NCBI RefSeq assembly: GCF_014638745.1
Contig: NZ_BMFO01000001.1
Location: 62,001-126,000, forward strand
Direction of reading: 5' to 3'
Origin: Arenimonas maotaiensis
GTDB taxonomy: Bacteria; Pseudomonadota; Gammaproteobacteria; Xanthomonadales; Xanthomonadaceae
Length of the DNA: 64,000 bases
Under the pieces are notes generated by a model, which made no database searches, was not told the origin of the DNA, and saw only the letters and a list, made by a program, of their open reading frames with translations. Positions 1-64,000 of this stretch are shown piece after piece. The translations under genes and the position numbers were made by a program. How positions within the stretch are numbered: position 1 is the first letter of the stretch; each line of letters opens with the position of its first letter.

Positions 1-872
1 TGCTGGTCGTCACACTGCAATAAATTTCGCAGCGGGATACCAATTTGTCCGAATAGACAGAGCCGCAGATCGCCGGCGGACGTGACGCGCAATCGATTGC
101 AACCGGCACAAAAATCCCGCGAGTAGGGCGCAATGATGCCGATGCGTCCGCGATAGTCGGCATGACCATACTCGCGTGCCGGACCAGCATCGGCGGCGCG
201 TGGCAGCAGTCGCCAGCCCGATTGTTCAAGCTGCTGTTCGAGTATTTCGGCCCGTAAATGATGCTGGTGGAAATAATCCAGATTGTCGCCGGTCTGCATC
301 AGCTCGATGAATCGCAAACTAATTCTGCGATCACGCAGATAATCGAGCCAGACGGGTAATTGAGCGTCATTGAGATCACGCAACAAAACGGCATTCAACT
401 TGACCGATAGCAGGTTGCTTTCAAGGGCGGTCTCGACGCCGGCCAAGATGGAGTTGAGTTGATCATGTCCGGTGATTTTCTTGAAGCAATCGCGGTCCAG
501 GCTATCCACGCTGACGTTTAAGGCAGTCAGACCGGCGTCACACCAATCCCGAATTCGTTTTTGCAATAAACAACCATTGGTCGTGACTGCCACTTTTTCA
601 ACACCGGTGGTATTGACTGCCACGCGAATAATATCGGTCAGGTCGCGGCGCAGACTGGGCTCGCCGCCGGTCAGCCTGACTTTTTGCATACCGAGTGTCG
701 CGAAAGCACCGAGCAGGCGAGCAATTTCATCAATGTCGAGATTTTTTGGCCGGCCGGGTACCGCCTGATAACCCTTCGGCAAGCAATAACTGCAATGATA
801 ATTGCAGGCCTCGATGACCGATAAACGCAGGTACGGAAACCTGCGACCAAATCGGTCGATTAGTGAACCCAT
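1..872 (-). CDS. moaA: GTP 3',8-cyclase MoaA (C-terminus beyond window)
   Basis: MoaA is a radical-SAM enzyme that rearranges GTP in the first step of molybdenum-cofactor biosynthesis, acting with MoaC. I translated the minus strand from the ATG at 870-872; about 290 codons are visible and the stop lies off the left edge. Near the N-terminus is the radical-SAM cluster motif CNYHCSYC, followed by RLTGGEPSLRRDL. Near the visible end is the second cluster region, FCAGCNRLRVTSAGDLRLC, which is diagnostic for MoaA. A Shine-Dalgarno AGGAG (minus-strand complement of 880-884) precedes the start. The gene sits behind an FNR-type promoter and a structured leader, which suggests expression when oxygen is low, for example for a nitrate reductase. 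Base composition is more AT-rich than the rest of the window. Identity is firm. Confidence 0.95.
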   Translation of the reverse strand, partial: MGSLIDRFGRRFPYLRLSVIEACNYHCSYCLPKGYQAVPGRPKNLDIDEIARLLGAFATLGMQKVRLTGGEPSLRRDLTDIIRVAVNTTGVEKVAVTTNGCLLQKRIRDWCDAGLTALNVSVDSLDRDCFKKITGHDQLNSILAGVETALESNLLSVKLNAVLLRDLNDAQLPVWLDYLRDRRISLRFIELMQTGDNLDYFHQHHLRAEILEQQLEQSGWRLLPRAADAGPAREYGHADYRGRIGIIAPYSRDFCAGCNRLRVTSAGDLRLCLFGQIGIPLRNLLQCDDQ

Positions 873-1022
873 CGATGTACTCCTTTCCAAACACGGGAGG
901 CCGTGACGTTTCCATCACCGCCCTGGTGGTCAACATGACCACGGTCGGCATGCCAGTTCATTTCGAAACACAGGCTTGCCGTCTCGGAGGCGAATACCGA
1001 ATCGCAAGATCCGGATATTTCA
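873..1022 (-). promoter_or_regulatory. Structured moaA leader, candidate Moco riboswitch
   Basis: The predicted 150-nt untranslated leader of moaA can form several clear helices. Positions 926-942 make a perfect 7-bp hairpin with a 3-nt loop. Positions 903-918 make a 6-bp stem closed by a GAAA tetraloop (complement of 909-912). A sequence next to it can form an alternative CACGG/CCGTG hairpin that shares bases with the tetraloop stem, as expected of a switch. Moco RNA motifs are known upstream of moaA in gammaproteobacteria and contain a GNRA-capped stem. I could not run a covariance search, so the assignment is an inference from position, structure and the gene controlled. Confidence 0.5.
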
Positions 1023-1028
1023 GTCGCA

Positions 1029-1070
1029 ATTCTATCGATGTGTTTTTGTCGAAGCTTTGATCCAAATCAA
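1029..1070 (-). promoter_or_regulatory. Class II FNR/Anr-dependent promoter of moaA
   Basis: TTGATCCAAATCAA at 1057-1070 matches the FNR/Anr consensus TTGAT-N4-ATCAA in all ten fixed bases. On the minus strand a -10-like TAGAAT (complement of 1029-1034) lies downstream, which places transcription start near 1022 and the box centre at about -41.5. That is the classical class II activating position. The only gene in this direction is moaA. The spacing match makes a chance occurrence unlikely. Confidence 0.8.
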
Positions 1071-1126
1071 GATTGGGAGCGATCTGGCTTACTAATCCTG
1101 TTTATATATTCAAAGTCCGCTGACTG

Positions 1127-1711
1127 TCAGGTGAGGATTAGTTTGCAACCGGCGATGAGTAATACGACCGCCAGAAATCGCTTTATTTGTAGCGGATTGA
1201 AGCGACGACTCCCAAGATAGGAGCCAATAATGCCGCCGAAACCGGCTGCAACAACCAGTACCAGTGCAAATGCAGGAAATTGCCGTGTACTACTGATATT
1301 GCCGAGAAGGCCTGCAATGGAATTCACCAAAATGAAGAGGGCAGAAACCGCAGCAGCGTTTCTTGCCGTGGCCCAGTTCATTATGAGCAACAGGGGCGTC
1401 AGAAAAATTCCACCACCCGTGCCTGTCAGCCCGGATAAAAAGCCAATACCACCGCCAATGACGAGGGCCAGGCTGCGTGGTGGGGCTTTCGGATCGTTTT
1501 CTATCGGCGGTCGCATAAAAAAATGCGCAGCTGAATAAAGCAGAACAATACCCAGCACCAGCTTGAGTATTTCAGCCGGCAAACTGATGTAGCCGCCGAG
1601 AAAGGCAAGTGGTATCGACAAGATCGAAAATGGCCAGAATAAGCGCCAGGAGAAGTGGCCAGCGCGCCAGAACTGCAAGACGCCAATGGATGCAACCAGA
1701 ATATATTGCGG
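1127..1711 (-). pseudogene. 5'-truncated TSUP (TauE/SafE-type) membrane transporter
   Basis: The frame encodes the C-terminal two thirds of a TSUP-family permease of the sulfite exporter TauE/SafE type: FWRAGHFSWRLFWPF, then LSGLTGTGGGIFLTPLLL, then AAAVSALFILVNSIAGLLGN, and a final hydrophobic stretch ending ILT. Full members are about 250 residues and begin with a GxGGG-containing helical repeat. Here the family-like sequence stops near position 1711, and further upstream the same frame is hydrophilic and reaches a stop at 1808-1810 without an ATG. The only in-frame start is a TTG at 1676-1678 with no convincing ribosome site, giving 183 residues. I read it as a 5'-truncated remnant; a short functional product cannot be excluded. 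Confidence 0.6.
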
Positions 1712-2269
1712 CCTTGCTGGATCATGGCGATGTCGCCGTGATGGAAAGTGAAGTGCTGCCGGAAATGCAGATCCTCGTCGATATACCAGAGCCCAGGCCT
1801 GACTGGCTTATCAAACCGTTAGTTTCACTTTATCAGACTTGGAATACGTGGCTGCTGCATACGTTGCTGAGATCAGAATGCCGGAAGCGCCAGAGCGAGC
1901 AATACTGTTAGTGGCGTTAGCAGTCGCGAAGCCAAACGCGGAACGTGCTGCACGGGCAAGCATAATGACCATTCAGCCATTGTGTAATGGGCGAGAAATC
2001 GCGGTAGATTTGACGGCATTCCAACCTGGTAGTCCGCCAGCATGGCTGACCGACTCTGCGATTAAAGAATTCTATTCAAAAGTGACGGCAGGACACGCAA
2101 TTCACTGAATCAGTGATGTTGCAAAGAAGATGTCCAATTTTTATTCGCTAAGCCATTGGTAACATTAAGTATTTTCGCTTCAACTATACACTTTTACACG
2201 TATCTCGGCTGTACCCCCACATTCACCCATAGTCAGTTTGTACATAATATACATTATGCGAAGTATTGT
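1712..2269. other. AT-rich stretch without a supportable gene
   Basis: This interval joins the broken TSUP gene to the GC-rich chromosome. Short plus-strand frames exist, for instance about 1689-1911 and 1839-2108, and parts of them read like protein. They overlap, sit in different frames, lack ribosome sites and match no family I recognise. They may be remnants of a gene broken by the event that truncated the transporter. Composition from about 2100 to 2280 is the most AT-rich in the window, consistent with a promoter zone for the gene starting at 2270. Confidence 0.4.
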
Positions 2270-2932
2270 ATGGATAAGCAGACCGTAATGGCTTCGTATG
2301 CAGACCGCTTTCCCGAGGCCAGCCCCCGCTACGCCTTGGGGCTTCTGGTCGTCTATCTGTGCTGGTGGGTCGTGCTGGCGGTCAATCCGCTGTACCCGGA
2401 TGACTGGTTGCTGGAAAACGTGCTGGTGGCCATCGCCGTGCCGCTAGCCTGCTACAGCCATCTCCGCATCCGATTCTCGGCCTACACACTGGGCGCCTTG
2501 TTCCTGTTTCTGTGCCTGCATGCCTTGGGCGCCCATTACACCTATGCCGAGGTTCCGTACCGGCAATGGCTGGGTCTGGCGATGGACGGCCGCAACCACT
2601 TCGACCGCGGCGTCCATTTCCTGTTCGGCCTATTGGTGATGCCGGCTTACCTGGAGTTGCTGTCACGCCGCGCCGCCTTGCAGGGCATCTGGCGCGCAAT
2701 CGTGCCGATCGCGTTCCTGATGGCGCAGTCGGAGTTGTACGAGATCATCGAATGGCAGGCGGCGCTCCGCTTCGGCGGCGAGCTCGGCATGGCCTATCTG
2801 GGTACCCAGGGCGACGTCTGGGACGCGCAAAAAGACTCGGCGGCGGCCGCGCTGGGCGCGGTCACCGGCTTGCTGATGTACAAAGCGGCGTTCAGGCTGT
2901 GCCGCAGACCGGACATGCCGGGTCCGCGCTGA
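2270..2932 (+). CDS. DUF2238 / YjdF-family inner-membrane protein
   Basis: A 220-residue polytopic membrane protein with about six hydrophobic segments. The signature HFDRGVHFLFGL, then SELYEIIEWQAAL, then YLGTQGDVWDAQKD is typical of the DUF2238 (YjdF) family, whose biochemical role is unknown. I chose the ATG at 2270; a second in-frame ATG at 2288 is also possible. The reading frame is open upstream to 2156, but that part is AT-rich and not family-like. The 3' end overlaps the convergent moeB gene by 41 nt, so the two genes share coding sequence on opposite strands. No operon partner is visible. Confidence 0.8.
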   Translation: MDKQTVMASYADRFPEASPRYALGLLVVYLCWWVVLAVNPLYPDDWLLENVLVAIAVPLACYSHLRIRFSAYTLGALFLFLCLHALGAHYTYAEVPYRQWLGLAMDGRNHFDRGVHFLFGLLVMPAYLELLSRRAALQGIWRAIVPIAFLMAQSELYEIIEWQAALRFGGELGMAYLGTQGDVWDAQKDSAAAALGAVTGLLMYKAAFRLCRRPDMPGPR

Positions 2933-3959
2933 AATGGGTTTCGTGGCTGCGCATGCCGAGCAGATCGAAGCTCAGCAGCCGGCCGACGAGCGGTTCGCCG
3001 ATACCGAGCAGGTATTTCAGCGCTTCGGTGGTCTGCAGCAAGCCGATCACGCCGGGCGTTACGCCCAGCACCCCGGCTTCGCTGCAGTTGGGCGCGCCGG
3101 CACCGGCGGCATCCGGGAACAGGCAGCGGTAACACGGCCCCTGTCCGGGTCGGGCATGGAACAGGCTGACCTGGCCTTCGAATCGGTAAACCGCACCGTA
3201 GACCCACGGCGTGCCCTGCTTCGCGCAGGCATCCGAAATGGCGTATCGGGAGCTGAAATTATCGGTCCCGTCAATCACTAAGTCGACATCTTTAATGTAG
3301 TTTCGAACATTGTCCGGGTGAATTTTGTCGACGACCGATTCGACGGAAATGGTCGGGTTTAGCGACAAAAGCGTATTTTTGGCTGAAATTGCTTTCTTTT
3401 CGCCGATATCATCGTTTTTGTGCAGAATCTGCCGTTGCAGATTGCTGAGGTCGATGGTGTCGTCATCCATGATGCGCAAAAAGCCCACGCCCGCCGCCGC
3501 CAGATAGTAGGCACAGGGCGAGCCCAGACCGCCCGCTCCCACCAGCAGCACGCGGGCTTTCGCCAGCCTTTCCTGGCCTGCGCGCCCGACCGTCGGCAGC
3601 ATCATCTGGCGGACGTAGCGGCGCTCGAAATCGGTGCTTTCCGGAATCACCATCGGCAAGCCGTCCGCCTGCCAGGCTTGGGTGCCGCCCTGCACCGAAT
3701 ACACCGTGCCATAGCCCTGTGCAATGAGCGCTTCGGCGCAGGCGTCCGAGCGCTTGCCGCCGGCGCAGATCAGGATGACCGGTTGATGGACATCGGCGAT
3801 ATGGAAGCAGGCCGATTTTTCCAGCTCGGCCTTGGCGACCGGTTTGGCGCCTGCGGCCATGCCGGCGGTCCATTCGGCCGGCTCGCGCACATCGATCAAT
3901 AGCAGGCCGCTACGCTGCAGTTCATGGGCCTGGCGCGGGTTGACCGGAATCGCCGTCAC
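2892..3959 (-). CDS. moeB: MoeB-type adenylyltransferase with N-terminal rhodanese domain
   Basis: This 355-residue fusion carries an N-terminal rhodanese domain (about 1-105) with active-site loop CAGGKRSD, then an E1-like ThiF/MoeB domain. The latter has the nucleotide loop GAGGLGSPCAYYLAAAG, the DLSNLQRQILH segment, and zinc cysteines in CYRCLFP and CPVCG. MoeB adenylates the C-terminal Gly-Gly of MoaD so that sulfur can be loaded for molybdopterin synthase. The rhodanese domain could supply that sulfur, an arrangement also annotated in xanthomonads. It starts 4 nt after the der stop and is probably the last gene of the ndk-der run. ThiF-like activation of another sulfur carrier is an alternative, since no moaD or thiS is in the window. 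Confidence 0.85.
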   Translation of the reverse strand: MTAIPVNPRQAHELQRSGLLLIDVREPAEWTAGMAAGAKPVAKAELEKSACFHIADVHQPVILICAGGKRSDACAEALIAQGYGTVYSVQGGTQAWQADGLPMVIPESTDFERRYVRQMMLPTVGRAGQERLAKARVLLVGAGGLGSPCAYYLAAAGVGFLRIMDDDTIDLSNLQRQILHKNDDIGEKKAISAKNTLLSLNPTISVESVVDKIHPDNVRNYIKDVDLVIDGTDNFSSRYAISDACAKQGTPWVYGAVYRFEGQVSLFHARPGQGPCYRCLFPDAAGAGAPNCSEAGVLGVTPGVIGLLQTTEALKYLLGIGEPLVGRLLSFDLLGMRSHETHFSADPACPVCGTA

Positions 3960-3963
3960 GGGC

Positions 3964-5361
3964 TTACTTGTTCCGTTTGATATGGCGGATCAGGCGCTTG
4001 CGTTTTTCCTGTTGGCGTTCGGTCAGCACGTTCTTTTTGCCCTCGTAGGGGTTGTCGCTGTCCTTGAACACGAAGCGGATCGGCGTGCCGACCAGCTTGA
4101 AGCGCTTGCGGAAGAAGTTCTCGAGATAGCGCCGGTAGCTGTCCGGCAGCGTGCGCAGGCGGTTGCCGTGCACGATGAAGGTCGGCGGGTTGCTGTCGCC
4201 CGGGTGTCCGTATTTCAGTTTGGCCACATGACCGCGCACCACCGGCGGCGGAAACGTGGCGACCGCGATTTCGACCGCCTTGGTCACCTCGGCGGTGCTG
4301 AAGCTGCGGGTGGCGCTGGCGTAGGCCTTGTGGATGGCCTTGAACAGTTCGGCCATGCCGGTGCCGTGCTTGGCCGAGATGGTCACGATCGGCGCCCAAG
4401 TGCAGAACGACAGCTTGCGGTCGAGCAGGGCTTTGGTCTGCTCGCGCTGATAGGCGCTCTGGTTGTCCCACTTGTTGACCGCGATGACCAGCGCCCTGCC
4501 CGCCTCCAGCACATGGCCGAGCACGGTGGCGTCCTGCTCGGTCACGCCTTCGCCGGCGTCCAGCAGCACCACGGCCACCTGGCAGTCCTGGATCGACTGC
4601 AGGGTCTTGAACACCGAGAACTTCTCGACCGCTTCCTCGACCCGGCCGCGGCGGCGCAGGCCGGCGGTGTCGATCAGCCGGTAATGCGTGCCGTCGCGCT
4701 CCAGATCGACGCTGATCGAGTCGCGTGTGGTGCCGGGCACGTCGGAGGCGATGACGCGCTCCTCGCCCAACAGGCGGTTGACCAAGGTCGATTTGCCCAC
4801 GTTCGGGCGGCCGATGAAGGCCAGTCGCAGGGCGCCATCGTCTTCCTCCGGCTCGGCCGGCGCCTGTTCCGGCAACAGCTGCAGCACCAGGGCCAACAGC
4901 TCGGGTACGCCGCGTTGGTGCGCGGCGGAAATCGGCAGCACATGCTTGAAGCCGAAATCGGCGAATTCGTGGATGGCGTCGCCGGTGTTCTTGCCGTCGG
5001 TCTTGTTGATGACCAGCACCATCGGCTTGTTCAGCCGGCGCAGGCCTTTCAGGATTTCATGATCCAGCACGTCGGGGCCGGATTTGGCGTCGACGATGAA
5101 CAGGATGACCGCCGCTTCGGCGGCCGCCTGCCAGCTCTGGCGCGAGGTCGCGCCGGCCAGGCCTTCGTCCTCACCGGATACGCCGCCGGTATCGCAGACG
5201 ATGAACGGCCGCGTCGGTTCCAGACGGCAGTAGCCGTAGTGGCGGTCGCGGGTCACTCCCGGCTCGTCGTGCACCAGGGCGTCGCGGGTCCGGGTCAGGC
5301 CGTTGAACAGAGTGGACTTGCCGACGTTCGGCCGGCCCACCAAGGCCACCATATCGAGCAT
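3964..5361 (-). CDS. der: Ribosome-associated GTPase Der (EngA)
   Basis: Der is a 50S-assembly GTPase with two tandem G domains and a C-terminal KH-like domain. The 465-residue protein shows GRPNVGKST twice, each followed by its DxxG and NKxD elements (DTGG/NKTD and DTAG/NKWD). The C-terminal [20 protein letters not shown] region is typical of the KH-like domain. The start [16 protein letters not shown] at 5361 was chosen because the open frame upstream (to 5514) only mirrors bamB in another frame. Only one base separates it from the bamB stop, a conserved bamB-der arrangement in gammaproteobacteria. Length and motif set are normal. Confidence 0.97.
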
Positions 5362-5362
5362 C

Positions 5363-6589
5363 TTATTGCGCCAATCCGAACGCGGTGACTTTGCCGTCGA
5401 CGCTCTGCACGTACACGATGCCGTCATCGGACACCACCGGACTGCCGGCCACGCCTTTGCCGGCGCTGGCGCGGCCCTTGATGTCGCCGGTCGCGGCGTC
5501 CAGCCAATGCACATAGCCTTCGGCGTCGGCGGTCACGATGTAGGCGCCCTGCACCACCGGTGTAGTTAGGCCGCGGCGCGCCATCGCCGATTGCTTCCAC
5601 AGATCCGATCCGCTGTTGCGGTCGAAGGCCCAGACGTTGCTGTCGCGGTCGCTGACCACCACCCGATCGCCGAGCAGGGCGATGCCGGCATAGCCGCCGA
5701 CTTCGCGCACCCAGATCGGCTGGCCGTTGCCGACCGACAGCGCCATGGTCGAATTGCGGTAGGAGGTCGCGAACACTTCGCGGTCGCCGACCTGGATCTC
5801 GCCGTCGATGTCGGCCATGCGCTCCAGTTCGTTGCGGCCGTCCGGCTTGGCGACCAGCTGTTCCCACACGCGCTGGCCATCCTGTTGGCGCAGGGCGATC
5901 AGGCTGCCGTCTTCATAGCCGAGCAGGATGATGCCCGGGCCGAGCACCGGCGCGCTGTTGCCGCGCACGCTCAGGCTCGGCATGCCGCGGTCGAACTGCC
6001 AGCGTTTTTCGCCGGTCGACAGGTCGAGGCCGAACACCTTGCCGTCGTTGGCGCGCACCACCACGGTATCGAAGGTCACCAGCGGCGCGCTGATCACCGA
6101 GGAGCTGACCATGGTCTTCCACAGCACCGAGCCGTCGGCGGCGTTGAACGCGAACACCTCGCCGTTGCGGCCGCCGAGCGCGACCAGGCCCGAATACACG
6201 GCCGGGCCGCCGGTCAGCGCGAACGGCTGTGCGCTCTTCTTCCAGAACTTCCAGCCCTTGCCGTCGGCGGCTTCCTTGTTGGGGTTGGCTTTCCACTTGA
6301 TCTTGCCGGTGGCGCGGTCGATGGCCACCAACTGGTTGGCCGAGTCGGCGGCGAACAGCATGTCGTTCTCGATCGCCGGCTTCTGGCGCACAGCCAGCGC
6401 GCCCTCGCCCTGTCCGATCGACACCGACCACAGACGCTTGACCGCGATCGGTTCGGCGATGGCGGTCAACTTGCTCGGTGCCACGGCTTTTTCCTTGTCG
6501 CTTTTCAGCAGGCCGGTGATCGAAGACAGTGTGGAGCAACCGGCCAGCAGGAGCATGCCGGCGCCGAGGGCGATGAGTTTACGGGACAT
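5363..6589 (-). CDS. bamB: Outer-membrane assembly lipoprotein BamB
   Basis: BamB is the beta-propeller lipoprotein of the BAM complex that inserts outer-membrane proteins. The 408-residue product begins with a lipoprotein signal peptide ending in the lipobox LLAGC, so the mature lipidated cysteine is residue 18. The body is a series of PQQ-like propeller repeats, for example [20 protein letters not shown] and [18 protein letters not shown]. It overlaps the yfgM stop by one base and is followed one base later by der, so translation of the three genes is likely coupled. Nothing is unusual about it. Confidence 0.96.
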
Positions 6590-7245
6590 CAGCGGATCTC
6601 CTGGGATTGTTCGGCGCTGCCGCCGGCATCAGTCAGTTTCATTTCGATCAGGCCGCGCGAGGCGGCGTTGGCATCGAGCGCGGTCAGGGCCGTGCGGTAG
6701 TGCGCAGCCGCCTCCTCGCGCTTGCCGGCGGCCGCGGCCAAGTCGCCTTTGATCTCGGCCAGACTGGCAGGATAGGCGGTGCCGGCGATGCCGGCCGCGG
6801 TCTTCGCCGCGCCTGCCGTGTCGCCCTGCGCCATCTGCAGTTGGGCTTTGCGCACCTGCGCCAGTTCGCGCGCCGCATCGTCGCGTGCCAGCGTCGCGGC
6901 CTGGTCGATTGCCGCCAACGCCTCTTTCGTCTTGCCCTGCTGCTGTTGCAGCTTGGCCAGGCGCAACGCCGCCAGGAAGGCGAAGTCGGAATCGGCGTAG
7001 TTCGCGATCAGGCCGTTGCCGAGCGCGACGGCCTTGGCCGCATCCGGTTTTTCGACCGCGGCGACGAAAGTCTGGTATTGGTTGACGGCCTCGTGCGTCT
7101 GACGGCCTTCACGGCCCTGCCACCAATGCCAGCCGGAAACGGCGGCGACCGCCAGCAGCAGGCCGGTCAGCAGATTGGAGCCGTTGTTAATCAGCCATTT
7201 CTTGACGCGTTCGCTCTGTTCGTGTTCGTCGTATTGGTCGGACAT
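6589..7245 (-). CDS. yfgM: YfgM-like periplasmic chaperone-associated protein
   Basis: A 218-residue protein with a short cytoplasmic N-terminus, one transmembrane helix (about residues 23-42) and a periplasmic alpha-helical TPR-like domain. The helix-rich repeats, such as FAFLAALRLAKLQQQQGKTKEALAA written here in part as LAALRLAKLQQQQGKTKEAL, fit the YfgM family. In E. coli YfgM associates with the SecYEG translocon and PpiD. Position directly before bamB and der is the conserved context. The usual upstream neighbours hisS and ispG are absent, and rodZ lies immediately upstream instead. Confidence 0.88.
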   Translation of the reverse strand: MSDQYDEHEQSERVKKWLINNGSNLLTGLLLAVAAVSGWHWWQGREGRQTHEAVNQYQTFVAAVEKPDAAKAVALGNGLIANYADSDFAFLAALRLAKLQQQQGKTKEALAAIDQAATLARDDAARELAQVRKAQLQMAQGDTAGAAKTAAGIAGTAYPASLAEIKGDLAAAAGKREEAAAHYRTALTALDANAASRGLIEMKLTDAGGSAEQSQEIR

Positions 7246-7292
7246 GGGGACTGGTTCTTATCTCGTTGTGCAGGGATGGTTAAGCGTGGTGT

Positions 7293-8093
7293 TCAGGGCG
7301 TGATGCCGACCGGCCGGCCATCGGCGCCGACGCTGAAGCGCGCCACGTCGTTGTTGACCACGTCGGTCAGATCGCGGCGCTCGCCGGCGATGGACACTTC
7401 GGCGCTGCTGGCGTTGCCCAAAGTGATTCTACCGGCTTTGTCGAGGGCGTGACGGAATTCCTGGCCGGCCGGAATCAATCCGCTGTACAGCACGCTGTTG
7501 TCGACGCCGCGGATTTCGACCCAGCTCTCGCGGCTGTTGCGCAACTGCAGTTCGACCGCCATCGATACGGCCGGCAGCGGAGTGGCGGACGTCCGGCTCT
7601 GGCCGGGAATCGCGACCGCTGGCGCGGCAACCGGCACGGTCGTCGCGGAATCGGCGGGTGCCGGTGCGGCGGCGGTGACCAAGGCGTCCAGCGATACCGA
7701 CTCGGCCGGCTGTTGGCGCAGGCTCAGGTAAGCGACCAGGGCCGCCAGCAGCAGGATGCTCAGGCCGGCCAGCAGCCACTTGGAAGACGACGCGGCCGGT
7801 TCGACCCGAGCGGCGGTGATGGTCTTCAACGCCGGCGCGGCGTTGATGTTGGGGATTTCGTCGCGGATCGCTTCATCGAGTCCCAGCAGGCGGATGTAGC
7901 CGGTGATATAGCTCTTGGCGTAAATCGGCGCGCCCAGCTTCTCCCACTGTTCGGACTCGATGGCCTCGACCAGATGCGCGCTGAACTTCAGGCGTTTGGC
8001 CACGTCTTCCGGACTCAACCCCATCTGTTCCCGGCGCGCCCTGAACAGGCTGCCGACCGGTTCCTTGAAAAGCGGATTCTGAATGGGATCCAT
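7293..8093 (-). CDS. rodZ: Cytoskeletal protein RodZ
   Basis: RodZ links the MreB cytoskeleton to the envelope and helps maintain rod shape. The 266-residue protein has an N-terminal HTH domain (about 14-80, RREQMGLSPEDVAKRLKFS), one transmembrane helix (about 104-125), a Pro/Ala/Thr-rich linker, and a C-terminal periplasmic DUF4115 domain (about 185-255, ESWVEIRGVDNSVLYSGLI). It begins 7 nt after the rlmN stop and is therefore likely cotranscribed with it. The pilF/pilW gene often found between rlmN and rodZ is not present. Confidence 0.93.
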   Translation of the reverse strand: MDPIQNPLFKEPVGSLFRARREQMGLSPEDVAKRLKFSAHLVEAIESEQWEKLGAPIYAKSYITGYIRLLGLDEAIRDEIPNINAAPALKTITAARVEPAASSSKWLLAGLSILLLAALVAYLSLRQQPAESVSLDALVTAAAPAPADSATTVPVAAPAVAIPGQSRTSATPLPAVSMAVELQLRNSRESWVEIRGVDNSVLYSGLIPAGQEFRHALDKAGRITLGNASSAEVSIAGERRDLTDVVNNDVARFSVGADGRPVGITP

Positions 8094-8100
8094 GGCGTTC

Positions 8101-9249
8101 TCAGTGCGTTTGGGTTGTGCTGGGGATGGTGTTTTTCAGCTTGAAGGTGGCTTGGCGGCGCGTCTTGTCCATCACCTGCCCTTTCAGTTGGCCGCACGCG
8201 GCGTCGATGTCGTCGCCGCGGGTGCGGCGGACCATGGTTAGGACACCGGCATCGAGCAGAAGTTTCTGGAAGGCGCGGATTTCGGTCTCGCCGCTACGCT
8301 CGAAGCGGGTGCCGGGGAACGGGTTGAACGGAATCAGGTTGACCTTGGCGGCGTCCGCGTACTGCATGCGGTTGCTGAACTGGCGCATCAGCCGGGCCAG
8401 CTCGCGGGCGGTGGCCGGGCTGTCGTTGACGCCTTTCATCAGCGTGTATTCGAAGGTGATCGACTCGCCCTTCTTGCGCTTGCCGAGGTAGCGCACGCAG
8501 GCCTCCATCAGCTCGGCGACCGGGTATTTCTTGTTGAGCGGCACCAGCTCGGTGCGCAGCGCGTCGTTCGGGGCATGCAGCGACACCGCCAAGGAGACGT
8601 CGGCCTCGTCGCCCAACCGGTCGATCATCGGCACCAGGCCGGCGGTCGACAGCGTGACGCGCTTGTTGGCCAGGCCGAAGCCGAGGTCGTCGCGCATCAG
8701 GCTCATGGCCCGCACCACGTTGTCGAAGTTGAGCAGCGGCTCGCCCATGCCCATCATCACCACGTTGGTCAGCTTGCGCTGCTGGTGGGTCTTGTTGCCC
8801 AGATGCTTGGACGCGATCCAGACCTGGCCGATGATCTCGGCGGTCGACAGGTTGCGGTTGAAGCCCTGGGTCGCGGTCGAGCAGAACTGGCAGTTCAGGC
8901 CGCAGCCGACCTGGCTGGACACGCACAGCGTGCCGCGGCCCTTGTCGGGGATGAACACGGTTTCGATGGCGTTGGACTGGTCCATGCCCAACAGCCATTT
9001 ATGGGTACCGTCCGCCGAGGGCTTGTCGAAGTGCACGCTCGGCGGGCGGATTTCGGCGCGCGCTTCCAGCTTGGCGCGCAGGGCCTTGCCGACGTCGGTC
9101 ATCTGGCCGAAGTCGGTGACGTGCTGATGGTAGATCCACTTCATGATCTGGTGCGCGCGGAAACGCTTCTCGCCGAGTTCCTCGGCGAAGAAGCGCTCCA
9201 GGCCGTCACGATCCAGGTCGAGCAGATTGGTTTTCGGCACGTCGGTCAT
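8101..9249 (-). CDS. rlmN: Dual-specificity RNA methyltransferase RlmN
   Basis: RlmN is a radical-SAM methyltransferase that makes 2-methyladenosine at A2503 of 23S rRNA and A37 of some tRNAs. The 382-residue protein contains the cluster motif CGLNCQFC in the context [20 protein letters not shown], the [12 protein letters not shown] segment, and a C-terminal cysteine in AACGQLKG that serves as the methyl-transfer residue in the family. The start [10 protein letters not shown] at 9249 was chosen over a longer frame to 9333 because the family N-terminus begins here. It lies 7 nt downstream of ndk. Confidence 0.96.
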
Positions 9250-9256
9250 CACTGGG

Positions 9257-9682
9257 TCAGCGGGCGCTGACTTCCGTGGCGGCGAAGAAGTAGGCGATTT
9301 CGATCGCGGCGTTCTCCAGGCTGTCGGAACCATGCACGGCGTTGGCGTCGATCGATTCGGCGAAATCGGCGCGGATGGTGCCCGGGGCGGCGTCCTTCGG
9401 GTTGGTGGCGCCCATCAGTTCGCGGTTCTTCAGCACGGCGTTCTCGCCTTCCAGCACCTGGATCATCACCGGACCGGAAATCATGAACTCGACCAGGGCG
9501 TTGAAGAACGGACGCTCGCGGTGCACGGCGTAGAAGCCCTCGGCTTCCTTGCGCGACAGGTGCTTCATCTTGGCGGCGACGACCTTCAGGCCGGCGGCCT
9601 CGAAACGGGAATAGATCTGGCCGATGACGTTCTTGGCGACGGCGTCGGGCTTGATGATGGAAATGGTGCGTTCGATGGCCAT
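9257..9682 (-). CDS. ndk: Nucleoside diphosphate kinase
   Basis: Ndk transfers the gamma phosphate of ATP to nucleoside diphosphates through a phosphohistidine. The 141-residue protein shows the N-terminal [12 protein letters not shown] and the catalytic-histidine segment [12 protein letters not shown]. Length is standard. It is the first gene of the minus-strand run ndk-rlmN-rodZ-yfgM-bamB-der-moeB. A -10-like TAAAAT (complement of 9721-9726) lies about 40 bases upstream of its start and is a plausible promoter element. Confidence 0.97.
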
Positions 9683-9840
9683 GGGACAACTCCGGACTTT
9701 AAGGGTGGATTAAAGAGCCGATTTTAGCATTTTTTACCCGCCTCCGCCGGATTCCGGCACCGAAAACGGATCGACTATTTGATGGAAATTCAAACGGCTA
9801 CGATGTCCTCTTGACCCTGCCTGCGAACAAGCATACGATT

Positions 9841-9854
9841 GAAACAATCGTTTA
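9841..9854 (+). promoter_or_regulatory. PsrA-type operator upstream of the TetR regulator
   Basis: GAAACAATCGTTTA at 9841-9854 fits the PsrA consensus GAAAC-N4-GTTTC with one mismatch, and the flanks extend the symmetry (ATT...AAT). It lies 20 bases before the regulator's ATG. In Pseudomonas, PsrA binds such sites at its own promoter and at fadBA and releases them on binding long-chain fatty acids. Autoregulation of the psrA-fadBA unit is inferred. Confidence 0.6.
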
Positions 9855-9873
9855 ATTCCAACGACGGAGCGCT

Positions 9874-10485
9874 ATGACCAGCCACTTCAACACCAAAGAG
9901 CGCATTCTGCACGCCGCCGAAGACCTGTTCGCGCAGCACGGCTTCGCCGGCACTTCGCTGCGGCAGGTCACTTCCCGCGCCGACGTCAACATCGCGGCGG
10001 TCAATTACCACTTCGGTTCCAAGGAAAACCTGGTCAACGAGGTGTTCAAGCACCGGATGGACGACATGAGCGAAAAACGCCTGTCGGCGCTGGCCAAGGC
10101 GGTCGAGAACGACCCGAACGACCTCGAGGGCATCCTGTTGGCCTTCATCCAGCCGGCATTGGCGCTGACGCTTGACCGCCACGGCGGCGCCTTCGTGCGC
10201 GTGCTGGCCCGCGCCTACGCCGAAAAGAACGACGGACTGCGCAACTTCCTGTCCGAGAACTACGGCCAGGTGCTGCGCGAATTCGCCAAAGCCATCGCCC
10301 ACTGCCTGCCGCAGCTCAGCAAGGAAGAACTGTACTGGCGGATGGACTTCGTGGCCGGGGCGCTGACCTACGCCATGGCCGACTTCGGCCTGATCAAGCG
10401 CCAGAACGGCGTCAGCGAGAAGGCGCACTGCGAAAAAGCCGCCCAACACCTCATCCGTTTCGCCAAAGCCGGGCTTCAGGCCTGA
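9874..10485 (+). CDS. TetR-family regulator, PsrA-like
   Basis: A 203-residue TetR-family repressor. The N-terminal HTH is clear: ERILHAAEDLFAQHGF then TSLRQVTSRADVNIAAVNYHF, and the recognition-helix region SKENLVNEVF. The C-terminal ligand domain resembles PsrA and related fatty-acid regulators. Its ATG is preceded by a PsrA-type palindrome, and the downstream genes, 14 nt away, encode beta-oxidation enzymes. This supports a role in derepressing fatty-acid degradation when acyl-CoA or fatty acids are present. The ligand is inferred from context; another acyl-responsive TetR regulator would fit equally. Confidence 0.85.
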   Translation: MTSHFNTKERILHAAEDLFAQHGFAGTSLRQVTSRADVNIAAVNYHFGSKENLVNEVFKHRMDDMSEKRLSALAKAVENDPNDLEGILLAFIQPALALTLDRHGGAFVRVLARAYAEKNDGLRNFLSENYGQVLREFAKAIAHCLPQLSKEELYWRMDFVAGALTYAMADFGLIKRQNGVSEKAHCEKAAQHLIRFAKAGLQA

Positions 10486-10499
10486 TCCAGGAGATTTCC

Positions 10500-12863
10500 A
10501 TGTCCGTTTACCGTTTCAAGAAAGCCGCCGTGCTCGGCGCCGGCGTCATGGGCGCGCAGATCGCCGCCCACCTGGCCAACGCCGGCGTGCCGGTGCTGTT
10601 GTTCGACCTACCGGCCGAAGGCGCCGACAAGAACGCCATCGTCAACAAGGCCGTCGCCAACCTCGGCAAGCTCTCGCCCACGCCGTTGGCGCTCAAATCG
10701 GTGGCGCAGCAGATCGTGCCGGCCAACTACGACGAAAACCTCGAGTCGCTGCGCGACTGCGACCTGATCATCGAAGCCATCGCCGAGCGCCTGGATTGGA
10801 AGAAGGCGCTGTACGCCAAGATCCTGCCGTTCGTGGCGCCGACCGCCATCCTGGCCTCGAACACCTCGGGCCTGTCGATCAACGCCTTGGCCGAGGTGCT
10901 GGACGAATCCCTGCACCACCGCTTCTGCGGCCTGCACTTCTTCAACCCGCCGCGCTACATGCATCTGGTCGAACTGATTCCCTGCGCCCGCACCGACGAA
11001 CCCGTGCTGACCGCGTTGGAAACATTCCTGACCAGCACCTTGGGCAAAGGCGTGGTGTACGCCAAGGACACCCCGAACTTCATCGGCAACCGCATCGGCG
11101 TGTTCTCGATCTTGTCGATCCTGCACCACACGGCGCAGTTCAAGATGGGCTTTGACGACGTCGATGCGCTGACCGGCCCGCTGATCGGTCGTCCGAAATC
11201 AGCGACCTACCGCACCTGCGACGTGGTCGGCCTGGACACCATGGCGCACGTGATCAAGACCATGGCCGACACCCTGCCGGCCGATCCGTGGCACACCTAT
11301 TTCAAGACCCCGGAATTCCTGCAGCGGCTGATCGACGCCAAGGCGCTCGGCCAGAAGACCGGCGCCGGCATCTTCAAGAAAGTCGGCAAGGACATCCACG
11401 TGCTCGATGTGGCCGCCGGCGACTACCGTCCGAGCGCAGCCCAGGTGGCGCCGGAGGTGCTGGCCATCCTGAAAGATAAAAATCCGCAGAGCAAGTTCAA
11501 GGCCTTGCGCGCATCGGCGCATCCGCAGGCGCAGTTCCTGTGGGCCTGTTTCCGCGACCTGTTCCACTACTGCGCCTTCCACCTCGGCGACATCGCCGCC
11601 AGCGCGCGTGAATTGGACTTCGCCATCCGCTGGGGCTACGGCTGGCAGATGGGCCCGCTGGAAACCTGGCAGGCCGCCGACTGGAAGCAGATCGCCGCCT
11701 GGATCGCCGAGGACATCGCGGCCGGCAAGGCGATGAGCTCGGCCGCCCTGCCCGCGTGGGTCGATGCCATCGCCGGCGTGCACGGTCCGGACGGCAGCTA
11801 CAGCGCCGCCGAAGACCGTTTCCTGCCGCGCTCGGGCAATCCGGTGTACGCGCGCCAGCGCTTCCCGGACCCGCTGCTCGGCGAACGCTTCGCGCCCGGC
11901 GAAACCGCGTATGAGGACGATTCGGTACGCCTGTGGCACGACGGCGACGGCATCGGCGTGCTCAGCTTCAAGTCGAAGATGAACACCATCGGCGACGGCG
12001 TGTTGGCCGGCGTGCAGAAGGCGATCGACATCGCCGAACGGCAATTCCAAGGGCTGGTGATCTGGCAGAGCAAGGAGCCGTTCTCGGCCGGCGCCGATCT
12101 GGCCGGCGCCTTGGCGTCGCTGCAGGAAGGACGCATCGACGACTTCCGCGCCATGATCGCGCAGTTCCAGGCCACCAGCCAACGCATCAAGTACGCGCAG
12201 ATCCCGGTGGTCGCCGCCGTGCGCGGCATGGCGCTGGGCGGCGGCTGCGAATTCCAGATGCACGCGGCGCGCAGCGTGTTCGCGCTGGAAAGCTACATCG
12301 GTCTGGTCGAAGTCGGCGTCGGCCTGTTGCCAGCCGGCGGCGGCCTGAAGGAAATCGCGGTGCGCGTCGGCATGAACCCGCCCAACGGCGACGTGCACGC
12401 CGGCCTGAAACCGTACTTCGAGGCGGTGGCGATGGCCAAGGTCTCCGGCTCGGCGCTGGAAGCCAAGGAACTCAAGCTCGCCCGCGAATCCGACGTGGTG
12501 GTGTTCAACGCCTACGAGCTGCTGCACGTGGCCAAGGCCCAGGCCCGCGCCATGGCCGAGTCGGCCTACCGTCCGCCGATGCCGCCGAAGGCGGTGCCGG
12601 TGGCCGGCCGCATCGGCATCGCCACCTTCAAGATGATGCTGGTGAACATGCAGGCCGGCGGCTTCATCTCCGAGCACGACATGGAGATCGCGACCCGCAT
12701 CGCCACCGTGCTGTGCGGCGGCGATGTCGACCGCGGCACGCTGGTCGACGAGGACTGGCTGCTGGCGCTGGAACGCGAGCATTTCGTGGCCTTGGCGCAG
12801 ATGCCCAAGACCCAGGAACGCATCGCCCACATGCTCAAGACCGGCAAGCCGCTGCGCAACTAA
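10500..12863 (+). CDS. 3-hydroxyacyl-CoA dehydrogenase/enoyl-CoA hydratase (FadN/FadB-like)
   Basis: This bifunctional beta-oxidation enzyme of 787 residues has the dehydrogenase half first and the hydratase half last, the order of Bacillus FadN and opposite to E. coli FadB. The N-terminal NAD site is VLGAGVMGAQIAAHLANAG, and the catalytic histidine region is CGLHFFNPPRYMHLVELI. The crotonase half (about 475-700) shows MALGGGCEFQMHAAR with the conserved glutamate, followed by GLVEVGVGLLPAGGG. It lies 14 nt after the regulator and 14 nt before the thiolase, so the three genes likely form one operon. Hydration and oxidation of acyl-CoA intermediates are expected. Confidence 0.93.
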   Translation: MSVYRFKKAAVLGAGVMGAQIAAHLANAGVPVLLFDLPAEGADKNAIVNKAVANLGKLSPTPLALKSVAQQIVPANYDENLESLRDCDLIIEAIAERLDWKKALYAKILPFVAPTAILASNTSGLSINALAEVLDESLHHRFCGLHFFNPPRYMHLVELIPCARTDEPVLTALETFLTSTLGKGVVYAKDTPNFIGNRIGVFSILSILHHTAQFKMGFDDVDALTGPLIGRPKSATYRTCDVVGLDTMAHVIKTMADTLPADPWHTYFKTPEFLQRLIDAKALGQKTGAGIFKKVGKDIHVLDVAAGDYRPSAAQVAPEVLAILKDKNPQSKFKALRASAHPQAQFLWACFRDLFHYCAFHLGDIAASARELDFAIRWGYGWQMGPLETWQAADWKQIAAWIAEDIAAGKAMSSAALPAWVDAIAGVHGPDGSYSAAEDRFLPRSGNPVYARQRFPDPLLGERFAPGETAYEDDSVRLWHDGDGIGVLSFKSKMNTIGDGVLAGVQKAIDIAERQFQGLVIWQSKEPFSAGADLAGALASLQEGRIDDFRAMIAQFQATSQRIKYAQIPVVAAVRGMALGGGCEFQMHAARSVFALESYIGLVEVGVGLLPAGGGLKEIAVRVGMNPPNGDVHAGLKPYFEAVAMAKVSGSALEAKELKLARESDVVVFNAYELLHVAKAQARAMAESAYRPPMPPKAVPVAGRIGIATFKMMLVNMQAGGFISEHDMEIATRIATVLCGGDVDRGTLVDEDWLLALEREHFVALAQMPKTQERIAHMLKTGKPLRN

Positions 12864-12877
12864 TCCAGGACATCCCC

Positions 12878-14071
12878 ATGAAAACCATACAAGAAGCCTA
12901 TATCGTCGCCGCCACCCGTACGCCGGTGGCCAAGGCCCCGCGCGGCGCCTTCAAGAACGCGCACCCGGCCGACCTGCTGGCGCACGTGTTGAAAGCCGTG
13001 GTCGCCCAGGCCCCGGGCATCGATCCGACCCGCATCGACGACGTCATCGTCGGCTGCGCCATGCCGGAGGGCGAACAGGGCATGAACGTGGCGCGCATCG
13101 GCGCCCTGCTCGCCGGTCTGCCGCAATCGGTGTCGGCGCAGACCGTCAACCGCTTCTGCTCCTCCGGCCTGCAGGCCGTGGCGCTGGCCGCCGACCGCAT
13201 CCGTCTCGGCGAAGCCGATTTGATGCTCGCCGCCGGCACCGAGTCGATGAGCATGGTGCCGATGATGGGCAACAAGATCGCCATGGCGCCGTCGGTGTTC
13301 GAGAACGAGCACGTGGCCATCGCCTACGGCATGGGCATCACCGCCGAGAACGTGGCGTCGCAATGGAACGTCTCGCGCGAGGACCAGGACGCGTTCGCCT
13401 TCGCCTCCCATCAAAAGGCGCTGGCGGCCACCGCGGCCGGCCATTTCGCCGCCGAGATCTCGCCGTATGAGGTCGTCGCCCGCGGCGCCGACTTGGCCGG
13501 CGGCCGCATCATCACCCGCGCCAAAACCTTGGCCATCGATGAAGGCCCGCGCGCCGACACCAGCGCCGAAGGTCTGGCCAAGCTCAAGCCCGTGTTCAAG
13601 GCCCGCGGCTCGGTGACCGCCGGCAACAGCTCGCAGATGTCGGACGGTGCCGGTGCGGTGCTGCTGGCCTCGGCCCAGGCGGTGAAGGATTACGGCCTGA
13701 CGCCGATCGCCCGTTTCGTCAGCTTCTCGGTGGCCGGCGTGGCGCCGGAAATCATGGGTATCGGTCCGATCGCCGCCATCCCGAAGGCGCTCAAGCAGGC
13801 CGGCCTGAACCAGGACCAGCTGGATTGGATCGAGCTGAACGAGGCCTTCGCGGCCCAGGCCTTGGCCGTGATCCGCGACTGCGGTTTGGATCCGGCCAAG
13901 GTCAATCCGAACGGCGGCGCCATCGCGCTCGGCCATCCGCTCGGCGCCACCGGCGCCATCCGTACCGCCACCTTGGTGCACAACCTGAAACGCACCGGCG
14001 GCACCTACGGCATGGTCACCATGTGCATCGGCACCGGCATGGGCGCGGCCGGCATCTTCGAATCGCTATAA
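12878..14071 (+). CDS. fadA: Acetyl-CoA C-acyltransferase (FadA-type thiolase)
   Basis: Thiolase performs the last step of beta-oxidation, cleaving 3-ketoacyl-CoA into acetyl-CoA and a shortened acyl-CoA. The 397-residue protein has the acylated cysteine in NRFCSSGLQAV, the catalytic histidine in GGAIALGHPLGATG, and the second cysteine in CIGTGMGAAG. The ATG at 12878, preceded by CCAGGA, was chosen; the frame is open far upstream only because it runs through the previous gene in another frame. Ends just before a bidirectional terminator shared with slyD. Confidence 0.95.
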   Translation: MKTIQEAYIVAATRTPVAKAPRGAFKNAHPADLLAHVLKAVVAQAPGIDPTRIDDVIVGCAMPEGEQGMNVARIGALLAGLPQSVSAQTVNRFCSSGLQAVALAADRIRLGEADLMLAAGTESMSMVPMMGNKIAMAPSVFENEHVAIAYGMGITAENVASQWNVSREDQDAFAFASHQKALAATAAGHFAAEISPYEVVARGADLAGGRIITRAKTLAIDEGPRADTSAEGLAKLKPVFKARGSVTAGNSSQMSDGAGAVLLASAQAVKDYGLTPIARFVSFSVAGVAPEIMGIGPIAAIPKALKQAGLNQDQLDWIELNEAFAAQALAVIRDCGLDPAKVNPNGGAIALGHPLGATGAIRTATLVHNLKRTGGTYGMVTMCIGTGMGAAGIFESL

Positions 14072-14090
14072 GCAACAACAGCCACCCAAA

Positions 14091-14120
14091 AAAAACACCG
14101 CCGGATGGCGGTGTTTTTTT
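14091..14120. terminator. Bidirectional intrinsic terminator (fadA / slyD)
   Basis: An 8-bp perfect stem (14095-14102 with 14107-14114, loop GGAT) is flanked by an A-run on the left and a T-run on the right. It can therefore end transcription of the plus-strand fad operon and of the minus-strand slyD gene. Confidence 0.85.
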
Positions 14121-14137
14121 GTCCATGCGGAACCGGC

Positions 14138-14620
14138 TCAGTGCTGGTGGCCGCCCTCGCCGTGCACGTGGCCGTGCGCCTGCTCTTCGGCGCTGGCTTC
14201 GCGCACCGAGACGATCTCGACCGCGAAGAACAGGTCCTGGCCGGCCAACGGGTGGTTGCCGTCCACGGTCACGGTGGTTTCGTCCACGGCGGTGACGGTG
14301 ACGGTCATGCCGCCCTGCGGGGTCTGCGCGGTGAACTGCATGCCCGGCTCGATGTCATCGACGCCTTGGAAGGCTTCGCGCGGCACCTGCTGGATCATGA
14401 ACTCGTGGCGCTCGCCGTAACCTTCGGCGGCCGGCACCTGCACGTCCATCTTGTCGCCGACGGCCTTGCCGACCAGCGCGTTTTCCAGGCCCGGCACGAT
14501 CTGGCCGACGCCGTGCAGATAGGTCAGCGGCGCGTTGCCCTGCGAGCTGTCGATGACGTTGCCGTCCTTGTCGGTCAGGGTGTAGTGGAAGCTGACCACG
14601 CTGTTGTCGGAGATTTGCAT
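14138..14620 (-). CDS. slyD: FKBP-type peptidyl-prolyl isomerase SlyD
   Basis: SlyD is a cytoplasmic FKBP-type prolyl isomerase and chaperone that also binds nickel. The 160-residue protein has the split FKBP fold, with GNAPLTYLHGVGQIVPGLE and the inserted IF domain between GYGERHEFM and TVDGNHPLAGQDLFF. The C-terminus is histidine-rich (HGHVHGEGGHQH), fitting metal binding, though shorter than the E. coli tail. It lies downstream of a cold-shock gene on the same strand, with that gene's terminator in between, so it probably has its own promoter. Confidence 0.93.
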   Translation of the reverse strand: MQISDNSVVSFHYTLTDKDGNVIDSSQGNAPLTYLHGVGQIVPGLENALVGKAVGDKMDVQVPAAEGYGERHEFMIQQVPREAFQGVDDIEPGMQFTAQTPQGGMTVTVTAVDETTVTVDGNHPLAGQDLFFAVEIVSVREASAEEQAHGHVHGEGGHQH

Positions 14621-14644
14621 CGGGAATTCCTTTATGGGTTGAAA

Positions 14645-14674
14645 ACAAAAACCCCGACGGATCGGGGTTTTGTA
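14645..14674 (-). terminator. Intrinsic terminator after the cold-shock gene
   Basis: A 7-bp stem (14651-14657 with 14662-14668, loop CGGA) is followed on the minus strand by a T-run. It ends the cold-shock transcript and lies within the slyD upstream region. Confidence 0.75.
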
Positions 14675-14695
14675 AAGACTATGACGTCTTTGGGA

Positions 14696-14905
14696 TTACA
14701 TCGCTTGGACTTCGTCGGCTTGCATGCCTTTTTGGCCTTTCACCAGCTTGAAGGTGACCTTTTGGCCTTCCTTCAGCGATTTGAAGCCGTTGCCCTGGAT
14801 CGAGCGGAAGTGCACGAACACATCTTCGCCGCTTTCCGGGGTGATGAAGCCGAAGCCCTTGGCGTCGTTGAACCACTTGACGGTACCGACTTGACGATCA
14901 GACAT
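14696..14905 (-). CDS. Cold-shock protein, CspA family
   Basis: A 69-residue single-stranded nucleic-acid-binding protein of the OB-fold CspA family. Both RNA-binding motifs are present: KGFGFI (RNP1) and VFVHF (RNP2), within [18 protein letters not shown]. Such proteins melt RNA structure and act as RNA chaperones or antiterminators. The gene has a long predicted leader of about 145 nt from a good sigma70 promoter, as in cspA-type genes, and its own terminator. Whether it is cold-induced cannot be read from the sequence. Confidence 0.95.
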
Positions 14906-15219
14906 AGTATTGCTCCTAGGTAAACAAAGAAAACCTCCCCCTTGCGGAGAAAGACTGTTTTGCTAGGAATACCGCGATGTTACGATGAAGCGGACCGCTA
15001 AAATCTACCGCATCGGGCCACAAGCCACATTTGGCCCTGAGCAAAATCAGTACCTGCACTATACACGGGTTTGCGGATAATGCAATTAAAAGCTTGATTT
15101 TCCTTGGACTTGATTACGGTCAATAGCGGCCATCCGGCAAAGACCGTATCATGTGCGCAGCGAAAAGCGCGCTCCGCGCGCCGAAAAAACAAGCTATCTT
15201 ATTGATCCGGAAGCCTTTC
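14906..15219. other. Divergent regulatory region between csp and fpr
   Basis: This 314-base interval has no gene. Its left half is the predicted leader of the cold-shock transcript on the minus strand, and the csp promoter lies at 15058-15085. The right part should hold the fpr promoter, but I see no strong match to consensus there. A short plus-strand frame from 15151 is only an upstream extension of the fpr frame. Confidence 0.5.
15058..15085 (-). promoter_or_regulatory. Predicted sigma70 promoter of the cold-shock gene
   Basis: On the minus strand, TTGCAT (complement of 15080-15085) and TATAGT (complement of 15058-15063) are separated by 16 bases. Transcription would start near 15051, giving a leader of about 145 nt before the csp start at 14905. 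Confidence 0.6.
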
Positions 15220-15999
15220 ATGAGTTCTGCCTACATCAAGGAAACCGTCCTGGACGTGCGCCACTGGACTGAACAGTACTTCAGTTTCACCGTGGCCCGC
15301 GACGACGGGTTCCGTTTCGAGAACGGCCAGTTCGTCATGATCGGCCTGGAAGTGGACGGCAAACCGCTGGTGCGCGCCTACTCCATCGCCAGCGCCAACT
15401 GGGAAGAGCACCTGGAGTTCTTCAGCATCAAGGTGCCGGACGGCCCGTTGACCTCGCGCCTGCAACATATCCAGCCCGGCGATACGCTGCTGATCAGCCG
15501 CAAGCCGACCGGCACGCTGTTGATCAGCGACGTGCATCCGGGCAAGGTGCTGTACCTGCTGTCCACCGGCACCGGTCTGGCGCCGTTCCTCTCGATCGTG
15601 AAGGATCCGGAAACCTACGAGCGCTTCGAGCAGGTGGTAGTGGTGCACGGCGTGCGCTACGTCAAGGATCTGGCCTACGCCGACTACTTCCGCAACGAGC
15701 TGCCGCGCCACGAATACCTCGGCGAACAGGTCTCGCGCCAGCTGCATTACGTGCCGGTGGTGTCGCGCGAACCGTTCGCGCTGCACGGCCGCGCCACCAC
15801 CTTGCTGGAGAACGGCGAGATTCCGCGCCTCCTCGGCTTCCCGGAACTGAATCCGGAAACCGACCGCGCCATGATCTGCGGCAGCCCCGGCATGCTGGCC
15901 GATTTCCGCCGCATCCTGGACGCCCGCGGATTCCAGTCATCCAGCCGCATCGGGCAGCCCGGCCACTACGTGTTCGAACGCGCGTTCGTCGAGAAATGA
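15220..15999 (+). CDS. fpr: Ferredoxin--NADP+ reductase
   Basis: Fpr transfers electrons between NADPH and ferredoxin or flavodoxin and is often part of oxidative-stress defence and Fe-S assembly. The 259-residue flavoprotein has the FAD motif RAYSIAS, the NADP-binding loop STGTGLAPFLSI, and a C-terminus ending YVFERAFVEK, typical of the proteobacterial Fpr subclass. The start MSSAYIKETVLDV at 15220 was chosen; upstream codons of the same frame are not family-like. The gene stands alone between the csp regulatory region and acnA. Confidence 0.95.
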   Translation: MSSAYIKETVLDVRHWTEQYFSFTVARDDGFRFENGQFVMIGLEVDGKPLVRAYSIASANWEEHLEFFSIKVPDGPLTSRLQHIQPGDTLLISRKPTGTLLISDVHPGKVLYLLSTGTGLAPFLSIVKDPETYERFEQVVVVHGVRYVKDLAYADYFRNELPRHEYLGEQVSRQLHYVPVVSREPFALHGRATTLLENGEIPRLLGFPELNPETDRAMICGSPGMLADFRRILDARGFQSSSRIGQPGHYVFERAFVEK

Positions 16000-16085
16000 C
16001 GGGCAAAAACGCGCGGAATCGGGCATAATATCGGGCTGACGAAACCCCGTTCCGTCCGTCTTTCCCCCTACTTCAGGAGCCCCCC

Positions 16086-18773
<2,688 letters not shown>

Positions 18774-18795
18774 TCGGCCCGCGCGAAGGGACGGT

Positions 18796-18821
18796 GAAAA
18801 AGCGGCTTCGGCCGCTTTTTC
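18796..18821 (+). terminator. Intrinsic terminator after acnA
   Basis: A 6-bp GC stem (18801-18806 with 18811-18816) with a stable TTCG loop, flanked by A and T runs, directly follows the acnA stop. Confidence 0.85.
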
Positions 18822-18893
18822 ATTGGCCGCAAGGCTTGTCAGCACCTAGAGCTTATGCTCCAATGGACATACCTTCGCGTATCCACGGTTTCC

Positions 18894-20570
18894 ATGAGCA
18901 CGACACATCCCTGGTTGAGCAGCTACGCCCCGAACACACCCCACGAAATCGACCTCGACCAGTTCCCGTCGATCGTTTCGGTGCTGGAACAGGCCATCCG
19001 CAAGTTCGGCGACCGCCCGGCGTTCAGCAATTTCGGCAAGACCCTGACTTACCATGAAATCGACGAACTCAGCGCCGCGTTCGCCAACTACCTGATTCAC
19101 GAGCTCGGCCTGAAGAAAGGCGAGCGCGTGGCCATCATGCTGCCGAACCTGCTGCAGTACCCGATCGCGCTGTTCGGCGTGCTGCGCGCCGGCCTCACCG
19201 TGGTCAACACCAACCCGCTGTACACCCACCGCGAGCTCAAGCACCAACTAATCGACTCCGGCGCGACCGTGCTGCTGGTGCTTGAGAACTTCGCGCATGT
19301 GGCGCAGGACGTGGTGGCCGAGACCAAGGTCGGCCAGGTGATCACCACCACCATCGGCGAGATGCTGGGTCCGAAGGGCTATCTGATCGATTTCGTGCTG
19401 AAGTACGTGAAACAGCAGGTGCCGCACTTCGAGCTGCCGGGCGCGATCCCCTTCAAGCAGACGCTGAAGCTCGGCGCCAGGCACACCCTGCCGGCGGTCA
19501 GCATCCAGCCGCAGGAAATCGCCTTCCTGCAGTACACCGGCGGCACCACCGGCGTGTCCAAGGGCGCCATGCTGACCCACCGCAACCTGGTGGCCAACAT
19601 GCAGCAGAGCTCGGCCTGGCTGGGCCACGGCATCAAAGAGGGTGAGGAGGTCATCATCACCGCCCTGCCGCTGTACCACATCTTCGCGCTCACCGCGAAC
19701 TGCCTGGTGTTCATGAAGTTCGGCGGCCTGAACTACCTGATCACCAATCCGCGCGACATGCGCGGCTTCGTCAAGGAACTGGCCAAGAGCAACTTCACCG
19801 CCATTACCGGCGTCAACACCCTGTTCAACGGCCTGTTGCATACGCCCGGCTTCGACAAGCTCGATTTCAGCCGCATGCGCTTCACTTTGGGCGGCGGCAT
19901 GGCGGTGCAGCGCGCCGTGGCCGAAAAATGGAAGCAGGTCACCGGCGTGACCCTGGTCGAGGCTTACGGCCTGACCGAAACCTCGCCGGCCGCCTGCATC
20001 AATCCGATGGACCTCAAAGAGTTCAACGGCGCCATCGGTCTGCCGATTCCTTCGACCGCCTGCTGCATCAAGGATGATGCCGGCAACATGCTGCCGCAGG
20101 GCGAAATCGGCGAACTGTGCATCAAGGGCCCGCAGGTGATGCTGGGCTACTGGCAGCGTCCGGACGAAACCGCCAAGGTCATCGACGCCGCCGGCTGGCT
20201 GCACACCGGCGACATCGCCAAGATGGACGAGAAGGGCTTCTTCTACATCGTCGACCGCAAGAAGGACATGATCCTGGTGTCCGGCTTCAACGTGTTCCCG
20301 AACGAGGTCGAGGACGTGGTGGCCGCCATGCCGGGCGTGCTCGAGGTCGCCGCCGTCGGCGTGCCGGACGAGAAGTCCGGCGAGGCGGTCAAACTGGTGG
20401 TGGTGCGCAAGGACCCGAACCTGACCGCCGACGCCATCCGCCATTTCTGCCATGACGAACTGACCGGCTACAAGCGTCCGAAATACATCGAGTTCCGCAA
20501 CGAGCTGCCGAAGACCAACGTCGGCAAGATCCTGCGTCGCGAGCTGCGCGAAAGCGCCAAGACGGACTGA
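18894..20570 (+). CDS. fadD: Long-chain fatty acid--CoA ligase FadD (RpfB-like)
   Basis: This AMP-forming acyl-CoA synthetase activates fatty acids for beta-oxidation. The 558-residue protein contains the P-loop-like AMP motif YTGGTTGVSKGAMLTH, the second motif VEAYGLTETSP, and the C-terminal GWLHTGDIAKMDEKGF and DRKKDMILVSGFNVFPNEVE. The start MSTTHPWLSSY at 18894 fits the family better than the ATG at 18855. It sits between acnA and the lysS-prfB-recJ block, where Xanthomonas carries rpfB, whose product also turns over the DSF signal. No rpfF lies next to it here, so ordinary fatty-acid catabolism is the simplest role. Confidence 0.95.
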   Translation: MSTTHPWLSSYAPNTPHEIDLDQFPSIVSVLEQAIRKFGDRPAFSNFGKTLTYHEIDELSAAFANYLIHELGLKKGERVAIMLPNLLQYPIALFGVLRAGLTVVNTNPLYTHRELKHQLIDSGATVLLVLENFAHVAQDVVAETKVGQVITTTIGEMLGPKGYLIDFVLKYVKQQVPHFELPGAIPFKQTLKLGARHTLPAVSIQPQEIAFLQYTGGTTGVSKGAMLTHRNLVANMQQSSAWLGHGIKEGEEVIITALPLYHIFALTANCLVFMKFGGLNYLITNPRDMRGFVKELAKSNFTAITGVNTLFNGLLHTPGFDKLDFSRMRFTLGGGMAVQRAVAEKWKQVTGVTLVEAYGLTETSPAACINPMDLKEFNGAIGLPIPSTACCIKDDAGNMLPQGEIGELCIKGPQVMLGYWQRPDETAKVIDAAGWLHTGDIAKMDEKGFFYIVDRKKDMILVSGFNVFPNEVEDVVAAMPGVLEVAAVGVPDEKSGEAVKLVVVRKDPNLTADAIRHFCHDELTGYKRPKYIEFRNELPKTNVGKILRRELRESAKTD

Positions 20571-20572
20571 AC

Positions 20573-20764
20573 ATGGCCATGCCGCGCAACGCCCGTTTCC
20601 GGGTCGTCGGCACCCTGCTCGGCCTGTGCACGGCGCTCGTGTTCAAGGATGCGGTCAGCGCCATGGCCGGGAACTCCTTCTTCCTGGCGCTGGTGTTCCT
20701 GGGCGGCAGCGGCGCCATCGTAGGTACGCTGTTCGACAACCGGGCCGGCAAACCGCGCGAATAG
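20573..20764 (+). CDS. Small two-helix membrane protein of unknown function
   Basis: A 63-residue frame begins 2 nt after the fadD stop and is probably translationally coupled to it. It predicts two hydrophobic segments (about 10-29 and 35-53), with basic residues before the first and polar residues at the end. I recognise no family. It occupies the spot where rpfF lies in Xanthomonas but bears no resemblance to an enoyl-CoA hydratase. Support is the tight coupling, membrane-like composition and the terminator that follows. Confidence 0.5.
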   Translation: MAMPRNARFRVVGTLLGLCTALVFKDAVSAMAGNSFFLALVFLGGSGAIVGTLFDNRAGKPRE

Positions 20765-20784
20765 CGCATCCTCTTGCCACGCAA

Positions 20785-20814
20785 TGCAAAGGGCGCCGAT
20801 GGGCGCCCTTTGCG
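20785..20814. terminator. Hairpin between convergent fadD unit and lysS
   Basis: A 12-bp perfect stem (20786-20797 with 20802-20813, 4-nt loop) lies between the convergent units. The T tail is short on the plus strand and absent on the minus strand, so it may work mainly as a 3'-end stabiliser. Confidence 0.6.
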
Positions 20815-20834
20815 TTTATCGAAGCAATCCAGCG

Positions 20835-22349
<1,515 letters not shown>

Positions 22350-22357
22350 GGCTGTGC

Positions 22358-23477
22358 TCAGTTGGTCCGGCCGGAGCCGGCGGTCAGGCCCGCCTTCAGG
22401 CTGGCTTCGACGAATTCGTCGAGGTCGCCATCCAGCACTTTCTGGGTATCGGTGCGTTCGACGCCGGTGCGCAGATCCTTGATCCGGCTCTGGTCGAGCA
22501 CGTAGCTGCGGATCTGGCTGCCCCAGCCGATGTCGGATTTGGTCGCTTCCAGCGCGTCCTTCTCCGAGTTGCGCTTCATCAGCTCGAGCTCGTACAGCTT
22601 GGCCTTCAGCATCTTCATGGCGCGGTCGCGGTTGCCGTGCTGCGAACGTTCGATCTGGCAGGCGACCACGGTATTGGTCGGGATATGCGTGATGCGCACC
22701 GCCGATTCGGTCTTGTTGACGTGCTGGCCGCCGGCGCCGGACGAGCGGTAGACGTCGGTCCGGAGGTCGGCCGGATTGATTTCGATCTCGATGTTGTCGT
22801 CCACTTCCGGACTGACGAACACCGAGCAGAACGAGGTGTGCCGGCGGTTGTCGGAATCGAACGGCGATTTGCGCACCAGCCGGTGCACGCCGATCTCGGT
22901 CTTCAGCCAGCCGTAGGCGTATTCGCCCTCGACCCGGAAGGTGGCGCTCTTGATGCCGGCCACGTCGCCGTCGGAGGCCTCCATCAGCTCGGTCTTCCAG
23001 CCGCGCGACTCGCAGAAACGCAGGTACATGCGCAACAGGATTTCGGCCCAGTCCTGGGCCTCGGTGCCGCCGGCGCCGGACTGGATGTCGACGAAGCAGT
23101 TGGCATGGTCCTGCTCGCCGGAGAACATGCGGCGGAACTCGAGCTTGCCGACGCGCTCGGCGATCTTCTCGACGTCGCCGGTGATCGACTCGACCATCGA
23201 TTCGTCGTCTTCCATCTCGGCCAGTTCGAGGTATTCCAGCGCTTCGGACAGTCCGTCCAGCGTGCCGCGGATTTCGGACACGGTCTTGTCGAGGCTGGCG
23301 CGCTCCTTGCCTAGCGCCAGCGCCTTATCCGGCTCGTTCCAGATTTCGGGACTTTCCAGCTCCCGGTTCACTTCTTCCAGACGCTCGACCTTGTTGTCGA
23401 AGTCAAAGATACCCCCTGAGCGAAGACACACGCTCTTGCAATTCGGCGATGCGGTTGCGGATCGGATTCAGTTCCAT
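22358..23477 (-). CDS. prfB: Peptide chain release factor 2, with programmed +1 frameshift
   Basis: RF2 terminates translation at UGA and UAA. The main frame (348 codons) carries the stop-recognition SPF in [12 protein letters not shown] and the hydrolysis motif GGQ in [17 protein letters not shown] separate zero-frame start at 23475-23477 encodes 24 codons ([20 protein letters not shown]...) and ends at an in-frame TGA (complement of 23403-23405). The junction reads AGGGGGTATCTTTGAC: an internal Shine-Dalgarno-like AGGGGG (complement of 23412-23417), the slippery CTT and the TGA, then GAC in the +1 frame. This is the known RF2 autoregulatory site. The full product is about 372 residues. Treating only the downstream frame as the gene would miss its true start. 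Confidence 0.95.
23402..23417 (-). promoter_or_regulatory. prfB programmed +1 frameshift site
   Basis: The minus strand shows AGGGGGTATCTTTGAC, with the SD-like element three bases before CTT-TGA. When RF2 is scarce the ribosome slips one base forward at CTT and continues; when it is abundant the UGA is read as stop. Confidence 0.93.
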
Positions 23478-23532
23478 AAATTCCAGCTAAAACACCAGGA
23501 TAATCAGCCTGCCATTGTAGCAGAGCCGGGCC

Positions 23533-25248
23533 TCAGACGGGCTCCAGATGACGGATCAGACACTGCACGCCGCGGCGCTCGCGCCAGTCGTTGGTCTGCA
23601 GTTCATACACGGCGTGGATGCGTTCCGGCGGCGGCCGGCCGGCATAACCGCCGAACTGGATGGCCTCGATGGCCCGGCTGGAGCCAGGCAACGCCAACTG
23701 CAGCTTCAGATGCCGCTCCTTGAGCACCCGCCACTCCAGCACGTGGAACGCATTGTCGAACAACGGCGGCGGAAAGCCCTGACCCCACGGCCCCGCGGCC
23801 TGCAGCAATAGTGCGGTGTCGCGCTCGAGCTCGTGTTCGGCCAAGGCGCCGTCGCTCCAGAGCACGCCCTGCAGGCTTTCGGGCTCGATCCACGCCCGCG
23901 CCAAGGCCTGGAACGCGGCGCGAAAATCCGGCAGATGACCGGCCGGCAGGCTGAGGCCGGCCGCCATGGCGTGGCCGCCGAAGCGTGAAATCAGGCCCGG
24001 ATGCAGGGCATCGATGTGCGCCAGGGCGTCGCGGATGTGGAAGCCGGGAATCGAACGTGCCGAGCCGCGCAGTTCCTCGCTGCCCGGTTCGCTCGGCGCG
24101 AACACCAAGGCCGGCCGGTGCCGGCTGTCCTTCACCCGCGAAGCCACCAGGCCGATGATGCCCGGATGCCAATGCGGCTGGAACAGCAGTACGGCCGGTC
24201 CGGCGTCGGTATCGTCATCGCCTATCGTTGCCAACGCCTGCTCCGCCTCCTGCAACATGTCCTGCTGCAGTTCCTGCCGCTCCTGGTTGATGGCATGCAG
24301 GGATTCGGCCAGGTCCATGGCCCGTGTCTCGTCATCGGCCAACAGGCATTCGATGCCGAGCGCCATGTCTTCCAAGCGGCCGGCGGCGTTGATTTTCGGA
24401 CCGATGCGGAAACCGATGTCGGTCTCGGTGAGTTTCGCCAGATCCAGGCCGCCGAGCGCCGCCAAGGCCCGCACGCCGGGCTGGCAGCGTCCTTGGCGGA
24501 TGCGCGCCAGGCCGGCGCGCACCAGCCGCCGGTTGTTGGCGTCGAGCTTGACCATGTCGGCGACCGTGCCGATGGCGACCAGATCCAGCAGACTCGACAG
24601 ATCGGCATCCATGCCCGGCAAGCCGTGCTCGCGCAACCGGCGACGCACCGCCAGCAGCAGGTAGAACATCACCCCGACGCCGGCCAGAGCTTTGCTGGCG
24701 AACGGACAGCCCGACTGGTTCGGATTGACGATGGCATCGGCATCCGGCAACTGCTCACCCGGCAGGTGGTGGTCTGTGACCAACACTTTCCAGCCGAGCG
24801 CCTTGGCGCGCGCCACGCCCGGCAGGCAGGCGATGCCGCTATCGACCGTGACGACCAGATCGGGACTCGACGGAATCAGCTCGTCCACCAGGCCCGGCGT
24901 CAGGCCGTAGCCGTGCAGAACCCGATGCGGCACCTTGAAGCCCACCTGACGCGCCCCCAGCATCGACAGGCCGCGCACCGCCAAGGCGGCGCCGGTGGCG
25001 CCGTCGCAGTCGAAATCGCCGACCACCACGATCCGCCGGTCGTTGCCGATGGCATCCAGCAGCAGATCGACGGCCGTATCCAGCCCGCGCAAGCCATCCG
25101 GCGGCAACAGATGCGCCAGGGCCAAATCGGCCTCCTCCGGCGACTGCAGGCCGCGAGCCGCGTACAGACGGCTCAGCAACGGCGAGGCATGCAATGCGGG
25201 AACGGCCTCGGGCAACGGGCGGCGGCTGATCTTCGGGATGTACGGCAT
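23533..25248 (-). CDS. recJ: Single-stranded-DNA-specific exonuclease RecJ
   Basis: RecJ is a 5'-3' ssDNA exonuclease in recombination and mismatch repair. The 571-residue protein contains the DHH phosphoesterase motifs VVVGDFDCDGATG, VTVDSGI and LVTDHHLPGEQLPDADAIVNPNQ in part (VTDHHLPGEQ), and the DHHA1 motif SRFGGHAMAAGLSL. The ATG at 25246-25248 (MPYIPKISRRPL) was chosen because the frame upstream overlaps the rpfE-like gene without homology. It lies between the rpfE-like gene (74 nt) and prfB (55 nt), as in xanthomonads. Confidence 0.96.
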   Translation of the reverse strand: MPYIPKISRRPLPEAVPALHASPLLSRLYAARGLQSPEEADLALAHLLPPDGLRGLDTAVDLLLDAIGNDRRIVVVGDFDCDGATGAALAVRGLSMLGARQVGFKVPHRVLHGYGLTPGLVDELIPSSPDLVVTVDSGIACLPGVARAKALGWKVLVTDHHLPGEQLPDADAIVNPNQSGCPFASKALAGVGVMFYLLLAVRRRLREHGLPGMDADLSSLLDLVAIGTVADMVKLDANNRRLVRAGLARIRQGRCQPGVRALAALGGLDLAKLTETDIGFRIGPKINAAGRLEDMALGIECLLADDETRAMDLAESLHAINQERQELQQDMLQEAEQALATIGDDDTDAGPAVLLFQPHWHPGIIGLVASRVKDSRHRPALVFAPSEPGSEELRGSARSIPGFHIRDALAHIDALHPGLISRFGGHAMAAGLSLPAGHLPDFRAAFQALARAWIEPESLQGVLWSDGALAEHELERDTALLLQAAGPWGQGFPPPLFDNAFHVLEWRVLKERHLKLQLALPGSSRAIEAIQFGGYAGRPPPERIHAVYELQTNDWRERRGVQCLIRHLEPV

Positions 25249-25322
25249 GCATCCATTGTACCGCCGCGGATATGGCCTGCCGGCTTTCACGTGTCGGACA
25301 ACTCCGAAATGCAGCTCAGAAT

Positions 25323-26186
25323 TCAGGACAGCGACGCAATCCGCCGCGACCAGAATCGCCAGCGGAATGCCGGACGCCAACGCCAGAGGGTCCCATCGGC
25401 GAAGTCGAACCGCGTTTCCCGTGCCGGGTCGAATGCGGCCTCGACGGCAAGCCAATCGCGCGGCTGACGCAGGTCGAGCAGCTCGCCACCGCCATCGGCC
25501 ATGTCCTGCGCCGCCAGCGCACGGATATCCCAAGCCGACGATTCGATGCGGGCGAAACCGTGATGTACCGCGGACGGCAACGCGCCCTGCCCCCAGAACC
25601 ACAGTGCGTTCACCGTCGCCATGCCGCGGCGCTGGCGCTCGACGTTCAACGGATGGTTGTACAGGATCACCTGACATTCGTTGAACAGCGCCGTCCAGCG
25701 GCGCTCGGCCGGCAAGTGGTCGGACAGCGTGCAACCCAGCATTTCCGGCGCCGGCGTGAACGCCGGCAAGACCTCATCGCTGGCGGCGCGCAGGAAGAAG
25801 CGGCCATCGCCGCCGAGAAACCGGTAACCGGCATCGGCGAACACCGGCGCCAAAGCCTGATGGATGGCGTCGGTTTCGGATCCGCTTAGCGGCAAGGTAT
25901 CCCAGGCCATCAGCCGGGCATCACGCATTTCCATCTGCAGGTGTACCGGATCGGCCAACAGCCACTGCCCGTCTCCGGCATCGCCCGGCCCGGCCTGCCG
26001 GCATAGCGCCGCCAGCGGCCAGCCGTCCGGCTCGCAGCGGAAATGCCGTTGCAGCTGAGCGCTCTCGCCTGCCGTGCCGGCAGTCTGATGGAAACGGCGG
26101 GCGATGCGCGCGAACGCAGGCGAGAACCCCTGGCCGGCGAAGCGGCGCCGTTCCGGCAACAGCAGGACGCGCGCGCCGGTCGGCAT
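25323..26186 (-). CDS. RpfE-like conserved protein
   Basis: A 287-residue soluble protein resembling the xanthomonad RpfE, often annotated loosely as a regulatory or phosphoglycerate-mutase-like protein. Matching features are an N-terminal LLLPERRRFAGQ, the segment QLQRHFRCEPDGWPLAALCRQ, ADPVHLQMEMRDARLMAWD, and the conserved NECQVILYNHPLN followed by VNALWFWGQGALP. I see no complete phosphoglycerate-mutase active site, and the biochemical role is unknown. In Xanthomonas campestris rpfE mutants have altered exoenzyme and polysaccharide production. Placement between greA (1 nt away) and recJ is the same as in xanthomonads. Confidence 0.75.
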   Translation of the reverse strand: MPTGARVLLLPERRRFAGQGFSPAFARIARRFHQTAGTAGESAQLQRHFRCEPDGWPLAALCRQAGPGDAGDGQWLLADPVHLQMEMRDARLMAWDTLPLSGSETDAIHQALAPVFADAGYRFLGGDGRFFLRAASDEVLPAFTPAPEMLGCTLSDHLPAERRWTALFNECQVILYNHPLNVERQRRGMATVNALWFWGQGALPSAVHHGFARIESSAWDIRALAAQDMADGGGELLDLRQPRDWLAVEAAFDPARETRFDFADGTLWRWRPAFRWRFWSRRIASLS

Positions 26187-26187
26187 G

Positions 26188-26666
26188 TCAGTCGAGATAA
26201 CGGACCGCGGTGATTTCGTATTCGCGGCTGCCGCCCGGGGCCTGGATGGTGATGGCGTCGCCTTCGTGCTTACCGATCATCGCGCGCGCGATCGGCGAAG
26301 ACACCGAGATCAGCTGTTGCTTGATGTCGGACTCGAGGTCGCCGACGATGGTGTAGGTCACCACCACGTCGGAATCCAGGTCGACCAGCTCGACGGTGGC
26401 GCCGAACACGACCTTGGAGCCGGCCTTGAGCTTGCCGACTTCGATGACCTGGCAATGCGACAGCGCGTATTCCAGCTCCTGGATGCGGCCCTCGATGAAA
26501 CCCTGCTGCTCGCGCGCGGCGTGGTATTCGGCGTTCTCCTTCAGATCGCCATGGCCGCGGGCCTCGGCGATGGCTTCGATCACCTTCGGGCGCTCGACCG
26601 ACTTCAGACGGTCCAGCTCTTCGCGCAGGCGCAACGCGCCTTTGTGGGTCAGGGGAACGATGCCGC

Positions 26667-26670
<4 letters not shown>
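26188..26670 (-). CDS. greA: Transcription elongation factor GreA
   Basis: GreA rescues backtracked RNA polymerase by stimulating transcript cleavage. The 160-residue protein has the N-terminal coiled coil with [16 protein letters not shown] and the acidic tip region [17 protein letters not shown], then the FKBP-like C-terminal domain ending [10 protein letters not shown]. The start at 26670 overlaps the carB stop by 4 nt (ATGA), so translation is likely coupled. The upstream extension of the frame merely mirrors carB. Confidence 0.96.
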
Positions 26671-29894
<3,224 letters not shown>

Positions 29895-29930
29895 TTCGTC
29901 GCTCGGTCGTTCGGTGGGATGCGCGCATTC

Positions 29931-30590
29931 TTAGTCGGCGAACAGCGCGGAAGCCGGGATCTTGCAGGTGGACATGGCCTTGAATATGGCCTGGGTAGCC
30001 AAATCGGCGCCGATTTGCTCGCCGGCCGCTTCGTTCTCTTCCTGCGATTTGTTGGTGTCGAGGGCATTGCCCAAGCCTGCCACGCGGCGCAGACCGGCGT
30101 AATCCGGGCTCTGCATCAGGCTCATGAACGAACCGACCTGCTCGATGCTGGCGGCCGACAGGATGGCCTGCTCGTCGGCCGGCACGCCGGTGCGCTCGGC
30201 CTCGGCGCCGGCCAGCACCAGACGGTTCATCAGCCAAGCGGAACCGCCCTCCAGCACGCGGATGTCGGCATCCAGTCGCGAGGGATTGGCGGCGGCGTAT
30301 CCGGCCACGTCCACGCGCTTCATGCGCCGGTAGCCGGCACGGCTCAGTTCGCCGCGCAGGCAGCTGTGCTGGCCGGCACTCATGGCGTTCCGGTCGCTCC
30401 GCAACGGCCACTGCGGATCGGCTTTGGCCAACTCCTCGAAGATGCTACCGATCGGCATCAGCTCGACCACCAAGTCAGTCAGGCGCTCGACCTTGGCGGC
30501 GTTGGCTTGGGCCCAGGCGGACGGCATGCCAAAAAAATTGGCAGCCAGCAGGACCAGGGCGGTGAATGACGCGCGGACGAATCGATGCAT
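29931..30590 (-). CDS. Secreted protein of unknown function, copy B in carAB operon
   Basis: A 219-residue protein with a Sec signal peptide (hydrophobic core about 8-22, likely cleavage after SAWAQA) and a helical mature domain. It is a paralogue of the adjacent gene at 30616. Both share VMPIG or LMPIG near residue 45, a conserved CLRG motif (HSCLRGEL), a VLEGG/VLEGD segment, and a second cysteine near the C-terminus (MSTCKIP). The cysteine pair may form a disulfide in the periplasm. I recognise no characterised family. It lies 25 nt after its paralogue and 36 nt before carB, so it should be cotranscribed with carAB. Confidence 0.8.
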   Translation of the reverse strand: MHRFVRASFTALVLLAANFFGMPSAWAQANAAKVERLTDLVVELMPIGSIFEELAKADPQWPLRSDRNAMSAGQHSCLRGELSRAGYRRMKRVDVAGYAAANPSRLDADIRVLEGGSAWLMNRLVLAGAEAERTGVPADEQAILSAASIEQVGSFMSLMQSPDYAGLRRVAGLGNALDTNKSQEENEAAGEQIGADLATQAIFKAMSTCKIPASALFAD

Positions 30591-30615
30591 GCGGCGGTCC
30601 TCGGTGGGTTGGCGG

Positions 30616-31247
30616 TCAGAGTTCTTCGAAGCGTACGTTGCAGACGGTCATGGCGTCGGACAGGGCCGGGAGCATCAACGTCAGGCCCGCGGCCTGACCG
30701 ACTTTCCGGCCGCTCTCCCCGTCCACGATCTGTGCGCCGATGCCGAGCATGGCGCGCAGCGGGGTGTATCGCGGATCGTTGGCCAGCAACACCATCTGGG
30801 CGAGCGCCTCCGGCGTTTCGTCCTTCAGCAGCGCAGTGGGGTCGAAGCGGTTCTCGCTGCCGCTGAACTTGCTTTCCATGCCCGCCGACATGAGCTTGGC
30901 GAACAGCCGGCCCGCATCGCCCTCGAGAACGGTCAAGTCTTCGGCGAACCGCGCCGGTTCGGCGCGGGCATAATCGGCCACGCGGCGCTCCACCACCTTC
31001 CGGTAGGCGGGCGCCCGCAGATTGCCGCGCAGACACGCGAGCCGCTCGGCATCCAGGCGGCTGTCCGCGCTGCCCGGCCACGCCGGATTCTCGGCCGCCG
31101 CCATCTCCATGATCCGTCCGATCGGCATGACACGGACCGCGACATCCGCCATCCGGCTCTGCTGCGCCGGCGTCACCTCGTCGGCGCCCGAAGCGCGGTG
31201 TGCGCAAAAGGCCAGCAGCAACAGGGCGGCGAGGCGCAGACCCGGAC

Positions 31248-31251
<4 letters not shown>
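30616..31251 (-). CDS. Secreted protein of unknown function, copy A in carAB operon
   Basis: A 211-residue secreted protein with a Sec signal peptide (core about 5-18, cleavage probably near ASGA). It resembles its neighbour at 29931 along its length: [41 protein letters not shown], and a C-terminal cysteine in MTVCNVRF. The start at 31251 overlaps the carA stop by 4 nt (ATGA), so its translation is coupled to carA. The longer open frame (to 32073) is a shadow of carA. Function is unknown; the two proteins may act together or be differently regulated duplicates. Confidence 0.8.
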
Positions 31252-32372
<1,121 letters not shown>

Positions 32373-32462
32373 AAAGCTCGCCTTTTCAAGAGTTTGGGGT
32401 ACTTCCTGCAGCGGATTCCCGTATTGCGCGGGAGCCGAAAGAAGGCGGTTAGGCGAGCGAGA

Positions 32463-32491
32463 ATTTTAGCGGATGCGGGCGGGTTTGTCCA
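32463..32491 (-). promoter_or_regulatory. Predicted sigma70 promoter of carA
   Basis: On the minus strand TGGACA (complement of 32486-32491) and TAAAAT (complement of 32463-32468) are separated by 17 bases. Each hexamer has five of six consensus bases. Transcription would start near 32456, leaving a leader of about 84 nt before carA. The -35 lies just after the dapB stop. Confidence 0.7.
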
Positions 32492-32499
32492 TGAAAGAC

Positions 32500-33174
32500 T
32501 TACAGCAGATCGTCGAACCGGTAATGCCCGTTCATTTTCGCCGATAGCCGGACCGCGGCGAACAGCGCGCCCTGCGCGAAGATGTCGCGGTTGGTGGCGC
32601 GGTGGGTCAGCTCGATGCGCTCGCCCATGCCGGTGAACTGCACCGTGTGCTCGCCGACGATGTCGCCGCCGCGCAGCGAATGATAGACCGGCGCCTTGCC
32701 GCTGGCGGCCTCGGCGGTGCGGCCCAGGCTCAGCGCGGTGCCCGAGGGCGCGTCCTTCTTGTGGATGTGGTGCGATTCCAGGATGTCCAGCTGCCAATCC
32801 TTCAGCCACTGCCCGGCCTGGCCGACCAAGCGATCGAGCACCGCCACGCCGAGCGAGAAGTTCGAGGCCCAAAGCACCGGAATGCGGGCGCCGGCGGCTT
32901 CCAAGGCCGCGAACTGGCCGGCGCTCAGGCCGGTGGTGCCGCTGACCAAGCTTTTCCCGCGTTCCAAGCACAGGGCCAAGACGGCATCGAAGCCCTCCGG
33001 CGAGCTGAAGTCGATGGCGACATCGAATTCCGGCAGGTCGCGCAGACGGTCGCTTTCGCGGCTGCCGCTCTGCGCGCTCACCCGCAGGCGGGCATCGTTC
33101 TGGGCCAAGCGCATCAAGGCCTGGCCCATGCGCCCGGAGGCACCGTGGATCAGCAGTCGGACGGGCGTTTCCAT
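32500..33174 (-). CDS. dapB: 4-hydroxy-tetrahydrodipicolinate reductase
   Basis: DapB reduces the DapA product in lysine and diaminopimelate synthesis. The 224-residue protein has the NAD(P) loop IHGASGRMGQAL and the catalytic region ESHHIHKKDAPSGTAL with the conserved histidines and lysine, then HRATNRDIFAQGAL. It is shorter than the E. coli enzyme but contains all catalytic elements. The start METPVRLLIHG at 33174 overlaps the stop of the aldehyde dehydrogenase gene by one base. Its tie to that catabolic gene is probably positional, not functional. Confidence 0.94.
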   Translation of the reverse strand: METPVRLLIHGASGRMGQALMRLAQNDARLRVSAQSGSRESDRLRDLPEFDVAIDFSSPEGFDAVLALCLERGKSLVSGTTGLSAGQFAALEAAGARIPVLWASNFSLGVAVLDRLVGQAGQWLKDWQLDILESHHIHKKDAPSGTALSLGRTAEAASGKAPVYHSLRGGDIVGEHTVQFTGMGERIELTHRATNRDIFAQGALFAAVRLSAKMNGHYRFDDLL

Positions 33175-34676
33175 CAGCTTCTCAGGTTGATCCAGGTGGC
33201 CTTGAGCTCGGTGTACTTCTCGAAGGCGTGCAGGGATTTGTCGCGGCCGTTGCCGGACTGCTTGAAGCCGCCGAACGGCGCGGTCATGTCGCCGCCGTCC
33301 CAGTAGTTGACCCACACGCTGCCGGCGCGCAGTTTCTTGGCCACGCGGTGGGCTTTGCTCAAATTCGAGGTCCAGACGCCGGCGGCCAGGCCGTAGTCGG
33401 TGTCGTTGGCGATGCGCACGGCGTCCTTCTCGTCGTCGAAGGCGATGACCGACAGCACCGGGCCGAAGATCTCTTCTTTCGAGATGGTCATTTCATGGGC
33501 GACCTCGTCGAACACCGTCGGCGCCACGTAGTAGCCGCCGGTTTCGGTCATCACCCGCTCGCCGCCGAGCGCCAGACGGGCGCCCTCGGCCTTGCCCTTT
33601 TCGATGTAATCGAGCACGCGGTTCATCTGGCCTTCGTCGACGATGGCGCCCATCGGCGCGCCCGGCTCGAACGGATGCTTGGGATGCAGGTACTTGCCGG
33701 CCTCGACCACCATGGCCACGAATTCGTCCTTGATCGAACGCTCGACCAGCAGGCGCGAAGCGGCGGTGCAGACCTCGCCCTGGTTGAAGAAGATGCCGAT
33801 GGCGGCCGCTTCGGCCGCGGCCTGCAGGTCGGGCGCGTCGGCGAACACTACGTTCGGGCTCTTGCCGCCGCATTCCATGTAGGCGCGCTTCATGTTGGAG
33901 CGGCCGGCGCACTGTAGCAGGTGCTTGCCGACGCCGGTGGAGCCGGTGAACACCAGACCGTCGACGTCCATGTGCAGCGCCAACGGCTCGCCGGCGCCCT
34001 TGCCGAAGCCCGGCAGCACGTTGAACACGCCGGCCGGAATGCCGGCTTCCATCGCCAGCTCGGCGATGCGGATGGCCGACAGCGGCGATTTTTCAGAGGG
34101 TTTGAGGATCACCGAGTTGCCGGTAGCCAGTGCCGGCGCGAATTTCCAAGCCGCCATCAGCAGCGGGAAGTTCCACGGCACGATGGCGCCGACCACACCC
34201 AGCGGCTCGCGGGTGATCAGGCCGAGCTCATGCTGCGGGGTCGGGGCGATTTCGCCGTAGACCTTGTCGATGGCCTCGGCGGTCCAGTTCAGGCAGCGCA
34301 CGCTGGCGGAAACGTCGATGGCCAGCGCGTCGCCGACCGGCTTGCCCATGTCGATCGACTCCAGCAGCGCCAATTCCTCGGCGTGCTTTTCGATCAACAG
34401 CGCGAATTTCTGCAACGTCCGCTTGCGGTGCGCCGGCGAGGATTCCGACCAAGCGCCGGACTCGAAGGCGCGGCGGGCGGCGCGCACCGCGCGCTCGACG
34501 TCTTCGGCCTCGCATTCGGCCACCCGGCCGCGGCTCAGGCCGTCGATCGGGCTGATGCAGTCGAAGGTCTTGCCGGAGGCGGCGTCGACGTAGGCACCGT
34601 CGATGAAGGCCTGCGTGTGCAGGTCGAGGGCTCGGGCTTTGGCTTCCCACTCGGCGCGGGTGAGTTTCTGGGACAT
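33174..34676 (-). CDS. Aldehyde dehydrogenase, PuuC/KauB type
   Basis: An NAD(P)-dependent aldehyde dehydrogenase of 500 residues, close in type to gamma-glutamyl-aminobutyraldehyde or 3-aminopropionaldehyde dehydrogenases of polyamine breakdown. Visible motifs are IVPWNFPLLMAAWK, FTGSTGVGK, the general-base glutamate in MECGGKSPNVVF, and the nucleophilic cysteine in NQGEVCTAASRL. The start MSQKLTRAEWEAKA at 34676 matches PuuC-like N-termini. A PuuR-like regulator lies 23 nt upstream, and an omega-aminotransferase and agmatinase lie across the divergent promoter. This supports oxidation of an aminoaldehyde derived from putrescine or spermidine. The exact substrate cannot be fixed from sequence. 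Confidence 0.88.
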   Translation of the reverse strand: MSQKLTRAEWEAKARALDLHTQAFIDGAYVDAASGKTFDCISPIDGLSRGRVAECEAEDVERAVRAARRAFESGAWSESSPAHRKRTLQKFALLIEKHAEELALLESIDMGKPVGDALAIDVSASVRCLNWTAEAIDKVYGEIAPTPQHELGLITREPLGVVGAIVPWNFPLLMAAWKFAPALATGNSVILKPSEKSPLSAIRIAELAMEAGIPAGVFNVLPGFGKGAGEPLALHMDVDGLVFTGSTGVGKHLLQCAGRSNMKRAYMECGGKSPNVVFADAPDLQAAAEAAAIGIFFNQGEVCTAASRLLVERSIKDEFVAMVVEAGKYLHPKHPFEPGAPMGAIVDEGQMNRVLDYIEKGKAEGARLALGGERVMTETGGYYVAPTVFDEVAHEMTISKEEIFGPVLSVIAFDDEKDAVRIANDTDYGLAAGVWTSNLSKAHRVAKKLRAGSVWVNYWDGGDMTAPFGGFKQSGNGRDKSLHAFEKYTELKATWINLRS

Positions 34677-34699
34677 GGCGGATTCTCGGAAACGGAGGA

Positions 34700-35248
34700 T
34701 TAAAAGGACGGCGGCGTGTTGGCGCTCACCAGAATGGCTTCGGTCTTGCCGACGTTGCGGAACCGGTGCGGGGTCTTGCTTTCGAAGTAATAGGCGTCGC
34801 CCGGGCCGAGCACGCGCACCTGATCGCCGACGGTGAGCTCGATTTCGCCCTGGATGATGATGCCGCCCTCCTCGCCCTCGTGCAGGAGCATGTCCTTGCC
34901 GGTGTCGGAGCCCGGCGGCATGACCTCGCGCAGGATGCACATCTGGCGTTGCGGACGGTTCTGGCCGACCAGGAAATAATGAATGCCGCCGTTGCCGACG
35001 TCGATCTGCTCGTCCTTGCCGTAGAACGGCGAGTCGCCACGCTCCTCGCCCAGGTCGACGGTGAAGAAATCGGCCAGGGAAATCGGGATGCCGTCCAACA
35101 CCTTCTTCAGCGAACTGATCGACGGGCTGACCTTGTTCTGCTCGATCAGCGAGATGGTGCTGTTGGTGACACCGACCCGTTTGGCCAGTTCGCGCTGGCT
35201 CAGGCCTTTTTTGTTGCGGACTTCCTGAAGGCGTAACCCGATATCCAT
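34700..35248 (-). CDS. PuuR-like XRE/cupin transcriptional regulator
   Basis: A 182-residue regulator with an N-terminal XRE helix-turn-helix (SQRELAKRVGVTNSTISLIE, about 16-35) and a C-terminal cupin sensor domain (about 105-180, EGGIIIQGEIELTVGD and GDAYYFESKTPHRF). This architecture is that of PuuR, the putrescine-responsive repressor. It is transcribed with the aldehyde dehydrogenase gene and faces the aminotransferase operon. Three similar palindromes in the intergenic region, two overlapping predicted promoters, are its likely operators. Ligand is inferred to be a polyamine or omega-amino acid. Confidence 0.88.
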   Translation of the reverse strand: MDIGLRLQEVRNKKGLSQRELAKRVGVTNSTISLIEQNKVSPSISSLKKVLDGIPISLADFFTVDLGEERGDSPFYGKDEQIDVGNGGIHYFLVGQNRPQRQMCILREVMPPGSDTGKDMLLHEGEEGGIIIQGEIELTVGDQVRVLGPGDAYYFESKTPHRFRNVGKTEAILVSANTPPSF

Positions 35249-35274
35249 GGCGTTCTGCGGACTGTCAAATGCGA

Positions 35275-35310
35275 TGTTGAATATTTAACACCCCTCGCCG
35301 GAAAGGTCAA
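35275..35310 (-). promoter_or_regulatory. Predicted promoter and operator 1 of the PuuR-like gene
   Basis: TGTTGAATATTTAACA at 35275-35290 is a 16-bp palindrome with one mismatched pair per arm. It covers a -10-like TAAATA (complement of 35282-35287), which lies 17 bases from a TTGACC -35 (complement of 35305-35310). Binding here would block transcription of the regulator and aldehyde dehydrogenase. Confidence 0.55.
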
Positions 35311-35316
35311 TCCGCA

Positions 35317-35333
35317 TGTAAATATATTTTACA
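35317..35333. promoter_or_regulatory. Operator 2, perfect palindrome
   Basis: TGTAAATATATTTTACA is a perfect inverted repeat (TGTAAA and TTTACA around a 5-base centre) midway between the two divergent promoters. It resembles operators 1 and 3. Confidence 0.55.
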
Positions 35334-35343
35334 AATCCGGGGA

Positions 35344-35371
35344 TTGTAAAATTTATTCAACACGGTATAGT
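35344..35371 (+). promoter_or_regulatory. Predicted promoter of the aminotransferase operon with operator 3
   Basis: TTGTAA (35344-35349) and TATAGT (35366-35371) are 16 bases apart. TGTAAAATTTATTCAACA at 35345-35362, a relaxed copy of the same palindrome, overlaps the -35 and spacer, consistent with repression. The start codon is 31 bases beyond the -10. Confidence 0.6.
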
Positions 35372-35401
35372 GACGAAACATCGCCTTGGACCGATACCGC
35401 C

Positions 35402-36763
35402 ATGACCGACACGCCGCGCTTCCATCAGCATTACCAAAGCCAAGCCACCCAGCACCCCGAGCAGATGGACGCGTTCTGGATGCCGTTCTCGGCCAACCGC
35501 CAGTTCAAGCAAAAACCGCGCCTGCTGGCCAGCGCCGAGGGCATGTATTACAAGACCACCGATGGCCGTGAGATTTTGGACGGCACCGGCGGCCTGTGGT
35601 GCTGCAACGCCGGCCATGGCCGGCGCCGCATCATCGACGCGGTGCAACAGCAGATCGCCACCCTCGATTTCGCACCGACCTTCCAGATGGGCCACCCTCT
35701 CCCCTTCATCTTGGCCGAGCGTCTGGCCGAAATCGCGCCCGCCGGGCTGAACAAAGTGTTCTTCACCAACTCCGGCTCGGAGTCGGTCGATACCGCGTTG
35801 AAGATCGCCATCGCCTACCATCGTGCCCGCGGCGAAGGCCAGCGCACCCGTCTGATCGGCCGCGAGAAGGGCTACCACGGCGTCGGCTTCGGCGGCATCT
35901 CGGTGGGCGGCCTGCCCAACAACCGCAAATGGTACGGTCCCGGCCTGCCGGGCGTGGACCATCTGCGCCACACGCTCGACATCGGCCGCAACGGCTTCAA
36001 CCGCGGCCTGCCGCAGCACGGCCTGGAACTGGCGGAAGACCTGGAGCGTCTGGTCGCCCTGCACGACGCCAGCACCATCGCCGCGGTCATCATCGAGCCG
36101 ATTTCCGGCTCGGCCGGGGTCATCCTGCCGCCGGAAGGCTACCTCAAGCGGATTCGCGAAATCTGCGATAAGTATGGGATTTTGTTGATATTTGACGAAG
36201 TCATCACCGGCTATGGTCGGGTCGGCAAGGCGTTTGCCGCCCAACGCTTCGGGGTCACGCCGGATTTGATCACCACTGCCAAGGGCCTGAGCAACGGCAG
36301 CGTACCGATGGGCGCGGTGTTCGTGCGCGACCGCGTGCATGAGGCGTTCATGAGCGGCCCGGAGCACATGATCGACCTGTTCCACGGCTACACCTATTCC
36401 GGTCATCCGTTGGCCTGCGCCGCCGCACTGGCGACGCTGGACATCTATGCCGAAGAGAACCTGTTCGAGAAGGCCATCGAACTGGAAAGCTATTGGGAAG
36501 ATGGCCTGCACGCGCTGAAAGGTCTGCCGAACGTCGTCGATATCCGCAATTTCGGCCTGATCGGCGCCATTGAGCTGGCATCGCGTCAGGGCCAACCCGG
36601 CAGCCGCGCCTATGACGTGTTCAGCAACTGTTTCCACGAAAAAGACGCGCTGATCCGCGTCACTGGCGACGTCATCGCGCTGTCGCCGCCGCTGATTCTG
36701 GAAAAACAGCACATTGATGCGTTATTCTCCCGCATCGCCGATGCGATCCGGGAAACCGACTGA
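35402..36763 (+). CDS. Omega-amino acid--pyruvate aminotransferase
   Basis: A 453-residue class III PLP aminotransferase, of the beta-alanine:pyruvate transaminase type. The N-terminal FWMPFSANRQFK matches that subgroup. PLP contacts include FFTNSGSESVDTALKIA, the aspartate in LIFDEVITGYGRVG, and the Schiff-base lysine in TTAKGLSNGSVPMGAVF. With beta-alanine it would give malonate semialdehyde and L-alanine. The next genes, ald and mmsA, consume exactly these two products, which strongly supports the substrate. Putrescine or another omega-amine is a possible additional substrate. Confidence 0.9.
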   Translation: MTDTPRFHQHYQSQATQHPEQMDAFWMPFSANRQFKQKPRLLASAEGMYYKTTDGREILDGTGGLWCCNAGHGRRRIIDAVQQQIATLDFAPTFQMGHPLPFILAERLAEIAPAGLNKVFFTNSGSESVDTALKIAIAYHRARGEGQRTRLIGREKGYHGVGFGGISVGGLPNNRKWYGPGLPGVDHLRHTLDIGRNGFNRGLPQHGLELAEDLERLVALHDASTIAAVIIEPISGSAGVILPPEGYLKRIREICDKYGILLIFDEVITGYGRVGKAFAAQRFGVTPDLITTAKGLSNGSVPMGAVFVRDRVHEAFMSGPEHMIDLFHGYTYSGHPLACAAALATLDIYAEENLFEKAIELESYWEDGLHALKGLPNVVDIRNFGLIGAIELASRQGQPGSRAYDVFSNCFHEKDALIRVTGDVIALSPPLILEKQHIDALFSRIADAIRETD

Positions 36764-36818
36764 CCCCGTACCGCCCGCGCGACACCACACAAAAACGACT
36801 TTCTCGGAGTAATACAGC

Positions 36819-37937
36819 ATGATCATCGGCGTACCCAGTGAAATCAAGAACCACGAATACCGCATCGGCCTGACCCCGTCCGGCGCCCGCGAGCTGATCG
36901 CCAACAGCCACCGGGTGCTGGTGCAGCGCGACGGCGGCAAGGCCATCGGCCTGACCGACGAGGAATACCGCAAGGCCGGTGCCGAAATCGTGGACGGCGC
37001 CGAGGAGATCTTCGCGCGCGCCGAGATGATCATCAAGGTCAAGGAACCGCAGCCGAACGAATGCGCCATGCTGCGCCCGGGCCAGATCCTGTACACCTAC
37101 CTGCATCTGGCGCCGGATCCGGTGCAGACCGCCGCGTTGGTGAAATCCGGCTGCACCGCCATCGCCTACGAAACCGTGACCGACCGCAAGGGCGGCCTGC
37201 CGCTGCTGGCGCCGATGTCGGAAGTGGCCGGCCGGATGTCAATCCAGGCCGGTGCGCACGCGCTGGAGAAAGCCCAAGGCGGTTCCGGCGTGCTGCTCGG
37301 CGGCGTGCCGGGCGTGAAGCCGGCCAACGTGCTGGTGCTGGGCGGCGGCGTGGTCGGCCTGAACGCGGCGCGCATGGCGATGGGCTTGAACGCCCGCGTC
37401 ACCCTGCTCGACCGCTCGCTCGACCGCCTGCGCTACATCGATGAGCTGTACGGCGACCGCATCACCACCCTGTACTCGACCGTGGACGCCATCGAAAGCC
37501 TGCTGCCGCAGACCGACTTGGTCATCGGCGCGGTGCTGATTCCCGGCGCGGCCGCGCCGAAGCTGGTGTCGCGCACGCAGCTCAAGCTGATGAAGCCCGG
37601 CTCGGTGCTGGTCGACGTCGCCATCGACCAGGGCGGCTGCTTCGAGACCTCGAAGCCGACCACCCACCAGAATCCGACCTTCGAAGTCGATGACGTGATC
37701 CATTACTGCGTCGCCAACATGCCGGGCGGCGTGGCCCGCACCTCGACCTTCGCGCTGACCAACGCCACCCTGCCGTTCGCCGTGCAGATCGCCAACCGCG
37801 GCGCCAAGGCGGCATTGCTGGCCGACGAGCACCTGCGCAACGGCCTGAACGTGCATGCCGGCAAGATCACCTACAAGGCGGTCGCCGACGATCTCGGCTA
37901 CGACTACGTGCCCGCCACCGACGCCCTGAACGCCTGA
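36819..37937 (+). CDS. ald: Alanine dehydrogenase
   Basis: Ald oxidatively deaminates L-alanine to pyruvate, ammonium and NADH. The 372-residue protein begins [20 protein letters not shown] in part, has the Rossmann loop [18 protein letters not shown], and the family segment [19 protein letters not shown]. It starts 55 nt after the aminotransferase gene and ends 12 nt before mmsA. In this operon it can regenerate the pyruvate acceptor used by the aminotransferase, closing a cycle that releases the amino nitrogen as ammonium. Confidence 0.95.
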
Positions 37938-37949
37938 CCGGAGCCCGCC

Positions 37950-39449
37950 ATGACCGCCACCATCGCCCACTTCATCGCCGGCCAAGACCACGTCGGCACC
38001 GGCAACCGCAGCGCCGAGGTGTTCAATCCGGCCACCGGCGAGGTGAGTGGACGCGTGGCGCTGGCCGATCCGGCGGACATGGAGGCCGCCATCGCCGCCG
38101 CGCAGACGGCGTTCCCGGCGTGGGCCGCGACCACGCCGTTGGCGCGGGCGCGGGTGCTGTTCAAGTTCAAGCACTTGCTGGAAGCCCACGCCGACGAGAT
38201 CGCGCTGGCGATCACCCGCGAGCACGGCAAGGTGTTCTCCGACGCCAAAGGCGAATTGACCCGCGGCCTGGAAGTGGTCGAATTCGCCTGCGGCATCCCG
38301 CATCTGGTCAAGGGCGAGCACTCGATGAACGTCGGCACCGGCGTGGATTCCTGGAGCGAATACGCGCCGTTGGGCGTGGTCGCCGGCATCACGCCGTTCA
38401 ACTTCCCGTGCATGGTGCCGATGTGGATGTTCCCGATCGCCCTCGCCTGCGGCAACACCTTCGTGCTGAAGCCCTCGGAACGGGACCCGACGCCGCCGAT
38501 GATCCTGGCCCGATTGTTGAAGGAAGCCGGGTTGCCGGACGGCGTGTTCAACGTGGTGCACGGCGACAAGACCGCGGTCGACGTGCTGCTGGACGACCCG
38601 CGCGTGCAGGCGGTCAGCTTCGTCGGCTCGACCCCGGTCGCCGAATACATCTACGCCCGCGGCAGTGCCGCCGGCAAACGCGTGCAGGCCCTGGGCGGCG
38701 CCAAGAACCACATGGTGATCATGCCCGACGCCGACATGGACCAGGCCGTCAACGCCCTGCTCGGCGCCGGTTACGGTTCGGCCGGCGAGCGCTGCATGGC
38801 GATTTCCGTCGCGGTCTGCGTCGGTGACGCCGCCGCCGAAGCGCTGATCGCCAAGCTCAAGCCGATGGTGGAAAGCCTGCGCGTCGGCCCCGGCGACACT
38901 AACAACCCGGACATGGGCCCGCTGGTGACCTGCCAGCACCGCGACAAGGTCAAAGGCTACATCGACGCCGGCGTGGCCGAAGGCGCGCAGCTGCTGGTGG
39001 ACGGCCGCGGCCTGAAGGTGGAGGGCTTCGAAGAGGGCTTCTACCTCGGCGGCACCCTGTTCGACCGGGTCACACCGGAGATGACCATCTACAAGGAAGA
39101 GATCTTCGGGCCGGTGCTGTGCATCGTGCGCGTTCCGGATTTCGACACCGCCTGCCGCCTGATCAACGACCACGAATACGGCAACGGCACCGCCATCTTC
39201 ACCCGCGACGGCGATGCCGCCCGCCAGTTCTGCCACGGCATCCAGGTCGGCATGGTCGGCGTCAACGTGCCGATTCCGGTACCGATGGCGTTCCACAGCT
39301 TCGGCGGCTGGAAACGCTCCCTGTTCGGCCCGTTGCACATGCACGGCACCGACGGCGTGCGCTTCCACACCCGGCTGAAGACGGTCACCGCGCGCTGGCC
39401 GACCGGCATCCGCGCCGGCGCCGAGTTCAGCATGCCGACAATGAAGTAA
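37950..39449 (+). CDS. mmsA: CoA-acylating methylmalonate/malonate-semialdehyde dehydrogenase
   Basis: MmsA converts malonate semialdehyde (or methylmalonate semialdehyde) to acetyl-CoA (or propionyl-CoA) with CO2 release. The 499-residue aldehyde dehydrogenase has [19 protein letters not shown], the [12 protein letters not shown] segment and the cysteine motif [10 protein letters not shown]. It lacks the general-base glutamate pattern of hydrolytic ALDHs (here [10 protein letters not shown]), as is usual for the CoA-acylating class. Next to a beta-alanine aminotransferase, malonate semialdehyde is the probable substrate. Confidence 0.95.
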
Positions 39450-39457
39450 ACTGAATA

Positions 39458-39480
39458 CACGCCCGCTTCGCGCGGGCGGA
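39458..39480 (+). other. GC-rich hairpin between mmsA and speB
   Basis: A 7-bp stem (39460-39466 with 39472-39478) follows the mmsA stop without a T tail. It could attenuate readthrough into speB or stabilise the upstream mRNA. Confidence 0.4.
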
Positions 39481-39553
39481 AGACCGGTGACGCTCGTCCC
39501 GGCGATTGCCCCGCGCAAGGAACGACGAGTGGACTGCTTGCACGGAGCCCGCC

Positions 39554-40522
39554 ATGTCGAACGATTCCGCCTCGCCCGCGACCCCGACCGTCTCGGATCT
39601 CGCGTTTACCCGCCACTCGCCGTACGGCACCCAAGCCGAACCGACCTACGCCGGCGCCACCAGTTTCCTGCGCCGGCGCTACAGCAAGGAGCTCACCGGC
39701 GTCGACGTCGCCGTAGTCGGCGTGCCGTTCGACGTGGCCACCACCGGGCGCCCCGGCACCCGCTTCGGGCCACGCGCCATCCGCGCCGCGTCCAGCATGC
39801 TGGCCTGGTGCCCGCCCTACGCCTGGGGCTTCGATCCGCTCGATATCCTGCATGTGGTCGACTGGGGCGACGTGTTCTTCGACTCCGGAAACATCGCCGG
39901 CGCACCGGCCTTGATCACCGAAGCCTACCGGGGCTTCTGCGCCGCCGGCGTGTTGCCGCTGACCCTGGGCGGCGACCACTTCATCAGCTATCCGATCCTG
40001 CAGGCCTTGGCCGAGGCGCACGGCCCGCTGTCGCTGGTCCACTTCGACGCCCACAGCGACACCTGGAAGGATGACGGTGGCCGCATCGACCACGGCACCA
40101 TGTTCTATCAGGCGGCGGTGAACGGTCTGGTCGATCCGGCGCGCTCGATCCAGCTCGGCATGCGCACCCACAACGCCGACACGCACGGCTACCAGGTGCT
40201 GGACGCGCGCTGGCTGCACCGGCACGGCGTGGACGCGGCGGTGGCGGCGATCAAGGTCCGCGTCGGCAACAACGCCTGCTACCTGACCTTCGACATCGAC
40301 TTCATCGACCCGGCCTTCGCCCCCGGCACCGGTACGCCGGTGGTCGGCGGGTTCGACAGCCACACCGCGCTGGAGCTGATCCGGGGCTTGGGCGGTCTGA
40401 ATCTGGTCGGCTGCGACGTGGTCGAAGTGTCGCCGCCCTACGACCATGCCGAAATCACCGCCTTGGCCGGCGCCAGCATCGCGCATGAACTGCTGGCGTT
40501 GATCGCCTCGGGACGGCGCTGA
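39554..40522 (+). CDS. speB: Agmatinase
   Basis: Agmatinase hydrolyses agmatine to putrescine and urea with a dinuclear manganese centre. The 322-residue ureohydrolase has all metal-ligand motifs: LGGDHFISYP, VHFDAHSDTW and LTFDIDFIDPAFAPGTGTP, and its C-terminal GCDVVEVSPPYDHAEITA closely follows E. coli SpeB. The ATG at 39554, with GGAG seven bases upstream, was preferred over the frame start at 39506. Guanidinobutyrase or guanidinopropionase activity is a related alternative; the latter would yield beta-alanine directly for the neighbouring operon. Confidence 0.9.
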   Translation: MSNDSASPATPTVSDLAFTRHSPYGTQAEPTYAGATSFLRRRYSKELTGVDVAVVGVPFDVATTGRPGTRFGPRAIRAASSMLAWCPPYAWGFDPLDILHVVDWGDVFFDSGNIAGAPALITEAYRGFCAAGVLPLTLGGDHFISYPILQALAEAHGPLSLVHFDAHSDTWKDDGGRIDHGTMFYQAAVNGLVDPARSIQLGMRTHNADTHGYQVLDARWLHRHGVDAAVAAIKVRVGNNACYLTFDIDFIDPAFAPGTGTPVVGGFDSHTALELIRGLGGLNLVGCDVVEVSPPYDHAEITALAGASIAHELLALIASGRR

Positions 40523-40525
40523 GCC

Positions 40526-42366
<1,841 letters not shown>

Positions 42367-42370
<4 letters not shown>

Positions 42371-43212
42371 TACTGGGCCAGGCGGCCGAGCGCGGAATGG
42401 CTGGGTGACGTCGCCAGATCCAGCGGCGTCACCAATTTCGGATTCGGGTTGGGCACCACGCTGCCGGCGGCGGCCGGCGCCGGCGAGGCCATCAATCCAT
42501 GCAGTCCCAGCCGCGCACGGACTTCGGCCATGCGTCCGGTCAGTTCCTCGTCCTGTATGCCGACGCCGAGCGTCTCCGGCGATGCCATGGCGCGCAACGC
42601 GGCGGCATGCGGGCGTGCCTGCAGCAATTCCCACATTTCCTTGGCGAACGCCACCCAGTCGATTTTGGGGAATGGCAGGCCGCTGGGCGGCGCCACCACC
42701 ACGGTCGGGGTGACGGCGCCGGGCGGATCGACCTTGGCCAGCAGGAAGCAGTTGTAGACGAATTCGCTGCAGATCATCGCCCGGTCGTCGTTCTCCAGCA
42801 GATGGTCGAGCGCCTCGCGCACCAGATAGCGCGCCAGCGGATGCTCCGGCAGCTTCTGGCGCACGGCCGAGATGATACCGATTTCCAGCAGCTTGCCGAA
42901 CTCGTACGGCGTGCCGAGGAACACTTCGCCGGCGGCGACCACGGCCGCGCGCTCGGCGTCCGACAGCGGCAGTCCGGCTTTGTTCACGCTGCGGAATGCG
43001 TCCAGATAGACCACCTCGGAACTGTCGGCCAGGCGCTTGGCCAGCGGATAGCGGCGCACGCCGGAGGCCGAGGCCTCCATCATGTCGCCGTTGTCGGCCA
43101 TCAGCGCCGCATGGCTGTAGGCGGAGTCGCCGCACCAGGCGATCATGGCCGAGACCGGTCCGGTGCTGAGCATCAGGATCAGGTCGCCGCTGCGGATGGG
43201 AATGTCGGTCAT
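42367..43212 (-). CDS. YiiX/YebB-like permuted NlpC/P60 family hydrolase
   Basis: A 281-residue protein with the layout of the permuted papain-like YiiX/YaeF (C92) family. A histidine-containing segment (AYSHAALM, about residue 33) precedes the cysteine segment MICSEFVYNCF (about 147), opposite to ordinary NlpC/P60 order. The N-terminal GDLILMLSTGPVSAMI is also typical. There is no signal peptide, and the C-terminal 80 residues are Ala/Pro-rich and low in conservation. Members cleave amide or ester bonds, possibly in lipids or peptides; the substrate here is unknown. It lies 10 nt downstream of the diguanylate cyclase gene on the same strand. Confidence 0.75.
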
Positions 43213-43222
43213 GTTCTCTCCG

Positions 43223-44890
43223 TCAGGCCGGAAGCGTGTTCACGCAGTTGCGGCCGTTCTGTTTGCAGAAATAAAGCGCCTGGTCGGCGCGCTTGAGCGC
43301 GCCCTCGATGTCGGACTGGCCGTCGCGCAGCACCGAGATGCCGATGCTGACGGTGACCGGAATCACGGTGCCGGCGCAGACCACCGGACGTTCGGCGATG
43401 CGTTCGCGGATGCGCTCGGCGAGATGGCGCGCCTGTTCCTCGCCGCAGTCCGGCAGCGCGATCACGAACTCCTCGCCGCCGTAGCGGCCGAGCACGTCGC
43501 CGAAGCGCAGCACCGAGCGGATGCGCAGGGTCACGTCCTTGAGCACGTAATCGCCCACATCGTGGCCGTGGCTGTCGTTGATGCGCTTGAAGTGGTCGAG
43601 GTCGGCGAACAGCACGGCCATGCTGCGGCCGCTCTTCTCGGTCTGCACCGCGGCGATGCGCAGGCGTTCGTCCAGCGCGCGCCGGTTGTAGACCTCCGTC
43701 AGCGAGTCCATCCGCGCCAGATGCTCGTTGGCGTCGCGCTCGCGTTTGTACAGCAGAATGCGTTCGCCCAGACCGAGGTACAGCAGGATGCCGGCCAGCA
43801 CATAGGTGGCCGGGAACACCAAGCCGACGAATTCGTTGAACGGCAGCCGCAGGCTTATTTCGACGATGCGCCAGAACGAGAACACCAGCAGCGGCGTCCA
43901 GGACAGCAGATACAATTTGCCCGCGCGCTGGCCGGCGCGGATCAGCAGGATGCTGGCCAGGATGCCGTTGACCGTGCCGGCGACGATCACCAGATTGCCC
44001 AGGATGGAGCCCAGCGGATTGTCGCGGAAGCCGGGCAGGAAGCTGCCGATCAGCAACAGCAGGAAGCCGCCGATGATGGCGCGCTGCACCAGAGCCAGGC
44101 GCGGCGTGCGCCGGCGCATCTCGAGGAAGATGTAGGCGAAATGGGTCATCACCGCGCAGGCGGCCAAGCCCATGATGCGTTGCAGCGGGTACTCGGCGTC
44201 CAGGCCGGCCAAGCCCGGATAATGGAACACGTCGCCGTTGTTGGTCAGCACGAACAACAGGCTCAGGAAGATGCCGGCGGCGAGGATCAGGAAGGTGGTC
44301 TCCCGCATGATCAGGCTCAGCACGAAGCCGGCCAGCACCAGGGCCAGGATGGTGCCTTCGACCATGCTGTGCCAGCGGATCTGCTCGCCGTCCTGCACGC
44401 GCAGTACGTCTTCTGCCGCCAGACCGAGCTTCAGCGGCGAGACCTCGCCGGTTTGCACCCGCCAGTACACCGAATCGCCGGCGCGCATTTCCGGCGGCAA
44501 GGCCACCACCATCAGGCGCGGCGAGAAGCCGTGGTTGCCCTGCCGGTCGAGCTGCGAGAAGCGCAGGGGCGCCGGGCTGCCCGGCAGCCAGACCTCCGAA
44601 TGGGTCAGGCTGACCGCGCTCAGATGCAGCATCGGGTCGGAAATGCCGTCCAAGTCACGGCGGATTTCCACGCGCCACCAGCCGCTGGTTTCCGGCATCG
44701 GGCTGAACGCCTGTTTGTCGACGGGGATTTCCCGATCACGGTATTTGCCGGCCAGAACCGATTGCCATGGCAGGTCGGCCGGGCCGACGCGATAGACGCG
44801 CAATGGCGTATCGGATTGCGCCCACGACAAAACCGGCATGCAACATGCCAGCGCCAGCAGCAATCCGATCAGCCCCCTGATTTTCCCCAT
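43223..44890 (-). CDS. 7TMR-DISM diguanylate cyclase (GGDEF)
   Basis: A 555-residue membrane sensor. A signal peptide (about 1-24) precedes a periplasmic 7TMR-DISM extracellular domain (about 30-180), then seven transmembrane helices (about 185-385), and a cytoplasmic GGDEF domain (about 400-550). The active site is YGGEEFVIAL, and DSLTEVYNRRALDERL and FADLDHFKRINDSHGHDVGD are intact, so it should synthesise cyclic di-GMP. No RxxD inhibitory site is obvious upstream of GGEEF. It is probably cotranscribed with the YiiX-like gene. The signal sensed is unknown. Confidence 0.92.
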   Translation of the reverse strand: MGKIRGLIGLLLALACCMPVLSWAQSDTPLRVYRVGPADLPWQSVLAGKYRDREIPVDKQAFSPMPETSGWWRVEIRRDLDGISDPMLHLSAVSLTHSEVWLPGSPAPLRFSQLDRQGNHGFSPRLMVVALPPEMRAGDSVYWRVQTGEVSPLKLGLAAEDVLRVQDGEQIRWHSMVEGTILALVLAGFVLSLIMRETTFLILAAGIFLSLLFVLTNNGDVFHYPGLAGLDAEYPLQRIMGLAACAVMTHFAYIFLEMRRRTPRLALVQRAIIGGFLLLLIGSFLPGFRDNPLGSILGNLVIVAGTVNGILASILLIRAGQRAGKLYLLSWTPLLVFSFWRIVEISLRLPFNEFVGLVFPATYVLAGILLYLGLGERILLYKRERDANEHLARMDSLTEVYNRRALDERLRIAAVQTEKSGRSMAVLFADLDHFKRINDSHGHDVGDYVLKDVTLRIRSVLRFGDVLGRYGGEEFVIALPDCGEEQARHLAERIRERIAERPVVCAGTVIPVTVSIGISVLRDGQSDIEGALKRADQALYFCKQNGRNCVNTLPA

Positions 44891-44997
44891 CGGCGCATCG
44901 TAACCGATTGTCCGGCTTTACAAAAGCCCGGGAACGGCGCACTTCCGCCGTCTTCCGGCGTCTGTTAGGATGGGCTCCCCGTCCACGGAGCAGCGCC

Positions 44998-45453
44998 ATG
45001 AAAGACCAAGACAGGAAAAAAGCCATCAAACTCCTCAATGAAATCATGGAGTTCGAACTCTCCGGCGTGGTGCGCTACACCCACTATTCGCTGATGGTGT
45101 TCGGCTACAACCGCATCCCCATCGTGTCCTGGCTGAAAGGCAACGCCGACGAAAGCCTGGCCCACGCCCGCAAGGCCGGAGAGCTGGTGACCATGCTCGG
45201 CGGCCATCCGTCGCTGAGGATCGGGGCCCTGCTGGAGACCGAGAAACACGACATCGGCGACATCCTGCGCGAAAGCCTGGAGCACGAGAAGCAGGCCGGC
45301 CAGTGCTATTACAAACTGCTCAAGCTGGTCGAAGGCAAATCGGTGATCCTCGAGGAATACTGCCGCGAGATGATCTACCAGGAAGAACTGCATCTGGACG
45401 AAGTCAACAAGATGCTGCGCAAGCCGGGCGAACTGACGCCGTTCAAGGATTGA
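44998..45453 (+). CDS. Ferritin-like (bacterioferritin-type) protein
   Basis: A 151-residue four-helix ferritin-like protein. Iron ligands of the ferroxidase type can be seen in EFELSGVVRYTHY, DESLAHARKAGEL, SLEHEKQAGQCYY and YQEELHLDEV. Compared with E. coli Bfr, the second-helix EMKH pattern is replaced by ESLAH, so the glutamate is shifted by one position and the haem-ligand methionine is not evident. It may therefore be a non-haem iron-binding relative. The ATG at 44998 follows GGAGCAGCGCC. The 3' end overlaps the convergent WS/DGAT gene by 11 nt. Confidence 0.82.
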   Translation: MKDQDRKKAIKLLNEIMEFELSGVVRYTHYSLMVFGYNRIPIVSWLKGNADESLAHARKAGELVTMLGGHPSLRIGALLETEKHDIGDILRESLEHEKQAGQCYYKLLKLVEGKSVILEEYCREMIYQEELHLDEVNKMLRKPGELTPFKD

Positions 45454-46885
45454 TCCGGCGCGGCGGGCCGGCCTTCGCCGGCTCGCCCCAATCGTCCATC
45501 AGAGCGATGTACAGCAGCTTCTCGAACTCGGGAATGAAGCGCCGGATCACCGCGTCCGGATCCGGCATCAGCTTGGCGTCGGCGATCAGGCCGAAATGCA
45601 CCTTGCCGTTGTAGCTCAGGATGCTGACGCCCAGGCCGATCGAGCCGGTCTGCGGCACCCAGAACATCTGCTCGGCGATCTTCGCGCCTGCCAGATACAG
45701 CGGCATCTGCGGACCCGGCACATTGGTGGCGACGGTGGTGGCCTTGCGGCTGAAGACCTCGAACGCCAGGTTCTGCACCATCGGCGGCGCCATGCCCAAG
45801 GCGGCCAACAGGCCGTACACCACCACCGCTTGGCGCGACTGCTTGAGCTGCTTCATGCTTTCCACCACCCGCAGCAGTCGGCTGACCGGATGGTGCTCGC
45901 CGACCGGCAGGTCGAGGAACACCAGGCCGAAATGGTTGCCGAGCTTCTTGGCGTGTTCCAGCGGCCGCAGGTTGACCGGCACCGTGGCGCGGATCGACAC
46001 CCCGTCCAGCGACTCGCCGCGCTCGAGCATGTAACTGCGCAGGGCGCCTGCCATCGAAGCCATCAGCACGTCGTTGACCGTGGCGTCGAAGGCGCGGGAA
46101 ATCGCCTTGACCTCCTCCAGCGGCAACGGCGGCGCCCAAGCCACGCGCTTGCTGACGCCCAAGCGGCCGCGCAGCACGGTTTCCGGGTCATCGCTGAGCG
46201 ACAGCGCCAGCGCCAGCTCGCGGGCGATCTCGCCGCCCTCCTTGGCCACCACGCCGGCCAAGGTCGGATCTCGGTAGAAATCCATGCTCTTGCCGAGCAG
46301 GTCCTCGCCGAGCTTCATGTAGCGGTCGATGACGCCCATGCGTGCACGCACCGCCCGTCCGTCTTCCTTCAGCCAAGTCTTCGACAGCGGCTCGCGTTTG
46401 CGCGGCCGGGCTTCGGCATCGGTCATCGACAACAGCACCTGCACCAGGGCGATGCCGTCGGCATAGCAGTGGTGGATGCGCGTCACCAACGCAGAGCCTC
46501 CGCCGTATTTCTCGATCAGATCGAATTGCCAGAGCGGCTTGCTCTTGTCCAGCGGCGTGGACGCCATCTGGCTGACGAAGCGCTCCAAGGCGGCTTTGTC
46601 GGCCTTGCCCGGCAAGGCGGAAAGCCGTACGTGATGGTCCAGGTCGAAATCGGCGTCTTCCTGCCAGAAGGTTCCGGTGGCGGTTTCGACCACCTTCTGC
46701 CGGAAGCGCGGATAGGCCATGAAACGCTCGTGGATGACCTTCTGCAGACCGGGGAGCGTCACCGGCGTCTCGAACATCATCACGCCGGTGATCATCATCA
46801 GGTTGGTCGGCCGTTCCATGCGCAACCAGGCCTGGTCGACCCGGCTCATCGGCGATTTTCGAGGGGCTTTGCGGGTCGCGGCCAT
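45443..46885 (-). CDS. Wax ester synthase/diacylglycerol acyltransferase (WS/DGAT)
   Basis: A 480-residue acyltransferase that condenses acyl-CoA with fatty alcohols or diacylglycerol to make storage neutral lipids. The catalytic motif HHxxxDG is present as HHCYADG (about residue 142), and the C-terminal NVPGPQMPLYLAGAKI is characteristic of the family. The N-terminus MSRVDQAWLRMERPTN is standard. The organism also encodes fadD, the fad operon and fatty-acid-responsive regulation nearby, so neutral-lipid storage is plausible. Substrate preference cannot be told from sequence. Confidence 0.9.
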   Translation of the reverse strand: MAATRKAPRKSPMSRVDQAWLRMERPTNLMMITGVMMFETPVTLPGLQKVIHERFMAYPRFRQKVVETATGTFWQEDADFDLDHHVRLSALPGKADKAALERFVSQMASTPLDKSKPLWQFDLIEKYGGGSALVTRIHHCYADGIALVQVLLSMTDAEARPRKREPLSKTWLKEDGRAVRARMGVIDRYMKLGEDLLGKSMDFYRDPTLAGVVAKEGGEIARELALALSLSDDPETVLRGRLGVSKRVAWAPPLPLEEVKAISRAFDATVNDVLMASMAGALRSYMLERGESLDGVSIRATVPVNLRPLEHAKKLGNHFGLVFLDLPVGEHHPVSRLLRVVESMKQLKQSRQAVVVYGLLAALGMAPPMVQNLAFEVFSRKATTVATNVPGPQMPLYLAGAKIAEQMFWVPQTGSIGLGVSILSYNGKVHFGLIADAKLMPDPDAVIRRFIPEFEKLLYIALMDDWGEPAKAGPPRRINP

Positions 46886-46938
46886 AGGGGAACCGGAAGA
46901 GGATTCGGCTCCACTTTACCGCAAGCCCCCGCCGGACA

Positions 46939-48348
46939 CTAGCGCCGGCTATAGGCCGCCAAGGCCGCCGCGCGCGACTCGCCCAGATCCACCATCGGCG
47001 CAACCGGATACTCCGGCGCGGAATGGCGGAGCAGTTCCGGCCGTTGCCAGGGCGCGAACACCAGCGGCGTCGGCAACTGCTGCAGCTCCGGCACCCAGCG
47101 CTTGATGTAACGCGCCTGCGGATCGAACTTCTCGGATTGGCTGACCGGATTGAAGATGCGGAAGTACGGGGCGGCATCGCAGCCGGTGCCGGCCGTCCAC
47201 TGCCAGCCCTGGCTGTTGTTGGCCAGATCGGCGTCCAGCAGCGTGTCCCAGAACCAGCGCGCGCCGTGCAGCCAGTGGTGGCGTAGGTTCTTGCACAGGA
47301 AGCTGGCCACGATCATGCGCACCCGGTTGTGCATCCAGCCGGTGTGCCAGAGCTCGCGCATGCCGGCGTCCACGATCGGGATGCCGGTGCGGCCGCGCTG
47401 CCAGCGCGCCAGCGATTCCGCATCGGGCTCGGCCCAGTCGAAACGGTCGAACTGCGGGTTCAGGTTATGGTCGGTGGAGTCCGGGAAATGGTGGATCAGG
47501 TGGTAGGAGAATTCGCGCCAGCCCAGTTCGGACCGGAAATGGGCCAAGTCGGCCTGGCCGGTCTCCGACAGGCGCAGCGTCGCCGTCCGCCGCCAGATCT
47601 GCTGCGGCGAAATTTCGCCGAAGTGCAGGTGCGGCGACAGTTTCGAGGTGCCGGTCCGGTCGGGCAGGTTGCGCTGCTCCTTGTAACCTTCGACGGCGCC
47701 TTCGCAGAACGCCTCCAGCAGTTCCCGGGCGCCTTCCTCGCCCGGCCGCCAATGGCTCCAGAAGCCCGCATGCCAGGCGATGGCCGGCAGCAGGCCCAAC
47801 TGCTCGATGCCTAGACCGACGGCCTCGACGGACGGCAGGCGCGATGGCGCCGGGTATTCGGCACGCAGGCTGAAAGCGGCCGAGGCATTGCGCCAGAACG
47901 GGGTGAACACCTTGTAGGGCGTACCGGAACCGGTCTGCACCTGCCAAGGCTCCACCAGCAGGCTGGCGTTGAAGCGCTTGACCGCAATGCCGCTGCGCTC
48001 GAAGGCCTGCTGCACGCGGGCGTCGCGCGCCTGCAGCAACGGCTCGTAGACGTTGCCGAAATACAGGGCTTCGGCGCGGGTTTCGCGCTGCAGGCGTTCG
48101 AGCTCGGCCAGGCTCGCGCCGCGCGCGATGACCAGACGTCCACCGCGGGCTTCGATATCGCGATGCAGGCTGAGCAGGGAGAAATGCAGCCAGGCGAGCG
48201 AGGCGGCGCCCGGCGCCCAAGCCCCCTCTTCCTCCGGCGCGTGCACATACACCAGCACCGGCGCGTAGCCGTCGGCGATGGCTTGGGCCAGCGCGGGATT
48301 GTCGTGCAGGCGCAGATCGCGCCGCAACCAGACCAATGCGTTCGCCAC
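46939..48348 (-). CDS. phrB: Deoxyribodipyrimidine photolyase
   Basis: PhrB repairs cyclobutane pyrimidine dimers using blue light and FADH-. The 469-residue class I enzyme has an N-terminal alpha/beta antenna domain (LVWLRRDLRLHDNPAL) and the FAD domain with TSKLSPHLHFGEISP, VDAGMRELWHTGWMHNRVRM and WQWTAGTGCDAAPYFRIFNP. Tryptophans of the electron-transfer chain appear conserved. It lies 64 nt downstream of alr, beyond a GC hairpin. Nothing unusual is seen. Confidence 0.95.
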   Translation of the reverse strand: MANALVWLRRDLRLHDNPALAQAIADGYAPVLVYVHAPEEEGAWAPGAASLAWLHFSLLSLHRDIEARGGRLVIARGASLAELERLQRETRAEALYFGNVYEPLLQARDARVQQAFERSGIAVKRFNASLLVEPWQVQTGSGTPYKVFTPFWRNASAAFSLRAEYPAPSRLPSVEAVGLGIEQLGLLPAIAWHAGFWSHWRPGEEGARELLEAFCEGAVEGYKEQRNLPDRTGTSKLSPHLHFGEISPQQIWRRTATLRLSETGQADLAHFRSELGWREFSYHLIHHFPDSTDHNLNPQFDRFDWAEPDAESLARWQRGRTGIPIVDAGMRELWHTGWMHNRVRMIVASFLCKNLRHHWLHGARWFWDTLLDADLANNSQGWQWTAGTGCDAAPYFRIFNPVSQSEKFDPQARYIKRWVPELQQLPTPLVFAPWQRPELLRHSAPEYPVAPMVDLGESRAAALAAYSRR

Positions 48349-48385
48349 AGGGCCTCCGGAATCTCGATTAAACAGCTATTACAGC

Positions 48386-48405
48386 GCGCCGGCCGTCGCG
48401 CCGGC
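48386..48405 (-). terminator. Weak hairpin between alr and phrB
   Basis: An 8-bp GC stem (48386-48393 with 48398-48405, loop of 4) lies between the two minus-strand genes. Only scattered T residues follow on the minus strand, so termination would be partial. Confidence 0.35.
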
Positions 48406-48412
48406 GTGAATC

Positions 48413-49483
48413 TCAGGCTTCGACGAAGCGGACCCGGCGGGTGATCGAGCAGGTCAGCTCGTAGCTGATGGTGCCGGCGGCGGCAGCCACTTCCTCGACC
48501 GGCAACCCCTCGCCCCACAGCACCACCGGATCGCCGACGGCGGCCTCGGGTTGGCCGCGCAGGTCAAGCGTCATCAGGTCCATCGAGACCCGTCCGATGA
48601 TCGGCACGCGGCGGCCGTTCAACAGCACCGGCGTGCCGGGACGGATCACGCGCGGATAGCCGTCGCCGTAGCCGATGGCGGCGACGCCGACCGGCATGTC
48701 CTCCGGACAGGTGTAGATGCCGGAATAGCCGATGCGCTCGCATTTGGCGACGGTCTGCACGGAAATCAGGCGCGTGCTCAGGGTCATCGCCGGCCGCAGG
48801 CCGAAATCGGCGCCGGTCTTGCCCTCGCCGACCGCCAGCCCGTACAGGGCGCCGCCGGCGCGCAACCACTGCCGGTGGGCCTCCGGCCAGATCAGGATGC
48901 CGGCCGAATTGGCGATGGACGCCGCGGCCGAGGGCGGCAGGTGGTCGCCGAAGGTCCGCAGCTGCTCGGCCGTCTGCGGGCTTCCGGTGTCCTCGGAACT
49001 GGCCAGGTGGCTCATGCAGACGATGTCCGCCGCCACGTTCGGCAAGGCCCGCAGACGGGCGTGGGCGGCGGCGAAATCGGCCGGCGCGAAGCCGAGGCGG
49101 TGCATCCCGCTGTCCATCTTCAGCCAGACCTTCAGCGGCGAGCCGTGGTCGGCCGCCAGCATGTCCAGCTGCGTGCGGTGGTGCACGACGGTGTCGACGT
49201 CCAGCTGGCGCAGCTGCTCCAGGTCGGCCGGCTCGTCGAAACCGGACAGCAGCAGGATCTTCTGCGAGAAACCGGCGGCGCGCAGGCGCTGCGCGTCCGA
49301 CAGCGCCGCCACGCCGAAGCCGTCGGCGCCGGCCAAGGCGTGCGCCACGCGCTCCAATCCGTGCCCGTAACCGTCGGCCTTGACCACCGCCATCACTTTC
49401 GCGTGCGGGGCGCGGGCGCGGACCACGGCCAGGTTGTGGCGCAGCGCGTCGATGTGGATATGGGCGGTGGTCGCGCGGGCCAT
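48413..49483 (-). CDS. alr: Alanine racemase
   Basis: Alr interconverts L- and D-alanine with PLP, supplying D-Ala for peptidoglycan. The 356-residue protein has the PLP lysine in VMAVVKADGYGHG and the C-terminal segment with the catalytic tyrosine CERIGYSGIYTCPEDMPVG in part (RIGYSGIYTC), and GRVSMDLMTLDL. It lies 3 nt after dnaB, a pairing common in gammaproteobacteria. Biosynthetic use is more likely than alanine catabolism. Confidence 0.95.
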   Translation of the reverse strand: MARATTAHIHIDALRHNLAVVRARAPHAKVMAVVKADGYGHGLERVAHALAGADGFGVAALSDAQRLRAAGFSQKILLLSGFDEPADLEQLRQLDVDTVVHHRTQLDMLAADHGSPLKVWLKMDSGMHRLGFAPADFAAAHARLRALPNVAADIVCMSHLASSEDTGSPQTAEQLRTFGDHLPPSAAASIANSAGILIWPEAHRQWLRAGGALYGLAVGEGKTGADFGLRPAMTLSTRLISVQTVAKCERIGYSGIYTCPEDMPVGVAAIGYGDGYPRVIRPGTPVLLNGRRVPIIGRVSMDLMTLDLRGQPEAAVGDPVVLWGEGLPVEEVAAAAGTISYELTCSITRRVRFVEA

Positions 49484-49486
49484 GGC

Positions 49487-50875
49487 TTACTCGAAACTGC
49501 CGTGCTGGTCGTGGGCCAGGTTGTCGAAGCGGGTGTACTCGCCGAAGAACTTCAGCTTGAAGGTGCCGGTCGAGCCGTTACGGTGCTTGCTGATGATGAC
49601 TTCCGCCAGCCCCTTGTCCTGCGATTCCTTGTTGTAGTACTCGTCGCGGTAGATGAACAGGATAATGTCGGCGTCCTGCTCGATACCGCCGGATTCGCGC
49701 AGGTCGGACATCACCGGGCGCTTGTCGGTCCGGCTTTCCAGGCCGCGGTTGAGCTGCGAGAGCGCGATGACCGGGATGTCGAGCTCCTTGGCCAGCGCCT
49801 TCAGCGAGCGCGAGATCTCGGAGATCTCGGTGGCGCGGTTCTCCTTGCTGCCCGGCACCTGCATCAGCTGCAGGTAATCGACCACGATCAGGCCGAGGTC
49901 GTGCTCGCGCTTCAGGCGCCGGGCGCGGAACGCCAGCTCCTGCGGCGACAGCGCCGGCGTGTCGTCGATGAAGATCTTCGACTCGGTCAGCATCCGGATC
50001 GCCATGGTCAGCCGCGACCAGTCCTCGTCCTCGAGCGTGCCGGAACGCAGGCCGTTGGCGTTGATGCGGCCGATCGACGACAGCAGGCGCTGCGCCAGCT
50101 GGCCGGCCGACATCTCCATCGAATACACCGCCACCGCCTTCTTGGTCTTCAGCGCCGCGTATTCGGCGATGTTCAGCGCCAGCGTGGTCTTGCCCATGGC
50201 CGGACGCGCGGCGAGGATGATCAGGTCCTGCTTCTGCAGGCCGGAGGTCATCTCGTCGAACTCGCTGAAGCCGCTCGGCAGGCCCGACAGCGCGCCCTGG
50301 TTCTCGTAGCGCTTGATGATCTGGTCGTAGGCCTCCTTGGCGGCGTCCTTGATGGCCACGAAACCCTTCTTGGCGCGCGCCCCCTGCTCGGCGATCTTGA
50401 ACACCGCCTGCTCGGCGCTGGCCAGCAGCTCCTTGATGTCGCGGCCGTCCGGCGCGAAGCCGTTGTTGACGATGTCGGTGCCGGCTTCGATCATCTGCCG
50501 CAGCACCGATTTCTCGCGCACGATCTCGGCCCAGGCCCGGATGTTGGCGGCCGACGGCGTCTGGCTGACCAGATCGACCAGGTATTCGGTGCCGCCGACC
50601 TGGTTGGCGCGGTTGTTGGCGCTCAGCCACTCGCCGATGGTGATGGCGTCGAACGGCTGGTTGCGCTCGGACAGCTCGAGGATGGCCTGGTAGATGACCC
50701 GGTGCGCCTGCAGGTAGAAGTCGTCCGCGACCAGCAGGTCGCCGAGGTGGTTGATCGACTCCGGCGACAGCATCAGGCCGCCGAGCACGGCCTGCTCGGC
50801 CTCGACCGACTGCGGCGGCACTTTCAGTTCATCGACGCGGCGGTTGCCGGACAGGGATTCGGGACGTGCGGACAT
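49487..50875 (-). CDS. dnaB: Replicative DNA helicase DnaB
   Basis: DnaB is the hexameric 5'-3' helicase of the replication fork. The 462-residue protein has the N-terminal primase-interacting domain (PPQSVEAEQAVLGGLMLSP) and a RecA-like motor with Walker A ARPAMGKTTLAL, Walker B LIVVDYLQLM and the arginine-finger region DLRESGGIEQDADIILF. No intein is present. It follows the rplI terminator and is coupled to alr. Confidence 0.97.
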   Translation of the reverse strand: MSARPESLSGNRRVDELKVPPQSVEAEQAVLGGLMLSPESINHLGDLLVADDFYLQAHRVIYQAILELSERNQPFDAITIGEWLSANNRANQVGGTEYLVDLVSQTPSAANIRAWAEIVREKSVLRQMIEAGTDIVNNGFAPDGRDIKELLASAEQAVFKIAEQGARAKKGFVAIKDAAKEAYDQIIKRYENQGALSGLPSGFSEFDEMTSGLQKQDLIILAARPAMGKTTLALNIAEYAALKTKKAVAVYSMEMSAGQLAQRLLSSIGRINANGLRSGTLEDEDWSRLTMAIRMLTESKIFIDDTPALSPQELAFRARRLKREHDLGLIVVDYLQLMQVPGSKENRATEISEISRSLKALAKELDIPVIALSQLNRGLESRTDKRPVMSDLRESGGIEQDADIILFIYRDEYYNKESQDKGLAEVIISKHRNGSTGTFKLKFFGEYTRFDNLAHDQHGSFE

Positions 50876-50967
50876 GGCTTCTCGGGGCGTTGACGCAGGA
50901 CTCTATCGTACCGCGTTCGGCGGCCGGACGTTGCGGATAACGCTGTGGATATCCGGTGGAATTCACG

Positions 50968-50998
50968 GCAAAAAAAACCGCCCGGAGGCGGTTTCTTT
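50968..50998 (-). terminator. Intrinsic terminator of the rpsF-rpsR-rplI operon
   Basis: An 8-bp stem (50975-50982 with 50987-50994, loop CGGA) is followed on the minus strand by a run of T residues, 22 bases beyond the rplI stop. Confidence 0.88.
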
Positions 50999-51019
50999 CG
51001 TTGCGGGCGGAACCGGCGA

Positions 51020-51472
51020 TCAGGCCGCTTCCGGCACCACGGTCACTTTGACCTTGGCGTCGACGTCGGCGTGCAGGTGCACGGCGACCTCGAATTCGCC
51101 GGTGCGGCGGATCGGGCCTTCGCCCATCACCACTTCCGACTTCTCCAGCTTGTGGCCGGCGGCGGTGAAGGCTTCCGCGATGTCGCGGGCGCCGATCGAA
51201 CCGAACAGCTTGCCTTCGGCCGAGGCGTTGGCCGAGATGGTGACGGCGGCGCCGTCCAGCGCATCCTTGCGGGCGTTGGCGGCGGCCAGCACGGCGGCAG
51301 CCTTGGCTTCGTACTCGGCGCGCTTGGCTTCGAACGCGGCGACGTTGTCGGCGGTGGCCGGCACGGCCTTGCCGTACGGGATCAGGAAGTTGCGGCCGAA
51401 GCCCGGTTTGACGACCACTTGGTCGCCGAGGCCGCCGAGGTTGGCGACTTTTTGCAGCAGGATGACTTTCAT
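51020..51472 (-). CDS. rplI: 50S ribosomal protein L9
   Basis: L9 binds 23S rRNA at the base of the L1 stalk. The 150-residue protein has the conserved N-terminus [20 protein letters not shown] and [15 protein letters not shown], a long connecting helix, and the C-terminal domain. It is the last gene of the S6-S18-L9 operon and is followed by a strong terminator. Confidence 0.97.
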
Positions 51473-51542
51473 GATGACTCCAGTTCTATACGTTAGCGGG
51501 CGGAAACCGCCCGCAGCGGGTGCTGTCCGTACAACGTTCGGA

Positions 51543-51773
51543 TCAAACGTCGTGGTTGTCGGTATACGGGATCAGGGCCAGGAAGCGGGCACGCTTGATC
51601 GCGGCCTGCAGCATGCGCTGGTACTTGGCCTTGGTGCCGGTGATGCGGCTCGGCACGATCTTGCCGTTCTCGGTGATGTACTGGCGCAGCGTGTTCAGGT
51701 CTTTGTAATCGATGCTGGTGGCGCCTTCGGCGGAGAACTTGCAGAATTTGCGGCGACGGAAGAATTTCGACAT
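51543..51773 (-). CDS. rpsR: 30S ribosomal protein S18
   Basis: S18 forms a heterodimer with S6 on the 30S platform. The 76-residue protein shows [33 protein letters not shown] and the basic [11 protein letters not shown]. It lies 17 nt after rpsF, without the priB gene found between them in enterobacteria. Confidence 0.97.
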
Positions 51774-51790
51774 GGTGTGTTCCTCGGGTC

Positions 51791-52210
51791 TCAGGCAGCG
51801 GATTCGCTGGTTTCGGCGTCGTCGCTTTCGACGGTCTCGGCGGCGGCTTCGGCGCCGTCGTCGTCACGGCGGCGGCGGTCGCCCTTGTCGTCCTTGTGCT
51901 TCATGATCAGGGACTGCTCGGTGACGGCCTCGTCCATGGACAGCACCAGGTGGCGCAGCACGGCGTCGTTGAAGCGGAAACCGTCGGTCAGCTCGTTCAG
52001 CACGGACTGGTCGCACTCGATGTTCATGAGCACGTAGTGGGCCTTGACCAGGTTCTCGATCGAATAGGCCAGCTGGCGGCGGCCCCAGTCTTCCAGGCGG
52101 TGGATCTTGCCGTTGGCGCCCTCGATGAGGGACTTGTAGCGCTCGACCATGGCCGGCACTTGTTCGGACTGGTCCGGATGGACCATGAACACGACTTCGT
52201 AATGACGCAT
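51791..52210 (-). CDS. rpsF: 30S ribosomal protein S6
   Basis: S6 partners S18 in the 30S subunit. The 139-residue protein begins [19 protein letters not shown] and has the typical [21 protein letters not shown]. Its C-terminal tail, from about residue 100, is long and acidic ([17 protein letters not shown]), as in proteobacterial S6 that receives glutamates from RimK. The start at 52210 was chosen over the frame extension to 52303. The leader may carry an S6:S18-binding hairpin. Confidence 0.97.
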
Positions 52211-52262
52211 TGTGATGTTTCCTTGTGGATGATGGCCTTGCGGCCAAACAGCCCCCCGCGGA

Positions 52263-52302
52263 TGCGGTGGAGCAAGAACTCCCGCCAGGTGCGGGAGCCG
52301 CA
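52263..52302 (-). promoter_or_regulatory. rpsF leader stem, possible S6:S18 autoregulatory element
   Basis: A 7-bp hairpin (52279-52285 with 52291-52297) is enclosed by a second stem TGCGG/CCGCA (52263-52267 with 52298-52302) with a one-sided bulge. S6:S18 complexes bind a comparable bulged stem in many rpsF leaders. The predicted promoter would start transcription near 52297, which would leave out the outer strand, so either the start site or this assignment needs adjustment. Confidence 0.3.
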
Positions 52303-52303
52303 T

Positions 52304-52332
52304 AGTATGACCGGCTTTTACCGGAAAGACAA
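52304..52332 (-). promoter_or_regulatory. Predicted sigma70 promoter of rpsF operon
   Basis: On the minus strand TTGTCT (complement of 52327-52332) and CATACT (complement of 52304-52309) are spaced by 17 bases, between the A-type carrier gene and rpsF. Confidence 0.5.
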
Positions 52333-52355
52333 GGCGTTACGGCGTTTCGGACGGT

Positions 52356-52694
52356 TCAGGCGGCCGATTCGGCGGTGGTGAAGCTCTCGCCGCAGCCGCA
52401 TTCCCCGGTGACCCGGGGGTTCCTGAACTGGAACTGCTGGTTCAGGCCCTGGCTGATGAAGTCGATTTCCGTGCCTTCCAGCTGAACCAAGGCGTCTTCC
52501 GGCACCCGCACGTCGACGCCGTGGCTGGTGAACACACGCTCGCCGTCCTGGGCCCGGGTGGCGATGTCCAAGGCGTAGGTCCAGCCCGAACAGCCGCTGC
52601 GGCGGACCGACACCGACAGACCGATGCCCCCCGGGGTCTGGCTCAGGTACTGTTTGACGCGTTCGGCGGCGGCGGGAGTCAGGGTGACGGACAT
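52356..52694 (-). CDS. A-type iron-sulfur carrier (IscA/SufA/ErpA family)
   Basis: A 112-residue A-type carrier that delivers Fe-S clusters to apo-proteins. The three cluster cysteines are seen in VRRSGCSGWTYAL and ECGCGESF, and GLNQQFQFRNPRVTGECG resembles IscA most closely. The start MSVTLTPAAAERV at 52694 was chosen over an ATG six codons upstream. It is divergent from asnS and lies upstream of the rpsF operon. No isc or suf genes are adjacent, so assignment to IscA, SufA or ErpA is open. Confidence 0.88.
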   Translation of the reverse strand: MSVTLTPAAAERVKQYLSQTPGGIGLSVSVRRSGCSGWTYALDIATRAQDGERVFTSHGVDVRVPEDALVQLEGTEIDFISQGLNQQFQFRNPRVTGECGCGESFTTAESAA

Positions 52695-52802
52695 GCGGAT
52701 GGACCTCGTCAAAGATGTCGTTAACGGTTGGGGAATGCCGTTCGAACGGGTATTCTATAGCAACGTAACGTGTAGATTGCGTCGATTCCCGGAGATTCAA
52801 GT

Positions 52803-54203
<1,401 letters not shown>

Positions 54204-54204
54204 C

Positions 54205-54498
54205 ATGTGGATCGGACTGGTCTTCGCCTTCCTCGGCGTGTTCGGCTCGGCCCTGCCCGGCCACTTCGGCATGCGCGTGCTGGCCTACCGCGAGCATCTG
54301 GACCGGCAATTGCCATTCGCGCCCGGCACCGGCCAAGGCGGCCTGCCCTACAGCTGGTGGCTGATGCGTTTCGGCCACAAGGCCCATCCGCAGGCGCGGG
54401 TGCTGAACCAGTTCGGCAACCTGGCCGGCGTGTTCGGCTGGATCGCGCTGGTGGCGCTGGTCGCCGCCGTCTTCTGTTTCATCATGAGCAAGGCCTGA
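54205..54498 (+). CDS. Small membrane protein of unknown function
   Basis: A 97-residue protein with a hydrophobic N-terminal helix (about 2-22) and a second helix near the C-terminus (about 72-93). The loop contains PFAPGTGQGGLPYSWWLMRFGHKAHPQ in part (GLPYSWWLMRFGHKAHP), which looks conserved-type sequence, but I recognise no family. It begins one base after asnS and ends 4 nt before the next gene, so it is probably translated from the same mRNA. Confidence 0.65.
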   Translation: MWIGLVFAFLGVFGSALPGHFGMRVLAYREHLDRQLPFAPGTGQGGLPYSWWLMRFGHKAHPQARVLNQFGNLAGVFGWIALVALVAAVFCFIMSKA

Positions 54499-54502
54499 GT
54501 GC

Positions 54503-54835
54503 ATGGACGAATACGACGATCTTCCCGAATACCTCATCGTCTCCGAACAGTGGTGGCTGGCCCGGCCGGAGCACCTGCTGGTCTGGGCCCGCCTGCGGGT
54601 CACCGAAAACGGCGTCGCCTTCGTGTTCGACAGCAAGGGCGAGACCCTGGCGTTCGAAAGCGAGGACATCGCCCGTGCCGCGCTGATGGACGCCGACTTC
54701 CGCTCGTTCGACGGCATGGACGAGGACGACGCCGACAGCCTGGGCCTCTGGCTGGAGGAGCTCGAGCCGCCGCAGGGCGACAACGACGAGGATCTGTTGC
54801 CGCAGATGATCAAGACCATCGGTCCGAGGCACTGA
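54503..54835 (+). CDS. Acidic hypothetical protein
   Basis: A 110-residue, strongly acidic, soluble protein without signal peptide or membrane segment (DEYDDLPEYLIVSEQWW, DGMDEDDADSLGLWLEELEPP). Predicted beta strands in the middle (VRVTENGVAFVFDSKGETLAFES-like region) suggest a small alpha/beta domain. No family is recognised. It is packed between the membrane protein and the SDR gene, one base before the latter's GTG. Confidence 0.6.
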   Translation: MDEYDDLPEYLIVSEQWWLARPEHLLVWARLRVTENGVAFVFDSKGETLAFESEDIARAALMDADFRSFDGMDEDDADSLGLWLEELEPPQGDNDEDLLPQMIKTIGPRH

Positions 54836-54836
54836 C

Positions 54837-55607
54837 GTGGCCGTCCTGCTCGGCCGAAAAGCCCTGGTCTGCGGCGCCTCGGAAGGCATCGGTCTGGCCT
54901 CGGCACGCGCCCTGGCGACGCTCGGCGCCGACGTCACCCTGCTGGCCCGCCGCGAAGACGCCCTGCGTGCCGCACTGGCCACTCTGGACGACCGCCACGG
55001 GCAAGCGCATGCCCTGCTGGTAGCCGACCTGCTCGACCTGCATGCCGTCTTGCCCGGCATCGCCGGCGCCGGTTACGGCATTGTGGTCAACAACAGCGCA
55101 GGGCCGGCCGGCGGCGCCTTGCAAAACGCCGACGAAGCGCAGCTGCTGACGGTGTTCCGACAGCATGTGATCGGCGCCCAACAGCTGCTGCAGGCGGTGT
55201 TGCCTGGCATGCGCGCGGCGCGCTGGGGCCGTATCGTCAACGTCATCTCGACCTCGGTCAAGGAACCGATTCCGATACTGGGTGTGTCGAACACCATCCG
55301 CGGCGCCATGGCGTCCTGGGCCAAGACCCTAGCCACCGAACTGGCCGCCGACGGCATCACCGTCAACAACGTGCTGCCGGGCTATACGCGCACGCAGCGC
55401 CTGCAGCAGATCCTGCGCGACCGCGCCGCGGCCACCGGCAAATCCGAAGCTGCCGTCGCCGAAGCCATGCTGGCCAGCGTGCCGGCGGCGCGCTTCGCCG
55501 AAGCCGAGGAAATCGCACACGCCGTGGCCTTCCTGTGCCAACCGATGTCGGGTTACATCAACGGCGTCAATCTGCCGGTGGACGGCGGCCGCACCAAGTC
55601 GCTGTAA
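54837..55607 (+). CDS. SDR-family protein with atypical active site
   Basis: A 256-residue short-chain dehydrogenase/reductase, start GTG at 54837. The Rossmann motif is GASEGIGLASARALATLGA, and GRIVNVISTS and the C-terminal GYINGVNLPVDGG are SDR-like. The canonical YxxxK is missing: the aligned stretch reads SNTIRGAMASWAKTLA, with Ser for Tyr and Arg for Lys. A 3-oxoacyl-reductase-like SDR subgroup lacking the catalytic tetrad is known; the reaction is undefined. It directly precedes the kynurenine operon (54-nt gap) and may belong to it, but could equally be part of the asnS transcript. Confidence 0.82.
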   Translation: MAVLLGRKALVCGASEGIGLASARALATLGADVTLLARREDALRAALATLDDRHGQAHALLVADLLDLHAVLPGIAGAGYGIVVNNSAGPAGGALQNADEAQLLTVFRQHVIGAQQLLQAVLPGMRAARWGRIVNVISTSVKEPIPILGVSNTIRGAMASWAKTLATELAADGITVNNVLPGYTRTQRLQQILRDRAAATGKSEAAVAEAMLASVPAARFAEAEEIAHAVAFLCQPMSGYINGVNLPVDGGRTKSL

Positions 55608-55661
55608 GAGGCCGACCGGCTGTACGGATGCGGTATCCTATGGCGTCTACGGGGAGAGCGC

Positions 55662-57089
55662 ATGATTGGCATTGAACACTGGATTGCCGGCGAACGACGG
55701 GCCTCCGCGGCCGCCGATCGGTTGCCGGTATCCGATCCGGCGACCGGCACGGTTTATGCCGAGTGCCCGCGCGGCCACAGCCAGGACGCCGAGGCGGCGG
55801 TCGCCGCCGCCGAAGCCGCCTTCCCGGTTTGGTCGGTGCTGAAACCGAGCGAACGCGCGCGTTGGCTGAATCGCTTGGCCGATGCCATCGAAGCCCGCAG
55901 CAAGGCGTTCACCGCCTGCGAGAGCCGGGACACCGGCAAGCCGCTGGCGCTGGTGCGCGACATCGAAGTGCCGCGCGCGGTCGCCAATTTCCGCTTCTTC
56001 GCCGCGCAGTGCCTGAATGCGCCGGACCACGCTTTTCACGACGAGGCCGGCCTGAATTACACCCGGCACGCGCCGCTCGGCACGGTGGCGGTGATCAGCC
56101 CCTGGAACCTGCCGCTGTATCTGCTGAGCTGGAAGCTGGCGCCGGCCTTGGCCGCCGGCAACTGCGTCATCGCCAAACCCAGCGAAATCACCCCGATGTC
56201 GGCCGAGCTGTTGGCTGAAGTCGCCCATTCCATCGGCTTCCCGGCCGGCGTGCTGAACCTCCTGCAAGGCGCCGGCGACACCGTCGGCGCGGCCTTGGTC
56301 GCGCATCCGCGCGTGCGCGCCGTCAGCTTCACCGGCTCGACCCGCGTCGGCCACACCATCGCCGCCGAATGCGCCCGGCAGTTCAAGAAAGTGACGCTCG
56401 AGATGGGCGGCAAGAATCCGGCCGTGGTGTTCGATGACGCGCCGGAACACACGCCCGCCGCGCTGCTGCGCGCGGCGTTCCAGAACAGCGGCCAGATCTG
56501 CCTGTGCGCTTCGCGCATCCTGGTGCAGCGCGGCCGCTACGAACAGGTGAAAGCCGCCTTGGTGCGCGATGCCGCGGCGCTGCGGGTCGGACCGCCCTCG
56601 GATTCGGCCTCGCAGCTCGGCCCGATGATGTCGAAAGCGCATTTCGATAAGGTTATGGCTTATATCGCCTTGGCCCGCGAGGAAGGCGGCCGCATCCTGT
56701 GCGGCGGCGAAGCGGTCGAACGCGACGGCGGCTGGTACATCGCGCCGACCCTGATCGAAGGCCTGCCGATGTCGGCGCGCAGTTGCCGTGAGGAGATTTT
56801 CGGCCCGGTGGTCAGCCTGCATCCGTTCGAAGACGAGCGTGATGCCTTGGCGCTGGCCAACGATTCCGAATACGGCCTGGCCGCCAGCGTCTGGACCCGC
56901 GACCTCGGCCGCGCCCGGCGCATGGCCGACGGCCTACAGACCGGCATCGTCTGGATCAATACCTGGATGCAGCGCGACCTGCGCACGCCGTTCGGCGGCA
57001 TGAAGCAGTCCGGCTTCGGCCGCGAGGGCGGCCTCGAGGCGCTGCTGTTCTTCACCGAACCGAAAACCGTCTGCATAGGAACCGACTGA
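55662..57089 (+). CDS. 2-aminomuconate-6-semialdehyde dehydrogenase
   Basis: This NAD-dependent dehydrogenase oxidises 2-aminomuconate semialdehyde to 2-aminomuconate in kynurenine/3-hydroxyanthranilate breakdown. The 475-residue protein is of the ALDH8A1/AmnC type, with ISPWNLPLYLLSWKLAPAL, FTGSTRVGHTIAAECA, the glutamate in LEMGGKNPAVVF and the nucleophile in NSGQICLCASRI. The next gene starts on the following base, and the neighbours encode the preceding (ACMSD) and following (deaminase) steps, which fixes the substrate. Confidence 0.92.
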   Translation: MIGIEHWIAGERRASAAADRLPVSDPATGTVYAECPRGHSQDAEAAVAAAEAAFPVWSVLKPSERARWLNRLADAIEARSKAFTACESRDTGKPLALVRDIEVPRAVANFRFFAAQCLNAPDHAFHDEAGLNYTRHAPLGTVAVISPWNLPLYLLSWKLAPALAAGNCVIAKPSEITPMSAELLAEVAHSIGFPAGVLNLLQGAGDTVGAALVAHPRVRAVSFTGSTRVGHTIAAECARQFKKVTLEMGGKNPAVVFDDAPEHTPAALLRAAFQNSGQICLCASRILVQRGRYEQVKAALVRDAAALRVGPPSDSASQLGPMMSKAHFDKVMAYIALAREEGGRILCGGEAVERDGGWYIAPTLIEGLPMSARSCREEIFGPVVSLHPFEDERDALALANDSEYGLAASVWTRDLGRARRMADGLQTGIVWINTWMQRDLRTPFGGMKQSGFGREGGLEALLFFTEPKTVCIGTD

Positions 57090-57746
57090 ATGCCCGAACT
57101 GAAGCAACTGCTCGAACAGAACAAGGACTGGGCGCAGCGCGTGCTGGCCGAGGATCCGGGCTTCTTCGCGCGTCTGGAGAAACTGCAGAGCCCGAAGCAC
57201 ATGTGGATCGGCTGCTCGGATTCGCGGGTGCCGGCCAACCAGATCACCGGCATGGATCCGGGCGAGGTGTTCGTGCACCGCAACGTCGCCAACGTGGTGG
57301 TTCACACCGACCTGAACTGCCTGAGCACCCTCCAGTTCGCGGTCGACATGCTGCAGGTCGAACACATCATCGTCTGCGGCCACTACGGCTGCGGCGGCAT
57401 CCAGGCCACGCTCGATGGCCGCCGCATCGGACTGGTCGACAACTGGCTGCGGCACGTCGGCGACGTGCTCGACAAACACCAGGAACGCCTTGACGCGGTG
57501 GTGTCGGCCCGGCGCCACAACACGCTGTGCGAACTGAACGTGATCGAGCAGACCCTGAACGTCTGCCAGAGCACGGTATTGCAGGACGCCTGGCAGCGCG
57601 GCCAGACCATCACCGTACACGCCTGGATTTATTCGCTGCACAACGGTCACATCCGCGCGCTGAACACGGGCATCGAGAGCACCGAAGGCATCGTGTCCGG
57701 CTACCGCAACGCGCTGGCCGCGTGCTGGGAGCGCGCCCATGGCTGA
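57090..57746 (+). CDS. can: Beta-class carbonic anhydrase
   Basis: A zinc enzyme interconverting CO2 and bicarbonate. The 218-residue protein has the zinc ligands and partners of the beta class: GCSDSRVPANQ (Cys and the Asp-Arg dyad) and CGHYGCGGIQ (His and Cys). FVHRNVANVV is also conserved. It follows the AMSDH gene without a gap and overlaps the deaminase gene by 8 nt, so it is embedded in the kynurenine operon. A plausible role is handling CO2 released by ACMSD, or supplying substrate to the SbtA-like permease two genes on. Confidence 0.94.
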   Translation: MPELKQLLEQNKDWAQRVLAEDPGFFARLEKLQSPKHMWIGCSDSRVPANQITGMDPGEVFVHRNVANVVVHTDLNCLSTLQFAVDMLQVEHIIVCGHYGCGGIQATLDGRRIGLVDNWLRHVGDVLDKHQERLDAVVSARRHNTLCELNVIEQTLNVCQSTVLQDAWQRGQTITVHAWIYSLHNGHIRALNTGIESTEGIVSGYRNALAACWERAHG

Positions 57747-58164
57747 GGCCATCCACGCCGGCGACGCGCCCAAGGCGGTCGGCTCGTATCCGCATGCGCG
57801 CCGTGCCGGCGACTGGCTGCTGCTGTCCGGCATCGGCCCGCGCGATCCGGCCGACGACCGCATCGCCGGCAACGTGTACGCCCCGGACGGCAGCCTGCAG
57901 AGCTACGACATCATCGCGCAATGCCATGCGGTGTTCGCCAACGTCAAGGCCGTGCTGCAGGCCGCCGGCGCCGGCATGCACGACCTGGTCGACGTCACCG
58001 TGTATCTGACCGACATGGCCGCCGACTTCGCGGCCTACAACCGGGTCTGGCGCGAATACTTCCCGGATCCGGCCACGGCACCCTGCCGCACCACGCTCGG
58101 CATCACCGCGCTGCCGACGCCGATCGCCATCGAACTCAAATGCACCGCCTATCTGGGAAAATGA
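57739..58164 (+). CDS. 2-aminomuconate deaminase (RidA family)
   Basis: A 141-residue RidA/YjgF-family protein. The conserved arginine is in [15 protein letters not shown], and the N-terminal [20 protein letters not shown] matches AmnD/NbaF-type 2-aminomuconate deaminases. Those enzymes hydrolyse 2-aminomuconate to 4-oxalocrotonate and ammonia. The operon context between AMSDH and 3-HAO supports this over the general RidA function of imine hydrolysis. Start overlaps the carbonic anhydrase gene by 8 nt. Confidence 0.88.
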
Positions 58165-58165
58165 C

Positions 58166-58693
58166 ATGCTGCCGCCGGCCTTCAACCTGCACGCCTGGAT
58201 CGACGAGCACCGGCACCTGCTGAAGCCGCCGGTCGGCAACAAATGCATCGTCGACGGCGACTTCATCGTCATGGTCGTCGGCGGCCCGAACCAGCGTACC
58301 GATTACCACGTCGAGGACGGCCCCGAGTTCTTCTACCAGATCGAGGGCGAGATGGTGCTGCGCATCCAGGAAGACGGCGCCGTGCGCGACATCCCGATCA
58401 AGGCCGGCGAGATGTTCTACCTGCCGCCGCGCGTGCCGCATTCGCCGCAGCGCATGCCCGGCTCGGTCGGCCTGGTGATCGAACGCCGGCGCCTGGCGCA
58501 CGAACAGGACGCGCTGCGCTGGTTCTGCGAGGCCTGCAACGCCGGACTGTACGCGGAGTCCTTCCAGCTGACCGACATCGAGAACCAGTTCCACGCCGTA
58601 TTCGAGCGCTTCTACCGCTCACTTGAACACCGCATCTGCAAAGCCTGCGGCCACCTCAACCCGGCGCCGGCGCGCTTCCACGCCGAATCCTGA
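58166..58693 (+). CDS. 3-hydroxyanthranilate 3,4-dioxygenase
   Basis: This iron cupin dioxygenase opens the ring of 3-hydroxyanthranilate to aminocarboxymuconate semialdehyde. The 175-residue protein has the cupin metal ligands in [20 protein letters not shown] and [12 protein letters not shown]-terminal rubredoxin-like site of two CxxC pairs (WFCEACNAG and RICKACGH) is diagnostic of bacterial 3-HAO. It starts one base after the deaminase gene. Gene names haaO or nbaC are used for orthologues. Confidence 0.95.
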
Positions 58694-58702
58694 GGCCAGT
58701 AC

Positions 58703-59677
58703 ATGCTTCCCGTCGACCTGTTCTCCGCCGATCTGCTCGCCGCCAACCTGCTCTCGCCGGTGGTGTTGGCGTTCGCCTTGGGTCTGCTGGCCCGGCTGCT
58801 GCGCAGCGACCTGGAAATCCCGGCCGCGATCCAGAGCTACCTCTCCATCTTCCTGCTGCTGGCCATCGGCCTGAAGGGCGGCGTGGCGTTGCGGCAACAG
58901 ACGCCACACGACCTGCCCGTGCTGATCCTCGCCACCATCGCGCTCGGCGTAGTGACCGCGTTCAGCGCCTACGGCCTGGCCCGGCTCTGGCTGCGCGACG
59001 GCCGCATCGACGGCTCCGCCATCGCCGCCCACTTCGGTTCGGTATCGGCGGTGACCTTCATCGCCGCGCAGCAGTTCAGCGAACGCAGCGGGCAGCCGGC
59101 CGATGCCGTGTTGGTGGCGTTGGTGGTGGCGATGGAAATCCCCGCCATCCTGGTCGGCCTGGCGCTGGCCAAGGGCGCCCAGGGCGTGCGCTGGCATCAC
59201 GTACGCGAAGTGTTGACCGGCAAGACCGCGCTGCTGCTGCTCGGCGGCTTGACCATCGGCGCGCTCAGCAGCGCCGATGCGCTGGCCAAGGTCGACGCCA
59301 TGTACTTCCAGCTGTTCCAGGGCACGCTGATGCTGTTCATGCTCGACATGGGCCTGTTGGCCGGCGGCCAGCTGCGCTTTGTCGGCCGCAGCGCGCTGCG
59401 GTTGATGGCATTCGCCACCGCGTTGCCCTTGCTGCACGGCCTGCTCGGCGTTTCGCTCGGCCACGCCATCGGCATGGACGCCGCGACCTCGGCGGTGTTC
59501 GGCACCATGGCCGCCAGCGCCTCGTACATCGCCGCGCCGGCTTCCATCCGCGCGTCCCTGCCGGAAGCCAACGTCGGTCGTTGCATTACCGCCGCGCTCG
59601 GCTTCACCTTCCCGTTCAATCTCGCCATCGGCATCCCGCTGTACTTCGCGTTCGCCGCGTTACTGAGCCGTCTCTGA
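58703..59677 (+). CDS. SbtA-family sodium-dependent bicarbonate permease
   Basis: A 324-residue polytopic protein with about ten hydrophobic helices. It resembles the SBT (SbtA, DUF897) family of Na+/HCO3- symporters: the paired repeats IPAAIQSYLSIFLLLAIGLKGG and LLSPVVLAFALG, the FGSVSAVTFIAA loop, and ASASYIAAPASIRASLPEAN in the second repeat. It lacks the long cytoplasmic insert of cyanobacterial SbtA, and no SbtB partner is present. It lies 9 nt after the 3-HAO gene and 7 nt before ACMSD. Bicarbonate transport is the family's known role; transport of a pathway carboxylate is an alternative. Confidence 0.85.
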   Translation: MLPVDLFSADLLAANLLSPVVLAFALGLLARLLRSDLEIPAAIQSYLSIFLLLAIGLKGGVALRQQTPHDLPVLILATIALGVVTAFSAYGLARLWLRDGRIDGSAIAAHFGSVSAVTFIAAQQFSERSGQPADAVLVALVVAMEIPAILVGLALAKGAQGVRWHHVREVLTGKTALLLLGGLTIGALSSADALAKVDAMYFQLFQGTLMLFMLDMGLLAGGQLRFVGRSALRLMAFATALPLLHGLLGVSLGHAIGMDAATSAVFGTMAASASYIAAPASIRASLPEANVGRCITAALGFTFPFNLAIGIPLYFAFAALLSRL

Positions 59678-59684
59678 GCACGTC

Positions 59685-60698
59685 ATGCTGAAAATCGACA
59701 CCCACGCCCATTACCTGCCCCGCGACTGGCCCGATTTGGCCGCCAAATACGGCGACAGCCGCTTCCCGGTGATCCACCATGGCAGCGACGGCGGCCACCG
59801 GATCTACAAGGACGGCAAGTTCTTCCGCGAAATATGGCCGAAGACCTGGGATCCGCAGGAGCGCATCGCCGACTACGCGCGCTTCGGCGTGCAGGTGCAG
59901 GTGATCTCCACCGTGCCGGTGATGTTCAGCTATTGGGCCGCGCCGAACCAGGCGCTGGAACTGCACCAGAGCCTGAACGACCACATGGCGCAGACCTGCC
60001 GCGAGCATCCGCGCCACTACGCCGGCATCGGCACCGTGCCGTTGCAGTCGCCGCGCCTGGCGATCCAGGAGATGGAACGCTGCATCGACCAGCTCGGCCT
60101 GAGCGGCGTGCAGATCGGCTCGCACGTCAACGACTGGAACCTGGACGCCGCCGAACTGCAGCCGTTCTTCGAGGCCGCACAGGATCTGGGCGCCGCCATC
60201 CTGGTGCACCCGTGGGACATGATGGGCGCCGAATCGATGCCGAAATACTGGATGCCCTGGCTGGTCGGCATGCCGGCCGAGCAGAGCCGCGCCGCCTGCG
60301 CGCTGGTGTTCGGCGGCGTACTGGAGCGTTTTCCGCGCCTGAAGGTGATGCTGGCGCACGGCGGCGGCAGCTTTCCGTACACCATCGGCCGCATCGAGCA
60401 CGGCTTCCATATGCGCCCGGATCTGGTGGCCACCGACAACCCGGGCAATCCGCGCGACTACTTGCGCCGGCTGTATTTCGACTCCTGCGTGCACGATGGC
60501 CGCGCCCTGCGCTATTTGATCGACACCGTCGGCCTTGACCGCATCATGCTCGGCACCGATTACCCGTTCCCGCTCGGCGAACAGGAGCCGGGCTCCGGCA
60601 TCCGCGGTCTGGCGCTCGGCGAGGACGCCGATGCCCAGCTGTTCCACCGTACCGCGCTGTCCTGGCTCGGTCTCGACGCCCGGCGGTTCGCGCCATGA
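59685..60698 (+). CDS. 2-amino-3-carboxymuconate-6-semialdehyde decarboxylase (ACMSD)
   Basis: ACMSD is a zinc amidohydrolase-family decarboxylase that diverts aminocarboxymuconate semialdehyde away from quinolinate and releases CO2. The 337-residue protein begins with the metal-binding IDTHAHYLP, and contains LVHPWDMMG, MLAHGGGSFPYTIGRIEHG and the aspartate in MLGTDYPFPLGE. Length and motifs match the family. It overlaps kynU by 4 nt (ATGA). Its presence marks the operon as catabolic. Confidence 0.95.
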   Translation: MLKIDTHAHYLPRDWPDLAAKYGDSRFPVIHHGSDGGHRIYKDGKFFREIWPKTWDPQERIADYARFGVQVQVISTVPVMFSYWAAPNQALELHQSLNDHMAQTCREHPRHYAGIGTVPLQSPRLAIQEMERCIDQLGLSGVQIGSHVNDWNLDAAELQPFFEAAQDLGAAILVHPWDMMGAESMPKYWMPWLVGMPAEQSRAACALVFGGVLERFPRLKVMLAHGGGSFPYTIGRIEHGFHMRPDLVATDNPGNPRDYLRRLYFDSCVHDGRALRYLIDTVGLDRIMLGTDYPFPLGEQEPGSGIRGLALGEDADAQLFHRTALSWLGLDARRFAP

Positions 60699-61969
60699 GC
60701 GGCCTGTTTACGGAAGCGCACGCGCTGGCGCAGGACCTGGCCGATCCGCTGGCGCATTTCCGCGCCCTGTTCCACATCCCGCAGCACCAGGGCCGCGATC
60801 AATGGTATTTCTGCGGCAATTCGCTCGGCCTGCAGCCGAAGAGCGTGCGCGCGGCCTTGCAGCAGGAGCTCGACGACTGGGCCGCGTTCGGGGTGGAAGG
60901 CCACTTCCACGCCAAACATCCGTGGATGCCCTACCACACCGAACTGCGCGACCTGCTGGCCGAGTGCGTCGGCGCCAAGCCGCTGGAAGTGGTGGCGATG
61001 AATTCGCTGACGGTGAACCTGCATCTGCTGATGGTCAGCTTCTACCGCCCGACCCCGACCCGGCCGGCCATCGTCATCGAACAGGGTGCGTTTCCGTCCG
61101 ACCGCTACGCGGTCGAATCGCAGATCCGCTTCCACGGCCACGATCCGGCCGAGTGCCTGATCGAAGTCGGCGCCGATTCGGACAGCGGCTTGGTGACCGA
61201 AGACGCCTTGGCGCAAGTGATGGCCGAACACGGCCACCGCGTGGCCTTGGTCCTTTGGCCCGGCGTGCAGTACCGCACCGGACAGGCATTCGACCTGCGC
61301 GCGATCAGCGTGCTCGGGCACACGCACGGCAGCAAGGTCGGCTTCGACCTGGCGCATGCGGTCGGCAACCTGCCGCTGCAGTTGCATGCCTCCGGCGCCG
61401 ACTTCGCCGCCTGGTGCAGCTACAAATACCTGAACGCCGGCCCGGGCGCGATCGCCGGCGCGTTCGTGCACGAACGACACGCCACCGCCGCCTTGCCGCG
61501 CTTCAACGGCTGGTGGGGCCACCGCCAGGACACCCGCTTCAAGATGGGCGCCGAATTCCAGGGCTCGCCCGGCGCCGACGGTTGGCAGCTCAGCAATCCG
61601 CCGATCTTAGCCATGGCGCCGCTACGCGCCTCGCTGGAGATCTTCCAGCAGGCCGGCATCGACGCCCTGCGCCGCAAATCCAAAGCCCTGACCGGCTATC
61701 TGGCCGCGCTGATCGCGCAGGAGCTGGCCGGCGTCATCCGCAACGTGACCCCGGCCGACCCGGAGCGCCGCGGTTGCCAACTGAGCCTGCAGGTGTTGGC
61801 CGGTCGCGAGGCCGGACGTGCGCTGTTCGAACACCTGATGGCCGAAGGCGTGATCGGCGATTGGCGCGAACCGGACGTCATCCGGCTGTCGCCGACGCCG
61901 CTGTACAACCGCTTCGGCGATTGCTATCACGCGGTGCGCGTGATCAAGCAATGGGCGGACGCACGATGA
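60695..61969 (+). CDS. kynU: Kynureninase
   Basis: Kynureninase cleaves 3-hydroxykynurenine (or kynurenine) to 3-hydroxyanthranilate (or anthranilate) and alanine with PLP. The 424-residue protein has the N-terminal YFCGNSLGLQPK, and the PLP lysine in WCSYKYLNAGPGAIAGAFVH. It overlaps ACMSD upstream and kmo downstream by 4 nt each. With kmo next to it, 3-hydroxykynurenine is the expected substrate. The alanine released could enter the alanine dehydrogenase route elsewhere in the window. Confidence 0.96.
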   Translation: MSGLFTEAHALAQDLADPLAHFRALFHIPQHQGRDQWYFCGNSLGLQPKSVRAALQQELDDWAAFGVEGHFHAKHPWMPYHTELRDLLAECVGAKPLEVVAMNSLTVNLHLLMVSFYRPTPTRPAIVIEQGAFPSDRYAVESQIRFHGHDPAECLIEVGADSDSGLVTEDALAQVMAEHGHRVALVLWPGVQYRTGQAFDLRAISVLGHTHGSKVGFDLAHAVGNLPLQLHASGADFAAWCSYKYLNAGPGAIAGAFVHERHATAALPRFNGWWGHRQDTRFKMGAEFQGSPGADGWQLSNPPILAMAPLRASLEIFQQAGIDALRRKSKALTGYLAALIAQELAGVIRNVTPADPERRGCQLSLQVLAGREAGRALFEHLMAEGVIGDWREPDVIRLSPTPLYNRFGDCYHAVRVIKQWADAR

Positions 61970-63312
61970 AGGCGCAGCGCATCCACATCATCGGCGCCGG
62001 CCTGGCCGGCACCCTGCTCGCCATCCTGCTCGTACGCCGCGGGCATTCGGTGCGGGTGTTCGAGAAGCGCCCGGATCCGCGGCAAACCGGTTACCAAGGC
62101 GGCCGCTCGATCAACTTGGCGCTGGCCTTCCGCGGATTGCATGTGCTGCGGCAGGCGGGTCTGGACGCGGCGGTGATGCCGCAGACGGTGATGATGCGCG
62201 GCCGCATGGTGCACGACGTCGATGGCCGGCAGAATTTCCTGCGCTATGGCAAGGACGATTCGGAGGTGATCTGGTCGGTCCATCGCGGCCGCCTGAATCG
62301 GGCGCTGATCGACGCCGCCGAGGCGCTGGGCGTACGGATCGAATTCAACGCGCAGATCCGCGACCTCGACCTCGACGCCGGTTGCTTCACCCTGCAGGAC
62401 GCCGACGGCGGGCGCGTGGAGCGCTTCGAGCGGCTGATCGGCGCCGACGGCGCCGGCTCGCAGGTGCGCCAGGCGATGGTGGCCGCCGGTTCGGTCACGG
62501 CCCGCACTGAATCGCTGGGCCATCATTACAAGGAACTGGAGATCGCGCCGGCCGACGACGGCAGCTTCCGCCTCGACGGCAACAGCCTGCACATCTGGCC
62601 GCGCGGCGGCTTCATGTGCATCGCGTTGCCCAACACCGAGCGCACCTTCACCGTCACCTTGTTCCTGCCGGCGTCCGGCGAGACCGGTTTCGACTGCATA
62701 CGCAGCCCGCAGGACGCGCGCGCGTTCTTCCATGCGCAGTTCCCGGACGCGCTGGCGCTGATCGCCGATTTCGAGCAGGACTGGACGCAAAACCCGGAGA
62801 GCCCGCTGTCGACCCTGTATCTCGACCGCTGGCACCACCGCGACCGCGCCGTGCTGCTCGGCGACGCCGCGCATGCGATGGTGCCGTTCCACGGCCAAGG
62901 CATGAACTGCGCGTTCGAGGACTGCCTGGCCCTGCTCGAGGCCGTCGAGGCCGAAGCCGATTGGGAGACGGCCATCGCCCGTTACCAACGCGAACGCCAG
63001 GCCAACGCCGCCGCCATCCAGGCCATGGCGCTGGAAAACTACATCGAGATGCGCGACCGGGTCGACGACGCCGACTTCCTGCTGCAGCGCGCGCTGGAAC
63101 GCGAACTGGCCGCGCGCCACCCCGAACGCTTCGTGCCGCGCTATTCGATGGTCAGCTTCCGGCGCACGCCCTATACCGTGGCGCTTGCCCGCGGCAGCGT
63201 GCAACGGGACATATTGCAGACGCTGTGTGCAGGAAAATCCGACATCGCACAGGTCGATTTCGCGCTAGCCTCGGAACTGGTCCATCGCCGTCTCGAGCCC
63301 CTGCATGACTGA
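61966..63312 (+). CDS. kmo: Kynurenine 3-monooxygenase
   Basis: Kmo is an FAD monooxygenase that hydroxylates L-kynurenine with NADPH and O2. The 448-residue protein has the FAD loop IIGAGLAGTLLAILLVRRG, the DG motif RLIGADGAGSQVRQ, and GDAAHAMVPFHGQGMNCAFED. It lacks the C-terminal membrane anchor of eukaryotic Kmo, as expected in bacteria. The ATG at 61966 overlaps the kynU stop (ATGA); the longer upstream frame is a shadow of kynU. It overlaps sbcB by 8 nt. Confidence 0.96.
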   Translation: MKAQRIHIIGAGLAGTLLAILLVRRGHSVRVFEKRPDPRQTGYQGGRSINLALAFRGLHVLRQAGLDAAVMPQTVMMRGRMVHDVDGRQNFLRYGKDDSEVIWSVHRGRLNRALIDAAEALGVRIEFNAQIRDLDLDAGCFTLQDADGGRVERFERLIGADGAGSQVRQAMVAAGSVTARTESLGHHYKELEIAPADDGSFRLDGNSLHIWPRGGFMCIALPNTERTFTVTLFLPASGETGFDCIRSPQDARAFFHAQFPDALALIADFEQDWTQNPESPLSTLYLDRWHHRDRAVLLGDAAHAMVPFHGQGMNCAFEDCLALLEAVEAEADWETAIARYQRERQANAAAIQAMALENYIEMRDRVDDADFLLQRALERELAARHPERFVPRYSMVSFRRTPYTVALARGSVQRDILQTLCAGKSDIAQVDFALASELVHRRLEPLHD

Positions 63313-64000
63313 CACCTTCCTCTGGTTCGACCTGGAGACCTTCGGCCGCAGTCCGCGCGAAAGCCGTATCGCCCAATTCGCCGCGATCCGTACCGACGCC
63401 GCGTTGCAGCCGGTCGGCGAGCCGATCTCGCTGTTCTGCCGGCCGGCCGACGACTTCCTGCCGGAACCGGAAGCGGCGCTGATCACCGGCCTGACGCCGC
63501 AGGCGGTGTCCGCCGCGGGCCTGTGCGAGGCCGAGTTCATGGCCGTGCTGCACGAGCAGTTCAGCCAGCCGGGCACCTGCGCGCTGGGCTACAACACCCT
63601 GCGCTTCGACGACGAATTCATCCGCTTCGGGCTGTACCGCAACTTCTTCGACGCCTACGAGCGCGAATACGCCGGCGGCAACTCGCGCTGGGACCTGCTG
63701 GACGTGATGCGCATGCTGTACGCGCTGCAGCCCGGCGCCCTGCAGTGGCCGCTGCGCGAGGACGGCCAACCGAGCTTCAAGCTCGAACATCTGGCCAAGG
63801 CCAACGGCTGCTTCGAGGGCGAGGCGCACGAGGCGCTGTCGGACGTGCGCAGCCTGATCAACCTGGCGCGCAAGGCCAAGATGGCGGCGCCGGCGCTGTG
63901 GGATTACGCGCTGTCGCTGCGCGACAAGAACCGGGTGGCCGAACGCCTGCAGCCACACCGCGGCCGGCGCGTATTGCACGTATCCGGACAGTTCCCGGCC
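63305..64000 (+). CDS. sbcB: Exodeoxyribonuclease I (C-terminus beyond window)
   Basis: ExoI degrades ssDNA 3'-5' in recombination and mismatch repair. I translated 232 codons from the ATG at 63305 to the window edge without a stop. The DnaQ-like exonuclease core is clear: FLWFDLETFG, LGYNTLRFDDEFIRFG, RNFFDAYEREY followed by NSRWDLLDVMRMLYAL, and the last acidic motif HEALSDVRSLI. These match ExoI specifically, not DnaQ or RNase T. It overlaps kmo by 8 nt, so it may be translated from the kynurenine operon mRNA, although its job is unrelated. Confidence 0.95.
   Translation, partial: MTDTFLWFDLETFGRSPRESRIAQFAAIRTDAALQPVGEPISLFCRPADDFLPEPEAALITGLTPQAVSAAGLCEAEFMAVLHEQFSQPGTCALGYNTLRFDDEFIRFGLYRNFFDAYEREYAGGNSRWDLLDVMRMLYALQPGALQWPLREDGQPSFKLEHLAKANGCFEGEAHEALSDVRSLINLARKAKMAAPALWDYALSLRDKNRVAERLQPHRGRRVLHVSGQFPA

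What the first reader, a model, noticed from the sequence alone, without database searches (positions are those of the whole stretch)
55662..63312. Carbonic anhydrase and SbtA-type bicarbonate permease embedded in a kynurenine catabolic operon
Eight genes with gaps of 0-9 nt or overlaps encode AMSDH, beta-carbonic anhydrase, aminomuconate deaminase, 3-HAO, an SbtA/DUF897 permease, ACMSD, KynU and Kmo. The enzymes are seen directly by motif. I know of no described role for a CO2/HCO3- pair in this pathway. ACMSD releases CO2, so a possible logic, inferred, is interconversion and movement of the released inorganic carbon or pH control, comparable to CynT in the cyanate operon. Alternatively the SbtA-like protein may carry an aromatic or dicarboxylate intermediate.
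Basis: partly seen in the sequence, partly recalled or inferred. Interest (0 to 1): 0.78.

Follow-up and report, generated by a model that had tools for sequence, protein, structure and literature searches.

The report
Bicarbonate-supply genes inside kynurenine operon
In one bacterial family the genes for breaking down or re-using the amino acid tryptophan share a cluster with a carbonic anhydrase, and in some members with a bicarbonate transporter; the pair most likely supplies the cell with bicarbonate rather than handling the CO2 that the pathway releases.

The parts
54837..55607 (+). SDR-family oxidoreductase, usual first gene of the cluster in the family (61 of 92 loci)
55662..57089 (+). 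2-aminomuconate 6-semialdehyde dehydrogenase (AMSDH)
   Evidence: PF00171 546 bits; best solved relative 4u3w
57090..57746 (+). Can-type beta-carbonic anhydrase; C42, D44, R46, H98, C101 present; N-terminus collinear with cytosolic Can, no extension
   Evidence: PF00484, NF007756 over cut-off, positions 1-212; residues
57739..58164 (+). RidA-family protein, probable 2-aminomuconate deaminase
   Evidence: PF01042; best solved relative 6izh
58166..58693 (+). 3-hydroxyanthranilate 3,4-dioxygenase (3-HAO)
   Evidence: NF009763 and TIGR03037 over cut-off
58703..59677 (+). SbtA-family (PF05982) Na+/bicarbonate-type symporter
59685..60698 (+). ACMSD, 2-amino-3-carboxymuconate-6-semialdehyde decarboxylase, human-like
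   Evidence: 411 bits to 2wm1
60695..61969 (+). kynureninase (KynU)
   Evidence: TIGR01814 469 bits
61966..63312 (+). kynurenine 3-monooxygenase (Kmo)
   Evidence: 451 bits to 5y66; ATG at 61966

Best explanation
The beta-carbonic anhydrase and the SbtA permease are a bicarbonate supply for the cell, housed in a kynurenine (tryptophan catabolism / NAD) operon. The anhydrase hydrates CO2 to HCO3- in the cytosol, and SbtA brings HCO3- in with Na+; either can feed the HCO3--dependent carboxylases that growth in air requires. The anhydrase gene was inserted between the AMSDH and RidA genes early in the family and stayed in most lineages that lost ACMSD, AMSDH and RidA; SbtA joined beside 3-HAO. 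Shown: gene content, conservation, predicted fold, patterns of presence. Inferred: the transported substrate and its direction, co-transcription, the order of gains and losses, and that the kynurenine enzymes do not themselves need the pair.
Against: Paired comparison on the tree shows no association of SbtA with CA at the locus (of 6 pairs, on average 0.3 same way, 0.2 opposite, 5.5 no difference), so the substitution signal rests on a few genomes, three of them MAGs of unstated completeness. Y140 and S327 of cyanobacterial SbtA, two of four docked HCO3- contacts, are V/L and A here. A Labrenzia SbtA-like protein showed no HCO3- uptake in E. coli (PMC4275256). No SbtB-like gene lies in the window operon. 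Cytosolic CA together with HCO3- import can be a futile cycle (PMC9894237). The window genome has a second beta-CA. Gamma- and iota-CAs were not searched. SbtA is mostly found with ACMSD (33 of 36). The reason for placement in this operon is not explained.
Confidence: 0.6

Rival explanations
1. The pair handles CO2 set free by ACMSD: CA hydrates it and SbtA moves the HCO3- or helps hold pH.
For: All three genes share the window operon; 33 of 36 evaluable kynurenine-SbtA loci have ACMSD; on the tree SbtA and ACMSD change the same way on average 1.4 times and the opposite way 0.0 times in 6 independent pairs, not significant.
Against: CA without ACMSD at the locus in 25 of 82 long loci; for 18 of these the genome has no ACMSD ortholog, for 7 it was not searched. 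SbtA without ACMSD in L059, L080 and L113, the last two with CA; the genome of L080/G049 has no ACMSD ortholog, those of L059 and L113 were not searched for it. ACMSD without CA in 11 of 27 sampled loci outside the family. CO2 crosses membranes quickly and SbtA is known as an importer.
Confidence: 0.12
2. The SbtA-like protein has changed substrate and carries a kynurenine-pathway anion (kynurenine, 3-hydroxyanthranilate, quinolinate or a muconate); the CA is an unrelated housekeeping lodger.
For: All 37 loci found of this clade are with kynurenine genes; long stem branch of 1.31 changes per column and 18 group-specific positions; the wider fold includes the auxin carrier PIN8; no SbtA-CA association in the paired test.
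Against: S114, S322, S324 and A at S327 agree with the distant set, many of them beside a CA; site Y140 is V or L in both, V commoner here and L there. In the family genomes at least 90% complete, the two without beta-CA both have an SbtA-family gene. The operon CA is kept in 31 of 36 evaluable SbtA loci.
Confidence: 0.14
3. Frozen neighbourhood: a housekeeping CA was caught in a conserved gene string (asnS ... exonuclease I) and SbtA followed it by chance; there is no shared regulation.
For: asnS-like and exonuclease I-like genes flank the cluster in 14 of 14 family loci examined (13 genomes, my choice); the CA is usually the only beta-CA and so would be kept wherever it lies.
Against: CA lies a median 7 nt before RidA (63 loci), or 8-250 nt before 3-HAO in the 23 loci where it directly precedes it (ends extrapolated from tblastn), after loss of the genes that elsewhere lie between; SbtA sits on either side of 3-HAO yet always among these genes.
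Confidence: 0.12

Closest known systems
SbtA-SbtB bicarbonate uptake of cyanobacteria (Synechocystis SbtA, PDB 7cye/8zor)
   Same: Fold, broken TM4/TM9 crossover, S114 and S324, S322 of the Na+ site
   Different: No SbtB gene in the operon, Y140 to V and S327 to A, no autotrophic context seen at the locus, partner is a Can-type CA
SbtA - PII-like - beta-CA modules in Gemmatimonadota, Planctomycetota, Bdellovibrionota (among L085-L128)
   Same: Nearest relatives of the window SbtA outside its clade (36-46% identity); in about half a beta-CA lies nearby
   Different: Their CA is 23-30% identical to the window CA and several have an N-terminal extension that looks like a signal peptide (by eye); no kynurenine genes found at those loci
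E. coli Can (housekeeping beta-CA)
   Same: Same NCBIfam equivalog; same metal residues and W39/R64/Y181
   Different: Gene lies inside a kynurenine operon
Kynurenine catabolic operons of other Gammaproteobacteria (AMSDH-RidA-3HAO-ACMSD-KynU-Kmo; e.g. L210, L213, L221, L223)
   Same: Same enzymes and order
   Different: No CA and no SbtA there
cynTSX cyanate operon (recalled)
   Same: CA carried in a catabolic operon
   Different: Cyanase consumes HCO3-; no operon enzyme here is known to

Membership tests
PF05982 / SbtA-type Na+-dependent bicarbonate transporter family | Pfam model over curated cut-off across the length | tested here: met
   310 bits against 27, profile 1-307 of 308
PF05982 / SbtA-type Na+-dependent bicarbonate transporter family | 5+5 inverted-repeat fold with interrupted TM4 and TM9 | tested here: met
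Cyanobacterial SbtA proper | Four docked HCO3- side chains S114, Y140, S324, S327 (PMC8352866) | tested here: not met
   S114 and S324 kept, Y140 to V and S327 to A in the window; the distant set, many beside a CA, has S, L/V, S, A
Cyanobacterial SbtA proper | SbtB gene next to sbtA | tested here: not met
   No gap between the operon genes that could hold a PII-like gene; rest of the genome not searched for PII
SbtA transporters | Na+-dependent HCO3- uptake | not testable with these tools
   Needs a transport or complementation assay
Beta-carbonic anhydrase, Can type | Zinc ligands C42, H98, C101 and the D44/R46 pair | tested here: met
   Present in the window and in every aligned family CA that covers them
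Beta-carbonic anhydrase, Can type | Curated equivalog NF007756 over cut-off | tested here: met
   288 against 251 bits
Beta-carbonic anhydrase, Can type | CO2 hydration activity | not testable with these tools
   Needs an enzyme assay
Kynurenine to 2-aminomuconate catabolic operon | Kmo, KynU, 3-HAO, ACMSD, AMSDH and deaminase together | tested here: met
   tryptophan dioxygenase elsewhere in the genome
CynT-type logic (CA feeds an enzyme of its own operon) | An operon enzyme that uses HCO3- as substrate | tested here: not met
   None among the eight gene products by family together with established chemistry; activities not assayed

The most novel reading that the evidence does not exclude
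The operon is an 'air-growth' unit: Kmo and 3-HAO need O2, and life in air is also when cells run short of CO2/HCO3-, so the family has tied O2-dependent tryptophan use (catabolism, and NAD synthesis where NadA is missing) to bicarbonate supply under one control, with SbtA able to replace carbonic anhydrase altogether in several lineages.
Probability: 0.22. Interest if true: 0.65.

Novelty: new variant of a known kind. Interest (0 to 1): 0.47.

Why it matters
It shows that in most sampled members of a large bacterial family the main, and often only detected, beta-carbonic anhydrase is encoded within the kynurenine/NAD cluster, and it gives a natural series (both genes, CA only, SbtA only, neither) in which to test whether a bicarbonate importer can take over from carbonic anhydrase in a heterotroph. 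It would also link oxygen-dependent tryptophan use with inorganic-carbon supply, a connection that I did not find in the papers searched.

Tried and rejected
Rejected: chance neighbourhood of a single genome; ACMSD-CO2 handling as the reason for the CA; a degenerate CA, since the metal and active-site residues are kept; membership in cyanobacterial SbtA proper, since two docked contacts and a neighbouring SbtB are missing. A gene that replaces SbtA where it is absent was looked for in L047 and only a VapBC-like pair was seen (named by eye). Promoter and terminator scan: no useful signal, 2 promoter-like sites against 1.0 expected, 2 terminator-like against 5.9. Tree-based paired tests of ACMSD, CA and SbtA had 5-6 pairs and could not reach significance.

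Literature: searches gave no paper whose listing suggested a CA or SbtA in a kynurenine operon; only listings were seen and those papers were not opened. The library lacks most subscription papers; Kurnasov et al. 2003 (recalled) was not looked up. PMC13249358 was searched for SbtA-site terms and gave nothing of use.

Limits: class and phylum surveys are samples. The 27 outside-family loci leave out matches of E above 1e-7, and several lie on short contigs. The genome-contig scan used patterns from the kynurenine-linked alignment itself and kept the best 80 of 96 confirmed hits, so distant or unlinked members may be missed. Gamma- and iota-CA were not searched; alpha-CA was searched in 9 genomes only (0 of 9). 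Completeness of the MAGs behind L059, L082 and L088 was not given. The count of 69 genomes was made by hand. In one search ACMSD counted as present only at 70% identity or more, so outside rows with a less similar ACMSD counted as absent and its 7 changes may be inflated; 12 named SbtA loci were added on purpose. All seven other CA-without-ACMSD long loci keep AMSDH and RidA, and ACMSD may lie elsewhere in those genomes. W39/R64/Y181 as the type II bicarbonate site is recalled.

Full report
What is there. The window carries, on the + strand, AMSDH (55662-57089), a beta-carbonic anhydrase (57090-57746), a RidA-family probable 2-aminomuconate deaminase (57739-58164), 3-HAO (58166-58693), an SbtA-family permease (58703-59677), ACMSD (59685-60698), kynureninase (60695-61969) and kynurenine monooxygenase (61966-63312). 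The assignments are supported by families or solved relatives. The string continues with gaps of at most 54 nt upstream (an asnS-like gene, two small ORFs, an SDR) and with an overlap downstream (an exonuclease I-like gene) (asnS and exonuclease named by eye). Tryptophan dioxygenase and NadA lie elsewhere in the genome, so here the operon looks catabolic and is not the only NAD route.

Whose it is.

How widespread. In 99 genomes of the family, 3-HAO is in 93, PF05982 in 17 and PF00484 CA in 96. In 10 of the 17 PF05982 genomes an SbtA gene is next to 3-HAO on the same strand (by coordinates; by content); G007 has a further SbtA fragment at a contig end that cannot be judged. Of 92 3-HAO loci (one per genome, window not counted), CA is in 86, SbtA in 9, ACMSD in 57, AMSDH and RidA in 64 each; none of the genes counted lies on the opposite strand. 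The six without CA are L033, L043, L152 (contig edge), L198, L205 and L206; the last three genomes have a CA elsewhere. Outside the family, 27 loci were fetched from class and phylum samples (15 of 274 and 45 of 398 genomes with any match, 13 and 31 over the cut-off, family members included): 0 of 27 have a CA, 11 have ACMSD. A 28th locus of that fetch (L236) belongs to the family and has the CA. So the CA looks like a family trait, apparently inserted between AMSDH and RidA, which are neighbours in several outside loci.

Is it tied to ACMSD? Among 82 loci of 15 kb or more, CA/ACMSD/SbtA combinations are: CA+ACMSD 46, CA only 25, all three 6, none 4, ACMSD+SbtA without CA 1. Of the 25, 18 are compact (CA and 3-HAO, 17 of them with KynU-Kmo, no AMSDH) and 7 keep AMSDH and RidA. 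ACMSD was sought in 25 genomes, the window's and all 18 compact ones included: only the window's has an ortholog, the other 24 at most 30% identical amidohydrolases; the genomes of the 7 were not searched. NadA is missing in 71 of 99 genomes, so the kynurenine route probably makes NAD there (inference). On a tree of 3-HAO + KynU (97 rows, quick method; the 7 outside rows do not form one side), the fewest changes are SbtA 10, ACMSD 7 (at a 70% identity threshold, so possibly inflated), CA 4. In 5 independent pairs of family rows that differ in ACMSD, CA on average does not differ in 4.0. Against this: SbtA itself is mostly in ACMSD operons. Of 37 kynurenine-linked SbtA loci, 36 can be judged; 33 have ACMSD, while L059, L080 and L113 do not; L062 is cut. 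The paired test shows the same direction but cannot reach significance.

Interchangeability. Five of 36 evaluable kynurenine-SbtA loci lack the CA (L059, L060, L067, L082, L088). A genome search found no beta-CA match in four of these five genomes; L067's genome has one elsewhere (12 genomes asked, chosen to include the five; the other seven each have one). Fisher tests give p 0.03 and 0.02 and ignore kinship and sampling; G009 and G059 share a genus. Against it, the paired test of SbtA with CA at the locus shows nothing (0.3 same, 0.2 opposite, 5.5 no difference of 6). Alpha-CA is absent from both. In Alkalisalibacterium (L008, L076; SbtA present) the CA reading frame appears split in two frames. 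A shared bicarbonate-supply role would predict such losses: cyanobacterial SbtA rescues a can mutant of E. coli (PMC4275256, passages), growth in air needs HCO3-, which CA or Ci uptake can supply (PMC9894237, passages and section 9 part 1), and a one-or-the-other pattern of cytosolic CA and transporter is reported for some autotrophs (PMC10880623, passages). The same papers raise two doubts: a Labrenzia SbtA-like protein was inactive, and CA plus import can be a futile cycle.

Conclusion. The best reading is a bicarbonate-supply pair lodged in a kynurenine operon, with the CA as the only beta-CA match in 69 of 99 family genomes. The CO2 of ACMSD does not explain the CA. Why this operon is the home remains open; shared use in air is my most novel suggestion and is untested.

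Noticed in passing
window 52803-55607 and 63305-64000: An asnS-like gene, a 97-aa ORF, a 110-aa ORF and the SDR precede, and an exonuclease I-like gene follows, the kynurenine genes on one strand (names by eye); asnS-like and exonuclease-like genes flank the cluster in 14 of 14 family loci checked.
   Followed up: partly
L047:10600-11314: A VapBC-like toxin-antitoxin pair (named by eye) lies between 3-HAO and ACMSD, where SbtA lies in other genomes.
   Followed up: no
L008:2935-3563, L076, G011:C14:128288-128745: The operon carbonic anhydrase of Alkalisalibacterium limincola appears split over two frames, in a genome that has SbtA.
   Followed up: no
L085-L128: Recurrent SbtA - PII-like - beta-CA neighbourhoods in Gemmatimonadota, Planctomycetota and Bdellovibrionota, some with a LysR-type regulator (by eye) nearby.
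   Followed up: partly
family genomes: NadA is absent from 71 of 99 genomes of the family, so the kynurenine route is probably their de novo NAD route; the window genome has NadA.
   Followed up: partly
G000:C1:47332-47790: Second beta-carbonic anhydrase (33% identical over residues 4-110) in the window's genome, outside the window.
   Followed up: no
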